Source: Enterococcus mundtii (GTDB lineage Bacteria; Bacillota; Bacilli; Lactobacillales; Enterococcaceae). Taken from it: DNA of 56,621 nt. Below, in pieces: positions 1-56,621 of this stretch. The stretch spans positions 1 through 56,621 of the forward strand of contig NZ_AP019813.1 in assembly GCF_013394305.1 (NCBI RefSeq), in the 5' to 3' direction. The notes below the pieces were generated by a model. It made no database searches and was not told the DNA's origin. It saw only the letters and a list, made by a program, of their open reading frames with translations. How positions within the stretch are numbered: position 1 is the stretch's first letter; each line of letters opens with the position of its first letter. A program made the translations under genes and the position numbers.

Positions 1-32
1 TATATAAATCAAATAAAATAGATTATATAAAT

Positions 33-69
33 TTGATTTCGAAAAACTTTTCGTATATACTGTATATAC
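33..69 (+). promoter_or_regulatory. Promoter and palindromic operator of the AbrB/Doc operon
   Basis: A -35 box TTGATT (33-38) and a -10 box TATACT (56-61) are separated by 17 bases. A perfect 17-base palindrome, GTATATACTGTATATAC (53-69), covers the -10 box. An operator at this place fits the autorepression usual for toxin-antitoxin operons; binding by the AbrB-type antitoxin is inferred. Confidence 0.65.
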
Positions 70-90
70 AAAAAAAGAGGGGAGATTCAT

Positions 91-324
91 ATGCCTATTA
101 AAGAAAGAAAATTTAGAGAAGTAGGAAATTCAGTTGTGTTGACTATTTCAAAAGAATTTCTTAAAGAAAATGGATTGAATCCTGGGGACACAGTTTTTTT
201 AGATGAAGAGAAACTGAAAGCTGCAATTACAAAAAAACAACCCGTATCTGACGAAATTGATGTAGCGATAGCCCAAGCATTAATGGATTATGACACAACA
301 TTCAAAGAGTTAGTGGATAAATGA
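91..324 (+). CDS. AbrB/MazE-type antitoxin
   Basis: This 77-residue protein has an N-terminal swapped-hairpin AbrB/SpoVT-type DNA-binding domain, visible as REVGNSVVLTISKEF followed by GLNPGDTVFL. The acidic C-terminal part (about residues 50-77) is the usual toxin-binding segment. It should neutralise the Doc toxin encoded just downstream and repress its own promoter through the palindrome at 53-69. The start is supported by an AGAGGGGAG ribosome binding site 7-8 bases upstream. The stop overlaps the start of doc by four bases (ATGA), so the two are translationally coupled. Family assignment is secure; the exact partner specificity is inferred from the operon. Confidence 0.85.
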   Translation: MPIKERKFREVGNSVVLTISKEFLKENGLNPGDTVFLDEEKLKAAITKKQPVSDEIDVAIAQALMDYDTTFKELVDK

Positions 325-728
325 CGATAAAGTATCTTGAAGCCAGAGATATCATAAAAATGAACGTGATCCAGATAAAGAAATATTCTCCTAATGAACC
401 AATTGGTGTAAAAGACCCTGATGCTCTAGAAATGTGTGTCGGTCAATTACAGATTACTGCTTTTGGTGAGGAAGTTTACAGTTCCATTTATGAGAAAGCA
501 ACTATGCTATTAATACAATTAATTAAGAAGCATCCCTTTCATAATGCAAATAAGAGAACTGCTTTCTTAGCATTATTTGTCTTTTTAAAGATTAACGGTT
601 ATCTTCTAACTATTCCAGAAGAAAAAGCAATTAATCTAGTTATAAATATTGCTGTATATGATGGTGAATTTGATCAACTAAAACAAGAAGTCATAACTAT
701 TATAAAAACACATACAAAACCAAGTTAA
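321..728 (+). CDS. doc: Doc-family (death-on-curing) toxin
   Basis: This 135-residue protein is a Fic/Doc-fold toxin. The active-site motif HPFHNANKRTAF lies at residues 71-82 and matches the Doc version (HxFx[DN][AG]NKR) rather than the Fic version. Known Doc phosphorylates elongation factor EF-Tu and stops translation; that activity is assumed here from the intact motif. Its length is typical of Doc. It overlaps the upstream antitoxin gene by four bases and is followed at once by a strong terminator, so the pair is a closed two-gene operon. The role is probably plasmid addiction. Pairing Doc with an AbrB-type rather than a Phd-type antitoxin differs from the classic P1 system. Confidence 0.9.
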   Translation: MTIKYLEARDIIKMNVIQIKKYSPNEPIGVKDPDALEMCVGQLQITAFGEEVYSSIYEKATMLLIQLIKKHPFHNANKRTAFLALFVFLKINGYLLTIPEEKAINLVINIAVYDGEFDQLKQEVITIIKTHTKPS

Positions 729-748
729 CAGGTCTTGTATGTGTTTTT
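704..748. terminator. Bidirectional terminator after doc
   Basis: An 18-base inverted repeat (704-721 with 731-748, one mismatch) begins with an A-run and ends with a T-run, so it can work as an intrinsic terminator in either direction. The left arm lies in the last codons of doc. Confidence 0.85.
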
Positions 749-770
749 ATAATTGAATAATATTTTGTAG

Positions 771-816
771 TCCAACTATATAGAAAACTATAATTTTCTA
801 TATAGTTGGGTTTTTA
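771..816. terminator. Second intrinsic terminator
   Basis: A perfect 15-base inverted repeat (773-787 with 794-808) is followed by GG and a T-run at 811-815. It isolates the toxin-antitoxin operon from the sequence to its right. Confidence 0.8.
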
Positions 817-897
817 GCATCCTTGTCTCCTGTCTTTAGAATTTAACATTATTCGCTCTATTTTTTAAGGTAGCTATAAAATATTTCAATTGATTAG

Positions 898-1077
898 AAT
901 CCTTTTAATAGCATTGATATCTCCCATCACGGTGTATATAAGATATACAGAACAAGCACACTAAAGAATATTGAGCAGCTTCTTGGCATTTTTATATCAC
1001 ATTTTGAACAGATTCAGCTTGATGGAAATCATGTGTCTACCTTGATAATTTTATATCCATATCAGTCAGATTTATAA
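898..1077 (+). pseudogene. Possible gene fragment of unknown origin
   Basis: Between the terminators and the end of WxL locus A there is no intact gene. One frame stays open for 59 codons with natural-looking composition (for example HHGVYKIYRTSTLKNIEQLL) but has no start codon or ribosome binding site. It may be a leftover of a deleted gene; I do not recognise the family. The rest of 817-1193 shows nothing I can support. Confidence 0.25.
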
Positions 1078-1193
1078 GGTGATTTACTCACAAAACTAGT
1101 CCGTGATCCCGTGTTCTTAGTTCCCAAGTATGTATCATGCTTTTTTCGATTTAGTTCATTACTATAGATAGTAGTTATTGAGTATTCGCTTTC

Positions 1194-1221
1194 CTAAAAA
1201 AGAAAAAGAGCCGAAGCTCTT
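1194..1221 (-). terminator. Terminator of WxL locus A
   Basis: On the minus strand AAGAGC-TTCG-GCTCTT forms a six-base stem with a stable UUCG-type loop (1206-1221), followed by a U-rich tail (complement of 1194-1205). It sits 11 bases after the stop of the large WxL gene. Confidence 0.85.
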
Positions 1222-1232
1222 CTTCTAACTTA

Positions 1233-4200
1233 TCAATTATTGGGTACCATACTTAATTCCCAGGTTAAAGTCGTTTGGTAAGTGGTCGCTTTCGGAGCAG
1301 CTATTGGTGGCACTTCAAGAACGACACTTTCCCCAGCATTTTTTCTATCCCCAAACCGATAGATCCAAGTTTCTGCACCTTGACCATCTTTGGCTGTCAA
1401 TAATTTTGTCTTGACTCCAGGAAGCAATGCGACTCTGTCAGTCTCATTTAATTCAGGTTTTCCTGTCTCTTGGACAGACGCTAACTGTTGATTGGTCAAC
1501 TGTAAACTAGCTCCCTTTAGTTTATGATCATTTGGATCTGCGAACTGTCCGTTTTGGGTCACTGACAATACCCAACCGTTACGTGTGTCTCCTAGCCTTC
1601 GATCACTTATTTGAACATAATTTGGTCGTTCTTCCTTCTCATCGATGCTCCCGTCCTCATTCAATAATCTTTGTGGTTGAGCATAGTAGTTTTGCGTTCT
1701 TGTAGAAATACCTTGTTGGCCAAAGGTAAATCTAGAGACAAAATCTATACTTAATTTCCCCTGATTTTCAGAAAGCACTGGTGGATTTTCAGGTTCTACT
1801 TTTGTTTCAGGACTCAATGGATCAACAGGTGAGACTTTACTTGCTAGCTCAACAATATAAGTTCTAGCACTTGGAAAAACTGCATCATGATATTTATAAT
1901 CCTCCATTTGAGGGTTTCTATTTCCATTATCATTATTAGTTTCTGGTCTTTTAAAAACACTAGTTATAGTACTATAACTATCAATTACGGCTCCCTGATT
2001 ATCTTCCATCAAAACTTGCACTTCATCACTTTCATTTAGTTTAGTTTTTAGTTCGAAAGAAAAACTACCATCATTTCCTACTTTCTGTGTCGCTATATGC
2101 TGATTATTAATATACAACAACGCATTATTTCCAGGAATGTTTATATGATTTGGTAATGCCTTAATGGAAGTGGTCTCAGTAGTTAACTCTATAAAGTGGC
2201 CAAAATCAACTAACTCTGGTGGAGTTACATTTATAACCGTTATTGGACGGATCTTTTCCAATTCTTCTTGTGATAGGGATATCCCTCCCTCATTCATTCC
2301 TCTACTTATTGATACAAATTCAATAATTGTACCTTCTTTGAGGAGATTTTCAAATTCAAAAGATACTCTTCCAGCTTTTCCGAGAGCGTTATTTTCTTTT
2401 TCTTCCCATGTTTGGATCGGTGATTCGTTCCCCACCGTAGAAGCCGTATAATTATTAGAATTATTGTCGGGATCCGTTACTTTTATTTCGACAGTAATTT
2501 CATCCGTACCAGCTTCCCTTATATCATCTAATCCTTCTTTATAAGAAAACTCAGCTATAAATGATTGATCTGCATTGGTTGGTTGCCTAACTCCGTCTAA
2601 AATAGGAGCTGAATTATTAGCAGATATTCTGGATACTCTTCCAGATAGTCCAGGTAAAGAGTCTGTTAGGTTCAGATTATTACTCGAAGATGCGGAAACA
2701 AAATCTCTTCCTTCATAAGCGACATCAATTTTCTCAAAGAAACCTATTTGGGGATCATTATCAAACTTACTTCCAGTGGCCCATGCGGAAAAAAAAGTAT
2801 CTGTTATATTTAAGCTAGATCCGTTTTTAGTTCCAAAAATATCACCTCCATCTTTCCTGACGTTTTTAAAATCAAAATAGTACGGGGAGTGTACATTGAA
2901 TTCCATAGTGTCTTGGGCTACGAAAACCCCCCATTCACGAGTATTAATTGAAGAGCCTTCAGCATAAAAAATAGTATCCGCTTTTTGATTAAATTTTAGA
3001 TGTCCACCATCAGAATACAAAGCTGCTGCATAATCATTCGTTAAACGTAATTGTGACCTAGCTCTATCCGCACTATTATTATCGATACTAAAATTATTCT
3101 CTCCATTCCCAAGATAAATAGTAGAATAATTTGATGAAACAGAGCCACTATTAGGACGATTGGTATAATGCCTATTATTTAAGTTGAGAGTTCCACCACT
3201 TGTAATAATAATATTATTGTTAGAACCACTCATAGATAGTGCTCGAGTATTAGTCCCAGGATTATCAAACTCTACGTGCTTGCTAGAAATAGATGAATTA
3301 TTTCTTATATAAACATCATTTGACCCCGTAGTAATATCAATCAAAGGATTATTTCTTCTCGCTGAACTCTCAATATCTATTTTCGAAAAATTATCTACTG
3401 TAAGCTGTGCATTAGTCGTGCTCATTCCAATAGAAGTACCATATAAATTCTTACTGATAATTTCAGAATTATTCTCCACTTTTAAATCTGCAGACTCTCC
3501 ATTCATAAAAATACTTCTAGGTCCACCCGATAAAACATCAATGGATATTTTAGAATTTTTTGAGACCTCTAATATTGGTGAGGATCCAGCTATTCGGATG
3601 GAGTTATTATTATCAATTGCTGCAGTATTTGTGGTACTCTGTGCTCTAATCGATAAGTTTGAGTTATCAGTTACCTTTAATGATGGATTAGTATTCCCAT
3701 TTCCGATTAAGATATTTTCATGTATGCCGTTTCCTCCAGCTATAGACATTTGGCTGTTATTAGTCAATTCTAAAAAAGAATTTTGCCCATTCAACGTTAC
3801 TCCATTGGCTGACCTCATATTTTTGATGTTGATTTCACTATCAGATGAAAGGAATTTGGGTTTGTTACCCGTGATTTCTACTCCATAACCAGTTGTACCA
3901 ATAAAATCAATAAGACTAGATTGTGTATTAACTAAAGCATTGTGTCCAGATAGAGATATACCTGCACCCTCTGCAGTATTAAGCTTTAGATTTGATTTAT
4001 TAGCATTTAGCGTGCTACTTTCTCCATTTAGATTGAGTGCTCGACCGGATATTGTATTTATATCTAAGTGACTGTCATTTAAATTAACTTCCGCATTTGT
4101 ACCGTTTAAATATAGTCCGCGGCGTGCATTAGAAGTTACAGAAACATTGAGCTCTGACCCACTGGTAATATTTATTTTTGGTTCTACTCCTCTTAAATGA

Positions 4201-6248
4201 ATAGCATTATTTAAAGTGTCTGTCGGAGATCGAGTAGCACTGGATGTTGTAACGGACAACTTTGAGCCACCTGTAACGGAAAGCTCTGGACGCGCATTAT
4301 TGTCTCCTATTGCAACGTTTTCTAACGTCCCAGTTCCACCACCATTGATGGACATCTCACTTTTATTTCTCAAAGAAAGTAACGCATCTGTTCCTCGTAA
4401 AATCATTGCTTGAGAAGGATCAGTATCCGTCATTTCAATGCTACTCTCATTCATTAATACCTGTGGAACTATTCCTTGTAAGTAGATACCTCGACCTGTA
4501 GTAGCTGTCAGAAAAAATTGTGTCTGATTTAATGACAACTGTGGATTATCGCCAATTAAGTTTATTCTTTGACCTGTAGTACTTGTAAAACTCCCGGTCC
4601 CCTCCTCATAATCAACTTTAGGTGAATCACCAGTCAAGGCAAGTGTCGCTCCTGTTGTTGAGCGAATGTCACTATTACTTTTAGTGGCCGAAAACAATGG
4701 CTCACTACCTATTAGACTAATTGCTGCGTGTGTAGCAGAGGTCACAGATAATTTTGAATCAACAACTATTATTTTAGGATTATTTCCAGATAGATATATG
4801 CCTCTTTTAGCAGCCGTGCTTGTAACCGTTAGCTCACTAGCTGAATTAACCGAAATTTTAGGACTTGCGCCGCTGAGTATAATAGCATTATTTGTTGTAA
4901 TGGTCGGAGTTGCTGGAGTTCCAAACGTGCTTATAGATAACTTCCCATTTGTTTGTAAAGCTATTTCGGATTTTTCTCCTCTTAAATCGATCGTATTTGC
5001 CGTCCCACCAGTTGTCATAATCGTAATTGCTGAGCCAGCTTCTATTACAAGTTTTGGCGCCGATACTAGGGCTGAAGAAAAGAAGATAGTCATATTACCT
5101 CGGCTAATTGTCACTTGTGCTTGATTTACAGCTTTGACTTCTTTTGCTTCAATAAAAGCCGCAGAAGAAATTATCCGCGTAAAATTGGAGTTCCCACCTG
5201 TAAAAATAATCGTTCCATCTGGCATAGAAGCAAGTCGCATCGTATTTGCGTTGACTTCTGCTACATCTTCTATTTCTAATACCCAATTGCGACTAACTTG
5301 CGTTGTTGCATTGACTAAAGGAGTAGTGCCAGTCTTTGTGATTGTTGCGTCCTCTATCCGAAAGGTCATTGGTTCACTCACTTCTGCTAATTGAAAATAA
5401 AAACTATTGTTACCAAAAGTCAGCGTATGACCGTTTCCTTGTATCTTGATTGGTCGATCGATCGTCATGATATTTGCTGTAGTTTCAGTTAAACTCGCTT
5501 GAACAGAGATAATTCCGACTTCAGGATTTGCAACTGCTTCTCTAAATGCAGCCATTGTTGCGACTTCTGCCGTATTTCCTTCAAAGACTGTCTTTTCGAA
5601 TTTTTTGTTCTTAGAAGGAATTGATTCTTCATTCGATTCTTCGGTTGCTATAAGCGCTTCTTTTTCTTCTGATTGTTTCGTTGTATTCGTCTCTTCATTT
5701 GCTTCATCAGACGAATCCTGATTCGTTTCTGATTGATCTTCAGTCTCCGGTTCTTCCTTTTTCGATATTTCAAGTGTCGCAGTTGCTTCTTCGACCGACA
5801 CCTCATAGTTGCCTTCAGATTCAAATACCACAGGAAGTACAAACGTTTGTTGCGCACGCTCCGCTTGAATCACCCATTCACCTGATTCTTCTTCTTGATC
5901 GATGGTAATCCCAGCTTGTAACTGATCTTTTCCCAGCTTTGCTTCCTTCGAAAGAGTAATCCTTGCCTCTGACACCTCTTGATCTGAGAAAAAGGTCACC
6001 TTCAATGGCGCTTCAACCGTTCCTTGCAGGCGAGAGTGAGGAAAATAAAAGCGAGGCTCGCTTTCTTCTTCCACTTCCAGGTAGTTTTTCATGGTTGGAA
6101 GTTCCAACTGTTCTTCTTTCTGTATCTGCCCCGCTTCTTTTTTCTCCGTAGTTTCCGCATAGACGATGCCTACTGGCAGGAGGAATGCATGTAGAATAAG
6201 AATCGTCGTCCCTAAAACGAGCATTCCTTTTTTCATTAGCTTTCTCAT
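1233..6248 (-). CDS. Large beta-helix WxL-domain surface protein (locus A)
   Basis: This secreted protein of about 1671 residues is probably a cell-wall adhesin. It has a signal peptide (about residues 1-31, ending VYAETT), an acidic Ser/Glu-rich linker (about 150-220), then a very long region (about 230-1150) of 20-25-residue repeats with recurring IxLxGxxPxxxV and SxLxVTS patterns, as in right-handed parallel beta-helix (pectate-lyase-like) folds. Ig-like segments follow, and the C-terminus is a WxL domain with both signature motifs, NGWVLSVTQ and the terminal TLTWELSMVP. WxL domains bind peptidoglycan non-covalently. The start at 6248 is chosen over an in-frame ATG 36 bases upstream because GAGGAGG lies at the right spacing. 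It follows the DUF916 gene by 13 bases and ends the operon. Its N-terminal 220 residues closely match the locus C protein at 33331-36771. The ligand is unknown. Confidence 0.9.
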   Translation of the reverse strand: MRKLMKKGMLVLGTTILILHAFLLPVGIVYAETTEKKEAGQIQKEEQLELPTMKNYLEVEEESEPRFYFPHSRLQGTVEAPLKVTFFSDQEVSEARITLSKEAKLGKDQLQAGITIDQEEESGEWVIQAERAQQTFVLPVVFESEGNYEVSVEEATATLEISKKEEPETEDQSETNQDSSDEANEETNTTKQSEEKEALIATEESNEESIPSKNKKFEKTVFEGNTAEVATMAAFREAVANPEVGIISVQASLTETTANIMTIDRPIKIQGNGHTLTFGNNSFYFQLAEVSEPMTFRIEDATITKTGTTPLVNATTQVSRNWVLEIEDVAEVNANTMRLASMPDGTIIFTGGNSNFTRIISSAAFIEAKEVKAVNQAQVTISRGNMTIFFSSALVSAPKLVIEAGSAITIMTTGGTANTIDLRGEKSEIALQTNGKLSISTFGTPATPTITTNNAIILSGASPKISVNSASELTVTSTAAKRGIYLSGNNPKIIVVDSKLSVTSATHAAISLIGSEPLFSATKSNSDIRSTTGATLALTGDSPKVDYEEGTGSFTSTTGQRINLIGDNPQLSLNQTQFFLTATTGRGIYLQGIVPQVLMNESSIEMTDTDPSQAMILRGTDALLSLRNKSEMSINGGGTGTLENVAIGDNNARPELSVTGGSKLSVTTSSATRSPTDTLNNAIHLRGVEPKINITSGSELNVSVTSNARRGLYLNGTNAEVNLNDSHLDINTISGRALNLNGESSTLNANKSNLKLNTAEGAGISLSGHNALVNTQSSLIDFIGTTGYGVEITGNKPKFLSSDSEINIKNMRSANGVTLNGQNSFLELTNNSQMSIAGGNGIHENILIGNGNTNPSLKVTDNSNLSIRAQSTTNTAAIDNNNSIRIAGSSPILEVSKNSKISIDVLSGGPRSIFMNGESADLKVENNSEIISKNLYGTSIGMSTTNAQLTVDNFSKIDIESSARRNNPLIDITTGSNDVYIRNNSSISSKHVEFDNPGTNTRALSMSGSNNNIIITSGGTLNLNNRHYTNRPNSGSVSSNYSTIYLGNGENNFSIDNNSADRARSQLRLTNDYAAALYSDGGHLKFNQKADTIFYAEGSSINTREWGVFVAQDTMEFNVHSPYYFDFKNVRKDGGDIFGTKNGSSLNITDTFFSAWATGSKFDNDPQIGFFEKIDVAYEGRDFVSASSSNNLNLTDSLPGLSGRVSRISANNSAPILDGVRQPTNADQSFIAEFSYKEGLDDIREAGTDEITVEIKVTDPDNNSNNYTASTVGNESPIQTWEEKENNALGKAGRVSFEFENLLKEGTIIEFVSISRGMNEGGISLSQEELEKIRPITVINVTPPELVDFGHFIELTTETTSIKALPNHINIPGNNALLYINNQHIATQKVGNDGSFSFELKTKLNESDEVQVLMEDNQGAVIDSYSTITSVFKRPETNNDNGNRNPQMEDYKYHDAVFPSARTYIVELASKVSPVDPLSPETKVEPENPPVLSENQGKLSIDFVSRFTFGQQGISTRTQNYYAQPQRLLNEDGSIDEKEERPNYVQISDRRLGDTRNGWVLSVTQNGQFADPNDHKLKGASLQLTNQQLASVQETGKPELNETDRVALLPGVKTKLLTAKDGQGAETWIYRFGDRKNAGESVVLEVPPIAAPKATTYQTTLTWELSMVPNN

Positions 6249-6261
6249 GGAATCCTCCTCT

Positions 6262-7299
6262 CTATACTTCTTTTTCGCTTTCACGTGTTCTTTTCTTTTG
6301 TCTCATCAGGTAAAGCACAAGTCCAAGTATTAAAATAAGCAAAATAATCGCTCCAATCATCCACCAATTGACACCTGAATCAATCGTTACGTCTTCTCGA
6401 TTTAGCTTTCGGGCTTCATCAGCTTCAATCGTAAATTCACGCGTCCATGACCATTCATTGTCTCCAGAAGTAGCCGTCAATTCTAAGATATAGTTCCCAC
6501 TTCGAAACCGGTCTCCTTCTAAGGAAATTGGAAAATTGAAATTGGAATTAGGTGCCATCTGCATCATTTCTTTCTCCGCCTTATAGAGAACCTCGTTCTC
6601 CCCTGCTCGTTTTACGGTAGCTTCCACCGCCAATTGATTGACAAAAGTGGGCGTAAAGTTTTGTAAAGTGGCGCTGATCACATTGCGGTAGTTCAATTGA
6701 TCTGCAAACACATCTAATAGTTCTAACTCCGGTTGCACTGAGTCTCTGTTATTACTGACGACCACACCAACCACATAGGCAAATTCATTTTTAATGGCCA
6801 CGCCTTCTCCTTCATTGGTTTCTTCTGTTTCCTCTTTTAGTTCGGCAATGCGTAACCCACCTGCTAAAAAGCCGTCAAAGGCTTCTTCTGGCATCTGTAA
6901 GGGAATCTCAACCGTCTTCTTTTCATTTCCAGCTAATTCAATGACACCGGAAGTAGTTATCAGCTCATCCAAGGAGTGGGTTAAGGTTGGATCCGCTTCT
7001 TCGGCATCTTTGCCGTATTCGACGTGTCCTAACACGTTGGTATACGCCGTATGCGGTGTCAACTGAATCCTTATGGGTTCTGCACTCGTATTCCCAATCT
7101 CCAAACGCAAGGTTTCTTTTTGATTCGGGGCTAGATTCAAATCGTAATAGCCTTTGTCCTCATCTACTTGGCTGTCTGGAAAAAGTGGTGTGGCATAAAT
7201 ATTTAGCGCCGTTTCTTCTGCTTGAACTGACGTCGGAAAGAAAAAGAAGAGAATAGCGAGTATCCACAGGTGTCTATCGTTCTTTTTTGTAGGTTTCAT
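6262..7299 (-). CDS. DUF916/DUF3324 WxL-interacting membrane protein (locus A)
   Basis: This 345-residue protein belongs to the DUF916 + DUF3324 family, proteins that accompany WxL proteins and have been described as joining peptidoglycan and WxL partners. It has a signal peptide (residues 1-28, ending SVQAEE), a DUF916 region (about 30-155), a DUF3324 region (about 165-300, with the conserved LLDVFADQLNYRNVISATLQ block) and a C-terminal transmembrane helix (about 308-330) with a basic cytoplasmic tail. It is therefore anchored in the membrane and faces the wall. It lies between the small WxL gene and the large WxL gene and is very similar to 36785-37825 and 24419-25477. Presumed role: assembling or holding the WxL proteins. 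Confidence 0.9.
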   Translation of the reverse strand: MKPTKKNDRHLWILAILFFFFPTSVQAEETALNIYATPLFPDSQVDEDKGYYDLNLAPNQKETLRLEIGNTSAEPIRIQLTPHTAYTNVLGHVEYGKDAEEADPTLTHSLDELITTSGVIELAGNEKKTVEIPLQMPEEAFDGFLAGGLRIAELKEETEETNEGEGVAIKNEFAYVVGVVVSNNRDSVQPELELLDVFADQLNYRNVISATLQNFTPTFVNQLAVEATVKRAGENEVLYKAEKEMMQMAPNSNFNFPISLEGDRFRSGNYILELTATSGDNEWSWTREFTIEADEARKLNREDVTIDSGVNWWMIGAIILLILILGLVLYLMRQKKRTRESEKEV

Positions 7300-7368
7300 T
7301 CTATGAATCCTTTCTTACAAGGTGCTGTGATACTATTAGTTTGTCATTTGATAAACAAATTGTTTTTT

Positions 7369-8196
7369 TTAGATTTCTATACTCTTAGGATCTGGATTTT
7401 CTGGAGTTGTAGTTAATTCCCATGTCAGTGTGGAGCGATACGTCACGGCATCTTTTGCAGTTGAACCTGGGACAAATAGTTTGATTGCTTCATTTTCGAC
7501 TACGTCCGCTCCCGCTGTGACTTGTTGTGCAATGGTCGCGTAGTTCCCCCAAACAACGGAAGTTGATCCGGCACCTTTTTTAGCTGCCGCTGTCATCACT
7601 GGCACAGCCTTTTCCCCGGGTAAAATCTCAAGGCCCGTAGCATGTACCTCGGGTTTTTGTTCAAGGTCTTCAACGCTATAAATTAGTTCTGGATTAAATA
7701 AGGTGATTTTCGCGCCTTTAAGTATGGAATTTTGTGTATCCTTTGGTCCCTCAAATTCAGACAAGCTAACCGTTAGTTTCCATCCTTTATTCGTACCACG
7801 TGTGTCTTGGACTTGTGCCAAACTCACATAAGGGACCATGTTTTCTGCGCCCGTCGTGCCTGCCTTTTGTTGTCTTTCTGCAACCATATTGTAATTTTTA
7901 TCGGTAGTTGAGATAATTTGTGAGCCGAAGTTCATCGTTGGCACCGTCGCAATCGTTAACGGTCCTTTATTTTGTCCATCTGGTCCTGTAATAGGTGGGA
8001 TTGTTACGTCTGGACCTTCTGGTAGTTTATCCACTTCAGTATCATCATTTCCTGGGGTGAATGTGATTTGACCTTCGGTTGTCGTTTTACGGACTTCGCT
8101 TGTTTCTTTCTGTTCTCCATCAGCAAACACTTGAACGCCTCCAGCTAAAATGGTAGTAGATAATGCAGTAACACTTATTAACCGAATAAATTTCAT
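7369..8196 (-). CDS. Small WxL-domain surface protein (locus A)
   Basis: This 275-residue secreted protein consists of a signal peptide (residues 1-25, ending QVFADG), a short acidic region, and a single WxL domain filling the rest. Both WxL motifs are present: NKGWKLTVSLSEF and, near the C-terminus, TLTWELTTTP. Such small WxL proteins are wall-bound through the domain alone and probably form part of a complex with the DUF916 partner and the large WxL protein. The start overlaps the stop of the upstream LPxTN gene by four bases. Homologues in this window are 37917-38723 (intact) and 25586-26418 (broken). Confidence 0.9.
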   Translation of the reverse strand: MKFIRLISVTALSTTILAGGVQVFADGEQKETSEVRKTTTEGQITFTPGNDDTEVDKLPEGPDVTIPPITGPDGQNKGPLTIATVPTMNFGSQIISTTDKNYNMVAERQQKAGTTGAENMVPYVSLAQVQDTRGTNKGWKLTVSLSEFEGPKDTQNSILKGAKITLFNPELIYSVEDLEQKPEVHATGLEILPGEKAVPVMTAAAKKGAGSTSVVWGNYATIAQQVTAGADVVENEAIKLFVPGSTAKDAVTYRSTLTWELTTTPENPDPKSIEI

Positions 8197-8516
8197 ATGT
8201 GATTTCCTCTTTCAACTTTTATTTTTGATTTTCTTAGTCTTATTTTTACACTGATAATAACAACTAGAATAATGATTAACCAACCTATTAAAATCAGTGA
8301 GTGGTTTTGCACAATAGTGTTTGTTTGCGGCAGCTTACCGCCTGTTTGGGTGGTTAAAACCGGTGGTGGATCTGGTGTACCGATTGGCTCGTAATATCCT
8401 GAAAACTGAATTGATCCTTCGGACTCAGTCGACTGAATCAAGGCGGCTTCTACCCTATACGGTATGCATAGAAGTAACAATATATTGTTGTTAACAAGTT
8501 TTTTTGCATTTTTCAT
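8193..8516 (-). CDS. Short LPxTN-anchored surface protein (locus A)
   Basis: This 107-residue protein has an N-terminal hydrophobic signal (about residues 1-24), a short exposed part with the conserved pattern YEPIGTPDPPP, then LPQTN, a hydrophobic helix and a basic tail, the layout of a sortase substrate. The fifth residue of the sorting motif is Asn rather than Gly; both other copies here also have Asn. The start at 8516 is chosen because GGAGGAGGG lies just upstream, whereas the ATG 39 bases earlier has none. It is the first gene of the WxL operon and overlaps the small WxL gene by four bases. Cell-wall anchoring by a sortase is inferred. Confidence 0.8.
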   Translation of the reverse strand: MKNAKKLVNNNILLLLCIPYRVEAALIQSTESEGSIQFSGYYEPIGTPDPPPVLTTQTGGKLPQTNTIVQNHSLILIGWLIIILVVIISVKIRLRKSKIKVERGNHI

Positions 8517-8530
8517 TTCCCTCCTCCTTT

Positions 8531-8590
8531 TACAAACCGATATATAACCCATCATATTTTGGTTGTATGTTTACAGATCGGTTTTTAGAT
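8531..8590 (-). promoter_or_regulatory. Inverted repeat in the leader of WxL locus A
   Basis: Upstream of the first gene, AAACCGAT (8533-8541 region) and its complement ATCGGTTTTT (8577-8586) flank about 35 bases. The half-sites resemble those before loci B and C (core AAAACC-TCG) but the spacing is shorter and the match weaker. It may bind the Mga-like regulators encoded upstream; this is inference. Confidence 0.35.
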
Positions 8591-9105
8591 ATATCCTCTC
8601 TGCAACTGATACTTTACCTAAAATTTTCATTAAATAAAATCCATTATTTTCGTAATATAAGGAAATGAAAAAATATCTATAAACATTTCTCTCACATGTG
8701 AGTATTTTACGAATTGTAAATACGTTCGAATAAAATCGAGAAATAATTTTGTATTTATAATTGTCTTAACGCATCATAATAGGGATAAGTTTTTTCACAA
8801 AGAGTACTACCATGTCTTCTTTTAATCACAAGTCACTACTAAATCAGCATATGTTATACTTTTTTAATAAACTATCGTTTAATTTATTTATAAAGCAAGT
8901 TTAGAAAATATTTCGCTCTTATAATTACGCTTTAAGTTTGAACTTCCATTTTTATAATTATCTTGTTTTAAGGTTACTTCTTCTTTTAAGATTATTTCTA
9001 TTTCTACGATTGGGTTCATAATTTCCTGAGAATGCGGCATTCTCCTTATTTTCCGTATTATTGAAATAATGTAGAAATATCTTTCTATTTTTCCAAAGAA
9101 AAAAT
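8591..9105. other. AT-rich intergenic region between the Mga-like genes and WxL locus A
   Basis: No gene is visible. A perfect palindrome, GAGAATGC-G-GCATTCTC (9028-9044), lies 62 bases past the stop of the Mga-like gene and may end its transcript, though it lacks a good U-run on the minus strand. The promoter of the WxL operon should be here, but I could not fix one confidently. Confidence 0.4.
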
Positions 9106-10572
9106 TTAGTATAAGTGCCGATTTAGTTGCTTAGTTATACGTGTCCAATCATTCTCACTTGGAATCGTATTTACCAACAAATAATCTTTTTTTAATGAAT
9201 ACTCCCAGAGATAGGGACGATAATTCGTCACAACTAAATCAATTTCCTCAGCATCAATTCGATCTGACGTCAATTCTTGCAAGGGAAGTAATTGAATCCG
9301 ATGATTGTGGCCTATACGTTGCTTGGCCTGCTGGTAAAGCGTTTGGACCACAATAGAATTACCTGCTAATAAAAATAAAACAGACTTTTTAGGATAATAA
9401 GTTCTAAGTAACAGATTAGTGAACAAAGTAAATTCGACAACGACATCCTCAAAGAACTGTTCACCTAATCCAAGCACCTTCTGATGCTGGCGTAAAAATT
9501 GACGGTTTGTTTGATAGGCTTGTGAGTGGTTCACAATAGCTTGATCTCTTTCTTCTGCTAATTGCTTATTCCAAATAGGATGAAGAGTGTAGGTGAGGCT
9601 TTTTGAAGCCAAAAATGAAGATAATAAATCGGTGAGAATCTTACGATCCCAGCCTTCAAACTGAGAATTCGAAAAATACTTCCATGCGACTGATTTTATT
9701 AAAGGCCGTTGATTAAATAGGCTGTAAAAATGTCGTTCTCGTTCAATCTGATTAATCGTGCGCTGCGCCACAAGTATTAAATAAAGCCAGATAAACTCAT
9801 CCTTAGGTATATTTATATTAAATGCGTTAGCTAACAAATCTCGAAGAGAATACAGCATGATAAAATCCTTTGCTTTTGTAATCCTTTGCTTTTTAAAAAA
9901 AGTAAGGGTCACGAGTTTTCCTTGCTGGACTCGGTTCATCATAAGATATACCAAAAAATAAAATTCTGCAGCAGATACCCCAGTACCAACTTCATAATCG
10001 CCCAAATAATCGGATAAATTTTCCAGAATTAATGAGTGTATAATTTTGGGTGGCTGTATCGTATGCGTTGTGTATTCCCCCAAGTAGTAAAAATCATAAA
10101 AAAATTTCCTGATATTCTCTTCATCTCCAACTAACGTGACAGGATTCAAACTAAGTTTTAAATCATAGGATTTGAGAGGCTTTTCAGCCCGAAGTAAAAA
10201 ACGTCGAAATGAACTTTCCCCGTAGTTATATTCAAGGGCTAGTTCTTGAAAAGGTTTTAATTCGCCTCTAAAAATCTGACCAATTACAGCAAAAAGTATC
10301 TCCGATTTTACCAAATCTGCCTTTTTGTCCATATAGCAGTCATGGTTAACCTCTTCAAATCTATATCCGGTTTGTTTAGCACATAAGATAATATGTTCCC
10401 CAAAATACTCTTTAATGCCGTTAATATCTTTTCCTAGCGTCCGTTGTGATACAGAAAGTCTTTTCGATAATGCAACAAGCGTAAAATTCGGTTCTTTTTC
10501 AATATTATTTAATATTTGAATCCATCTAGTACTCATAGAATTCACCATAAAATCTAATTGGAGTTGACGCAT
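9106..10572 (-). CDS. Mga-like transcriptional regulator (locus A, first copy)
   Basis: This 488-residue protein resembles the Mga/AtxA group of virulence regulators. An N-terminal winged helix-turn-helix (about residues 15-75, with LVALSKRLSVSQRTLGKDINGI) is followed by a second HTH-like segment (about 110-160) and long helical PRD-like regions. The C-terminal part (about 400-488, with LLAGNSIVVQTLYQQA and EEIDLVVTNYRPYL) resembles an EIIB-like domain. It should control the WxL operon transcribed in the same direction 590 bases downstream. It pairs with the regulator at 10635-11855, 62 bases upstream, and is a close relative of 30457-31935. Activation by sugar-phosphotransfer signals is possible from the family but not shown here. 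Confidence 0.8.
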   Translation of the reverse strand: MRQLQLDFMVNSMSTRWIQILNNIEKEPNFTLVALSKRLSVSQRTLGKDINGIKEYFGEHIILCAKQTGYRFEEVNHDCYMDKKADLVKSEILFAVIGQIFRGELKPFQELALEYNYGESSFRRFLLRAEKPLKSYDLKLSLNPVTLVGDEENIRKFFYDFYYLGEYTTHTIQPPKIIHSLILENLSDYLGDYEVGTGVSAAEFYFLVYLMMNRVQQGKLVTLTFFKKQRITKAKDFIMLYSLRDLLANAFNINIPKDEFIWLYLILVAQRTINQIERERHFYSLFNQRPLIKSVAWKYFSNSQFEGWDRKILTDLLSSFLASKSLTYTLHPIWNKQLAEERDQAIVNHSQAYQTNRQFLRQHQKVLGLGEQFFEDVVVEFTLFTNLLLRTYYPKKSVLFLLAGNSIVVQTLYQQAKQRIGHNHRIQLLPLQELTSDRIDAEEIDLVVTNYRPYLWEYSLKKDYLLVNTIPSENDWTRITKQLNRHLY

Positions 10573-10634
10573 CGATTCCGTTCCTCCTTTTGTTAATTAT
10601 ATATCTTGTCTTTGATTACAATATGCCATGATAC

Positions 10635-11855
10635 TTATGCGAAGTATCGGGAGATTGCCTTCTGTATCTCTTCTTTTCTGGGGAACTGAGATAGCTTTAA
10701 GACTCTTTCCTTCTGATTTATTTCCGTGAGATTACTCACTTCAAGAAAATGTTGATAAGAAGTCTTATCAAATGCAGATATGTTCACGACTAACCAGCCA
10801 GCTTGGAGTAATTCTGATTCTACTTCCTTTTTTATCCATCTCTTTAGTGCATTGGATCCTGACAATCGATAGGTAACGTAGAGAGATTTATAATAGAACT
10901 CTTTTTGACGAATAACCCTACTTTTATGACAGGGCAATAATTGAAAAAAAAGGTGCATTAATGATAAGTAGGTACTAAGAAACTGAGAAGCAAGTTCCTC
11001 ATCTGTTTGTATTAACATATAAGAAGAGACATTTGGCAGAGAAAATTCTCTTAAAAACCTCTTTTGTAGCATTGGATTAAGAAACTGTTCCTCCTTTAAG
11101 GATAAAAGAAATAGTGCTGCTTTTTCTTGATTTGGTAACGAAATTGTGACTTGATAATTGAATGCTCGTACAAGCATTTTTTGGAGAGAAGTTTCCTCAT
11201 TTTTTTTTAGCTCGCATCTCTGTGTTATTCTTAATTGCGCAATAACTATCCATTGGTTCATTCGTTTTTCATCTATCTGCCACGCTCCTTTTTGTACTCT
11301 TGTTTGTATCTTACATAACTGTTTGATTTTTTCTATAGCCACCTCTGGATAGACCGGCAACGAAAAATAAAAATCATAGAGTAGCTGACGGATCGTCACT
11401 TCTTCCCCCACAAAAAAGTTGTTCTTAGCATCTAGCTTAACTTTGTACTGCTTGGTTAAAAAAGATTGGAATTGATGCTTCATCCGGCCAAAACTGGCAC
11501 TTGACACATTTAGTTTTTTTGCCCATTGGGCATTAGATAGTTCTTGTCCACTGGCAATGCAGTCAAAAAAGAAAAAAAATTGTTCTTCGGCTAATAAAGC
11601 ACGTTTTTTCTGTTCATAAGTATTGGGATCTTGTAAGGAAAAATGATACCCTGTTTCATCTCCAATCCAAAGAATCGAGCAATCAAAATAGGCTTTTAAT
11701 TCTTGGACATCATTTAAAATTGTTCGCCGTGTATAATTAGTTTTTTTTGCAAGCGTATTCAGCGTTGCATATTCATCTTGTTCTAATAGATTCAATAAAT
11801 TAAACCATCTCCGGATCTTTTTTTTACAAATCAAATGCTCAAACAAAGGCTTCAT
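10635..11855 (-). CDS. Mga-like transcriptional regulator (locus A, second copy)
   Basis: This 406-residue protein has an N-terminal helix-turn-helix (about residues 18-70, with LNTLAKKTNYTRRTILNDVQ) and a second HTH-like segment (about 105-150, with LSNAQWAKKLNVSSASFGRM), as in the Mga family. The remainder is helical and shorter than in its neighbour. It lies upstream of the 488-residue regulator in the same direction and is homologous to 31985-33268, so the two-regulator arrangement is repeated in locus C. Its C-terminal quarter (WIKKEVESELLQAGWLVV and onwards) matches that homologue, so it is not truncated. Confidence 0.78.
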   Translation of the reverse strand: MKPLFEHLICKKKIRRWFNLLNLLEQDEYATLNTLAKKTNYTRRTILNDVQELKAYFDCSILWIGDETGYHFSLQDPNTYEQKKRALLAEEQFFFFFDCIASGQELSNAQWAKKLNVSSASFGRMKHQFQSFLTKQYKVKLDAKNNFFVGEEVTIRQLLYDFYFSLPVYPEVAIEKIKQLCKIQTRVQKGAWQIDEKRMNQWIVIAQLRITQRCELKKNEETSLQKMLVRAFNYQVTISLPNQEKAALFLLSLKEEQFLNPMLQKRFLREFSLPNVSSYMLIQTDEELASQFLSTYLSLMHLFFQLLPCHKSRVIRQKEFYYKSLYVTYRLSGSNALKRWIKKEVESELLQAGWLVVNISAFDKTSYQHFLEVSNLTEINQKERVLKLSQFPRKEEIQKAISRYFA

Positions 11856-12152
11856 TGATAGATATTCTCCTTTCGTAAAATAGGAAAAGGTCTCTTTTCA
11901 CAGTTTTATTATTCGTTTACTGGTACTATACTGAGATACCGTGTAAAAGTCGTTTAATAGTTTGTAGATTTAGTTCCAGAAGCTTGCGATATTTAAAAAA
12001 ATGTACTCTAACCTACATTATTCTCATTATCAAAGTGATACTGACTCCTTACATATTCTTACTAGTAATAAGGTCCATCATTTCTTCAGAAATCAATAAT
12101 ATACTTTCAGTTTCTTCATTATCTACACGTCGATTTTTTATTTGTACGTTCC

Positions 12153-12780
12153 TCAATTATCGTTAATTTGTCCTGCTACTTTTGTTAAGCGTTGAGGCTG
12201 TGAATGATAAGTTTTATCTCTCACTGTAATTGACAGAATCCACCTCCAACTGTTAAAAATAATCGAAGCTTCAATATGCACTTCACTTCGTTCAAAAACT
12301 GCTATTCTCAGAACTTATAAATAGAGCAGTTAGTGTGAAAATATTTGATTCGAAATTAATCTCGTGTTTATTTCCTGAATAATTAAATCTCTGATGAGAA
12401 TTTTTAATGAAGAATATAATATAAAGTTGTTCTGTATACATTTTTCGTCTACTGAATTATTATTTAAATCATCAATATACTCAACTGAGTTTGTGACTCG
12501 ATCTACATTCTTAAATATATCTATATCTGTTTTAATTTACTCTGATATTTCTTTATTATGACCTTCATAAAATCCGCTATCGTCTAAAGTTAAAACCTTC
12601 TCTTTCTTGTTCGACTCGTTATTAACCGATTATTCTCAACTATTTGACTGGCTATCTGATTGTTAGGCAACTTATCCCAATCCCTTTTTGCTTCTTATGG
12701 AAAATGAATACGAATTACTTTGGTTCCTTGTTCACCAAGAATAGATATTCTAATAGTTTCATTTGGAATCCCATTCATTT
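12153..12780 (-). pseudogene. Decayed remnant of a fourth WxL surface-protein gene
   Basis: Two minus-strand segments resemble parts of the large WxL proteins. Reading down from about 12300 to a stop at 12153, VRDKTYHSQPQRL matches the VHDQTYYAQPQRL block of the WxL domain in 22078-24414, and the preceding residues (HIEASIIFN) match DFVSSFNFG. At about 12780-12690, IRISILGEQGTKVIRIHFP followed by a stop and EAKRDWDKLP resembles the post-signal region (LKVTF.SDQ...RITLPKEA) of the intact proteins. The order is right for a gene that has lost its middle. Several stops and frameshifts show it is dead. The alignment was done by eye. Confidence 0.5.
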
Positions 12781-14244
12781 TTGATTATTAAGCGGATAAG
12801 CCATTTTTTCGATATACTCGGATCTATTTTATTCAAGGTTTTAAAGTGAATTCGAAATTTCTATTTCACTATCTTTTTTTAGTTTGATTAGAGAAACCTT
12901 CTTATAGAAAGACTGAAATACTGGATCCTGAAGAAATTAATACTATAGTTTTAGCAAATAATAATTCAGAAGATAATTTCTCTTTCTAGGTATCTTCATT
13001 AATCTTTTTTAATCAATTTCCATTGAAATACCAAACTAGAAACTTCAAAGTATTGATAATCACCCATTAAAATAGTTACTGTGACACTATGATATATTAT
13101 TCTAAAATTTGTTTAATCTTCATTTATTATCACGCGTAACACCGTCAAGTAAACGCTTCCTTTTTATTTAAGAATAAATAAAACGACAATAGTTTGTTTA
13201 CAACAAAACCTTGCAATATCAAATAATAGAAATTATCTACATTGTTATAGAAGAAAGAATCGAATATTATGACTCTACTGGTTAAATTTAATAATAAGGA
13301 TTCAGGTATAATAATACACATCGATAAGCAATCGTTATCAAAATCTCAAGACTCATTTCACTCCTTATCTTTTTTAAAATGTTTTTATTTACATTATCCG
13401 AAATATACTTCAAATAAAAATCATTATTTGCACCTTCTGTTGAACCTGTGAAAATTATCTCATTATTTAAAATTTGTAAACTGATATCATACTATCTATT
13501 TAATATAATATAATTTAAAGAATATCTACTATTCTGTGTTTATGTTAATTCTATATAAAGGTTAAAAAATACTTATTTTCCATACTTTTTGCTTCGATAT
13601 TTATATACTAACTGAAAAGATACCGAGTTACTGTCACTTAGTCATATAATATATACTACGTGTCAATAGCTGAGAATTTTTTGCAAAATTGAAAATAAAT
13701 CAAATTAATTTGTGAACTATTATCCTTAATTAGTGCAATCATTTCTATTAATTTTTTTTAAACCTTAAATATTATTAAAATAGCGATATCCTATTAAACA
13801 AAAAAATACTACTTAATAGCACATCACTACAGAATAAATAACGATTTATGTGTCTTCCAATTTAAGTACAATACAATTTATCAAATATAATGGTATTTGA
13901 GTGCTACAAATTGTAATTGAAAAAAGCTGCTAAGAAGCTATACAATTATCTCACTAAACAGAAAGAGAATTGATATTGTTTTACCTAGAGTTTTTAAATG
14001 CTTCATTCAAATAATTGGAAAATGTTCAAATTGGTTCCCTTATAAAATTAGTAAAGAAATAAAACGATATACAATTAAAATAATTGATTAGTTATCCACT
14101 TCCATGTACTCAAAGACAATATAATATAAAAATATCTATGTTTACGATACAACTGTCATTTTTATGAGCTGTCCTTATTTTTAAATTAGAACAAATTTTT
14201 TTCGGTCCACATAAATCATTACCGCTTGTTTTCTTACTTTATAT
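12781..14244. other. AT-rich decay zone without intact genes
   Basis: About 1.4 kb of very AT-rich sequence holds no credible complete gene. Short open stretches (for example at 13269-13451) have no ribosome binding site or recognisable family. A few minus-strand fragments near 12850-13080 have protein-like composition and may belong to the same decayed WxL locus. Otherwise I see nothing. Confidence 0.5.
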
Positions 14245-14442
14245 AACAACCTGATTGCACAACTGCTACTCACCAGGGACTAAATTTTCTACAAGAGTTT
14301 CTAGTACATTGTGAGTTTTTGGATGGGGTTGTTCTTTACTATTTAGTGGTATGGTATAGTGTGGTTTTGTACATTCCAGTTGAGTGTGTAAAAATAAAAA
14401 ATCAAAGTCCCTGGCAAATAGCAGTTGTGCAATTTGGTTGTT
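14245..14442. repeat. Mini-element bounded by 37-bp inverted repeats
   Basis: Imperfect 37-base inverted repeats at 14245-14281 and 14406-14442 (about 30 of 37 bases paired, sharing the cores TTGCACAACTGCTA and CCAGGGACT) enclose about 124 bases. This is the layout of a non-autonomous insertion element or of paired IS ends. The right repeat starts inside the stop codon of the sensor kinase. No transposase is encoded, and a clear target duplication was not found. A very large transcript hairpin is the alternative. Confidence 0.5.
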
Positions 14443-15793
14443 AGCTGCTTTCAACAAAAATGACAGAAAAGCACATCCTTGAATTAGCAGTTGACTTGAA
14501 TGAATACTCCCAGCCATATTTTTCAAAAAGTTGTTGTACGATAAACAATCCTAAACCAGAACCTCCAGTATCTCGACTTCTGCTAAAATCCGGTCGATAA
14601 AAAGGTTGGAAAATCTTACTTAATTCCTCCTCCGTAAGTATCTGATTCACTTCGTTTTCAATCACTAATTGTTTACCATCAAAAAACAGACTGATTTCTC
14701 CCTCATGCTTCGTATATTTGAAGGCATTACTTAGTAGGTTATCTAAAATTTTATCAATATCATTTTTATTACCGATGATTTTCTCCCCTTTTAGATTGAC
14801 GACTAGTTTTTTCTGTTCTGCTTCCGCAAGTATCCGGAAAGAAGTCAATTTATGTTCGATCATTTCTTTGATTGAGACTTCTTCATAGACCACATCATCT
14901 GAAGGCAAATTGTTTCTTGAGGCAAAGAGGATATTATTGATCATTTCTGTTTGTTCTTGCAAAATATTTTTACAAACTTCTAAATAACGCTCTCTGTCTT
15001 TAAATTTCCCGACATTATAGATCATGCCATCAATCAGCCCCATCAATGAAGCAACAGGTGTTTTCAATTCATGAGAAGCGATTTGCATAAACTCTGACTT
15101 TGCTTGTTCCAATTCTTTCGTTTTAGCTACTTCAAGCTCTAACACTTCAATTGTTTGGATCAAAGAAACATATAGATGGTTGATATCTTGCGCTAAAAGT
15201 GAGATTTCATCCGTACCTTTGACATCACAACGAATATCCGCATCTAATTCGATCATTTTTTCTGTTACTTTGGATATCTCTTTGATTTTTTTTGTCGAAT
15301 AAATACTATAGTAGTAAGCGCCGATGCCCCCAATGATTAGTGAGACGATGATGATAAATGGATATAAATGAAGTAACACTTGACTTGCTTCTGCGACTGG
15401 TTGCATTGAGTATATACCAACTAAATAATAAGTGTTACCTTGTTTGTCAGTAATTTCTTGATAAAGGTTCGTTTCATCAGGTACAAAACTTAGTCCTGAA
15501 TAGTCAAGATTCTCGTCAAAGAAGGGACCAAGGATCATACCATTGTTATTAATCAGCATGATATCAAGACTTTGTTCTCTTCCAAACCAGTATTGATCAA
15601 CCACCTTTTGCATAGTAGCTAAGTCTTTGTTCTCTATACTCTTTGCCACTTGATTGAATTCCTTGTTTATTTCGTTCAGCTTCATTCGTTCATAGTAGAT
15701 AGGCATCGTGAAATATAAAACAATCAACGAAAGAATCGAAACTAGAAAAATGATGATCCCAGAAAACAAAAAATTTTTCAGCATGATACTCAT
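14441..15793 (-). CDS. Membrane sensor histidine kinase
   Basis: This 450-residue kinase has two transmembrane helices (about residues 7-29 and 142-166) around an extracellular sensor of about 110 residues, a HAMP-like linker, a HisKA domain with the phospho-acceptor box SHELKTPVASL (about 240-250), and an ATPase domain with N box (DNLLSNAFKYT) and G box (GGSGLGLFIVQQL). It should phosphorylate the response regulator whose gene overlaps it by four bases. The five preceding genes make an efflux-type transporter, so it probably senses a compound or envelope stress that the transporter handles. An inverted-repeat element begins exactly at its stop codon. Confidence 0.9.
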   Translation of the reverse strand: MSIMLKNFLFSGIIIFLVSILSLIVLYFTMPIYYERMKLNEINKEFNQVAKSIENKDLATMQKVVDQYWFGREQSLDIMLINNNGMILGPFFDENLDYSGLSFVPDETNLYQEITDKQGNTYYLVGIYSMQPVAEASQVLLHLYPFIIIVSLIIGGIGAYYYSIYSTKKIKEISKVTEKMIELDADIRCDVKGTDEISLLAQDINHLYVSLIQTIEVLELEVAKTKELEQAKSEFMQIASHELKTPVASLMGLIDGMIYNVGKFKDRERYLEVCKNILQEQTEMINNILFASRNNLPSDDVVYEEVSIKEMIEHKLTSFRILAEAEQKKLVVNLKGEKIIGNKNDIDKILDNLLSNAFKYTKHEGEISLFFDGKQLVIENEVNQILTEEELSKIFQPFYRPDFSRSRDTGGSGLGLFIVQQLFEKYGWEYSFKSTANSRMCFSVIFVESS

Positions 15794-16446
15794 GGCGTGT
15801 CCTCAAGCTGGTAGCCTCTATTTTTGATCGTTTTTATGGATAAAAGTGGCATTTTCTTTCGGATATTTTTTAGATGATTATCTAATATTCGATTTTCCAA
15901 CTGATATTCATACGACCAAACTTGATGTACTAATTGTTCTCGCGTGATGATTTTCCCTTTGTTTCTTATTAGAATCACTAAAATATCATACTCTTTTCTT
16001 GTTAAATGGATTTCTTCCTCTTGGTATTTTACAAGACCACCATCAAGATCAATGGCGTACTCCCCGACAGTGATGTGGGGATTTCCTTGATTCATCCGAA
16101 ACACATTTTCGATCCGTTTGATCAAAATAAGTGGAGAAAAAGGTTTGACGACATAGTCACTGATCAAATGAGAAAAACTGAGCAACTGCGTATATTCATC
16201 ATCCAAGGCAGTCAGCATGATGATCGGCACATCCGACGTTTCCCGAATTTTCTTTAAAACATCCGTCCCCCTTATCCCAGGCAACATAATGTCCAATAGG
16301 ATCAAGTCAAATGTTTCTTCAGCAAAAACTTCCAATGCCTGTTCGCCACTTCTTACTGAATAAACTTCATATTTACGCTCTTTTAAAAATTCCGTCACGA
16401 TTTGATTGATCATATATTCATCTTCAACCACTAAAATTCTTTCCAT
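15790..16446 (-). CDS. OmpR-family response regulator
   Basis: This 218-residue regulator has a receiver domain (residues 1-115; phospho-acceptor Asp in LILLDIMLPG, conserved Lys in VKPFSP) and a C-terminal OmpR/PhoB-type winged helix (about 125-215, with LTRKEYDILVILIRNKG and a final RGYQLE). It is the partner of the kinase that follows with a four-base overlap and lies 12 bases after the permease gene. It probably regulates this transporter operon. Typical length; no defects. Confidence 0.92.
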   Translation of the reverse strand: MERILVVEDEYMINQIVTEFLKERKYEVYSVRSGEQALEVFAEETFDLILLDIMLPGIRGTDVLKKIRETSDVPIIMLTALDDEYTQLLSFSHLISDYVVKPFSPLILIKRIENVFRMNQGNPHITVGEYAIDLDGGLVKYQEEEIHLTRKEYDILVILIRNKGKIITREQLVHQVWSYEYQLENRILDNHLKNIRKKMPLLSIKTIKNRGYQLEDTP

Positions 16447-16458
16447 ATCACTCTCTCC

Positions 16459-17691
16459 TTATTCAAAGCGTAATGCCTCAATAGGGTTTAATTTGGATGC
16501 TTTCATCGCTGGTAATAAGCCAAATATCACACCCATTAGGGAACAAAAAACTAAGCTAACGATAATAGACAGTACAGACACAATATAAGGATAATCAAGC
16601 GACTGTGTGATAACATAGCCACTTAGTAAGCCTATAAGTATCCCCAGTATCCCACCAATCAATGTCAAGACTACCGCTTCTACTAAAAATTGTTTTAAAA
16701 TAATTTTTCTTCTTGCGCCGAGTGCTTTCTTTATCCCGATTTCTTTCGTTCTTTCCGTGACAGAGACTAACATGATATTCATCACACCGATCCCCCCTAC
16801 TAATAACGAGATACTTGCTATACCGGACAAGAGAATAAAACTTGACTGGTTCATTCGTTCCAATTCTCTGGCAAAGTCTTTCAGATTCATTACCCCATAT
16901 TCATAATCGGATGGTGGGATCTGTTGATTAAGAATCTCTGCTGCTTTTTCTGCAGCGCCTTGTAATTGATCGGTATTATTTGTTTGGATCGTGACAAGTG
17001 GCACAATATCTAACTCATCAGATAGTTTATGTGCTTGCTGTAAAGGAACATAAGCTCTTTTCTCAAAGCTAAATAGATTACTACTATTGGGATCTAACTG
17101 AAATACCCCTTGAACTTTGAATGGCACGCCATTCACTTCGACAAACTGTCCGATCCCTTCTTCATTGGGAAATAATTCGTCATACAAGGAATCTTCCAGA
17201 AAAATGGCTTGTTGTTGCTCCTTGAAGGCTTGAGAAGCAAAACCTTCCCCTTTGATGAAGTTTAATTGCTCCAAATCCTCAACAGAAGAAGTGACAGCAG
17301 AAACTTTGGCGTCAGCCCCTTTTGCTTTCCTATAGATTTTCCCATCTTTTTGATATGACAAGCCACTTGCTAAGACCTCTGGTATCTCATTAATTTTATT
17401 TAATACATCTTCACGTAAAAACGGAAGGTATAACGGTTTTTTTTCTTCCTTTTCTGATAGGCCTCCCCCAAATAGGTTTCCACTTTGGAATGAACTTTTT
17501 TTATCGTATTGGATGTTCATCGTATTATTGTTACCACCAATCATTTCTCGTTTCATTTTTTCGGTATTTCCACCGATGATGCTGAAAATCGAAATAATGG
17601 CAGCAATCCCAATAATGACACCTAACATAGTCAACACTGAACGCATCTTATGAGCAAAAATCGATTGTAAGGCAAATCTGATTTCTTCCAT
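16459..17691 (-). CDS. MacB/FtsX-type ABC transporter permease
   Basis: This 410-residue protein has an N-terminal transmembrane helix (about 20-42), a large extracytoplasmic MacB-core domain (about 45-275) and three C-terminal transmembrane helices (about 285-390), the FtsX-like permease layout. The motif MLVSVTERTKEIGIKKALGA, before the second helix, is characteristic. With the ATPase and HlyD-like adaptor upstream it forms a MacAB-like mechanotransmitting complex, which in Gram-positives commonly exports peptides or antimicrobials. The substrate is unknown. Confidence 0.9.
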   Translation of the reverse strand: MEEIRFALQSIFAHKMRSVLTMLGVIIGIAAIISIFSIIGGNTEKMKREMIGGNNNTMNIQYDKKSSFQSGNLFGGGLSEKEEKKPLYLPFLREDVLNKINEIPEVLASGLSYQKDGKIYRKAKGADAKVSAVTSSVEDLEQLNFIKGEGFASQAFKEQQQAIFLEDSLYDELFPNEEGIGQFVEVNGVPFKVQGVFQLDPNSSNLFSFEKRAYVPLQQAHKLSDELDIVPLVTIQTNNTDQLQGAAEKAAEILNQQIPPSDYEYGVMNLKDFARELERMNQSSFILLSGIASISLLVGGIGVMNIMLVSVTERTKEIGIKKALGARRKIILKQFLVEAVVLTLIGGILGILIGLLSGYVITQSLDYPYIVSVLSIIVSLVFCSLMGVIFGLLPAMKASKLNPIEALRFE

Positions 17692-17697
17692 TCTTGA

Positions 17698-18381
17698 TCA
17701 CCTCACTTTATTTTGTTCATCACTGATTATTTGACCATCTCGTAAAGTGATCGTGCGCTGACATAACGCTGCAATTTCTGGCTCATGGGTAATTAGAATA
17801 ATTGTTTTTCCTGCTTGGTGGAATTCCTTAAAAAGGTCCATGATTTGGCTACTGGTTTTTGTATCAAGTGCCCCTGTCGGCTCATCCCCTAAAACAAAAC
17901 TAGGGTTAGTCACTAAAGCTCTCGCAATTGCGACACGTTGCTTTTGTCCTCCTGATAATTCCATTGGTTTGAAGTCACTTCGATCCTCTAACCCTACGAG
18001 TTGCAACATATCCAAGGCACGCTTACGCCGCTCTTTTTTATTGACTTTTTTATACGTTAATGGCATTTCCACATTTTGCGAAACAGTTAATTTTGGCATG
18101 AGATTGAAATTCTGGAAAACAAAGCCGATTTTTGCGTTACGAAAATCGGCTAATGAATTGTCCGCTAACGTTTTGACATTCGTTCCTTCAACGATGTAAT
18201 CCCCTGATGTAGCCGTATCCAGACAACCAATGATATTCATCAACGTCGACTTTCCTGACCCCGATGGCCCCATGATTGCGACCAGTTCTCCTTCATTGAT
18301 TTGCAAAGAGATATCTTTAAGGACTTTTAGTTCTTTCCCGCCTTGCCAATATGACTTCTGAATGTTGTTAAGCGTCAACAC
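17698..18381 (-). CDS. ABC transporter ATP-binding protein (MacB/LolD type)
   Basis: This ATPase of about 227 residues has Walker A GPSGSGKST, signature LSGGQKQRVAIARAL, Walker B FVLGDEPTGALD and an H-loop ITHEP. It powers the permease encoded 6 bases downstream. A GTG start at 18381 is preferred: GGAGG lies 9 bases before it, inside the end of the adaptor gene, and the protein then begins LTLNNIQKSYWQ, normal for the family. Earlier in-frame ATG codons would add an unlikely N-terminus. It overlaps the adaptor gene by 14 bases, which implies translational coupling. Confidence 0.9.
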   Translation of the reverse strand: MLTLNNIQKSYWQGGKELKVLKDISLQINEGELVAIMGPSGSGKSTLMNIIGCLDTATSGDYIVEGTNVKTLADNSLADFRNAKIGFVFQNFNLMPKLTVSQNVEMPLTYKKVNKKERRKRALDMLQLVGLEDRSDFKPMELSGGQKQRVAIARALVTNPSFVLGDEPTGALDTKTSSQIMDLFKEFHQAGKTIILITHEPEIAALCQRTITLRDGQIISDEQNKVR

Positions 18382-19621
18382 TTGCACCAACCTCCATTCC
18401 CTCGACCATTCCTGTTTGAGGCAAAGCAAGTTGATCTTCAACAGTCAATCCTTCGACTATTTCTGCGAGTTCATTATCCATCGGATTTACCTTGACTTCA
18501 TGCTCTTTGATCCGATCATTTTCTACTTTCCATACATAATATTTTCCATCTTTTTCCATGAGGTATCTTTGGTTGATGATTACTTTTCCTGACACAAAAT
18601 CTTTCGGTAAAACATTGACATACACATTGGAACCAATCAGTGGCATTTCTTCTTTTGGATCAATCTTAACTTTGTAAGGAAACTTAGATAAATTTGGATT
18701 CTCTTCTTTTTGATCGTCTTGTTTTGCATCACTTGTTAAATTTGCCACCTGCACAATGGTTCCTTGCCAAGTATTCTCTTGGTCTTTACGATCCATAATT
18801 TCTACTCGCTGATCGACAGCAACTTTTTCACGATCAAATTCAGTGACTTGGCCATCCACGTACAAGTTCGAATCATCAAGGATCTCCATAAAGTTTTCTT
18901 CTTTTTGACGTTCTTTTGATTGATTGACTAAGTCACGATTCAATGATTTGATTCTTCCTGAGTTATCGGCTGTCACTGTGTCTTCATTCAGCCGTTCTTT
19001 TTCGTTTTCGTGAAGTAGTTGGGCTTTTCGCAAGTCTGTTTCTATATTCTTCACTTCATTGTCACCAGCAATAGCTTCTGCATGTAGACTGGTGATTTCT
19101 CCTTCTAATGCTTTGATCGTACTTTGTAACTCTTCGGATTTTTCCTTCGCATAATCTTGTCTTGCTTTTCCAAGCTCTGCTACTTTTTGGTTATGTGCTG
19201 TCCATTTTTGATTTGCAGTCACTCGTGCTTGTTCTACTGCTCTCACTTTGATTTCTACGTCCATTTCAGCTTCCACAACTTTTCTCTGTTGATCCGTTTG
19301 GTATGTAAACAAAGGTTGCCCTTTTTCTACGACATCGCCTTCATTTACCAGAATATCTTTCACTGTTCCTCGTTCTGGATCAATTTTGATTTTGTTGCTA
19401 TTATTTGGCATGACTTTTCCTGCTAAAATCAAATTCGCCGCTTTCACCTCATCAATGAGGGATTTGACAGACCGTGCTTCAATATTTGTTCCTGCATTTT
19501 CTTCTTTTGTTTTCCCACTAGAAACAACTATACTGATTGCACCAACTACTAGTAAAACAGTGATGACTGCTACTGGAAAATACCATTTTCGGTTGAATTT
19601 TTTTCTTTTTTTAGGCTTCAT
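18368..19621 (-). CDS. HlyD/MacA-type efflux adaptor
   Basis: This 417-residue protein has one N-terminal transmembrane helix (about 13-33), a lipoyl-type half motif (VKDILVNEGDVVEKGQPLF), a long coiled-coil hairpin (about 115-220) and beta-barrel domains behind it, as in RND/ABC adaptor proteins. The start follows GGAGTAGGTAC. It is the second gene of the six-gene operon and should link the ABC permease to the cell surface. The C-terminal codons carry the ribosome binding site of the ATPase gene. Confidence 0.88.
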   Translation of the reverse strand: MKPKKRKKFNRKWYFPVAVITVLLVVGAISIVVSSGKTKEENAGTNIEARSVKSLIDEVKAANLILAGKVMPNNSNKIKIDPERGTVKDILVNEGDVVEKGQPLFTYQTDQQRKVVEAEMDVEIKVRAVEQARVTANQKWTAHNQKVAELGKARQDYAKEKSEELQSTIKALEGEITSLHAEAIAGDNEVKNIETDLRKAQLLHENEKERLNEDTVTADNSGRIKSLNRDLVNQSKERQKEENFMEILDDSNLYVDGQVTEFDREKVAVDQRVEIMDRKDQENTWQGTIVQVANLTSDAKQDDQKEENPNLSKFPYKVKIDPKEEMPLIGSNVYVNVLPKDFVSGKVIINQRYLMEKDGKYYVWKVENDRIKEHEVKVNPMDNELAEIVEGLTVEDQLALPQTGMVEGMEVGASVDA

Positions 19622-19680
19622 GTACCTACTCCTTCATTCAGATCAGTCATAAAGAGCGCTTACTACATTCTATCCAATAC

Positions 19681-19911
19681 TTACTCTTCTTCTTTTTCCG
19701 ACACTTCTTCCTCAAACTCTTGAACAACCGTTCCATTATCAAAAACTTTTTCTGTTCCTTCTTTCCCATCCACGGTTACTTTTCGTTCACTTTTTACTTT
19801 TGGCATCTCTGATTCACTTGTATCTTTGGTCTCTGAACTGCATGCTGCTAAAAGACCAATAGAACATACTAATACCAGATAACCTTTATACTTTGTTCCT
19901 TTTTTCATCAT
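19681..19911 (-). CDS. Small acidic lipoprotein leading the transporter operon
   Basis: This protein of about 76 residues has a signal peptide with the lipobox LLAAC, so the mature lipid-anchored chain starts at that Cys. The rest is short and charged, with an acidic end (EFEEEVSEKEEE). The start at 19911 is chosen over the ATG 63 bases upstream because AGAGGATGG lies at suitable distance. The gene is 59 bases before the adaptor gene. It might bind the exported compound at the membrane or help the sensor kinase; I recognise no family. Confidence 0.7.
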   Translation of the reverse strand: MMKKGTKYKGYLVLVCSIGLLAACSSETKDTSESEMPKVKSERKVTVDGKEGTEKVFDNGTVVQEFEEEVSEKEEE

Positions 19912-20070
19912 AAAAAACCATCCTCTTCTATTTGTTTTAGTTATGTTTCTCTTGTTATATTTACTATCATACATGACAGACCTATTCTCTTTCTAAAGCT
20001 AATCTGTTTTTTGTGTAATTTTTTTGGTAATTTTTTTGAACAAAAAGATAGCGCTTAAATTTCACATACA

Positions 20071-20101
20071 AAAAAACAATCCAAGTGATCGTTGGATTGT
20101 T
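20071..20101 (-). terminator. Terminator of the MazEF/PemIK operon
   Basis: A ten-base stem (20075-20084 with 20092-20101) is followed on the minus strand by a U-run (complement of 20069-20076). It lies 72 bases after the toxin gene and separates it from the lipoprotein operon. Confidence 0.85.
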
Positions 20102-20173
20102 CAGACTACAAAAAAAATACCCAATTTAGGAGGTTATCTACAGCCTTAAGCATCGTGATTAAATTTACAATGC

Positions 20174-20515
20174 TTAAAATATATACTGGATAATCTGATC
20201 AATTTTAGCCATATCTTGTAAAGGTAAATTTTCTACCTTTTTGAGTTTTCTTTTCTTGAAATCAAGTGATTTTAATTGAGAAATAAGTACTTGCCCATTT
20301 GTATCTAAATCTGCAGGAAGAGAATAGCGCGTCGGTAGATTCTTTATAGTAGAAGTAATTGGACAGATTACCGCAAACATTGTCTTCCGATTAAACTCAT
20401 ATCGAGAAACAACTAATCCTGGACGTCTCTTTTGAATTTCGTTTCCTGTTGAAGGATCAAAATCAATCCAAACAATGTCTCCTTTTTTAGGAATGTAATT
20501 TTTATCTTCTAACAC
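20174..20515 (-). CDS. mazF: MazF/PemK-family toxin
   Basis: This 113-residue toxin shows the MazF/PemK fold: N-terminal KKGDIVWIDFDPSTGNEIQKRRP with the conserved Gly-Asp and Arg-Arg-Pro-Gly, then ICPITSTIKNLPTRYSL with the conserved Thr-Ser. Family members are sequence-specific ribonucleases acting on mRNA. A GTG start overlaps the antitoxin stop by one base, so the genes are coupled. It probably stabilises the plasmid. PemK is an equally fair name. Confidence 0.9.
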   Translation of the reverse strand: MLEDKNYIPKKGDIVWIDFDPSTGNEIQKRRPGLVVSRYEFNRKTMFAVICPITSTIKNLPTRYSLPADLDTNGQVLISQLKSLDFKKRKLKKVENLPLQDMAKIDQIIQYIF

Positions 20516-20745
20516 TATAAAATTTCTCTCCCTTCAGGAGTTAAATCTTCCCATTCATCTTTTTCATAATACTCAGCTTCTTCTCCTCCACTAAATGGAT
20601 CATCGATTTTAGGAACTAACGTAATTGTTCCATCATCAGAATATACAACGATATATTCTTGGTTATCTGAAGGTTTTTTACCATTATCAGACGGAAGAGT
20701 AATTACTACAGAACTTCCTTGTAATCTAGATTTTGTAATAAGCAT
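20515..20745 (-). CDS. mazE: MazE/PemI-family antitoxin
   Basis: This 76-residue protein has an AbrB-type N-terminal half (MLITKSRLQGSSVVITLPSD) and a very acidic C-terminal tail (about 45-76) that should wrap the MazF/PemK toxin. The start at 20745 is chosen because AAAGGAGTG lies 6 bases upstream; the longer frame beginning 87 bases earlier has no signal. It precedes the toxin gene with a one-base overlap. Confidence 0.85.
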   Translation of the reverse strand: MLITKSRLQGSSVVITLPSDNGKKPSDNQEYIVVYSDDGTITLVPKIDDPFSGGEEAEYYEKDEWEDLTPEGREIL

Positions 20746-20984
20746 AGATACCACTCCTTTTATACCATGATAATATACAACACTGAGTAACGCAATGGTT
20801 TTAAAATATTTATTTAAGTATTCAGTGTACATAAAATCACCCGTTTCTGGACACTTTATTTTTTTACCTTAAATTTAAATTTCTCTATACTTTTAGTGTT
20901 CATAAACCCATATCAAAATCTATGTTCATTTAATCTATATAGATAAAGTTATGTTACAATAGATTTTAGTTAGGAGTGATTTTT
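20746..20984. promoter_or_regulatory. Divergent region between the antitoxin gene and the resolvase gene
   Basis: This stretch should hold both promoters and probably the resolvase recombination site. The near-direct repeats GTGTTCAT (20898-20905) and ATGTTCAT (20922-20929) are candidate res half-sites. TACAAT at 20955-20960 could be a -10 box for the resolvase. None is certain. Confidence 0.35.
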
Positions 20985-21560
20985 TTGAAAATAGGATATG
21001 CCCGAGTATCCACTGGATTACAAAATTTAGATTTACAAGAAGATAGTTTAAACAAATTTGGTTGTGAGAAAATTTTTACCGATCATCTGAGTGGAGCAAA
21101 AAGTAATCGACCAGGATTGGAAATGGCCATCGATTTTGTTCGTTCTGGAGATACTCTCGTGGTTTGGCGTTTGGATCGGCTGGGAAGAAATATGGAAGAT
21201 CTGATTTCGATCGTTAATCGATTGAATGAACGTGGTGTCAGTTTTCATAGTCTTCAAGAAAATATTACAATGGATAAATCTAGCTCTACTGGACAACTTA
21301 TGTTTCATTTGTTTGCGGCGTTTGCCGAATTTGAGCGCAATTTAATTTTAGAACGATCGGCTGCTGGAAGAGAAGCTGCACGTGCAAGAGGAAGGTTTGG
21401 TGGTCGTCCTGAGAAGTTATCCTTTCAGGATTTGGAACTACTGAAGACTCTAGTAGATAACGGTACGCCTATTAAGACGATTGCCGAACGATGGAACGTT
21501 TCTCGAACAACCATTTATCGTTATCTTGGTAAAATAATGGAAAAGGAAACACCTAAGTAG
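20985..21560 (+). CDS. Tn3-type serine resolvase
   Basis: This resolvase of about 191 residues begins KIGYARVSTGLQNLDLQ with the catalytic Ser in VST. It has the conserved active-site stretch VVWRLDRLGRNMEDLI, the long E helix (LFAAFAEFERNLILERSAAG) and a C-terminal helix-turn-helix (PIKTIAERWNVSRTTIYRYL). A TTG start at 20985 is preferred over GTG at 20976, because TAGGAG lies 8 bases before the TTG. It likely resolves plasmid multimers or is left from a transposon. It is unlike the second serine recombinase at 29383. Confidence 0.88.
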   Translation: MKIGYARVSTGLQNLDLQEDSLNKFGCEKIFTDHLSGAKSNRPGLEMAIDFVRSGDTLVVWRLDRLGRNMEDLISIVNRLNERGVSFHSLQENITMDKSSSTGQLMFHLFAAFAEFERNLILERSAAGREAARARGRFGGRPEKLSFQDLELLKTLVDNGTPIKTIAERWNVSRTTIYRYLGKIMEKETPK

Positions 21561-21580
21561 TTATTAGGTGTTTCCTTTTC
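21540..21580. terminator. Terminator after the resolvase gene
   Basis: A perfect 17-base inverted repeat (21540-21556 with 21564-21580), A-rich on the left and T-rich on the right, spans the stop codon of the resolvase. It can also end minus-strand transcripts from locus B. Confidence 0.85.
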
Positions 21581-21588
21581 TTAGAAAT

Positions 21589-21948
21589 TTATACTACATT
21601 AAATACCATTGAATATTTATTATTTGCACTCAGATCATTGCCACAAAGTTCCTTAAAATACGTACGGTAGTCCGTCTCCACAAGCCGCAGAATCTCTTTT
21701 ATTGGCAAATTACTATAGTCGTAACAAATTATTTCTGCCATTAGTGTTAGTTTCGCATCGATCCCTATAATTTTAGGGAGATTTTCCCAAAAATTGTCTG
21801 GTGAAATCGTGCTTATCAATTGATTAAGTTCCTCGAACTGTTGCGTTAAGTACGCATTCAGTTCTTCATTTTCTCTTTTGTCATGTGACATTCTTTCTTG
21901 AAACTGACGTAGATATTCATCCTTTGTTAGAGTGGTTTCATCTTACAT
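21589..21948 (-). pseudogene. Small protein of the FKELCG...FNVV family, stop at codon 2
   Basis: The open part (from ATG at 21891) encodes 100 residues homologous to 30087-30437, sharing FW.LP.I.GIDAK, YFKELCG and the terminal FNVV. Homology continues upstream in the same frame (LTKDEYLRQFQ matches FTKEAYLEGFQ) back to an ATG at 21948 with a good AAAGGAGA site. The second codon there is TAA (21943-21945). The natural protein of about 119 residues is therefore cut off, unless translation restarts at 21891, where no clear ribosome binding site is seen. It is the last gene of locus B. Function unknown. Confidence 0.65.
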
Positions 21949-22077
21949 TCTCCTTTCCCTTTGTCTTTATTTTTATGGATCTAGCTACAGTATTTAGATC
22001 ATCATTCTGGATAGCAATTTTTTGATTTATCAAAGTTTGTAAATTTATAGTAAGAGGAGAGAAAATGGAATGCTTTT

Positions 22078-24414
22078 CTAATTGTCAGGCACACTACTTA
22101 ATTCCCACGTCAACTTGGTCGAATAAGTAGTTGCTTCTGGATTCGCTCCTTTTGGTATATTGAGTGCCACACTTTCTTTTGCTGTTTCTGCATCACCAAA
22201 CCGATAGATCCAAGTCCCCATACCTTCACTACCTTGTGCTTTGAGCAATCTTTGGCGATTTCCAGGTATTAGGGGATGACCGGATTGAAGTTCTGGAGTG
22301 GTTCCGCCTTGAGCAGTAACGACTTGTTGGTTTAACAGAGTTATACTAGCGCCATTCAATACTTGGTTTTCTTTCCCTTTAAATTGTTCTTGTTGCGTGA
22401 CTGCTAATTCCCAACCATTGCGCTCAGATTCTGGGCGTCGGTCACTGATCTGGACATAGTTAGGGCGTTCTTCATTTTCATTGACGGTCCCATCTTCATT
22501 TAGCAAGCGCTGTGGTTGTGCATAATAGGTTTGGTCATGAACCGAAATAGATTGTGAACCAAAGTTAAAAGATGAAACAAAGTCAATACTCAATAGTCCT
22601 TGATCTCCAGGTAGATCTGGTTTATTTTCTGGGTTCACTTCAATTTCTGGATTTAATGGATCTACAGGATCTACTGTATTTTTCATGTATCGAAAAATGA
22701 CGGCTTGCTCTACTTCAGTAAATCGACCAGAAGTATTATCCGAGATTTCTTGTAACGTATACCCTTCAATTGCTTTTTCTTCAATTTGAAATGGTTCACG
22801 TATCCCACCAGTAATGATTTCTGAAGCGATAATTTCTTGATCATTGATATCTCTGTAATGAACGGCTACGGATCCTTTTTTTTGCCACTGATAAGTACCT
22901 GGATTACTACCATCGTATTCCCGCCAAAAATTAGCTGAAGAAGAGGCAATATAGGCTTCAGGAATTGTATTGGCTTGATTCAAATAATAAACCCAGTTGC
23001 CAGTATAGCTATCTGAAGAAGTAATGGTAGGCATAGTAGGAGGACTAGCCAAATGGTCAAATCGGGAATTTGTTCCTAGACGAAGATCTGAAAGATTGGT
23101 CGTATTAGAAAACATACTGGTAGCTACAGAGACATTTGTAGTATTCCAATTCGAGATATTTAATGATTCTAGTCTACGATTACCAAAGAACATCCATCCC
23201 ATATCGGTAACATTCGACGTATTCCAGCTTGAAACATCTATCACTGTTAGACTTTCGGTAGTCTGGAACATCGCTCTCATACTGGTAACATTTGACGTAT
23301 CCCAATTAGAAACATTTAAGGTTTCTAGATTACGATTACTATTGAACATAAAAGCCATATCAGTAACTTTCGAGGTGTCCCAGTTTGAAAGATCTAACGT
23401 TTTTATGTTGTTCGTTCCACCAAACATATTATTCATATTAGTAACATTTGAGGTGTCAAATCTCCCAACATTATCAATACTTTCCAGATTTGGCAATGCC
23501 CAAAATAAAGCGGTTGAATTTGATGGTAATATCACTTGATCTTCTACGATAATTTGTTTGACCGAAGAGTAGGTTTTCCATGGTGCATCTCCTCTTGCGC
23601 CAGCTTCCCCACCATATAATGTGATTGTTTCAGTTCCTTCCTCATACGACCAAGGGACCGTTCCCCATAGATTCTGTTCAGGCTCATAAGTATAGACAAC
23701 CGTTTGTTCTTCTACTCCAAAAGTCCCAGAGGCATTTTCGGGAATCTTACTCAATTGCCAACCACTAATGCTTAGCGCTTCGGTTGTATAAGTTTGATCA
23801 ACTAAACCAGTCAGCACGCTAGGATCAGCTAATTGATTCCCTGCCTCATCTTCATGCTTTACAGTAACATTTCCACCTTGAACTGGTTCAAAGACTGCAC
23901 GAATCACAGAGTTTCCTGCTTCCCTTTGGCTTACACTAAGATCTTCGCTATTTGGACTAAATATAAATATCGGACCTGAGGCGACTTCCCAGTGTAAAAA
24001 TCGATAACCGGGATTGGGAAATGCTCTCATATTTCCCAGATTATCTCCTACCCGGAGCCATACCACATTCGATCCTGCCGAATCAGTTCGTCTTGGGTTG
24101 CCACCGGCTGGAGGGCTTGCAACTAATTCTAAACGATATTCAGTAGCACGATTACTTACCTCTTCACTTTCGTTTTTTTCTGATTCTTCTTGCTTTTCTG
24201 GATATTCCGAAGTCGCTGTTACTTCATGATTATCAGAAGAGCTTGAATAATCATGTGTATAGGTTAGTGGATCCGATAATTCTGCTTCTTTTGTTAGTTC
24301 CACAGGATTCTCGATCGCAAACACAGGCATACCCGTTTCAATCACTGGAGAAAAAAGCAAAGGAAAACAAAGAAGATAAGTGCTTGCCACGACCAGGGCT
24401 TTTTTAATTTTCAT
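22078..24414 (-). CDS. BspA-repeat WxL surface protein with MucBP domains (locus B)
   Basis: This secreted protein of about 778 residues has a signal peptide (about 1-32), an InlB B-repeat-like segment (about 85-175), a MucBP domain (about 180-245), BspA-type leucine-rich repeats of the form LDLSNWDTSKVTDMAFMF (about 300-425), a second MucBP domain (about 510-575) and a C-terminal WxL domain with NGWELAVTQ and TKLTWELSSVP. BspA repeats are linked to binding host or bacterial surfaces in other species, so it is probably an adhesin. The start at 24414 has AGGAGG 9 bases upstream and lies 4 bases before the DUF916 stop. Its WxL domain closely matches the large proteins of loci A and C, but the rest is unrelated. 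Confidence 0.92.
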   Translation of the reverse strand: MKIKKALVVASTYLLCFPLLFSPVIETGMPVFAIENPVELTKEAELSDPLTYTHDYSSSSDNHEVTATSEYPEKQEESEKNESEEVSNRATEYRLELVASPPAGGNPRRTDSAGSNVVWLRVGDNLGNMRAFPNPGYRFLHWEVASGPIFIFSPNSEDLSVSQREAGNSVIRAVFEPVQGGNVTVKHEDEAGNQLADPSVLTGLVDQTYTTEALSISGWQLSKIPENASGTFGVEEQTVVYTYEPEQNLWGTVPWSYEEGTETITLYGGEAGARGDAPWKTYSSVKQIIVEDQVILPSNSTALFWALPNLESIDNVGRFDTSNVTNMNNMFGGTNNIKTLDLSNWDTSKVTDMAFMFNSNRNLETLNVSNWDTSNVTSMRAMFQTTESLTVIDVSSWNTSNVTDMGWMFFGNRRLESLNISNWNTTNVSVATSMFSNTTNLSDLRLGTNSRFDHLASPPTMPTITSSDSYTGNWVYYLNQANTIPEAYIASSSANFWREYDGSNPGTYQWQKKGSVAVHYRDINDQEIIASEIITGGIREPFQIEEKAIEGYTLQEISDNTSGRFTEVEQAVIFRYMKNTVDPVDPLNPEIEVNPENKPDLPGDQGLLSIDFVSSFNFGSQSISVHDQTYYAQPQRLLNEDGTVNENEERPNYVQISDRRPESERNGWELAVTQQEQFKGKENQVLNGASITLLNQQVVTAQGGTTPELQSGHPLIPGNRQRLLKAQGSEGMGTWIYRFGDAETAKESVALNIPKGANPEATTYSTKLTWELSSVPDN

Positions 24415-24418
24415 CGGG

Positions 24419-25477
24419 CTAGACCTCCTCGTCATTTTTAAGTCTTCGTTGTTTAATAAGTAGCCAAACAATAAGCAATAACAATAGAATAATCAGGCTA
24501 ATCACTGCAACGATCCACCAATTAATACTTGTATCAATCGTGACATCTTTCTGATTTAATGCTCGGGCTTCATCCGCCTCGATCGTAAAGGTTCTTTCCC
24601 ATTGCCATTCCTCTTCCCCAGAACGTGCCGTCATTTTCAACAAATATTCACCACTGCGAAAACGAGCGCCTTCTAAAGAAATCGGAAAATTGAAATTAGA
24701 ATTTGGTGCCATTTGCATTTGTTCTTGACTTGCTTGGTATAAAATTTTTTCTTCCCCCACTTTTTGAACCGTAGCTTCAACTTCTAAGCGATTCACAAAT
24801 GTCGGGGTGAAGTTTTGTAGATTCGCACTGATGACATTGCGATAGTTGAGTTGATCGGCAAAGACATCCAACAACTCTAAATCTGGTTTCACGGCGTCTT
24901 GATTGTTACTCACCACCACACCGATGATATACGCAAACTCATTTTGGATGGCGACACCTTCTCCATCGCTCGTTTCTTCCGTTGTGTCTTCTTTGACTTC
25001 TTCAATCCGTAACCCACCAGCTAAGAAGCCTTCGAATGCTTCTTTAGGCATCTTCAGATCGAGCGTCACCGTTTTCGTTTCGTTACCACCAAGCTCGATG
25101 ATTTCGGGTTGTTCAATTAATTCATCCAGCGAATGCTTGAGCGTAGGATCGGCTTTTTCCGCGTCTTGTCCGTATTCCACGACCCCCATCACATTCGTAT
25201 ACGCAGTATGTGGCGTTATTTTGATTTTCTTTGCTTCTGCATTGGCGTTTTGTAGTTTCAATGTCAGTTTTTCTGTCGCATCCGGTGCAAGTGTCAACTG
25301 AAAATAGCGTTCGTTGCCTGACTGTTGATTGTCTGAGAACTCCGGTGTCACATAAAAATTCAAGGTTCCCTCTTCTGCCCCCACACGCATCGGTGCCACC
25401 AAACTGACCAACAACAGAAGCAGTATCATTCCTGTTTGTTGGATTATATTTTTTCGATATGTACTGACTTGTTTCAT
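24419..25477 (-). CDS. DUF916/DUF3324 WxL-interacting membrane protein (locus B)
   Basis: This 352-residue protein has a signal peptide (about 1-35), DUF916 (about 37-160) and DUF3324 (about 170-308) regions and a C-terminal transmembrane helix (about 315-340) before a charged tail. The block LLDVFADQLNYRNVISANLQ is nearly identical in all three loci. It should hold the WxL proteins of this locus at the cell surface. The gene lies between the broken small WxL gene and the BspA-type WxL gene, and a terminator-like hairpin precedes it. Confidence 0.9.
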   Translation of the reverse strand: MKQVSTYRKNIIQQTGMILLLLLVSLVAPMRVGAEEGTLNFYVTPEFSDNQQSGNERYFQLTLAPDATEKLTLKLQNANAEAKKIKITPHTAYTNVMGVVEYGQDAEKADPTLKHSLDELIEQPEIIELGGNETKTVTLDLKMPKEAFEGFLAGGLRIEEVKEDTTEETSDGEGVAIQNEFAYIIGVVVSNNQDAVKPDLELLDVFADQLNYRNVISANLQNFTPTFVNRLEVEATVQKVGEEKILYQASQEQMQMAPNSNFNFPISLEGARFRSGEYLLKMTARSGEEEWQWERTFTIEADEARALNQKDVTIDTSINWWIVAVISLIILLLLLIVWLLIKQRRLKNDEEV

Positions 25478-25494
25478 TCATTTACCCCTTCCTT

Positions 25495-25528
25495 TAAAGA
25501 AAGTAGCGCTACAAAATTGTAACGCTAC
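25495..25528 (-). terminator. Hairpin between the small WxL gene and the DUF916 gene (locus B)
   Basis: A ten-base stem, GTAGCGCTAC (25503-25512) with GTAACGCTAC (25519-25528), is followed on the minus strand by UUUCUUU. It sits inside the operon just before the DUF916 gene. A matching hairpin is in locus C, so it probably lowers expression of the downstream genes rather than ending the operon. Confidence 0.7.
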
Positions 25529-25585
25529 ATCTTTTGTTTCTATCAACTGAAACCGTTGGTTTCGTCAGGACTATACGCCAACATT

Positions 25586-26418
25586 TTACTCAGGTTGGTT
25601 TACATCTTCGTTATCGTCATTCTAAGGAGTAGAAGATAATTCCCAAGTCAGTGTGGATTTGTATTGTGTCGCATCTTTTGCTGTCGAACCAGGAATAAAT
25701 AATCGGATGGCATTATTTGTAACTACATCAACCTTATCGTCCGCCTCTTGTGCATCTAAGTTTGCTTGATCCCCCAAACGACGGAAGAAACACCAGCACC
25801 TTTATCTTTTTCCGCAGTCATCACGGATACAGCAGACTCATTTGGTATTAATTTTAATTCAGCTGCATGAGCCACTGGTGCATTACCAGGCGTACTTCCT
25901 CCATACTGGATTCTTGGATTCAATAATGAAATCTGTGCACCACGCAAAGTATCATTGACTGTTTCAGTCGTTGCTTTGAAATCTGTCATACGTACTTGTA
26001 GATCCCAACCCGCATTCGTCCCACGGACATCTTGTACTTGTGCAAAACTGACATAAGGGACTTTATTTGCTTCACCAGTCGTACCGGTTTTTTGTTGTTT
26101 TTCTGCGATCATATTGTAAGTTTGATCCTGATTCGAGATCACTTGTGAACCGAAATTCATCGTGGCAACTTTCATAATCGATAAAGGTCCAGTTGTGCCT
26201 GGCACTTCAGGCTTGATCTCAACATCTGGTCCTTCTTCTGGTGGAACAACGACGAGGTCTTCCTCTTCATTTGGTGTAAATTCAATTGTTCCATCGGTTG
26301 TGACGTTACGTATTTCTTTTGATGTTTCCTCAATTGTGTCGTCTGCGAATGCTGTGAGTCCTCCGGCAAAAATGGTAGAGCTTAGCGCTGCAATAGTTGC
26401 TAATCTAACAAATTTCAT
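25586..26418 (-). pseudogene. Small WxL-domain surface protein, frameshifted (locus B)
   Basis: The frame from 26418 runs 220 residues and stops at 25756 inside the WxL domain, just after SSVVWG. In the -1 frame the domain continues normally (NAIRLFIPGSTAKDA, then TLTWELSSTP). The break is at a C5 run on the plus strand (25771-25775) where six bases would restore the frame. A second lesion, an in-frame TAG (25622-25624), follows SSTP; the frame then reads NDDNEDVNQPE to TAA at 25586. The restored length of 277 matches the 275 and 268 of the paralogues. The distal W motif is lost from the product, so wall binding is doubtful. Signal peptide and first W motif (NAGWDLQVRM) are intact. Confidence 0.85.
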
Positions 26419-26422
26419 CTAT

Positions 26423-26791
26423 TTAAATCCTACTTTCTTTATTTGTTTTTTTCTTTTTGTGTCGCCAAAACCAAAAGCCAAGTATTGTGCTGACAAGCAA
26501 TAGACCAGACGTTGACCATATGCGCTTCTGACTCTCGTTTGTTTTCGGTAATCTTCTGGATATTGAGTGATTGACCATTGAGGGGTGTTGAGCAATTTCT
26601 TTTGGTAAATCTTGCTTGATCGCACCTTCCGGTGCTGGTTCAGGTGTTCCAGGTATTTCATATAGCCCAGTAAAACCAATCGTACCTTCTGTTTCCACCG
26701 AACGTATTTCAGTTCCATGAACAACTAACGGTGCATACACATGAATAAGTAACATACCTATACTTAGTATGTATCTATTTTTACGTTCCAT
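26423..26791 (-). CDS. Short LPxTN-anchored surface protein (locus B)
   Basis: This 122-residue protein has a signal peptide (about 1-27), an exposed part with GTIGFTGLYEIPGTPEPAP, the sorting motif LPKTN, a hydrophobic helix and a basic tail. It is the first gene of locus B and corresponds to 8193-8516 and 38748-39056. The start at 26791 is chosen because GAGGGAG lies 7 bases upstream. The Asn in place of Gly in the LPxTG motif is shared by all three copies. Confidence 0.78.
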   Translation of the reverse strand: MERKNRYILSIGMLLIHVYAPLVVHGTEIRSVETEGTIGFTGLYEIPGTPEPAPEGAIKQDLPKEIAQHPSMVNHSISRRLPKTNESQKRIWSTSGLLLVSTILGFWFWRHKKKKTNKESRI

Positions 26792-26813
26792 ATTCGTCTC
26801 CCTCAGTATTCCC

Positions 26814-26947
26814 AAAAATCTTCGTTTTTAAGGAGACGACAAAAAAAGACATCCGATTGCATCAGATGTCTTGAAAAAGTGATTATATTAGGTTTTTAAT
26901 TAAAAAATATAAATAACGTATTTACATTATTAAAAACGAAGGTTTTT
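26814..26947 (-). promoter_or_regulatory. Twin palindromes around a leader terminator (locus B)
   Basis: AAAAATCTTCGTTTTT (26814-26829) and its inverted copy AAAAACGAAGGTTTTT (26932-26947) match at 15 of 16 positions when one is reversed. Between them lies a strong minus-strand terminator: stem 26847-26871 with the U-run from 26841-26847. The whole block is just upstream of the first locus B gene. The same arrangement with identical 118-bp spacing precedes locus C. The arms may be operators or may pair in the transcript to control the terminator. Confidence 0.65.
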
Positions 26948-27529
26948 GATAATTTTTAGTAAAAATGTACTAATATATAAGCATTTACTTTCTAAAAGGA
27001 TAACATTTTATATTTTCAAAAAAAAACAATTTTTTCATATAAGAGCGAAAAATTTGTTTTCTTTTATTTTTTATCATCTCATTTAAATTCCATAAAATAT
27101 TTATTTGTAGGTTCTATTGATAACAAATATTTGTTGATAAATATTAATCCTTCTAATTTCCTGATGATGTCTATCTACAGTAAATTCAATTGTACTCATA
27201 CAATATCTTCCTGTAATTTACACACATTTACGCCTTATCCGTTCACTAATTCTTGATTGAATAACTAGATTTTAGACCAACTAAACTCTTTTCCGAATAG
27301 AAAAAGTCATTCTTATTGTTGAAAAAATCGATCGAAGTGATTATTTGGAAGGTGTTCTTGATCCAGATATTACTTCTCTTTAATTGGAGGATACAAATCA
27401 ACGGGCAAAAAAATAGTCGAAGCTTTCTTTACTGGACTTTCTAGAGACATAAAAAAATTTTAGTAGATTTTTGATCTTTCAATCAAATACAACAAATTTA
27501 AAGCAGACTTATTTCAACCTCTTGATACA
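26948..27529. other. Intergenic region with possible gene fragments
   Basis: No intact gene is visible. On the plus strand at about 27306-27458, two adjacent frames read VILIVEKIDRSDYLEGVLD and IGGYKSTGKKIVEAFFTGLS, separated by one frameshift near 27381. This suggests a small decayed gene of unknown identity. The remainder is AT-rich and featureless. Confidence 0.3.
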
Positions 27530-28864
27530 TTAGTCTCGTACATTATGATTTTTTACCGAAGAATTTCTCACTGATCCTCTGGAGACGTTTGGCTCTATAA
27601 ACATTGACATAGTTAAAGCTTTCTCTTTGATGTTATTAAAATTCCTATTTATTTTTTCTTTATCTTTTTCTAAGTTTTTTCTAATATCATTGACGTTTGA
27701 TCGTATTACCGTTATTTCTTCCTTAGTCAATTGATTGGCTCGAACTTTCGTTCCTTCTAATTTTATAAACTTTTTAAATCTACTAAGAAGATTCTTTTTT
27801 TTATTATTATAAAATGATGCTTCAATATTATAAGAAGCTACTCTTTTAAATTCTGGAATGCTATTAGTAAAATGTTTATTTAATATTTTACCATTTTCTA
27901 TCTTTCTCATAACTTTAATGTCTTCTGGATACTTGTTTCTATCATCTTTTAAATAACAATACATTTTATATTGCTCTCTTAAATAATTACTGATATCAGT
28001 TCCATACCCCATTTTTTCTAACCGGAAACACGCAACTTCTGTAAGAATACCGTTTAAAGAATCTGTTCTACCTTGTTTATCAGTGGAAAAGATTAACTGC
28101 CCTGGAGAACTTTTTTCTGAGAGTACGCTTTTCAATGAAGCTACCACCTCTTTCATTAAACAGTTTCCTTGTATATATTGACTTGATGTAACATTGCGTC
28201 CATAATACTCGCTATTTGCTATTTTACTAAGAAAGTGTAACGGTTGATATTTTATATCAGAAGGTTCAAATCCTCTATCTGTAAATCCACTTGCAATAGC
28301 TTTAGCCATTGAATTAATTCCATCAGGAGTATTATCTATTTTATAGAAATAATTGCTTACAATATAATTTTTTCCATAATTATTGAAATTCTCATTTGAT
28401 TTTTCAAAACGTTCAGGAGGAGAAGCACCAGCTTTGTCAAATATTTCCACTTGAATTTCTTCACCAACTTTTTTTATAATGCACGATACTTCATGCGCTC
28501 CAGTTTTGGTTTTAAACCCAGTTGGCACTACTAAGAAACTATCATCATTATGATTGATAAGTTGGTCAGTATAATGAGATAAAAGAGTCGCATTTTGGGA
28601 AGCATAGTAGCTTCGATCTAAAGAAGACTTTATTAAATCAATATTACGATGTTGAAGTTCTTCTGGATAAGATTCAATAGCTTGTTTTACGAGCGAAAAT
28701 ATTTCTTTTTGAACATCTAATTTATCTAACGTATTTCCTTTAAAATTAAAATTTTGAAGGAATAATTCACATATATCTTTACCATACCTTTTACTCTTCA
28801 TATACTCAGTTCTTTTTTTATCGATTTCTGCGATTAATTTTTTTTCTTCTTTATTACTAATCAT
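27530..28864 (-). CDS. Unrecognised 444-residue protein with a possible His/Asp/Cys triad
   Basis: I do not recognise the family with confidence. The protein has no signal peptide or membrane segment. Residues 110-240 contain TGAHEVSCIIKKV (His124), VEIFDKAG (Asp143) and YIQGNCLMKEVVASL (Gln232, Cys235). The order His, acidic residue, Gln, Cys, with hydrophobic strands around His and Asp and a helix after Cys, resembles the YopJ-type and C48-type cysteine protease/acetyltransferase folds; the His-acid spacing of 19 is the same as in YopJ. The C-terminal quarter is highly charged and helical (about 355-425). A good ribosome binding site (AAGGGGGAAAC) precedes the ATG. It stands alone between two WxL loci. 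A cytoplasmic or exported enzyme or toxin is possible; all function is inference. Confidence 0.5.
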   Translation of the reverse strand: MISNKEEKKLIAEIDKKRTEYMKSKRYGKDICELFLQNFNFKGNTLDKLDVQKEIFSLVKQAIESYPEELQHRNIDLIKSSLDRSYYASQNATLLSHYTDQLINHNDDSFLVVPTGFKTKTGAHEVSCIIKKVGEEIQVEIFDKAGASPPERFEKSNENFNNYGKNYIVSNYFYKIDNTPDGINSMAKAIASGFTDRGFEPSDIKYQPLHFLSKIANSEYYGRNVTSSQYIQGNCLMKEVVASLKSVLSEKSSPGQLIFSTDKQGRTDSLNGILTEVACFRLEKMGYGTDISNYLREQYKMYCYLKDDRNKYPEDIKVMRKIENGKILNKHFTNSIPEFKRVASYNIEASFYNNKKKNLLSRFKKFIKLEGTKVRANQLTKEEITVIRSNVNDIRKNLEKDKEKINRNFNNIKEKALTMSMFIEPNVSRGSVRNSSVKNHNVRD

Positions 28865-29382
28865 TTGTTTCCCCCTTACAAATCTTTTTAAGTATGGAAA
28901 GTTTAAACTAGTACTTCAATAACTTATCTAAGATCAATACAACGATTTTAACTATAGATGTACAGAAAATTTTTTGATTTATAAATGGAATAATACATTA
29001 TTGCTTTTTTTCTAAATTGAGCATGTTTTCTACATCAGCTTAATTACCAATATATGTAAACTATCTATCTGTTCTCATTAAACTAAGTTACTTGGTCGTT
29101 AACTTAAACATTAATTAAAATAATCAGCTGATCGGTGATTTTTTTGTTTAATGCGCTGAGACACCACTTGCTATACGCTGTTCTTTCAATAAAGTATAGT
29201 ATATCTAACATAGAAAAATATAATCCTTCTTTTTCATAGACACATGAAAAATTTTTCATTAGTGTAGATATACGAAACATTAGGATGTACCCTAAATAGA
29301 CACTAGCCAATCATTGAAAAATCTCGATTTCTAATGTATGATTAGGGTGTATTTTAAATAATTCGAGAAAGTAGGTAAAAAA
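28865..29382. other. Intergenic region with probable recombination site
   Basis: No well-supported gene is present; a 68-codon minus-strand frame at 29104-29310 has no ribosome binding site or family. Just before the recombinase gene, ACCCTAA (29289-29295) and its complement TTAGGGT (29342-29348) form an interrupted inverted repeat, a plausible part of the recombinase target site. Confidence 0.35.
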
Positions 29383-30018
29383 TTGAAAGTTGCATATATT
29401 AGAGTCTCTTCTCTTGATCAAAATGAACAACGTCAAATTGAAGAAATGAAACAATTCGGAGCGGAAAAAATTTTTATTGAAAAACAATCTGGAGCCACAA
29501 TTTCAGAACGGCCAATTTTTCAAAAGGCTTTAGATTTTGTACGTGAACAAGATACTTTTATTGTAGAAGCAATTGATCGATTAGGGAGAGATTATGATGA
29601 AATTATTGCTTCAGTTAATTACCTAAAAAATAATAACATCCGACTTATCATTACTAGTCTACCTATCATGGCGCAAGCAATTGGAGATCCACTCCTGGAT
29701 AAATTCATTAAAGACTTAATCATTCAAATATTGGCCATGATTGCCGAACAGGAACGTAAAGAATCCAAACGACGCCAGGCACAAGGAATTAAGATTGCAA
29801 AAGCGAATGGTGTTTACAAAGGACGTCCTAAGTTATATAGCGCAGATACAAAAGATCCCCAACGTCGCCTTGTTTATAAAAGCATCGTTGAGGATCTTGA
29901 GAATGGCGTTGCTATTTCTAAGATTGCAAAAGACTACAATATTACTAGACAAACAGTTTATAGAATTAAAAATGAAATAAATAATAAGAATACCTATATA
30001 AAGACAAATAATCATTAA
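29383..30018 (+). CDS. Sin-like serine recombinase
   Basis: This 211-residue serine recombinase starts with TTG and begins [17 protein letters not shown] with the catalytic Ser in VSS. It has [15 protein letters not shown], the region [20 protein letters not shown] that is typical of the staphylococcal Sin/beta group, and a C-terminal helix-turn-helix ([20 protein letters not shown]). Sin-type enzymes resolve plasmid multimers. The inverted repeat upstream may be its binding site. It lies between loci B and C and could have mediated their exchange; that is speculation. Confidence 0.88.
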
Positions 30019-30025
30019 CCATTAT

Positions 30026-30048
30026 AAAAACTCTTACTAAAGTAAGAG
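30026..30048 (-). terminator. Terminator of the locus C regulator operon
   Basis: CTCTTACT (30031-30038) pairs with AGTAAGAG (30041-30048), and on the minus strand the stem is followed by UUUUUAU. It lies about 40 bases after the small gene at 30087 and faces the recombinase stop on the other strand. Confidence 0.75.
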
Positions 30049-30086
30049 CCTACACATTTAAGTTATTCCCATCAGCCATCAATCCA

Positions 30087-30437
30087 TCATACCACATTGA
30101 AAATCATGGAATGTTTCGGGTCCATACTGCGTTTGTACCCACATAGTTCTTTGAAGTAGATGAGATAGTCACTTTCGACGATTCGAAGGATTTCCACATC
30201 TGAACAGTGATCAAAGTCGATCAGATCTGCTACTAGACTCATCTTGGCATCGATTCCTAAGATCTCCGGCAATAGTTCCCAAAAATTCTCCTGACAGATC
30301 TGACTTACTAAGGTCTCCAATCGTTGGATCTGGGTGTTTAAATAGACCTTTAGGTCTTCACTTGCTCGTTTTTCTGCCTCTTCAAAGGTACTTTGAAAGC
30401 CCTCCAAATACGCTTCTTTTGTAAAAAATGTAGGCAT
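30087..30437 (-). CDS. Small protein of the FKELCG...FNVV family (locus C)
   Basis: This protein of about 116 residues is probably cytoplasmic and helical, with a coiled-coil-like stretch (about 20-50). It ends in YFKELCG...SMIFNVV, shared with 21589-21948 in locus B. The start at 30437 is chosen because AGGAAGG lies upstream; the longer frame overlaps the Mga-like gene. It is the last gene after the two locus C regulators, 19 bases from the stop of the second. Homologues sit at the end of both loci, so it may modulate the regulators or surface proteins. No known domain recognised. Confidence 0.7.
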   Translation of the reverse strand: MPTFFTKEAYLEGFQSTFEEAEKRASEDLKVYLNTQIQRLETLVSQICQENFWELLPEILGIDAKMSLVADLIDFDHCSDVEILRIVESDYLIYFKELCGYKRSMDPKHSMIFNVV

Positions 30438-30456
30438 TGTTTTTTCCTTCCTTCTT

Positions 30457-31935
30457 TTAAAATGTTTCATGATCGATCAGTGGATTCAACTGATGCTTGA
30501 CTCTTGCCCAATCTTGCGCCGTAGGGATACTGCCCATAAGAACGCAATCCGTGTCAAGAGCGTAATCCAAAAGGTACGGTCGATAGTTCGTTACAATCAA
30601 ATCAACGTGTGCATCATTTAAATGTTCCGGCGTCAATTCCTGAAGCGGCATAAACAACAGCTTATGATATTCCCCTAATAGTACACGTGCCTGCATTCGG
30701 ATTGATTGAACCATTAAATAGTCACCTTCTAATAAAAATAAAATTTTTTTGATCGGTTGGTAATAGTGGAACAATAAGTTCATATATGCCGTAAAACTCA
30801 CCACGATATCTTCAAAATATTGGGCAGAAAAACTGAGTACTCGGACATGTTTTAAGAGAAATTGTTTATGGGCCTCATAAATCTGTTTATCGCATTTCTT
30901 CACCATCCAATGGATTTCTTCTAGCTCTTTGTTCAACACCGGACTCACTGCTTCATTCATCAAACGCGAAATGAAAAAAGAGGTTATAAACTGTCCTAAA
31001 GTATCCGTATCCCATTGTTCAAAGAAAGGGTCAGAAAGGTAATCTGACACGATGAACTGAAGATCTTTCCAATGGCTGAATCGTTGGTTAAAAGTTTGTT
31101 CTTGGTCCACACGATGGATCGTCCGTTTGGAAATAATCGATAAATGGATCCAAGCGAATTCTTCTTTTGGTAGATAAATCTCATATTCCTGTTTGATCCT
31201 TTCTTGTAAAGAAAAAAGCAACTGAAAATCTTTTTCTTGATAAATGCTTACTTTTACCCATTCAGGTAAGGACACAAGATGATTTTGATGGACTCGGACC
31301 ATTGCGATATAAAGCTGGTAATAAAAGGCTGAAATCGTTATTCCTGTACCCAATTCATACTTTCCCAATTTGCCAGACAGTTCGTTCAAGACCAACGTAT
31401 GTAAGTCTTCTGGCGGACGGATTGTATACGGAGTTTGTTCACTGCTATAATAAAAATCAAAAAAGAACTTTCGGATATTGACTTCTTCCCCTAAAAAATT
31501 GACTGGGTTAAAAGCCAACGTTAACTCATACTCAGCTAATACCGGTCGGATTCTTAATAAAAACCTTCGTAAAGTACTCTCTGCATAACTGTGCTGGTGA
31601 GCCAAGTCAGCCACTGTAAAATCTTTTCCCCAAAAAACATTTCCCACGATTTCAAATAACACTTCGTTTTCCAACAGTTGTTCTTTTTTCTCTTGGTAGT
31701 CCCTACGATTTCGTTCTTCAAAATAATACCCACTATAATTCGAACGTAATTCGATGCTTGTGCCAAAATGGTTTTTGAATGCTTGAATATCTTTTATCAA
31801 GGTACGTTGTGAAATAGCCAGTCGTTCACTCAGCTCTCCAATCGTAAAACGCCGTTCTTGTTCCATCACACTTAACACCTGCATCCATCGCTTGACCTCT
31901 GCGCTTGTAATAAACGCCATCTGAAACTCACGCAA
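30457..31935 (-). CDS. Mga-like transcriptional regulator (locus C, first copy)
   Basis: This 492-residue protein is closely related to 9106-10572. The N-terminal helix-turn-helix (about 25-75, with FTIGELSERLAISQRTLIKDIQ), second HTH-like segment (about 115-150) and C-terminal EIIB-like part (ILFLLEGDYLMVQSI, DLIVTNYRPYLLDYAL) are all present. It lies 49 bases after the second regulator gene and 19 bases before the small FNVV-family gene. In locus C the regulators lie downstream of the surface-protein operon, beyond a terminator, whereas in locus A they lie upstream. Confidence 0.8.
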   Translation of the reverse strand: MREFQMAFITSAEVKRWMQVLSVMEQERRFTIGELSERLAISQRTLIKDIQAFKNHFGTSIELRSNYSGYYFEERNRRDYQEKKEQLLENEVLFEIVGNVFWGKDFTVADLAHQHSYAESTLRRFLLRIRPVLAEYELTLAFNPVNFLGEEVNIRKFFFDFYYSSEQTPYTIRPPEDLHTLVLNELSGKLGKYELGTGITISAFYYQLYIAMVRVHQNHLVSLPEWVKVSIYQEKDFQLLFSLQERIKQEYEIYLPKEEFAWIHLSIISKRTIHRVDQEQTFNQRFSHWKDLQFIVSDYLSDPFFEQWDTDTLGQFITSFFISRLMNEAVSPVLNKELEEIHWMVKKCDKQIYEAHKQFLLKHVRVLSFSAQYFEDIVVSFTAYMNLLFHYYQPIKKILFLLEGDYLMVQSIRMQARVLLGEYHKLLFMPLQELTPEHLNDAHVDLIVTNYRPYLLDYALDTDCVLMGSIPTAQDWARVKHQLNPLIDHETF

Positions 31936-31984
31936 TTTTTTTCCCCCTCACTTTTTCAAATATTTCCCTCTCATGCTCGTTCAC

Positions 31985-33268
31985 TCATCTTGACTCAGAA
32001 AATGCAGAGAGCACTTCATCGATTTTCTCCTTGCTAGGTACATAGGAAAGTTCAATCGTTTCACGAGCGTTTCTAGCTTGTGGTTGATTCACGATTTGTA
32101 CATGACGTACTAGTCCCAGTGGATTCATTTGTGCAGCTTCCACCACCTGTAGGCCAGATTTTTTTAAAATCGTTTCAACTTCCTGTTTGATCCATCGTGT
32201 CAAAGCACGTGGTCCTACTAGCTGATAGGAAACATAAATCGTCTGGCTATATTTTTTCTTCTCAGCTAAAAAACGTTTCATGAGTACTTCTAAAGGAGAC
32301 GGTTTATCACTGTTTGCATACGGAACTTGTTCTGGTGCTTCAAGTGTAGGTAGCTGGAAAAAGGCCTCCATTAAAAAAAGGAGTGTTTCGAAAAAACCAT
32401 AAGTCAGACCTTCGGTCTCATGCATCGGTAACTCATACTCACTCGCAGGTGAAAATGTGCGGGTAAATGCCTGTTGTGTCAAAGGGTTCAAAAATTGACT
32501 CTCATCTAACGAGAGAAGAAACAACGCAGCTTTTTCTGGTCCTGGCAGAAACACACTCACCTGTTGATCCAAAGCCTGGATTAGAGTTGTTTGGGCTTGT
32601 TTATGTGCCACTTGTTCTTGTAAGCAATGTCCTTGGTCGACTCGTTGCTTAGCTAGTTTCAGCCATTGATTAAACAAGGTTTGATCTAGGTGCCAAGGTC
32701 CGTCTTGAATCGCCACTTTCTCCTGATGTAGGTCCTGAATATGTTCTGAAAGAAACCTAGGATACAATGGTAAGGTGAAATAAAAATCATAAAGGAATTG
32801 GCGAATCCCCGCTTCTTCGCCCCATAATTGATTGGTTTTAGATTCAATTTTTATCCCATAGTAGGTCGTTAATAACGTTTGAAGCTGCCGTTTCATCCGT
32901 TGGAAGCTTGCACTCGACACATCAAGATACGCCATCCACTGTTGATTGTCTAAACACTTTCCCGCAGCCAACTGATCCACAAAGAGAAAAAGTTTCTCTT
33001 CATTTAGTAACGCTTGTTTCTTCTCATAATACTCTTTAGGGTTCAGAAAGGAAAAGTGATAGCCCTTCTCATCGCCGATCAAATGGATCCGCTCACCAAA
33101 ATAGTCCTTGATCGCCTTTATATCCTCAATAATCGTCCGTCGCCCAAACCCAGTCTGTTTAGCTAAGGTTTGTGCGGTAACATGTTCCTCTTCTTCTAAC
33201 GTCGCCAATAAGAGCAGCCAACGTTTAGTCTTATCTGCCATGACTAAATGATCAAATAAAATGTGCAT
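31985..33268 (-). CDS. Mga-like transcriptional regulator (locus C, second copy)
   Basis: This 427-residue regulator matches 10635-11855. It has an N-terminal helix-turn-helix (about 28-75, with VTAQTLAKQTGFGRRTIIEDIK) and a second HTH-like segment (about 110-155, with LDNQQWMAYLDVSSASFQRM). The middle is helical, and the C-terminal part (TRWIKQEVETILKKSGLQVV) resembles the partner in locus A. It begins 62 bases after the stop of the large WxL gene with a terminator between, so it needs its own promoter or read-through. Ribosome binding site AGAAAGGACAG. Confidence 0.8.
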   Translation of the reverse strand: MHILFDHLVMADKTKRWLLLLATLEEEEHVTAQTLAKQTGFGRRTIIEDIKAIKDYFGERIHLIGDEKGYHFSFLNPKEYYEKKQALLNEEKLFLFVDQLAAGKCLDNQQWMAYLDVSSASFQRMKRQLQTLLTTYYGIKIESKTNQLWGEEAGIRQFLYDFYFTLPLYPRFLSEHIQDLHQEKVAIQDGPWHLDQTLFNQWLKLAKQRVDQGHCLQEQVAHKQAQTTLIQALDQQVSVFLPGPEKAALFLLSLDESQFLNPLTQQAFTRTFSPASEYELPMHETEGLTYGFFETLLFLMEAFFQLPTLEAPEQVPYANSDKPSPLEVLMKRFLAEKKKYSQTIYVSYQLVGPRALTRWIKQEVETILKKSGLQVVEAAQMNPLGLVRHVQIVNQPQARNARETIELSYVPSKEKIDEVLSAFSESR

Positions 33269-33289
33269 ATTTTTTTCTGTCCTTTCTAT

Positions 33290-33320
33290 GAAGAAAAAGA
33301 AAAGAGCCGCAGCCCTTTTC
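33290..33320 (-). terminator. Terminator of the locus C surface-protein operon
   Basis: The minus-strand RNA of 33299-33320 folds into a nine-base stem with a UGCG loop and one G-U pair, followed by a U-rich tail. It lies 11 bases after the large WxL stop, as in locus A. Confidence 0.85.
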
Positions 33321-33330
33321 TTTCTTGTGA

Positions 33331-36300
33331 CTAATTATCGGGAACTACACTTAGTTCCCAGGTGAGTGTTGTTTCATAGGTGCTTGCTCTTGGATTCGCG
33401 GTTGGAGGGACTTCAAGTGCCACGCTTTCGCTTGCACTTTCACCGTCACCAAACCGATAGATCCAGGTACCTGCTCCTTGGCCATCGAGCGCGGTCAGAA
33501 GTTTAGTCTTTTCTCCTGGAATAAAGGTAACACCGTCTTGATTATACAACATTGGTTCGTCGCTTCCATGAACAGACTCCAATTGTTGGTTAGTTAAAGA
33601 CAAACGCGCCCCTCTTAGTTCATTTTCCTGTAGATCCGTAAATTGATTGTTTTGCGTAACTGCTAATTGCCAGCCGTGACGTTCCTCTTCTGGCCGTCGA
33701 TCACTGATCTGGATATAGTTTGGTCGCTCTTCAGCCTCATTGACGGTTCCATCCGGATTTAACAAGCGTTGCGGTTGCGCATAATACCGCTTCGTTCGCG
33801 TAGAGATTGCTTGTGAGCCAAAATTGAAGGCCGAAATAAAGTCAATACTTAGTTGCCCTTGATCTTCTGGCAATTCTGGTTTATTTTCAGGATCCACTTC
33901 TAATTCTGGATCCAAAGGGTCTACCGGTGAGAAAGGCCCTACATCCTCAATGATTAATGTCGTAGCCGGTTCAAAAGTTACATCGTGAAATGTTAAGTCA
34001 GCGGCTGGGTTGATATTTCCACGCGCGTTATTCGTCTCTGGCGGATTGATCACACCTGCGGCTTCTGCCGAGCCTTCCGCATCTCTTAGAAAGACCTGAA
34101 TCTCATCGTCTTCTTTTAAAGTTAAGTCAGATAAATCCAGGATAAAGTTACCCTCGTTGTCTACCGTTACATCAGAAGTGTCAAAGATTTGTCCATTATG
34201 AGTTGCGGTTATTTCAACCTCTTTGTTTTCAACATATCCCTGAACATGTGTTGCTGTTTTTCCGATGGTATTCACAGGGAACTCCGCTGGTTTTGGTGGG
34301 ATAATTGGAAAGACGACAACACTATCTATTTTGATATCGTCCGGCAAACTAGGAACTCCAACTTCACCAACACCGCGAAAAGCAGATAGAACGCTAATCC
34401 GATCTCCCTCATTTAAAAGTTCCGGTAATTTTACTTCAAATATTCCCTCTCTATCTGCTTCACCATAGATACTATCTACTTTAGTAACTGCTCTATGTGT
34501 TTCTTTTTCTCCAGTAAGTCGTTCAATTTCTATCTCTAGTTCTACCTCGCCTTCAAACGCTGATCTATAGTCACTCCCTTCCGGAATACTTACATGACCA
34601 AAAATAGACTTATCTGCATTGGTAGGAACTCTTAATTCATCTACAACAGCACGTGCGTTATTTGCACTAATTCTACTATATGCAGTCATTCCAGCCGGTC
34701 CAAAAGTACTTGTATTAAATGATTCCGGATCGCTAGTCTGTCTAATAGTATTAAAGTTGCTTCCCGTTAATTCAAAATCAATCATATTCCAATACTTTTC
34801 TGCTTCAAGATCAAAATTAGAACCATTAGTCCATGCTGCAAAATTAGAATTTTTCAAATCAAATATAGAGGATGCCGATACACTATATATATTGCCTCCG
34901 TTTGGACGTGTATTTTTAAAATCAAAAAAAAGTGGATTATCAATAGTTATATTACTAATTGAACCATTAAATATTGCACCTGATTCAGTGCTCGATCTTC
35001 CAATTGCTGTAAAACTAGTTCCTTCCCTAACATTGATTTCCATCGAACTGTTTCCACCAATAGCAGGTCCAAAATCAGAGACAATATTTACTTCTGTTCC
35101 CACGCCACTCAAATCAAAAACTCCACCATCATTAGCAAATTCTATACCTTGATTCGCCGAATTATTAGGTGATCCGTTTCCACCATTGTACATTTGTAAT
35201 TTACTATTTCCTTTTACAAAGAATTGACCATCCGCACGAAATCTTACTGCCGGAGCAGCTCCTTCTTCAGCCTCAATAATAACAGTACTATTATTATCTA
35301 TATCAAATCGAGAACCTCGGCTTGCAGCCCCATAAAATCTAACTGTTGCATCATTTCCATCAAGACGAGAAGAGTAAAGTTCCATTTTAGAGCCATTGTC
35401 TACCAAAATTCTTGAATTCGTAGCAGTATCATAAAGAAGCGCACTAGTTTGAGGGGCTTCTATTTTCAAAGATGCTCCATTGTTAACCTCAATAAGCGAT
35501 TCATTTGAATCAAATCTAATAACCCCTCCGTTTCTACCCGAGCTTGTTGAAGTTGTATTAATAGAAACTGTAGTGTCTTCATCCGTAATTTGAACTACCG
35601 GTAATACGCCTGAAATTTGTGCTAACTTTGCTTGCAGGTCAATACTTACTTTACTTCCATTTCGAGCAAAAAATTTATTGACTCGGAAGACAGCATCATC
35701 ACGCCCATTCATAGTCGACCTATAAGTATTTTCGCCACCTATATATCCTGACTTTGCATTCGGTGCATTAACTAAACCAGATACATTCCCACTTCCCGTA
35801 TGAACATTTTCAAAATTTAATGTCCATCTTTGACTGTTGGCTGCTGTACCTGTAAAAATTGCTGTAGTTCCCGGTTTTGTTATTGTTATATTTTTTAAAG
35901 TAATTGTCGTCTCTACGCTCACTGCTCCAAGTGTGAATCCAGCAGTATTATTGGCAAAATTTATCGACCATCCTTGTCCGTCAATTTCTATATTTCTGTT
36001 GATCGTACCTGCCGCTCCAGCGTTTCTGACTATGTCGTTTTCCAAAATAATTTTTTGTACATCATCGTTACTTATGGCTTTTTGAAATTCTTCCCATGTT
36101 GAAACACTTACGAAAGGCTCTTTCTCCTTTGTTTGTTGATCCTGCGGAGCTTCTTCCACAGGCGCTTCTTTTTCTTCTGATTGTTCAGTCATATTCGTCT
36201 CTTGATTGTATGCTTCATTTGATTCAACAGTTGAATCCTGATTCATTTCTGATTGATCTTCAGTCTCCGTTTCTTTCTTTTCCGATATTTCAAGTGTCGC

Positions 36301-36771
36301 AGTTACGTCTTCGACGGACACATCATAATTACCTTCAGATTTAAATACCACTGGAAGCACAAACGTTTGTTGTGCACGCTCCGCTTGAATCACCCATTCA
36401 TCTGATTCTTCTTCTTGGTTGATGACGGTAACTCCAGCTTGTAACTGGTCTTTTACCAGCTGTGCTTCCTTTGGAAGGGTAATCCTTGCCTCTGACACCT
36501 CTTGATCTGAAACAAATGTCACCTTCAATGACTCTTCAACCGTTCCTTGAAGGCGAGAGCGAGGAAAGGAAAAGCGAGGATTGCCTTCTTCTTCCACTTC
36601 TAGATAGTTTTTTATGGATGGAAGTTCCAATTGTTCTTCTTCCTGTACTTGCCCCCCTACCTTTTTATCCGTGGTTTCCGCATAGACGATCCCTACTGGC
36701 AGGAGGAATGCATGCAGAACAATAATCATCGTCCCTAAAATGAGCAATCCTTTTTTCATTAGCTTTCTCAT
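33331..36771 (-). CDS. Large WxL-domain surface protein (locus C)
   Basis: This secreted protein of about 1146 residues has a signal peptide (about 1-31), an acidic linker (about 160-215), then a beta-strand-rich region (about 215-640) with recurring LF.NV, IEVNNGASLKIEAP and IDNNSTVIIEAEEG patterns typical of a right-handed beta-helix. Ig-like domains (about 700-900) and a C-terminal WxL domain (HGWQLAVTQNNQF, TLTWELSVVPDN) follow. The start at 36771 has GAGGAGG upstream. The first 200 residues and the WxL domain are closely similar to 1233-6248, but the central beta-helix is shorter and different, which suggests exchange of the binding region. It is last in its operon, 13 bases after the DUF916 gene. 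Confidence 0.9.
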   Translation of the reverse strand: MRKLMKKGLLILGTMIIVLHAFLLPVGIVYAETTDKKVGGQVQEEEQLELPSIKNYLEVEEEGNPRFSFPRSRLQGTVEESLKVTFVSDQEVSEARITLPKEAQLVKDQLQAGVTVINQEEESDEWVIQAERAQQTFVLPVVFKSEGNYDVSVEDVTATLEISEKKETETEDQSEMNQDSTVESNEAYNQETNMTEQSEEKEAPVEEAPQDQQTKEKEPFVSVSTWEEFQKAISNDDVQKIILENDIVRNAGAAGTINRNIEIDGQGWSINFANNTAGFTLGAVSVETTITLKNITITKPGTTAIFTGTAANSQRWTLNFENVHTGSGNVSGLVNAPNAKSGYIGGENTYRSTMNGRDDAVFRVNKFFARNGSKVSIDLQAKLAQISGVLPVVQITDEDTTVSINTTSTSSGRNGGVIRFDSNESLIEVNNGASLKIEAPQTSALLYDTATNSRILVDNGSKMELYSSRLDGNDATVRFYGAASRGSRFDIDNNSTVIIEAEEGAAPAVRFRADGQFFVKGNSKLQMYNGGNGSPNNSANQGIEFANDGGVFDLSGVGTEVNIVSDFGPAIGGNSSMEINVREGTSFTAIGRSSTESGAIFNGSISNITIDNPLFFDFKNTRPNGGNIYSVSASSIFDLKNSNFAAWTNGSNFDLEAEKYWNMIDFELTGSNFNTIRQTSDPESFNTSTFGPAGMTAYSRISANNARAVVDELRVPTNADKSIFGHVSIPEGSDYRSAFEGEVELEIEIERLTGEKETHRAVTKVDSIYGEADREGIFEVKLPELLNEGDRISVLSAFRGVGEVGVPSLPDDIKIDSVVVFPIIPPKPAEFPVNTIGKTATHVQGYVENKEVEITATHNGQIFDTSDVTVDNEGNFILDLSDLTLKEDDEIQVFLRDAEGSAEAAGVINPPETNNARGNINPAADLTFHDVTFEPATTLIIEDVGPFSPVDPLDPELEVDPENKPELPEDQGQLSIDFISAFNFGSQAISTRTKRYYAQPQRLLNPDGTVNEAEERPNYIQISDRRPEEERHGWQLAVTQNNQFTDLQENELRGARLSLTNQQLESVHGSDEPMLYNQDGVTFIPGEKTKLLTALDGQGAGTWIYRFGDGESASESVALEVPPTANPRASTYETTLTWELSVVPDN

Positions 36772-36784
36772 GAAATCCTCCTCT

Positions 36785-37825
36785 CTATACTTCTTTTTCG
36801 CTTTCACGTGCTCTTTTCTTTTGCCACATCAGGTAAAGCACAAGTCCAAGCATTAAAATAAGCAAAATAGTCGCACCGATCATCCACCAATTGACACCAG
36901 AATCAATCATTACGTCTTCTCGATTTAACTTGCGGGCTTCATCGGCTTCAATCGTAAATTCACGCGTCCATGACCATTCATTCTCTCCCGATGTAGCTGT
37001 TAATTCTAGGACATAGTTCCCACTTCGAAAACGGTCGCCTTCTAAAGAAATCGGGAAGTTGAAATTAGAATTTGGGGCCATCTGCATCATTTCTTTCTCC
37101 GCCTTGTAGAGAACCTCATTCTCCCCTACTCGTTTTACGGTCGCTTCCACCGCCAATTGATTGACAAAAGTGGGCGTAAAGTTTTGTAACGTGGCGCTGA
37201 TCACATTGCGGTAGTTCAATTGATCTGCAAACACATCTAATAGTTCCAACTCCGGTTGCACCGAGTCTCGAGTATTACTAACGACCACACCAACCACATG
37301 GGCAAACTCATTCTTGATAGCTACGCCTTCTCCTCCTGGGGCATCGCTATCTTCCTCTTCTTTTACTTCGGTGATCCTTAAACCGCCGGCTAAATACCCT
37401 TCAAAGGCGTCTTTAGGCATTTGCAGAGGAATTTCTATAACCTTTGTTTCATTTCCAGCTAAAGCAATGACCTCCGAAGGAGTCATCAGCTCATCCAAGG
37501 AGTGGATTAAGGATGGATCCGCTTCTTCAACATCTTTGCCATACTCGACATTCCCCAAAGTATTAGTATAAGCTGTATGCGGTGTCACCTGAACGTTGAT
37601 TGGTTCTGAACTGGAATTTCCGACTTCTAGTCGCAAAGTCTCTTTTTGTCCAGGAGGGAGTAATAACTCATAGTATCCTTTACTTTCATCCACTTGGCTC
37701 TCTGGAAAAAGAGGGGTAACATACGTATTTAAACTCGCTTCTTCGGCCTGGACCGCCCGTGGCAAGAAAAAGAAGAGCGCTATAAGCAACCATAGACTTT
37801 TTTGTATCGTTTGTTTGTGTATCAT
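36785..37825 (-). CDS. DUF916/DUF3324 WxL-interacting membrane protein (locus C)
   Basis: This 346-residue protein is very similar to 6262-7299, even in nucleotide sequence over the 3' half. It has a signal peptide (about 1-27, ending AVQAEE), DUF916 and DUF3324 regions, the LLDVFADQLNYRNVISATLQ block (about 192-211) and a C-terminal transmembrane helix (about 309-331) with basic tail. It should bridge wall and WxL proteins of this locus. A hairpin terminator lies just before the gene. Confidence 0.9.
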   Translation of the reverse strand: MIHKQTIQKSLWLLIALFFFLPRAVQAEEASLNTYVTPLFPESQVDESKGYYELLLPPGQKETLRLEVGNSSSEPINVQVTPHTAYTNTLGNVEYGKDVEEADPSLIHSLDELMTPSEVIALAGNETKVIEIPLQMPKDAFEGYLAGGLRITEVKEEEDSDAPGGEGVAIKNEFAHVVGVVVSNTRDSVQPELELLDVFADQLNYRNVISATLQNFTPTFVNQLAVEATVKRVGENEVLYKAEKEMMQMAPNSNFNFPISLEGDRFRSGNYVLELTATSGENEWSWTREFTIEADEARKLNREDVMIDSGVNWWMIGATILLILMLGLVLYLMWQKKRARESEKEV

Positions 37826-37842
37826 TTGTCATAATCCTTTCT

Positions 37843-37876
37843 AAAAAAGCAGCGTCACAGAATTCTGTAACGCTGC
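37843..37876 (-). terminator. Hairpin between the small WxL gene and the DUF916 gene (locus C)
   Basis: GCAGCGTCACAG (37849-37860) pairs with CTGTAACGCTGC (37865-37876), and the minus-strand RNA continues with six U residues (complement of 37843-37848). It is at the same position as the hairpin in locus B and probably attenuates the downstream genes. Confidence 0.75.
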
Positions 37877-37916
37877 CAGTGACTAATGGAACATGGAAAT
37901 AGGAATGGTTTACTTC

Positions 37917-38723
37917 TTAAACCGCATCAGGTTCCTCATTATCTGGTGTTAGTTCTAATTCCCATGTCAATGTAGAGGTATACGTTACTGCATCTTTGGC
38001 AGTCGAGCCAGGAACAAACAATTGGATCGCCTTATTTTCGACGACATCTACCCCATCTTCCACTTGTTTTGCAAGCGCATCATGATCTCCCCAAACAACG
38101 GAAGAAGTTCCGCCACCCTTTTGGTTAGCAGCCGTCATGACCGGCACGGCCTCTTCACTTGGAATCAACTCTAAACCACTTGCGTGAATCGTCGGTTCCT
38201 GATTTGCATCATCGACACTGTAACGAAGGGAAGGATCGAATAACGTGATTTTGGCGCCTTTTAACACACTATTTAGGGTATCTGTTTTTGCTTGAAATTC
38301 ACTTAAACTCACGCTCAGTTCCCATCCTTCATTGGTACCACGGGTGTCTTGAACTTGTGCCATACTGACATAAGGAATCATATTTTCCTCGCCTGTTGTC
38401 CCGGCTTTCTGTTGCATTTCCGCAATCATGTTGTAATGTTCATCAGCAGTTGAGATCACTTTCGTTCCAAAGTTCATTGTTGGAACTGTTGCAATCGTTA
38501 GTGGTCCTGTACCAGGAATTGGTGGGATCGTCACATCTGGACCTTCAGGATCAGGTTCTACTACTGTGTCTTCAATATTTGGAGTGAAGGTGACCTGACC
38601 GGTCGTTGTTGTTTTACGTACTTCTTTTGACTCTGGGTTTTCCTCTTCAGCGAAAGCCTGTACACCTCCTGCGAAAATCGTGGTTGATAATGCGGCTACA
38701 GTTGCTAAACGAATAAATTTCAT
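37917..38723 (-). CDS. Small WxL-domain surface protein (locus C)
   Basis: This 268-residue protein has a signal peptide (about 1-25, ending QAFAEE) and a single WxL domain with both signatures, NEGWELSVSLSEF and TLTWELELTPDN. It is intact and homologous to 7369-8196; the locus B copy is broken. It should bind peptidoglycan non-covalently and take part in the surface complex. It follows the LPxTN gene by 24 bases. Confidence 0.9.
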   Translation of the reverse strand: MKFIRLATVAALSTTIFAGGVQAFAEEENPESKEVRKTTTTGQVTFTPNIEDTVVEPDPEGPDVTIPPIPGTGPLTIATVPTMNFGTKVISTADEHYNMIAEMQQKAGTTGEENMIPYVSMAQVQDTRGTNEGWELSVSLSEFQAKTDTLNSVLKGAKITLFDPSLRYSVDDANQEPTIHASGLELIPSEEAVPVMTAANQKGGGTSSVVWGDHDALAKQVEDGVDVVENKAIQLFVPGSTAKDAVTYTSTLTWELELTPDNEEPDAV

Positions 38724-38747
38724 ACTTAAATTCCTGCTTTCTTTTAA

Positions 38748-39056
38748 TTAATTTTCTTGTGTTGCTTTTCTTTTTTTATTCCCTACGACTAATAAAACAC
38801 CTGCCACTAAGAAACTTCCAATCCATAGCCCAAGTGAGCTACCGGTCATATTGGTTTTTGGCAAAGTTCCTCCTGGCTTTTGTGGGCTGGTGCTGGGAGG
38901 TGGATCTGGTGGACCGATTGGTTCATAAGTTCCTGTAAACCCAATAGATCCTTCTGACTCGACGGATTGGACCTGTGTACCATACACCTGCAGGGGAAAT
39001 TGTATCGCTATTATTAGGGACATTAGACCAATCATAAGACCAATAGTTTTTCGCAT
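38748..39056 (-). CDS. Short LPxTN-anchored surface protein (locus C)
   Basis: This 102-residue protein has a signal peptide (about 1-26, ending QVYGTQ), an exposed segment containing GSIGFTGTYEPIGPPDPPP, then GGTLPKTN, a hydrophobic helix and a basic tail (KKRKATQEN). It opens locus C. The ribosome binding site GGAGGAGGGAAG directly precedes the ATG. As in loci A and B the sorting motif ends in Asn, not Gly. Confidence 0.82.
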   Translation of the reverse strand: MRKTIGLMIGLMSLIIAIQFPLQVYGTQVQSVESEGSIGFTGTYEPIGPPDPPPSTSPQKPGGTLPKTNMTGSSLGLWIGSFLVAGVLLVVGNKKRKATQEN

Positions 39057-39083
39057 CTTCCCTCCTCCTTTAACATCTATCTC

Positions 39084-39217
39084 AAAAACTATCGTTTTTG
39101 GGTGTACAGCAAAATAGACATCTGAACTTGTCAGATGTCTAAAGTAATGTTGTTAAATTGGTGTTTCGATGACTTAGCATACATAAGTATTCGTTATTCT
39201 AAAAAACGATGGTTTCT
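39084..39217 (-). promoter_or_regulatory. Twin palindromes around a leader hairpin (locus C)
   Basis: AAAAACTATCGTTTTT (39084-39099) and AAAAACGATGGTTTCT (39202-39217) are inverted copies (14 of 16 positions). Between them is a perfect 11-base stem (39115-39125 with 39131-39141) followed on the minus strand by UUUU, like a weak terminator. The element starts 28 bases upstream of the first gene. Spacing between the arms is 118 bp, as in locus B. Confidence 0.65.
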
Positions 39218-39666
39218 AATACGTTTTAGTGAATAAACAAGGCTTAACCTTCAGCCTTCCTTATACTCATTATCTTATAATAATTTATACAAGATTAAAA
39301 ATCACAATTTTCACCTCGTCATGCATATCTAGAAAACAACAAAAAAAACAAATGAAATCATGGATTCATCAGAATGAATGGGAGAAAATAATTAGTGCTC
39401 AAAAAAAAATAAAAGGTAAGGATCAAAAATATTTAAGTTTTTTGATCCTTATCTTTTATTTTTCTTGCTCAACTTCGATGTCATTTTCTAATTTAAGTGT
39501 TTAAAAGCGAAATAGAAAGTCCAACAGGGTATACTCTGTTGGACTTTAGGTAAATTTCTTACTAAGCCTAATTAAGTAAATAGCTGAAAGAACTATAAAA
39601 TAAGTAAAAAAGGATCAAAAACTTAAACGTTTCTGACCCCCTTTGTAAATTAATGATAGTTTATTT
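39218..39666. terminator. Gene-free stretch with three stem-loops
   Basis: No gene is supported. Three strong inverted repeats are present. The pair 39408-39429 with 39439-39460 has one mismatch and A- and T-runs at its ends. The pair 39516-39527 with 39536-39547 is perfect over 12 bases. The pair 39612-39622 with 39629-39639 is followed on the minus strand by six U residues and ends the RelBE operon. The first and third share GGATCAAAAA, so one may have arisen by duplication. Confidence 0.7.
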
Positions 39667-39963
39667 CTATCTACCTAATCTTTTTTCTGCTTCCCTGTAG
39701 ACTTCTTTTTCGTTCCGTTTGCCGATCACTACAATTTCAATTATTTCAATTCCTAAGTCAGACTGTTTGAATATCACTCGCAAACCTAATTTTTTATGTT
39801 TCATTTTTTTACAATCTGCCAGTTTTCCTCTAAGAGGTTGCCCAGTGTCTAATCCAAATTCCTCAATTTTTTTTAAAGACTTCCTTATTTGCAATTTTTG
39901 ACTATTGTCTAGTTTTTCATAATCTTTTTTTGAAGCAGAAGTGTATTTTATTTTGTAACTCAT
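39667..39963 (-). CDS. relE: RelE/ParE-family toxin
   Basis: This 98-residue toxin has the RelE/YafQ-like fold: YKIKYTSASKKDYEKL at the N-terminus, LRGKLADCKKMKHKKLGLRV in the middle and IIEIVVIGKRNEKEVYREA near the end. RelE relatives cleave mRNA in the ribosome. The ATG at 39963 overlaps the antitoxin stop by four bases and is preferred over the GTG two codons earlier. A terminator follows 27 bases after the stop. Confidence 0.85.
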   Translation of the reverse strand: MSYKIKYTSASKKDYEKLDNSQKLQIRKSLKKIEEFGLDTGQPLRGKLADCKKMKHKKLGLRVIFKQSDLGIEIIEIVVIGKRNEKEVYREAEKRLGR

Positions 39964-40199
39964 TCCCACTCGTCCTCAATGCTATCTAAGTCTTCTCTCC
40001 AATTCTTTCCCATAACCTCTTCGGCAGAGAAATATTTTGGAGCAGAGATTTCAAAAGGAATTTTTTGCTTACTAACTATTTGTTTGAAATAGATATTAAT
40101 GGCGGTTGTAAAATCAAGTCCTAAAGCTTCTAATGTTTCTGCTGTATTCTTCTTCAATTCAGAATCCAAATTAACGTTCAATCTTTCTTTTGTTGACAT
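39960..40199 (-). CDS. relB: RelB/DinJ-family antitoxin
   Basis: This 79-residue protein has an N-terminal ribbon-helix-helix domain (LNVNLDSELKKNTAETLEAL, then GLDFTTAINIYFKQIV) as in RelB/DinJ antitoxins, and an acidic C-terminal part for toxin binding. GGAGGGG precedes the ATG. It is the first gene of a two-gene operon with the RelE-type toxin and should repress the promoter at 40224-40252. Confidence 0.88.
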   Translation of the reverse strand: MSTKERLNVNLDSELKKNTAETLEALGLDFTTAINIYFKQIVSKQKIPFEISAPKYFSAEEVMGKNWREDLDSIEDEWE

Positions 40200-40213
40200 C
40201 TAACCCCTCCTCT

Positions 40214-40252
40214 TTATACACCTATTATACTCATTTAAGGTGTATAAGTCAA
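40214..40252 (-). promoter_or_regulatory. Promoter and operator of the RelBE operon
   Basis: On the minus strand, -35 TTGACT (40247-40252) and -10 TATAAT (40224-40229) are spaced 17 bases apart. A perfect ten-base inverted repeat, TTATACACCT (40214-40223) with AGGTGTATAA (40238-40247), surrounds the -10 box. This fits autorepression by the ribbon-helix-helix antitoxin. Confidence 0.8.
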
Positions 40253-40279
40253 GAGTTTGATATCTCGATTTATGATTTA

Positions 40280-40524
40280 TTATCGTTTAAAGTTACTCAT
40301 ACGTAACTGTGTAGAAAATGGTTCTGCGCCAAACAAAACGATCGCACTATTCTTTTTGACTACACGCAAGTATTGTGACCACAATTCTTCCCAGGGCAAA
40401 ATAGTATCCCAGGAACAAGCAGTAGTTCCATATGGCAAGTCGCAAATGATCGTATCGATCGATCCGGAATTTTTTTCATTCCTTCTAAGCAATCTTCAAA
40501 GTAAATCGTATCTTTTTGAATCAT
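40280..40524 (-). pseudogene. Fragment of an adenine-type DNA methyltransferase
   Basis: From ATG at 40524 the reading frame gives a typical N-terminus ([17 protein letters not shown]), then breaks at a GATC-rich spot around 40455. In the other frame it continues [19 protein letters not shown], where DLPY corresponds to the DPPY catalytic motif of N4/N6 DNA methyltransferases, up to QLRMSNFKR, where it is cut. About 80 residues remain of a protein normally over 230. The likely cause of the shift is a four-base loss. It is non-functional and lies next to an intact cytosine methyltransferase gene. Confidence 0.75.
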
Positions 40525-40626
40525 AGGTTTCTCCTCTATGATTCAGGCCTGAATCTAATGGTTTAGTCAAGTCTTGATACGTTTACTATACAGGGTAGCT
40601 GTTCCCTGTTGAGTCTGCTTAAACGA

Positions 40627-41976
40627 CTATGAAAGGTGGAAATGCTTCGCAATAAAGTAGATCACATCTACTGTCACACTATTTCCTGCTTGTTTATATA
40701 GTTGGCTGTCAGAAACCTTCTGCTCAAAGGGAGAGTTATAATGATCCATACGTTCAACCAAAATTCTTTGTGCAACTTGTTTACTGCCGAATTTGGCTGC
40801 TAGAAATGCCCAATCTGGAAACGATTGAAGCCTCCAGCACTCTAAAGGTGTTAATTTACGAACCTGAAAATCTCTCTGTGCTAAATTATTTGGATCCTCA
40901 TCCGCATTATTGCGTATTTCATTCACAACAATTTTCGGCTGTTGCCCACCTCCTTGCATGGTATTTAACGTTGGACAAATCCCTTCAGGAGAATAGACAC
41001 TGACCGCTGATCGATAACGTCCATCAATCTTTCCTTCTACTATGATTCCGTGGCGATCTTGTGCGGTAAGTGTGAACATTTCTTCTCCATTATTTTTTAT
41101 TCTTCGACCATTCTGTCGAACTTCATCTTTATCTGGAGATATTATAGGAATCGCTATCTTATTTCCTTCTCCTTTGTTTGTCGTAAGAGTTGGAGCGATC
41201 CCCTCTATACTACTAACCTGACCATTCATACCATCCCCACTAGGATTTACATTTCCGACTACAATTTGTTTTGGCATTTTATAATCAGTAGCCGTTAAAG
41301 TTCCCATTAATCCGTTAGTATAATAGGTTCGTTCTCGAAAATTTGTATTTAAGTTATTGCGTTTATTTGTCGTCCCAGCTATATTGATTTTTGCTGATTT
41401 TTGATCAACTGATTTTTCTTCTCCTGTGAGAGGTAAAAACTTTCTGGCACCTGACTCTCTAAAATGTCCGACAATAAAGACACGTTCTCGGTTTTGCGGG
41501 ACAAAATCCTTGCTGTTAAGCACTTGCCATGCCACGTCATACCCCAGTTCATCCAGTGTTCTGAGTATTGTTTCAAACGTAGCTCCGCCATTGTGGTTGA
41601 GCAATCCTTTGACATTTTCAAGGAATAAAATGCTAGGTCGCAAAATATGTGCGAAGCGTGCAATCTCAAAAAAGAGAGTTCCTCTAGTATCTGCGAAACC
41701 TCGTCTTTTTCCTGCAGAACTGAAAGCCTGGCAAGGAAATCCTCCTGTGATAATGTCCACACGTCCGAATCCTCGAATAGTGTCGTCTGAGATCCTCGTA
41801 ATATCATGCATTTCCACCTCATTTTCAGTATTAAAGATCGCTTTATAACTCTGTCTAGCATATTTATCAATTTCACAAAAGCCGACACATTTATGTCCTG
41901 CTTTTTCCATTCCCATCCGAAAACCGCCTACACCCGCAAATAAATCAATAAAAGTTAGTTGTTTCGATTGTTTCAT
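40627..41976 (-). CDS. C5-cytosine DNA methyltransferase
   Basis: This 449-residue enzyme has all key motifs: I (DLFAGVGGFRMGM), IV with the catalytic Cys (GGFPCQAFSSAGKR), VI (FLENVKG), VIII (QNRERVFIVG), a long target-recognition region (about 195-385), IX (RKLTPLECWRLQSFP) and X (QAGNSVTVDVI). It methylates cytosine in a specific site that cannot be read from sequence. No restriction endonuclease gene is adjacent, so it is probably an orphan enzyme that protects the plasmid against host restriction. Confidence 0.92.
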   Translation of the reverse strand: MKQSKQLTFIDLFAGVGGFRMGMEKAGHKCVGFCEIDKYARQSYKAIFNTENEVEMHDITRISDDTIRGFGRVDIITGGFPCQAFSSAGKRRGFADTRGTLFFEIARFAHILRPSILFLENVKGLLNHNGGATFETILRTLDELGYDVAWQVLNSKDFVPQNRERVFIVGHFRESGARKFLPLTGEEKSVDQKSAKINIAGTTNKRNNLNTNFRERTYYTNGLMGTLTATDYKMPKQIVVGNVNPSGDGMNGQVSSIEGIAPTLTTNKGEGNKIAIPIISPDKDEVRQNGRRIKNNGEEMFTLTAQDRHGIIVEGKIDGRYRSAVSVYSPEGICPTLNTMQGGGQQPKIVVNEIRNNADEDPNNLAQRDFQVRKLTPLECWRLQSFPDWAFLAAKFGSKQVAQRILVERMDHYNSPFEQKVSDSQLYKQAGNSVTVDVIYFIAKHFHLS

Positions 41977-42102
41977 TCAATATTCTTTCCCACAGCTGTG
42001 TTCTTGTATTCAAGCTTGTAAGATAAGAATAATAAAAGAGCGGGTGAAAGAAGGGCATTCAAAAGTCTCAGAAATGTTTAGATTTTTGTTTCTGCTTTAG
42101 GA

Positions 42103-42555
42103 CTACCCTCGCTTTTGATCCAGTAATTGGATTGCAGATGTAAACTGAATGAGCGATTTTTTTGAGTCAATCAAAATAATATTCTTCTGATAATGAACTC
42201 GCTCGCTGACTAATGATATTGATAAGCCATAAAAATATCGAAGTAAAAATATTTTCCTTCTTCGGTCAGTAATTTCAGGCTTATAAGGGTGATTGATTGA
42301 GAGATACCCTTTTATAAATAGTCTGTGTAAATACTCAAACTCTTTATACATTGGATCATTAATTACTTCTGGTGAAACATTTTCTCTGTGTATCATCGAA
42401 TATGTTTCTTGAATCCTCGGAGTAGCTGGAATCCCAACTTTTTCTCGTAAATTTTTATACTCTGATAGAAATATACTGAATTTTTCTTTGGTGGTTTCCC
42501 ATTCTATATCCACATCCCTGGGCAATTGATATTTGGCCACATCAAAAAGTTCCAT
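42103..42555 (-). CDS. Small protein with a sigma-region-4-like end, probable regulator
   Basis: This protein of about 150 residues has a C-terminal region (about 100-150, with RRRKIFLLRYFYGLSISLVSER) that resembles the helix-turn-helix of ArpU/RinA-type or sigma-70 region-4-like regulators. The N-terminal part is helical and unassigned. The start at 42555 is chosen because GGAGGGACGA lies just upstream. It is alone between the methyltransferase and relaxase genes. Regulation of mobilisation or late plasmid genes is only a guess. Confidence 0.5.
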   Translation of the reverse strand: MELFDVAKYQLPRDVDIEWETTKEKFSIFLSEYKNLREKVGIPATPRIQETYSMIHRENVSPEVINDPMYKEFEYLHRLFIKGYLSINHPYKPEITDRRRKIFLLRYFYGLSISLVSERVHYQKNIILIDSKKSLIQFTSAIQLLDQKRG

Positions 42556-42775
42556 TCGTCCCTCCATAATACAAAAAGCATTACCTCTCAAAAATGAGTA
42601 GGCAATGCTTTTATGTCATCATTATTTTTATTATCAGTTGTACCATGATTTTTTCTTCACAGCTCTGGCTCATTGTCTTTTTCCGTTGATCGAAGTTCAG
42701 ATTTCACTCGAAAAGTAGAAAGATCTTGGGCCACATTGCGCTCTTCAATCGGTTGACAGTAAAGTTTTTTCGTGT

Positions 42776-44278
42776 CTATTTATCAAGATCAACCGAATCG
42801 TATACTGCCTTTTCTGTCAAAATACCCAAGGCGGCATCGTAAGTTTTTAATTGTTTCTCAAGCAACTTTACTTGTTTTTCCAGTTCTTTTTTCTCTCCAT
42901 GTAAGGATTTTACTTTTTCTATTTGTTCAAGATTGGAGGGATCATACTTTAGTTTTTCATTCGCTCGAAATAACTTGTCGTCCAAAGTTGCTCTTGCTGC
43001 TTGCACAATTTCATAATTATCATAAAAGTCCTTCCCTAAAACATGTGGTAGTTGATCGCTGCTTACTTGACTAGTTGACAAAATATTTAAAGCTGTAACC
43101 ATTTCTCGGACATTTTGAATAGCAGAATTTTTTCGTTTTGGAAACAGTCCGCTTTCTCCAGAAAGATAATTTGCTAAAGAGGCTCCCTTTACAAATTTAT
43201 TTTTTTGTCCTTTTTCATCACTCCAAAAATAAAAAATATCTTTATAATTAAAATGCGCCTCGTAACGTCCGTCTTCCAATTTCTCTAACATGTAATCAGG
43301 AACTTTGACCACACCTGTTTCATACCGGCCATAGGCAATCTCCACATAGATCCCTGTCATCGTGTCTCTTTGTATTTGCCAGGGTTCAATGACAAAGGTT
43401 AGATCGGGGAAAGATTCTTTTTCTGCTTTTTGTTCGACATATTTTTTTGCAATATCCCTTGCATTGAAAACCGCTTCCGGTTTATTTTTACTTACCCGCT
43501 CGATAATATTTTCTTCATTGTAGATTCGTTGTTTTTTATTTATCGTATAATCACGAGCTGGACGTTGTTGTGGCAGATCCAATAATTTGTAGTTGATCAC
43601 TTTCCCATATTCTTCTGAATTATGATTAGGATCAACATCAATATTTAGAAGCCTTGCCTTCACTAAAAAATCATCCCAGCTTGTACTATGGGTAAGCAAA
43701 AAATTTAACCGTTCTTTTAATTCAACTCGATACGCATTCTTTCTTCGATATTCTTGATACTTTTTATGTGAGTTTCTTTTAGGCGTATCGAGGATCATTG
43801 CGCCGTGATAGTCCGCTACCTTATCGGAGTAATTTCTTAAATGAGCCGCTGTTCCTCGTTGCCAGCGGAACTTCGTTAAATCGACACTTGAGGTTGTATT
43901 AAAAATAATATGGTTATGCAAATGTTCTTTATCTACATGGGTCGCAATGACAAATTCATAATTTTCACCTAAGAACTCGAGCGCAGTTTGTCTCCCAATT
44001 TCATGAACTTCTTCAGGTGTGAGATTGTCTTCAGGATCGAACGATTGAACAATATGTCTTGCAATTACTTCCTCAGTCTTTTTTTTATTCATTTTTCCAC
44101 GGACTCTTTGAGCCAATGTTCTTGTTAAGTTCATTTCAAAAAAAGCATTGTTCACGGCGTTAACTTTATGACCACTCGTTAAAGTTTGGTTTTTTGTTTT
44201 TTCTGGATCTAGAATGTATCTTATCGCTTCTTTTAGATATCTTTCTTGCTTAATCGTGAGCGTTTTAGTCGTTGGCAC
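42776..44278 (-). CDS. mobA: MobP-type relaxase
   Basis: This 500-residue protein is a relaxase/mobilisation nuclease. The metal-binding signature HVDKEHLHNHIIFN (residues 114-127) is the HxDxxHxHNH motif of the MobP family, and RHIVQSFDPEDNLTPEE (about 74-90) lies before it as usual. The C-terminal 80 residues form a coiled coil (KVKSLHGEKKELEKQVKLL). It should nick the oriT at about 44.7 kb and lead the DNA into a recipient. The gene follows mobC by one base. No coupling protein or type IV secretion genes are in the window, so the plasmid is probably mobilised by a helper. Confidence 0.9.
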   Translation of the reverse strand: MPTTKTLTIKQERYLKEAIRYILDPEKTKNQTLTSGHKVNAVNNAFFEMNLTRTLAQRVRGKMNKKKTEEVIARHIVQSFDPEDNLTPEEVHEIGRQTALEFLGENYEFVIATHVDKEHLHNHIIFNTTSSVDLTKFRWQRGTAAHLRNYSDKVADYHGAMILDTPKRNSHKKYQEYRRKNAYRVELKERLNFLLTHSTSWDDFLVKARLLNIDVDPNHNSEEYGKVINYKLLDLPQQRPARDYTINKKQRIYNEENIIERVSKNKPEAVFNARDIAKKYVEQKAEKESFPDLTFVIEPWQIQRDTMTGIYVEIAYGRYETGVVKVPDYMLEKLEDGRYEAHFNYKDIFYFWSDEKGQKNKFVKGASLANYLSGESGLFPKRKNSAIQNVREMVTALNILSTSQVSSDQLPHVLGKDFYDNYEIVQAARATLDDKLFRANEKLKYDPSNLEQIEKVKSLHGEKKELEKQVKLLEKQLKTYDAALGILTEKAVYDSVDLDK

Positions 44279-44279
44279 T

Positions 44280-44666
44280 TCACTCCCTCCTCGTTAGCTT
44301 CTGAATTTCTTGTAGCAAAATGTCTTGTGAACGTACATAGTTATTTTGCATTTTCGCGAACTCTGAAACGAGATATTGGATATCTTCTTTTTCTACCAGA
44401 TCGGTCTGATTTAATTTATGGGCAATCTGGTTGATATTATTGCCAATCATATTCAACTCAGAAACATATTGCCCCGTTTCACCTAAAGCTTCCTTCAAAT
44501 CTGTAAAATCTATATTGATTACCCATCCGTTAAGGGCCATTAGACGAATATAATTAGTCATTGTTCCTATTCTCGCTAAGTTCATATTTTTCTTAATTCG
44601 CTGCTTTTCTTCTTCAGTAACATATACTTTTACTATTTCATTACGGAACAAGTTTTTTTTATCCAT
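44280..44666 (-). CDS. mobC: Relaxosome protein MobC
   Basis: This protein of about 128 residues matches MobC accessory factors: an N-terminal ribbon-helix-helix-like region (IVKVYVTEEEKQRIKKNM) and the conserved ELNMIGNNINQIAHKLN block (about 80-96). MobC helps the relaxase bind and open oriT. The start at 44666 is preceded by AGGAGAG. It is directly upstream of the relaxase gene and directly downstream of the oriT-like region. Confidence 0.88.
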   Translation of the reverse strand: MDKKNLFRNEIVKVYVTEEEKQRIKKNMNLARIGTMTNYIRLMALNGWVINIDFTDLKEALGETGQYVSELNMIGNNINQIAHKLNQTDLVEKEDIQYLVSEFAKMQNNYVRSQDILLQEIQKLTRRE

Positions 44667-44689
44667 TTGAATCTCTCCTACGATAATCA

Positions 44690-44885
44690 CTTAATGCTTC
44701 GCAAGGCTATGCCTTGCCCACTCCCGAACCAAAATCTTCCGCCCCTCCTGGGCGGAGTTTCGACAGTGGCAAGCATAGCGAGGTGGTCCCACCTCACGAA
44801 AAACCAAAAAATAAGGGAATCACGAAAATCTAGGATTTACGAGTTTCCTCTTTTTTGGTTTTAAACTTGGGGCATGCCCCAAACC
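44690..44885. other. Probable origin of transfer (oriT)
   Basis: This GC-contrasting, gene-free region before mobC is dense in inverted repeats: CCGCCC-CTCCT-GGGCGG (near 44740), GAGGTGG-TC-CCACCTC (near 44780), a long interrupted stem of AAAACCAAAAAA with its complement (near 44801 and 44850), and the palindrome TTGGGGCATGCCCCAA (44867-44882). This structure and position next to MobC and relaxase genes fit an oriT. The nick site cannot be assigned. Confidence 0.7.
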
Positions 44886-44903
44886 CCATTTTCTTTCATT
44901 ACA

Positions 44904-45185
44904 TCAATGACCTTTTCCGAATTCTTCGAGATCTGAAATGAGCTTTCTGAATGATTGTTCAGATTCGTTTTTTAGTATTTCCTCTAACAAAGCAAGGCTA
45001 GAAATGTGAAGAGCGATTGATTCTTTCTCCACTTTTTCTAAGTTTCGTCTTTCTGATTGTAGCTGACCAATCACTGCTTTCACTGGTGGCAGAATAAGTT
45101 CTTGAGATTCGTCTCGTTCAAATCGCTGACAAACTTTCCAAAGATAATACTGACACAAAGGTCGCTTTTTAATCAGTTTTATCAT
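44904..45185 (-). CDS. Small helical protein beside oriT
   Basis: This 93-residue protein has a basic N-terminus (MIKLIKKRPLCQYYLWKVCQ) and a long charged helical region (about 40-90). It overlaps the end of the ArdC-like gene by 17 bases and is the last gene before oriT in that direction, so it may act with the mobilisation proteins. No family recognised. Confidence 0.5.
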   Translation of the reverse strand: MIKLIKKRPLCQYYLWKVCQRFERDESQELILPPVKAVIGQLQSERRNLEKVEKESIALHISSLALLEEILKNESEQSFRKLISDLEEFGKGH

Positions 45186-46841
45186 CTTCGCTACTTTCTG
45201 AATTACCTTTTAATTTTTCTAAAGTATCCGCTAAATTATACTCTTCCTCAGATCGTTCTTCTTTTTTATTCGCCTTGTCTGTTGCGACATTTTCCATTGC
45301 TCGACTTTGGAGCTCTCGCGCACGTCTGATTTCTTCTTCCAATGTTGGTCGAACCAGCTCTGTTTCCTTTTCATACATATGCGCAGCAATCTTTTGTAAA
45401 AAATTATCGCTTCGAACAATCAAGTCAGTAAATAATTGTTGCAATTTCACTTTTCCGTTATTCATCGATCGTAACTGAGTTAACAAACTCAAATTAAGAG
45501 GCAAAGGTTTAAAACAAAAAACAGTCATCACAATAGAGGCGATACTTTCATTTTCAAATCGAATAATCTCTTCTGACGATTGTTTCTCTTTTTCTAAAAG
45601 GCAAACAATCAAATCAGCAAGTGTTTGTTCTTCTCCCTGATTCGCTTTTATTCGAATGGTATGATCTTCAAGGACTGATTCTTCTCTTTCTTCAAAAACA
45701 ATTGTACGATTCGCAATCTTTTCTAAGATAGCGAAAACTTCTTTCGGACTCGTTTCTATTTTTTTAGTTTCTTCTTTTCCTTGCGTTTCCGTTTTTTCAA
45801 AATATGGAACGATTGGGGCATGAGTGATTTGTGTAAGCAGCGTTTGTTTTTCTTTCAGGATCTCCCCAGTTTCACTATTCACTTTTTGTTGGTTTCCTCC
45901 AAATAGAAAGACAGGTTCCGCATTATTCTTCAACGTCCTATTTTCTCGAATCCAATCATGGACTTCTTTTGATTCAACTGCTTCTGCACGTTGATAAAGC
46001 AGCAACAACTGATTCATTAACGATAAGTTTTTTGTCTTAGGTATACTTTTAAAAAAGCGTTGATAGTTTTTTTCATCTAACCAGTCACTTAAGTGATCGA
46101 TAACATAGGCACAGATACTATTTGAATCTCCTTCATCTAACAACTTTTGTAAATGAGCATCAATAATAAAATCTTCTTCCACTTGTTCAGCTAATTTATT
46201 TTCTAACAGTCCGAGCAACATATCCTGCGTTTCTTTTCGATAATACTTTTGATCATTTCGATAAAAGTATGCCAAAAACATCTGACGTGCTTTCTCAATT
46301 TCATTCCCTTCAGCTTTTCCTATGCTATCTTTTGTCTTCAACCATACTTGTTGGACAAAAGCTTGCAAGAGCTTTTCAAGATCATAAGCATCCAATTTTG
46401 TTTCAGGCAGTAATGCTTCTGCCTTTACGTATTCCTTCCAAAATGAAGCGGGTAGTTCTTCAAACAGGGCAAGGCACATCGAATAAAAATCAATGGTTAT
46501 CGGAACGATTGGTAAATCTTGTTTGTCAATAATTTTTGCTTTTAGATTGAATAAATAAGAAACAGCGAATAACTCTTCTTCTGAAAGAGACGTTTGTGTA
46601 AAAAACGCCTCATCAATTATTTCATATGGTACGCCTAACGCCTCTGCCGCATATTGAAATAATAAAACAAATGCACTATTCCGTTTTTCTACTCCGTGTC
46701 CCGTTAGATAAGCGAAAATGTCATGAGCATGTAAAGCAATGTCTAAAGCTGACAATTCATTCTTGAGTTTTAAATTTCTGGCCAACTTTTTTCTTTTTGC
46801 TGTATTCGCTTCTCATAATTGTCAGGAAACAATGTTGGCAT
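45169..46841 (-). pseudogene. ArdC-like protein gene with a frameshift near its start
   Basis: The open frame from a TTG at 46785 encodes 538 residues. A better start is the ATG at 46841 behind AAAGGAG: it reads MPTLFPDNYEKRIQQKEK and then shifts frame at a T6 run (46787-46792). Adding one base joins it to the long frame, for a 557-residue protein. Residues near 260-320 (SLMNQLLLLYQRAEAVESKE, then HDWIRENRTLKNNAEPVFLF) resemble the N-terminal ArdC domain pattern (SxxNxLLxxxQ...W). ArdC proteins bind single-stranded DNA and protect incoming plasmids from restriction. The rest is acidic, helical and unassigned. The break may be a sequencing artefact or a frameshift. Confidence 0.55.
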
Positions 46842-46855
46842 TCTTTTTTACTCCT

Positions 46856-47859
46856 TTATCCCACTTCAAGTTCTGTCTCTTTAACGGAAACTGATTTGTT
46901 TTTTTCTTCGACAGCTACTTCCATTGATCGAATCAATTCTGATTTTTGTGTCTGCGTTAAATCTTTAATCGTATCTTTTTCTTTCTCACTCGCTTTAAGT
47001 CCCAACTGATTGCTTAAATCTTTTTAGTTGCGATCGGATATTCAATAAACCAGTTCTTAACATAGACAAAAATAAGGTTGTGAATATTATCAACTTTTTC
47101 TGTTTTTTGCTTTTGATATGCTTTTAGGATTGTTTTATATAATTCATTAGCTGCGTCGATTCCGTAATTCCCTATATCTTCAAAAATAACTACCGTACTA
47201 GTTTCCTTTTCTGCTTTGGCTTTTGCATTGTGAATTGCTTTAACTGTTTTTTGAGCTTCAACAAAATTTGAAGAAAATATTTTTATTAAATGCAATACTT
47301 TTTCAGGAACGAATGTAGCAATACTATTGTCTTTCATGATTGATTCAAAGTTATCTAGCAATAATTGATCTTGTAGCTGGTCTTTTTCTGTGGCTATATT
47401 GTGTCTATTAGTGTCTAAAGAATTATTAGAAGAATAGAATAGATTGTCTGCGATTTCCGCAAATACGGTGGCTTGATTTTGTTCCTCTTCAACAATTTGA
47501 AATACGTCTTCAGTTGTTACTTGCGGTTTTCCTAAATACAAGAGATTAGGAGTACTTTTTATATGTCCATTCTCTTCATGAATTCTACCTTTTTTCTGCT
47601 TTAGAAGACCGACTTCTTCCAATTCTCTTTTTATTTTAGAAACTTTTCCTTCACGACATCTTAAAAACCTCATAAGCTCAGATACTGTAAAAATAAAATA
47701 GATATTATCCTCTTCATCCACCCAATTATTTTTTACAGAATAATCAAAACGATTTTTGAGAAGCATATATGCAATTTTTGAATCATTTGTGAGTTTGAAG
47801 TATTTTTCCCAATATATTTCTTTTAGCTTATAATAAACTCTGACATTTGATACCTCCAC
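46856..47859 (-). pseudogene. repA: RepA_N-family replication initiator, frameshifted near the end
   Basis: The open frame from 47859 gives 281 residues. The N-terminal RepA_N domain is clear: VYYKLKEIYWEKYFKLTNDS, then AYMLLKNRFDYSVKNNW and a winged-helix region with REGKVSKIKRELEEVGLL. It stops at 47014, after ATKKI. In the -1 frame the coding pattern continues (KDLSNQLGLKASEKEK ... VSVKETELEVG) to TAA at 46856. One extra base in the T5 run at 47021-47025 restores 334 residues, the usual size of RepA_N initiators such as that of pAD1. Because Rep is essential, a sequencing error or tolerated truncation is likely. The ArdC-like gene follows after 14 bases. Confidence 0.8.
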
Positions 47860-47999
47860 ATACTTGGATCATTTTTGTATTTTTAAGAAATATAAAAGTA
47901 ACTATACAAGTTATTAACCTAATTTATAAATGATACATAGCAAGAAAAGAAAAAAGAGAAAAGAGATTTTCCTCCTTTTTCTACAAAATCAATCAAAAA

Positions 48000-48287
48000 T
48001 TAATCGATATTTTCCTTTTTCTTTTTTGGATTTAATCCTTTTAAAAACTTATCCTCCAAGGCTAATAGTTCATCATAAACACTCCCCATAGACTGCCCTG
48101 ATGATAAACTTAAACAGTACAAAAAATCGCAAGGTAACGTTGCTACAGAACGATTTCGGGTCACCCAACTTGCCACAGTAGACTGTCTATAATCATGAAT
48201 CTCACAAAATTGTTCTACAGTCATCCCTAAGACACCGATAATAAAAACATTGATAGGATAAGGATAAACATAAGTATTGACACTCAT
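48000..48287 (-). CDS. Small probable DNA-binding protein
   Basis: This 95-residue protein contains a helix-turn-helix-like stretch (MTVEQFCEIHDYRQSTVASW, about 22-41) and a basic C-terminus (LNPKKKKEN). GGAGG lies 11 bases before the ATG. It is between the primase-type gene and repA, so it may regulate replication. A hairpin (48312-48338) precedes it. Confidence 0.55.
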   Translation of the reverse strand: MSVNTYVYPYPINVFIIGVLGMTVEQFCEIHDYRQSTVASWVTRNRSVATLPCDFLYCLSLSSGQSMGSVYDELLALEDKFLKGLNPKKKKENID

Positions 48288-48469
48288 AGTCAGTAAGTCC
48301 TCCGTTAAGATCTATTATTGCGTATGCAATAATAATAGCCCTCTTCTTAGAACAAAGCAAGTAACGGACAACTAGAAACCTCCAAGCAGAAAAAGAACAG
48401 TATCAAAGATATATTGTAAAAGGCAATTTGCACCTTTTATTTTTTACCCTGTGTCTAATTCAAAAAGAT
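48288..48469 (-). promoter_or_regulatory. Leader region with a stem-loop before the small DNA-binding protein gene
   Basis: The inverted repeat CTATTATTGC (48312-48321) with GCAATAATA (48326-48334) forms a tetraloop stem in the leader of the gene at 48000-48287. There is no clear U-run. Nothing else is visible up to the primase-type gene. Confidence 0.4.
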
Positions 48470-49936
48470 TCACTTCTTTAAGGGGGGGAAGGTAGCTGAT
48501 ACTTGTTTAAATGTCTCTTCTACCAAGCTCCCGTTTAATTCAAATACCTCTGTGATCCTTGTTGAATAAGCTAATCTGTTTGCTTTTCTTAATTGAATGA
48601 CCTTCAGGAACAACATTTTGACTGAAGCAATGATCATTCCGCCATTTCTTCCTCGTGTTACCTTGTAGAAAACCTTATTCTCCTCCCTTAACTCGGTTAA
48701 GATCTTATCAAGTGTGCGCTTGGGCATCGTGAGTTCTGAAGCCAACTCTTTTTTAGACATATTTAAATAAGGCTCACTAGCATGACTTTTTTCGCTTAGA
48801 TAAGCCAATAGATCTTCTTTCCATTCTTTTTTATGACTATATTTTCTTTGTTCTCTTGGCTTTTTAAATTTCCACCAACCACGACGTTGAATAAACAAAT
48901 CTTTCTCTTGCAGTCCTGCAGAGATCCATTGCTGGCACAGCTCTAAAACAAAATCACGTTGTGCTGCCTGGTAAATTCCAGAATAAGAGCTCATAACGAT
49001 TTTTCTTACTTCCCCTTCAGTCAAAGGTTCATTTAGTCGCTCATTAAACTCGAACATGTTGTATTCACATGTTTCAAGCGCATATCCCGAAGAGAAATAA
49101 GCAAGAGCCAATGTGAAAATCACATTGTTTCGACCTAAACGGCCCTCTCCACCGATAATATCTGCTTTACGTAATAATAGATCGAACCAGGGTTCATCCA
49201 CTTGTCGATACTCTTTTTTCTCAGGGAAAACAACAATTTTAGCTTCTCGTTCCGATTCAGTTTTTTGACTAGAAGCTGTTTTCATTGACCAATTCAACCA
49301 TTCAGAAAATGCGTATTGATAAGCTTCCTCGTAAAAAACTATATTTTTTTTGTTTGGAAAACGGGCAATTCCAAAGTGATTACAGCCCACATCGATTCCA
49401 GGTAATTGCTTTGCTAATTGTTTACGAATCGTTGTAGAAATACGTTTTGCAACTTCAACTACCTTGAAGTTGCTCTTTTTCGTTACGTAAGCTGGGCTAC
49501 TCAATGAAAAATACACTTGGTAACCATGATCAGATTCTAAAATCAATGTTGGCATATAACCAATTTGATCTAAACAAGCAAGGACGATCTCCCCTTCGTG
49601 ATTAACTTTTGTATCGATATCGACAACAAAGGTATTGATTTGGCTTAAATTGTTTTCAGAATGTCCTTTAACGACTGATCGATTCTCGTCAGCATACGTT
49701 CCATATCGATACACATTAGGAGTCCAATGTGTAAGCTTGCTTTCGTTTTCAAGAATCGCTTCTTCAGATGTGATCACCATTCCACGTCCAGCATTCATCA
49801 ACTGTTTCGTACGGTACGCAAAGATAGCACCATTCCTACTAGTATTTTCATACTGAATAGGCTTAATGGTACTATTTCGATATTTATATGTTCGAATACC
49901 ACTTTTCAAAAGCGTTGTATATAAATTAATCAACAT
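48470..49936 (-). CDS. Primase-type replication protein (primase C-terminal domain)
   Basis: This protein of about 488 residues resembles plasmid replication proteins with a primase/polymerase N-terminus and a PriCT-1 C-terminal helix domain. NTFVVDIDTKVNHEGEIVLA carries the paired acidic residues (DxD) of an AEP-type active site, SDHGYQVYFSLSSPAYV and GIDVGCNHFGIARFPNKKN add conserved His and Arg residues, and about 265-340 (EGRLGRNNVIFTLALAYFSS) fits PriCT-1. A winged helix near the C-terminus (SKKELASELTMPKRTLDKIL) may bind DNA. The start at 49936 has GGAAGGACG upstream. It may be a second initiator or a primase for RepA. Its leader is unusually structured. Confidence 0.7.
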   Translation of the reverse strand: MLINLYTTLLKSGIRTYKYRNSTIKPIQYENTSRNGAIFAYRTKQLMNAGRGMVITSEEAILENESKLTHWTPNVYRYGTYADENRSVVKGHSENNLSQINTFVVDIDTKVNHEGEIVLACLDQIGYMPTLILESDHGYQVYFSLSSPAYVTKKSNFKVVEVAKRISTTIRKQLAKQLPGIDVGCNHFGIARFPNKKNIVFYEEAYQYAFSEWLNWSMKTASSQKTESEREAKIVVFPEKKEYRQVDEPWFDLLLRKADIIGGEGRLGRNNVIFTLALAYFSSGYALETCEYNMFEFNERLNEPLTEGEVRKIVMSSYSGIYQAAQRDFVLELCQQWISAGLQEKDLFIQRRGWWKFKKPREQRKYSHKKEWKEDLLAYLSEKSHASEPYLNMSKKELASELTMPKRTLDKILTELREENKVFYKVTRGRNGGMIIASVKMLFLKVIQLRKANRLAYSTRITEVFELNGSLVEETFKQVSATFPPLKK

Positions 49937-50028
49937 CAACTTTACGTCCTTCCCACAAATTAAAAGAGAACACATCGAATATCTGCCGAAACAGATATAC
50001 TATGTGTTCTCTCATTAATGTTGATTAA
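49926..50028 (-). promoter_or_regulatory. Structured leader of the primase-type gene: attenuator and start-masking repeat
   Basis: On the minus strand a long hairpin (AGAGAACACAT at 50002-50012 pairs with 49965-49975, with an inner stem of CAGATAT and its complement) is followed by UUUU, like an intrinsic terminator, 29 bases before the start codon. Just upstream, TTAATCAACAT (complement of 50018-50028) can pair with ATGTTGATTAA (49926-49936), which contains the start codon. A 29-codon frame starts at 50015, runs through the hairpin and ends inside the start region, but has no clear ribosome binding site. Together these suggest attenuation plus translational control. Confidence 0.6.
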
Positions 50029-50066
50029 TATACTCTTAAAAAGCACATCAAATAAACGTTTTTATG

Positions 50067-50249
50067 TTGAGTTGCTCGCCTTTTTTTGTTAGAATAGAGG
50101 CAATCGGAATTGATTTCCGAGTCCTTTTTAATATAAGTAGTTGGTAGCTACTTACATATTCTTGAGACGAGCGTGAACACATGAAGTATGGTCATGTGAT
50201 TCAGAAATAATAGATTTTGGTAGAATCTTTTATTTCCGTCTCTTTTTTT
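50067..50249 (+). ncRNA. Structured small RNA, copy 1, with promoter and terminator
   Basis: A promoter is visible: TTGAGT (50067-50072), 17 bases, TAGAAT (50090-50095). The transcript from about 50102 to 50249 has a hairpin TCGGAA/TTCCGA, a stem around GCTACTT, a stem CACATGA/TCATGTG (50178-50198), a hairpin 50204-50236, and an outer stem GAGACG (50164-50169) with CGTCTC (50237-50242), followed by seven T residues. No open frame fits. Three blocks recur at 50.65-50.76 kb. It is divergent from the primase-type gene and contains GAACACAT, complementary to that gene's attenuator arm. Confidence 0.65.
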
Positions 50250-50334
50250 ATGTAATTTTCTAATATATCGTACCTCATAAATCTTAAATCTGTAAATAAC
50301 AAGTTTAATGGAAAAACAGTTGCTATAAGAAAGA

Positions 50335-50433
50335 ATGCCTAAATATCAACCTTTTCGTAACCTGAATAAGTGGGTTCTAGATGAGGGATATGATTTTCCG
50401 TTAATAGAACATAACTATTGGAACATATTTTAA
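50335..50433 (+). CDS. Very small open frame, possible remnant
   Basis: A 32-codon frame begins MPKYQPFRNLNKWVLDEGYD and ends HNYWNIF. Its composition is protein-like, but the upstream AAGAAAG is only a weak ribosome binding site. It lies between the two structured RNA copies and may be a remnant of a deleted gene. No family recognised. Confidence 0.25.
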   Translation: MPKYQPFRNLNKWVLDEGYDFPLIEHNYWNIF

Positions 50434-50640
50434 TTTTAAAAAAAGGATCTTTCTAGAACACTAAATATATACCTGCTTAAACTCATTATTCTTCTTATAC
50501 AAAAATCTTTTTTTGTGTTCCCTCAATGACTTAGAAAATCATGTTTTCTTTAAACTACATGCCACAATAAGCTTATATATATTGCTAAAAATGATGGAAT
50601 AATTTGTTAGGATTATCAGTTCAAATAGATTATTTAAAAG

Positions 50641-50760
50641 CATCTAGGTGATAACTAGCTACTTACACAATCATGAGACGAGCGTGAACACATAGTTGCT
50701 GTATGTGATTCAGAAGAATAAGTAAGGTCCAACTCACTTATTCTCCCTTCCCTTTTTTCT
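50641..50760 (+). ncRNA. Structured small RNA, copy 2
   Basis: This region repeats three blocks of copy 1: TAGCTACTTACA, TGAGACGAGCGTGAACACAT (50674-50693) and ATGTGATTCAGAA, in the same order and spacing. The hairpin between the second and third block has a different loop but keeps the CACAT/ATGTG stem. A terminator stem GAATAAGT (50716-50723) with ACTTATTC (50736-50743) and a T-run (50753-50758) follow. The promoter is not clear, so it may be transcribed from upstream or be silent. Confidence 0.55.
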
Positions 50761-50844
50761 GCTTTAGGTTTCATAAGTAAGAATATCTGATAACCACTTT
50801 TAGTTCAAGTACTAAATCTACTAAAATATATTACATACTACCTT

Positions 50845-51643
50845 AAGTAGTGATAAACTATTATTATATACTACCTTTATCAAGAATTATATACTACCTT
50901 AAATTTAAATACTTATAATTATATACTACTTTAATTAAACATTATCTACTACCTATTAATCTTAATTTTAATATTATGTACTACTTTTATTAATATTTGT
51001 CTACTACCTTTATTATTAATATATTTAAGGTAGTAGACAAATAGATGTTTATAGTAGTACATGATATACTTTTTTTAAAAAAACAAGTTTAATTACTAGA
51101 ATTTCAGTTTATAAATTATCTACTACCTTATTGCGATTAAATACTACTTTAAATATTATGATTCTCTCATTATATACTACCTAAAATATTTATATTACTT
51201 ACTACCTTTATAATCTATTATTCACTACCTTAATACTATATATGTACTACCCTATGCATTTGTTACATACTACCTTAATTTTTTGTATTTTGTATTAAAT
51301 ACTACCTAAACTACAAATTACTTACTACCATATTAGCCTTTATACCTTCTTTAATTACTACCCACCTATGTGTTTCAAAAAAAGTTTACATTCGTTTCGA
51401 TCTAAATGACTTATGTACATAATAGCTTAAGTAAAAGCAGTACTCTCAAAAAATATTTTTATGCTCATCGAAGTATGGTAGTAAATAATTATAGAATTTA
51501 AAGTAGTACATATTTATATTTTTAAAAATATCATTATATCGGCATCTTCGTAGGTAGTAGTTAATTAAATTTTTTGTAGCACTATTTATGGTAGTATGTT
51601 AATATTATTAAAAAGGTAGTAGATAATGCAAGGAGTGATATAT
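50845..51643. repeat. Centromere-like repeat array upstream of the partition genes
   Basis: About 20 copies of TACTACCTT or its complement AAGGTAGTA (the TAGTARRR repeat of pAD1-type plasmids) are scattered at irregular intervals of about 15-50 bases in a very AT-rich background. Most are in the TACTAC orientation; those closest to the ParA gene (51502-51640) are in the GTAGTA orientation. In pAD1, such repeats flank repB and repC and act in partition. The RepC-like protein at 52575 should bind them. Confidence 0.85.
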
Positions 51644-51644
51644 C

Positions 51645-52562
51645 TTGTCAAAGAAATTCGTCATAGGTAATTTCAAAGGTGGAGTAGGGAAGAGTACATG
51701 TGCGCAAATGTTAGGGTTCGAAGCAGCTGTTGCAAAAAATCAAAAAACTTTAATCGTCGATCTAGATATGCAAGGAAATACTTCTGACGTAATGAGTTTA
51801 ACCCATATGAACTTTTCTGAAGAAGAGGGTGGGGGAGACGGAGAGCCTCTTGATTACGAAAATACAATAACCGATGTACTAATTGGAAAAAAACCTATCG
51901 ATTTAAGTCTTGAATTGGATGGGGAAGTCGACTGGAATAAGATAGTAGATAATGATACTCGAGTTAATCCTAAAGATGCTGTATATAAGGTAGTAGATAA
52001 TTTATATATCTTACCCGCAGATATGAGTTTTGAACTTTACGACGATTGGATCAAAGATCAGTTCTCGGATTCCGCTGATAAGCTTGTTTATATGCAAAAA
52101 AGATTAGGACCGTTACTTGATGAGTTTGACGTTGTATACCTGGACGTACCACCATCAATTTCTATTTATAGTAAGTCTGCGATGTATATAGCTGATTTTG
52201 CGATTGTTGTTCTTCAGACTCAGGTTAAATCGATGAGAAATGCCATGCAGTATTTAGAATATATGGATTTCTTCGTTGACGGGTTTGATACGTCTCTAAA
52301 AGTTGCAGGGGTGATTCCTTTTATGTTAGAGAGTGGAGACGCTGTCGATCAAGAAATGTATGCACAAGCACAACAAATATATGGCGATCATTTGTTGAAG
52401 AATGTTGTATTAAAGAATGCACGCTTAAAGCGATATGACGGATCTGGAATTACGATGGAATTAACTAAAGCAGGAAAACTAAAACAGTGGGATAGACGCT
52501 GTCATCATCTGTTTATCAATATATATGACGAGTTGCTTGAACATGAAGCCTGGTATGAGTAG
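51645..52562 (+). CDS. repB: ParA-type partition ATPase (pAD1 RepB-like)
   Basis: This 305-residue ATPase has the deviant Walker A motif GNFKGGVGKST (residues 8-18), Walker A' (LIVDLDMQGN) and Walker B (DVVYLDVPPS), as in ParA proteins. It uses ATP to move plasmid copies apart with the RepC-like protein. The start is TTG behind AAGGAGTG. Two repeat-like sequences of the centromere type lie inside the gene (TAGTAGATAA at about 51944 and 51992). In pAD1 the equivalent is called RepB. Confidence 0.88.
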   Translation: MSKKFVIGNFKGGVGKSTCAQMLGFEAAVAKNQKTLIVDLDMQGNTSDVMSLTHMNFSEEEGGGDGEPLDYENTITDVLIGKKPIDLSLELDGEVDWNKIVDNDTRVNPKDAVYKVVDNLYILPADMSFELYDDWIKDQFSDSADKLVYMQKRLGPLLDEFDVVYLDVPPSISIYSKSAMYIADFAIVVLQTQVKSMRNAMQYLEYMDFFVDGFDTSLKVAGVIPFMLESGDAVDQEMYAQAQQIYGDHLLKNVVLKNARLKRYDGSGITMELTKAGKLKQWDRRCHHLFINIYDELLEHEAWYE

Positions 52563-52574
52563 GAGGTCACTTAA

Positions 52575-53189
52575 ATGGCTGATATAAAAGATCTAGGTAT
52601 TTTCAAAAATAATAAGGGGCTAGATAAAATTAGAGCAGGTACCTCAACTAAAAAAAATAAAAAAAAAATAAAATCTGAAACTCAATCTAAAGATACAGAG
52701 AAAAATATAGAAGTAGTAGAAACCAATCATACCAAGGAATCTATTCAAAAATCTCAGATAACCCCTACTAAAAGTACGGAAAAGAAAGCTATTCAATCTA
52801 AGAAAAAATCCGATGCATCAAAGAAGGTAAAAGGGGTAGGGGCTCCAGTAAGAAAATTCGATCGTTCTTTTTCTGCACAAATGCCTTTAAAACTATCGCC
52901 TATTTTAAACGCAACCTCTAGAGTCATGGTTGAAAAATATGAAACTAACTTAACTAGAGACGAGTTATTGAGAAAAGCTCTTGATGAATACATCAAACAA
53001 CATCTAACTCAAGAAGATAAACAAGACCTTTTTAATAATGTTATGAGAGAAGTAGAAATGTTCAGAAAGAAAAAACCTACTATTCCTGAAACTGATATAG
53101 ATGGTACTGTGATTCGAACAGTTGATGAAATCGAGGCAGAAACTAATACAATTATACGTAACAACTGGGGAATGAATTATAAACACTAA
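52575..53189 (+). CDS. repC: Partition DNA-binding protein (pAD1 RepC-like)
   Basis: This 204-residue protein has a Lys-rich disordered N-terminal half (about 20-95, with TKKNKKKIKSETQSKDTEKN) and a C-terminal part (about 105-204) that likely holds a ribbon-helix-helix-like DNA-binding domain (TRVMVEKYETNLTRDELLRK). It follows the ParA gene by 12 bases with an AGGAGG site. It should bind the TAGTARRR repeats on both sides and recruit the ATPase. Assignment to the RepC group rests on context and layout more than on a clear motif. Confidence 0.75.
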   Translation: MADIKDLGIFKNNKGLDKIRAGTSTKKNKKKIKSETQSKDTEKNIEVVETNHTKESIQKSQITPTKSTEKKAIQSKKKSDASKKVKGVGAPVRKFDRSFSAQMPLKLSPILNATSRVMVEKYETNLTRDELLRKALDEYIKQHLTQEDKQDLFNNVMREVEMFRKKKPTIPETDIDGTVIRTVDEIEAETNTIIRNNWGMNYKH

Positions 53190-53231
53190 AAAGATACTAC
53201 CATAATTTATAAATTATGGTAGTATCTTTTT
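53188..53231. terminator. Perfect 44-base palindrome containing two partition repeats
   Basis: The stretch 53188-53231 is a perfect palindrome (22 + 22) that begins with five A and ends with five T, right at the stop of the RepC-like gene. Each arm includes a TACTACCAT repeat unit. It can end transcription in both directions and may also be a binding site for RepC. Confidence 0.85.
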
Positions 53232-53411
53232 ATTTAAAATAATAGTAGTACATAATACAGTTCCAAATGCTCAGTATACCTCTTTCTTTTTATGAACTAG
53301 CTTTAGCTAGGTTAAACAACTGACAAATATAAACTAAATAACAGAGAAATGTCTTGCAATAATTGATTTTGTAGAGAGACATATATTAAAATAATTGCGA
53401 GGTGTTTTTGT

Positions 53412-53885
53412 ATGTCAGAAATTCATTATGGACGTGGTTATGTCTATTCTATTCAATATCATCTTGTTTGGTGTGTAAAATATCGACATGATGTTTTGTA
53501 TGGTCAGGTAGATATTGATGTCAAACAGTTTTTGAAACAAATTGCTGATGATAATAATATAAAAATTATGGAAATAGAATCAGATAAAAACCATATTCAT
53601 TTACTCATTGAATGCACCCCACAACACTATATTCCTAGTATTGTTAAAGCATTTAAAGGCGTATCCGCTAGACTGCTGTTTAAAAAACATCCTGAACTTA
53701 AACAACTCCTTTGGGGTGAACATCTTTGGAATCCATGCTACTTTGTAGCTACTGTTAGCGAAAATACAGAAGAACAAATTAGAAAATATATACAAAATCA
53801 GAAAAAGAAAAGAGGTGAATCCGTATGCTACAACATAGGGCTTATAAATTTAGAATCTATCCTAATCAAGAACAAGAAATATTAA
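53412..53885 (+). CDS. tnpA: IS200/IS605 transposase TnpA
   Basis: This 157-residue Y1 transposase has the HUH metal motif in DKNHIHLLIE (about 57-66) and the catalytic Tyr in EEQIRKYIQNQKK (about 119-131), and begins with the typical YSIQYHLVWCVKYRHDVL. It cuts and joins single-stranded element ends. It seems intact. The tnpB frame starts 60 bases before its stop. Confidence 0.92.
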   Translation: MSEIHYGRGYVYSIQYHLVWCVKYRHDVLYGQVDIDVKQFLKQIADDNNIKIMEIESDKNHIHLLIECTPQHYIPSIVKAFKGVSARLLFKKHPELKQLLWGEHLWNPCYFVATVSENTEEQIRKYIQNQKKKRGESVCYNIGLINLESILIKNKKY

Positions 53886-54971
53886 TGACTAAAACTATTG
53901 GCTGTTCAAGATTTGTCTATAATTATTTTTTGAATTTGTGGAATCATGAATATACGACTATTGGAAAAGGATTATCTTATAATTCTTGTTCTGCCATGCT
54001 TCCACAAATGAAAAGAAATGCAGAGACAATTTGGTTAAAAGAAGTTGACAGCATTGCGATTTAATCCTCATTGAAAAATCTTTATGATGCTTTTTCTTGC
54101 TTCTTTAAAAAACAAAATAAACGACCACAATTTAAAAGTAAAAAACATCCTATACAAAGTTATACAACTAAAAATACGAATAATAGTATCGTAATTAGAA
54201 ATAATTTCGTAAAACTACCTAAGTTAGGACTTGTTAAATTTGCGAAAAGTCAAGAGCCCAAAGGGCGAATATTAAATGCTACGATTCGAAAAAATTCGAG
54301 TGGTAAATTTTTTGTTTCTATCCTGTGTGAAGAAGAAATATTTGAGTTTCCTAAATCTAATTTCGCTATTAGAATTGATCTTGGTATAACTGATTTTGCA
54401 ATCCTTTCTGATGGTGAAAAGATTGATAACAATAAATTTACGTCAAAAATGGCAAAAAAACTCAAACGTGAACAACGTAAGTTATCAAGACGTGCAATTA
54501 TTAGTTAAAAAGAAAGGTATCAATCTCTTTGAAGCCAAGAACTACCAAAAACAAAAACGAAAAGTAGCACGACTACATGAAAAAGTAATGAATCAACGCA
54601 ATGACTTTTTAAATAAGTTGAGCACAGAGATTATCAAAAACCACGATATTATCTGTATCGAAAACTTAAATACAAAAGGTATGTTGCGTAATCATAAACT
54701 AGCAAAAAGTATTTCGGATGTTTCATGGTGTAGTTTTGTGACTAAGTTACAATACAAAGCTGACTGGTACGGTCGGAAAATCATCAAAGTAGATAAATGG
54801 TTTCCATCTAGTCAAATCTGTTCAAATTGTGGACACAAAGACGGCAAGAAATCTCTAGAAATTCGAGAATGGACTTGTCCTGTTTGTCATGCTCGTCATG
54901 ACCGAGATATCAATGCTAGTATCAATATTCTGACCGAAGGTCTAAGATTACATTCCATGGGATTAGCTTAA
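53825..54971 (+). pseudogene. tnpB: TnpB nuclease gene, broken by a stop and a frameshift
   Basis: The TnpB reading frame starts well (MLQHRAYKFRIYPNQEQEIL) but meets TAA at 54062-54064 where Gln is expected (DSIAI then SSLKNLYDAF). It continues to a one-base insertion near 54500 (RKLSRRA, then LLVKKKGINLFEAKNY in another frame). The later part keeps RuvC motifs (RIDLGI, IICIENLNTKG, RHDRDINAS) and the zinc finger (CSNCGH ... CPVCHA). TnpB is an RNA-guided nuclease that favours retention of the element; this copy should be inactive. Confidence 0.9.
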
Positions 54972-55180
54972 ATCCAATCATTAAAAACCGTAGGAACTAC
55001 GGGGATAGCTTGGTAAATAAGAGAAACCGCTGTGAGTAAAGAAATACGCTTGCAAGTATGCTCTATTCCCAAGAATCTCGTGACTTTAGTCATGAGAGGT
55101 TCAAAGCTAACACAAACAACTATTGTAACCTATAGATAATTTTAGATTGAATCAATAGACGATAGTAAGTTGTCTATATT
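54972..55180 (+). ncRNA. Possible omega-RNA scaffold at the right end of the IS
   Basis: The region after tnpB has stem-loops (CGTAGGAACTACG near 54990 and AATACGCTTGCAAGTAT near 55043) before the right-end hairpin. TnpB guide RNAs are made from this place. Their presence here is inferred from family knowledge; the nuclease gene is broken. Confidence 0.4.
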
Positions 55181-55335
55181 ATATACTACTATAAATTATT
55201 AGTTCGGGTAGTAACTTCTCACACGGATAATAATAGTAGTATATAATATATTCTTCCTAAGCAATTTTACATAAAATAACTTAATAGTAATATAGTAGTA
55301 ACATAATAAATTACTATTATATTACTACTATAAAT
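55180..55335. repeat. Downstream partition repeats, separated by the IS
   Basis: At least five TACTACT/AGTAGTA units occur (for example ATACTACTATAA near 55181, GGGTAGTAAC near 55206, ATAGTAGTATATAAT near 55230, ATAGTAGTAACATAAT near 55291, TTACTACTATAA near 55322). In pAD1-type plasmids repeats are on both sides of repB/repC; the IS has pushed this group about 1.9 kb away. Confidence 0.75.
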
Positions 55336-55387
55336 ACTTTTATTTGAATATCCGCTTCAATACTATTTTGATAGTTAATTCGATTAC

Positions 55388-56472
55388 TTATAAAGCATTC
55401 AACGCATCAATTGTGGCAGCATTATCAATATGCGTATACAAAGTCGTGGTAGTAGTATTAGTATGCCCTAATTGCTGAGCTGTAAGAACTAGTGAATTAG
55501 TTTGTTTATATAACCTTGTGGCTAACGTATGGCGTAGCTTATGAGGACTAACTTGTACTTTGAATCCCTTTGAATATTTCGCTACCATGCGCTCAATTGC
55601 TATGCCTGTCATTCTTTTGGAATCACCTTTATAAATAGTCAAGAACATGACTTTCTCACTGTCAGTAGCCTTATAACGGCTGCTACGAATTTCTAGATAG
55701 TTTGCTAAATACCCCATAGCAAAAGCCGCAATATTTACAGCATCTCTTTTATTGCCTTTTCTTGTCACTATCACTTTATTTTTATCTAAAGACAGATCAT
55801 CAATATTAATATTCACTACTTCAGATAATCGTAATCCAGATCCTAAGATTAAGGCATTAATAGCAAGATCTCGTTCAACATCCCTCAAATAATAGGAGAG
55901 AGCCTTAGCACTCAAAGAATTTTTGTATTCAAACTCAATGTAGTCTAAATAGTTTTGAGTATCTTCGTCTAAAAATAATTTTTTCTCGATTGCATTTGCT
56001 CGAGCAGCAAGTGTCGTTCTATCGGCTATCGTCGCAACCTGTTCCATAGGATTAGTCTCTAGATACGGTACGCCATTTGGATTATTTGAGCTAGAGGAGA
56101 GATACTTGAACAATACCTTTAACGCAGTTATATTGCGATTGATTGTTGCAACAGATAACCCTAAATTATTGCTATCTTGCAAATGATATTTAGTAGTTTC
56201 TTTCTTTACATTTTCTTTTGAACGTCTTTTCAGATGAGATTTATATAAATTTAATTCATAAGGAGTTATTTTTTTTAACGACTGAATAGAAGTATCCGAA
56301 ATAATAGATTCTCCAATTAACCATTGAAAAAATAACTTATAATTTTTCATATATTCCAGAGTAGTGTGGGGGACTGATCTTGATCTTCACGAGCCTGAAC
56401 AAAATCTTTCATATAATCTGGCATTTGAACTAATAATTCATCAATTTTTTTATAAGCATCTTTATATTTCAT
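55388..56472 (-). pseudogene. xerS: XerS-like tyrosine recombinase, frameshifted near its start
   Basis: The open frame of 320 residues from 56350 lacks the normal N-terminus. Upstream, from ATG at 56472 (site AGAAAGG), another frame reads MKYKDAYKKIDELLVQMPDY ... REDQDQSP, matching the XerS start. The two join if one base is added to the G5 run (plus strand) at 56368-56372, giving ...SPHTTLEYMKNYKLFFQWL and 361 residues, close to the 356 of XerS. The catalytic residues are present: Arg in SGLRLSE, HxxR in PHKLRHTLATR, His in QQLGHTN, Tyr in TLYTHI. Such enzymes resolve dimers at dif-like sites. An internal start at 56350 would lack part of the N-terminal domain. Confidence 0.8.
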
Positions 56473-56621
56473 TAAAATCAACCTTTCTTTACAAATAGGG
56501 GAGAGCCCCCCCCCTTACAATCGGACTATACCAATTTATTAGTCATGCGTCAACAAATAAGGGGCCTTTTTTTAATAAACGGAGAGAGAGAATATATATT
56601 ATATAGAAAGATACATCTTTC
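56473..56621. other. Window end, AT-rich with a C9 run
   Basis: No gene is visible. A nine-base C run (56506-56514) lies in the leader of the XerS-like gene. The rest gives no clear signal. Confidence 0.4.

Follow-up and report, generated by a model that had tools for sequence, protein, structure and literature searches.

Among the known systems closest to the locus studied here are replication regions in which an antisense RNA acts on the leader of an initiator gene. In plasmid pIP501, a leader region of 329 bp lies between copR and repR, and a 136-nt antisense RNA termed RNAIII induces transcriptional attenuation, with CopR called non-essential (as set out in part of PMC4981023). Staphylococcal plasmids encoding a PriCT_1 initiator contain the same elements and a leader of ~320 nt, according to a part of PMC5703833. 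Here, we analyze two related candidate RNAs beside a replication gene in a 56,621-nucleotide stretch of Enterococcus mundtii DNA (henceforth termed the window), which lies on contig C4 of a four-contig genome. The RNA nearer to the gene, copy 1, very probably acts as an antisense brake on the replication gene of an Inc18-like plasmid, i.e., copy-number control of a known kind. With high confidence, we read copy 1 as an antisense RNA of the RNAIII type that belongs to an Inc18-like replicon with a PriCT_1 initiator, and copy 2 as a decaying equivalent that stems from a replaced replicon.

The two copies share a 38-nt direct repeat at 92% identity (50145-50182 and 50656-50693) and, in the same order, an exact 13-nt repeat (50194-50206 and 50703-50715); they have the same orientation and a spacing of 511 bp. 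The recurring blocks of 12, 20 and 13 bases that an initial annotation had singled out all fall inside these repeats. That annotation had also placed the RNAs beside a "primase-type" gene: the location in a replication region holds, and the gene can now be named as encoding a PriCT_1 Rep initiator, for which an NCBIfam search returned no match at E 0.001. The rep side of the locus comprises the following features.

48000-48287, minus strand: homologue of PrgN, encoded downstream of rep (53% identity across 83 aa with a pRE25 protein annotated PrgN)
48470-49936, minus strand: rep, PriCT_1 initiator of 488 aa (Pfam PF08708), start codon ATG at 49936 (by alignment)
49937-50260, minus strand: predicted rep mRNA leader (RNAII), ~324 nt given an mRNA start near 50260
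49962-50012, minus strand: putative attenuator AGAGAACACAT...ATGTGTTCTCT, ending in no more than four T ahead of the rep ribosome-binding site (inverted repeat, fold and alignment; unflagged by a terminator scan)
50067-50095, plus strand: candidate antisense promoter pIII of copy 1, TTGAGT-17 nt-TAGAAT (promoter scan; loose-pattern match in 23/23 leaders)
50102-50249, plus strand: copy 1, predicted RNAIII-type antisense RNA of ~148 nt (fold, alignment, covariation and covariance model R1)
50104-50120, 50134-50154, 50174-50203 and 50204-50236, plus strand: hairpins L1, L2, L3 and L4 of copy 1
50164-50169 with 50237-50242, plus strand: outer stem of copy 1, followed by a T-run
50175-50182, minus strand: putative antiterminator of the leader, ATGTGTTC, complementary to GAACACAT of copy 1 (alignment and pairing calculation)
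50267-50296, minus strand: candidate sense promoter pII, TTTACA-18 nt-TACGAT (9 of 12 matches; partly conserved in the leader alignment)

The promoter initially proposed for copy 1 was recovered by the scan as TTGAGT-17-TAGAAT, and a loose version of it (TTGA[AG][TC], 16-18 nt, T[AG]....) precedes the GAGACGA core by 85-118 nt in 23/23 distinct homologous leaders. The scan gave three promoter-like sites against a shuffle mean of 6.8, i.e., such sites are rarer here than in shuffles. Judged from the promoter position, the RNA would start at 50102. Compared with shuffled sequences, its fold reached z = -4.12 (50102-50249) and z = -3.45 (50115-50250), and GAGACG pairs with CGTCTC to enclose L3 and L4 immediately before a T-run, which bears out the structure and outer stem described for copy 1. 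The suggestion that each copy ends in a terminator of its own fared less evenly. The closing stem of copy 1 abuts the T-run, whereas the hairpin of copy 2 is set off by CCCTTCCC, and a scan for terminator-like sites across 49800-50900 flagged neither the end of copy 1, nor copy 2, nor the attenuator; the single flagged site consists of L1 of copy 1 and TCCTTTTTA (50104-50129). Since the T-run of the attenuator is short and unflagged and L1 is flagged instead, copy 1 may end early, near 50129. Rfam gave 0 matches within the window at the gathering score, in agreement with the earlier remark that no Rfam family was recognizable.

An alignment of 18 RNAs contains changes on both sides of the pair in 5/30 base pairs, of which four belong to L4 and one to L2. 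Neither the outer stem nor that of L3 varies at all, and both hence yield no covariation evidence. With both-sided changes confined to L2 and L4, covariation backs the structure in part only, so that the conserved covariation to which the initial annotation had tied its structural claim is seen in these two hairpins and not in the invariant stems. Its statement that loops vary while stems are kept applies to L3, where a variable loop sits on a stem that is invariant in 18/18 aligned RNAs.

From these 18 sequences, copy 1 of the window among them, we built a covariance model, R1. It scores 127.7 bits on copy 1, itself one of the 18 model sequences, and 99.1 bits on copy 2, and these two are its only matches in the window's own genome. 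Under stricter filters, R1 matches occur in 27/396 genomes of the order; the two weakest genomes (G081 and G089) were left out of the follow-up. A blastn search with copy 1 at E 0.01 matched 535/72,556 plasmid records, 528 of them from Enterococcus. At the level of genomes, a similarity search at E 0.01 gave matches in 32/106, nine of them only via stretches of ~20-35 nt; in seven of these nine (L031-L037) the loci lack rep and were dropped as chance matches. An exact 19-mer scan of genome contigs returned four stretches, two of which, in an Acetobacteraceae MAG (L005) and in Microvirga (L007), have neither rep nor an R1 match up to E 10 and were likewise set down to chance. No description of the RNA of the pRE25-like branch was found in open-licence literature as listed.

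Across homologous loci the RNA keeps its distance from rep. Among 27 loci examined, the nearest GAGACGA core lies 216-243 bp upstream of the rep start in 25/25 loci that have both (L002 is without rep and pAMbeta1 without the motif), with rep starts extrapolated from tblastn. In a second set, which overlaps the first and comprises three plasmid records and 20 loci returned for 33 R1 matches, the distance is 210-239 bp in 23/23 loci, with Rep identities reaching down to 38.8%. The antisense promoter inside the rep leader is conserved as a pattern, while the leader length of ~320 nt depends on a weak sense-promoter match: going by pII, the rep mRNA would start near 50260. If so, the leader holds the complete complement of copy 1.

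The sequences themselves show the anatomy of the locus, its conservation, the link to rep and the potential for pairing. These elements suggest a mechanism in which transcripts, RNA binding and attenuation are carried over by analogy from pIP501. The rep mRNA would run on the minus strand from about 50260 to rep, and RNAIII, transcribed on the plus strand from pIII (50067-50095), would be complementary to the first part of the rep leader. When RNAIII is scarce, ATGTGTTC in the leader (50182-50175) would pair with GAACACAT of the attenuator 5' arm, the terminator could not form in time, and rep would be transcribed. When the plasmid is abundant, RNAIII would bind the leader and mask ATGTGTTC, allowing the terminator (50012-49962) to form and transcription to halt before rep.

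The sequence elements that this switch would use are widely kept. TGTGTTC is present in the RNAIII target of the mRNA in 23/23 distinct leaders, and GAGAACACA serves as the attenuator 5' arm in 21/23, L012 and L023 differing by one base. At least eight Watson-Crick matches to the terminator arm are found in 20/23 leaders, with six in L012, seven in L013 and five in L023; the 8-nt match of the window was reached by 5/100 shuffled targets and is weak on its own. When leaders were cut before the terminator 3' arm, the antiterminator pairing formed with a mean probability of 0.50-1.00 in 23/23 (0.93 in the window). In complete leaders the terminator dominates (probability 0.50-1.00). Blocking the RNAIII target raised the terminator probability by at least 0.03 in 15/23 leaders and left it unchanged in five. 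For the full window leader at equilibrium, it is 0.99, and 1.00 with the target blocked. As the full leader favors the terminator at equilibrium with or without the block, any switch would need to work kinetically.

The initial annotation had proposed another possible reading of the locus, in which a separate RNA acts in trans to control copy number, with GAACACAT pairing to an arm of the attenuator that precedes the primase-type gene. The match behind this proposal is present in the sequence: GAACACAT, common to both copies, is complementary to the attenuator 3' arm. Pairing with that arm, however, would counter termination, not cause it. The RNA also sits at a fixed position, 210-243 bp upstream of rep, and full complementarity to the leader, given an mRNA start near 50260, makes cis pairing far stronger. 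Because fixed position and full complementarity together favor cis antisense pairing, we regard a separate trans-acting RNA as very improbable. What stands of the proposal is antisense control of copy number, which is the best reading of copy 1. This would be a cis-encoded RNA, antisense from end to end to the rep leader, and the common GAACACAT is more readily understood as complementary to an antiterminator than as a site for pairing with the attenuator.

Copy 2 lies on the far side of an apparent recombination junction, in a part of the window with the following features.

50443-50498, no strand: junction between an E. mundtii-type rep module and a pEG81-1/pEIDB1-type par module
50499-50602, minus strand: apparent relic of copy 2's rep leader, one attenuator arm missing
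about 50603-50759, plus strand: copy 2, apparent relic RNAIII of a second replicon, with core 50656-50715 and hairpin 50715-50744 (R1, lesions and identity to the pEIDB1 RNA)
51645-52562 and 52575-53189, plus strand: ParA and its partner protein, of the copy 2 lineage (identity to pEIDB1/pEG81-1)

DNA homology to the E. mundtii plasmid pP6-6 stops at 50442, and homology to E. gallinarum pEG81-1 begins at 50499. The encoded proteins divide in the same manner: compared with pP6-6, Rep is 96.7% and PrgN 98.9% identical and ParA 22%, and compared with pEIDB1 and pEG81-1, ParA is 94.4% identical to both, its partner 74.3% and 72.9%, and Rep 52-53%. In pEIDB1 and pEG81-1, an RNA of the same kind sits between rep and parA, and copy 2 shares 79.5% identity with the pEIDB1 RNA versus 63.6% with copy 1. 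E. mundtii plasmids carry an HTH gene directly past the junction. Copy 2 appears to be a decaying remnant of a replication module that recombination exchanged for another. A tandem duplication within one plasmid would account for two copies in the same orientation 511 bp apart, yet copy 2 and the DNA beyond it match pEG81-1/pEIDB1 while similarity to E. mundtii plasmids extends as far as 50442, and a tree of 23 RNAs puts the copies apart, with copy 2 outside the copy 1 clade (split support 0.96; its exact place, with L030, is poorly supported at 0.66). Duplication as the origin of the pair is scarcely credible to us.

Twenty plasmid records match the region between the copies, one of them, pEfm12493 (KP342511), over at least 80%; it is also the one record among 72,556 that contains the whole of the inter-copy DNA. 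The chimera and the missing attenuator arm are common to the window and pEfm12493. Their copy 2 regions are 98.9% identical, so that decay is inferred from few changes. The initial annotation had described two related structured RNAs in tandem. Copy 2 could be a second functional antisense RNA, for instance an incompatibility determinant against plasmids with the replaced replicon; its R1 score is still 99.1 bits, and a promoter-like TTGAAA-17-TGGAAT can be seen by eye ahead of it in pEfm12493. Against this, the pIII of copy 2 has lost 10 nt after 50584 in the window (a deletion absent from pEfm12493), a scan found no plus-strand promoter before copy 2, one attenuator arm of its leader is gone, and its fold does not stand out from shuffles (z = -0.53 and -1.00), with the outer stem unformed. 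In pEfm12493, a base of the L3 stem that the window keeps is deleted. We consider a working copy 2 unlikely, and the structure described for both RNAs is not confirmed for it; instead, it resembles the relic of a second, replaced replicon. Decidedly unlikely is also the idea that the chimera retained the antisense RNA of its displaced replicon in order to signal in trans against plasmids from the former incompatibility group. If true, replicon swapping can leave one plasmid with two incompatibility specificities.

Several further observations concern the surroundings. Compared with the window, copy 1 of pEfm12493 (L038, 3598-3640) has an L3 loop enlarged by an 8-nt insertion, which might change incompatibility specificity. 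Many TACTACC-type repeats, noticed by eye on both strands at 50830-51640, extend from copy 2 to parA and probably serve the ParA system as its partition site. A RepA_N initiator (PF06970) is encoded at 47014-47859, on the downstream side of rep and PrgN; with this initiator besides rep, one plasmid may contain two replicons. ORFs at 53412-54971 look like an IS200/IS605-type element, one of them being short and similar to a transposase, while a TnpB-like gene is spread over several frames.

The preferred reading, a cis-encoded RNAIII-type RNA next to the remains of another, assigns an RNA found in 535/72,556 plasmid records and without an Rfam match to a well-studied kind of copy control, and with R1 a covariance model for it now exists. 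It further suggests that remnants of control regions can preserve a record of replicons exchanged between lineages of plasmids. Overall, the RNA represents a known kind of copy-control system, that of pIP501 RNAIII, in a branch without an Rfam match and beside the probable fossil of a replaced one.

Among known systems, the locus is most like pIP501 RNAIII and the corresponding region of pAMbeta1 (Inc18), with which it shares the position in the leader of a PriCT_1 rep gene, a similar length, the hairpin layout, the attenuator and a possible antiterminator pairing. For pIP501 this likeness draws on the published description in part of PMC4981023, i.e., 329 bp and 136 nt for leader and RNA, compared with predicted sizes of ~324 and ~148 nt in the window. 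The candidate RNA of pAMbeta1 folds into the same hairpin layout as copy 1, and once its leader is truncated, GATTGC is paired with the attenuator sequence GCAATC; R1 gave no match to the pAMbeta1 RNA, i.e., the model detects no similarity in sequence. The window Rep is 50.7% identical to that of pAMbeta1; its identity to the Rep of pRE25, which is typed as an Inc18 plasmid, is 76.8% over 488 aa. Immediately upstream of its own rep, spanning the origin of the record, pRE25 has a counterpart of the copy 1 region (87.1% identical), with a different ParA adjoining the RNA and, unlike the window, one RNA copy among the blast matches listed. A tblastn search for CopR homologues gave no convincing match in the window with pAMbeta1 CopF, an HTH protein of pLDW-8 (without detectable similarity to CopF) and a hypothetical protein of pDO2, the best hit being at E 0.19 and elsewhere. 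The origin box TGCCATTACATTTAT, exact in pAMbeta1 only, is absent downstream of rep in the window, where two distant matches with three mismatches are at chance level; it is also missing from the first 4 kb of the pRE25 record. As neither a CopR gene nor the pAMbeta1 origin box was found, we do not file the window as Inc18 proper. A further parallel is pT181, a rolling-circle replicon with an unrelated initiator. Its antisense RNA follows the transcriptional attenuation logic proposed here (in part of PMC5703833). With a PriCT_1 Rep, a conserved candidate antisense promoter, a putative attenuator and a possible antiterminator, the window is assigned, at the level of sequence, to the PriCT_1 kind of antisense attenuation system.
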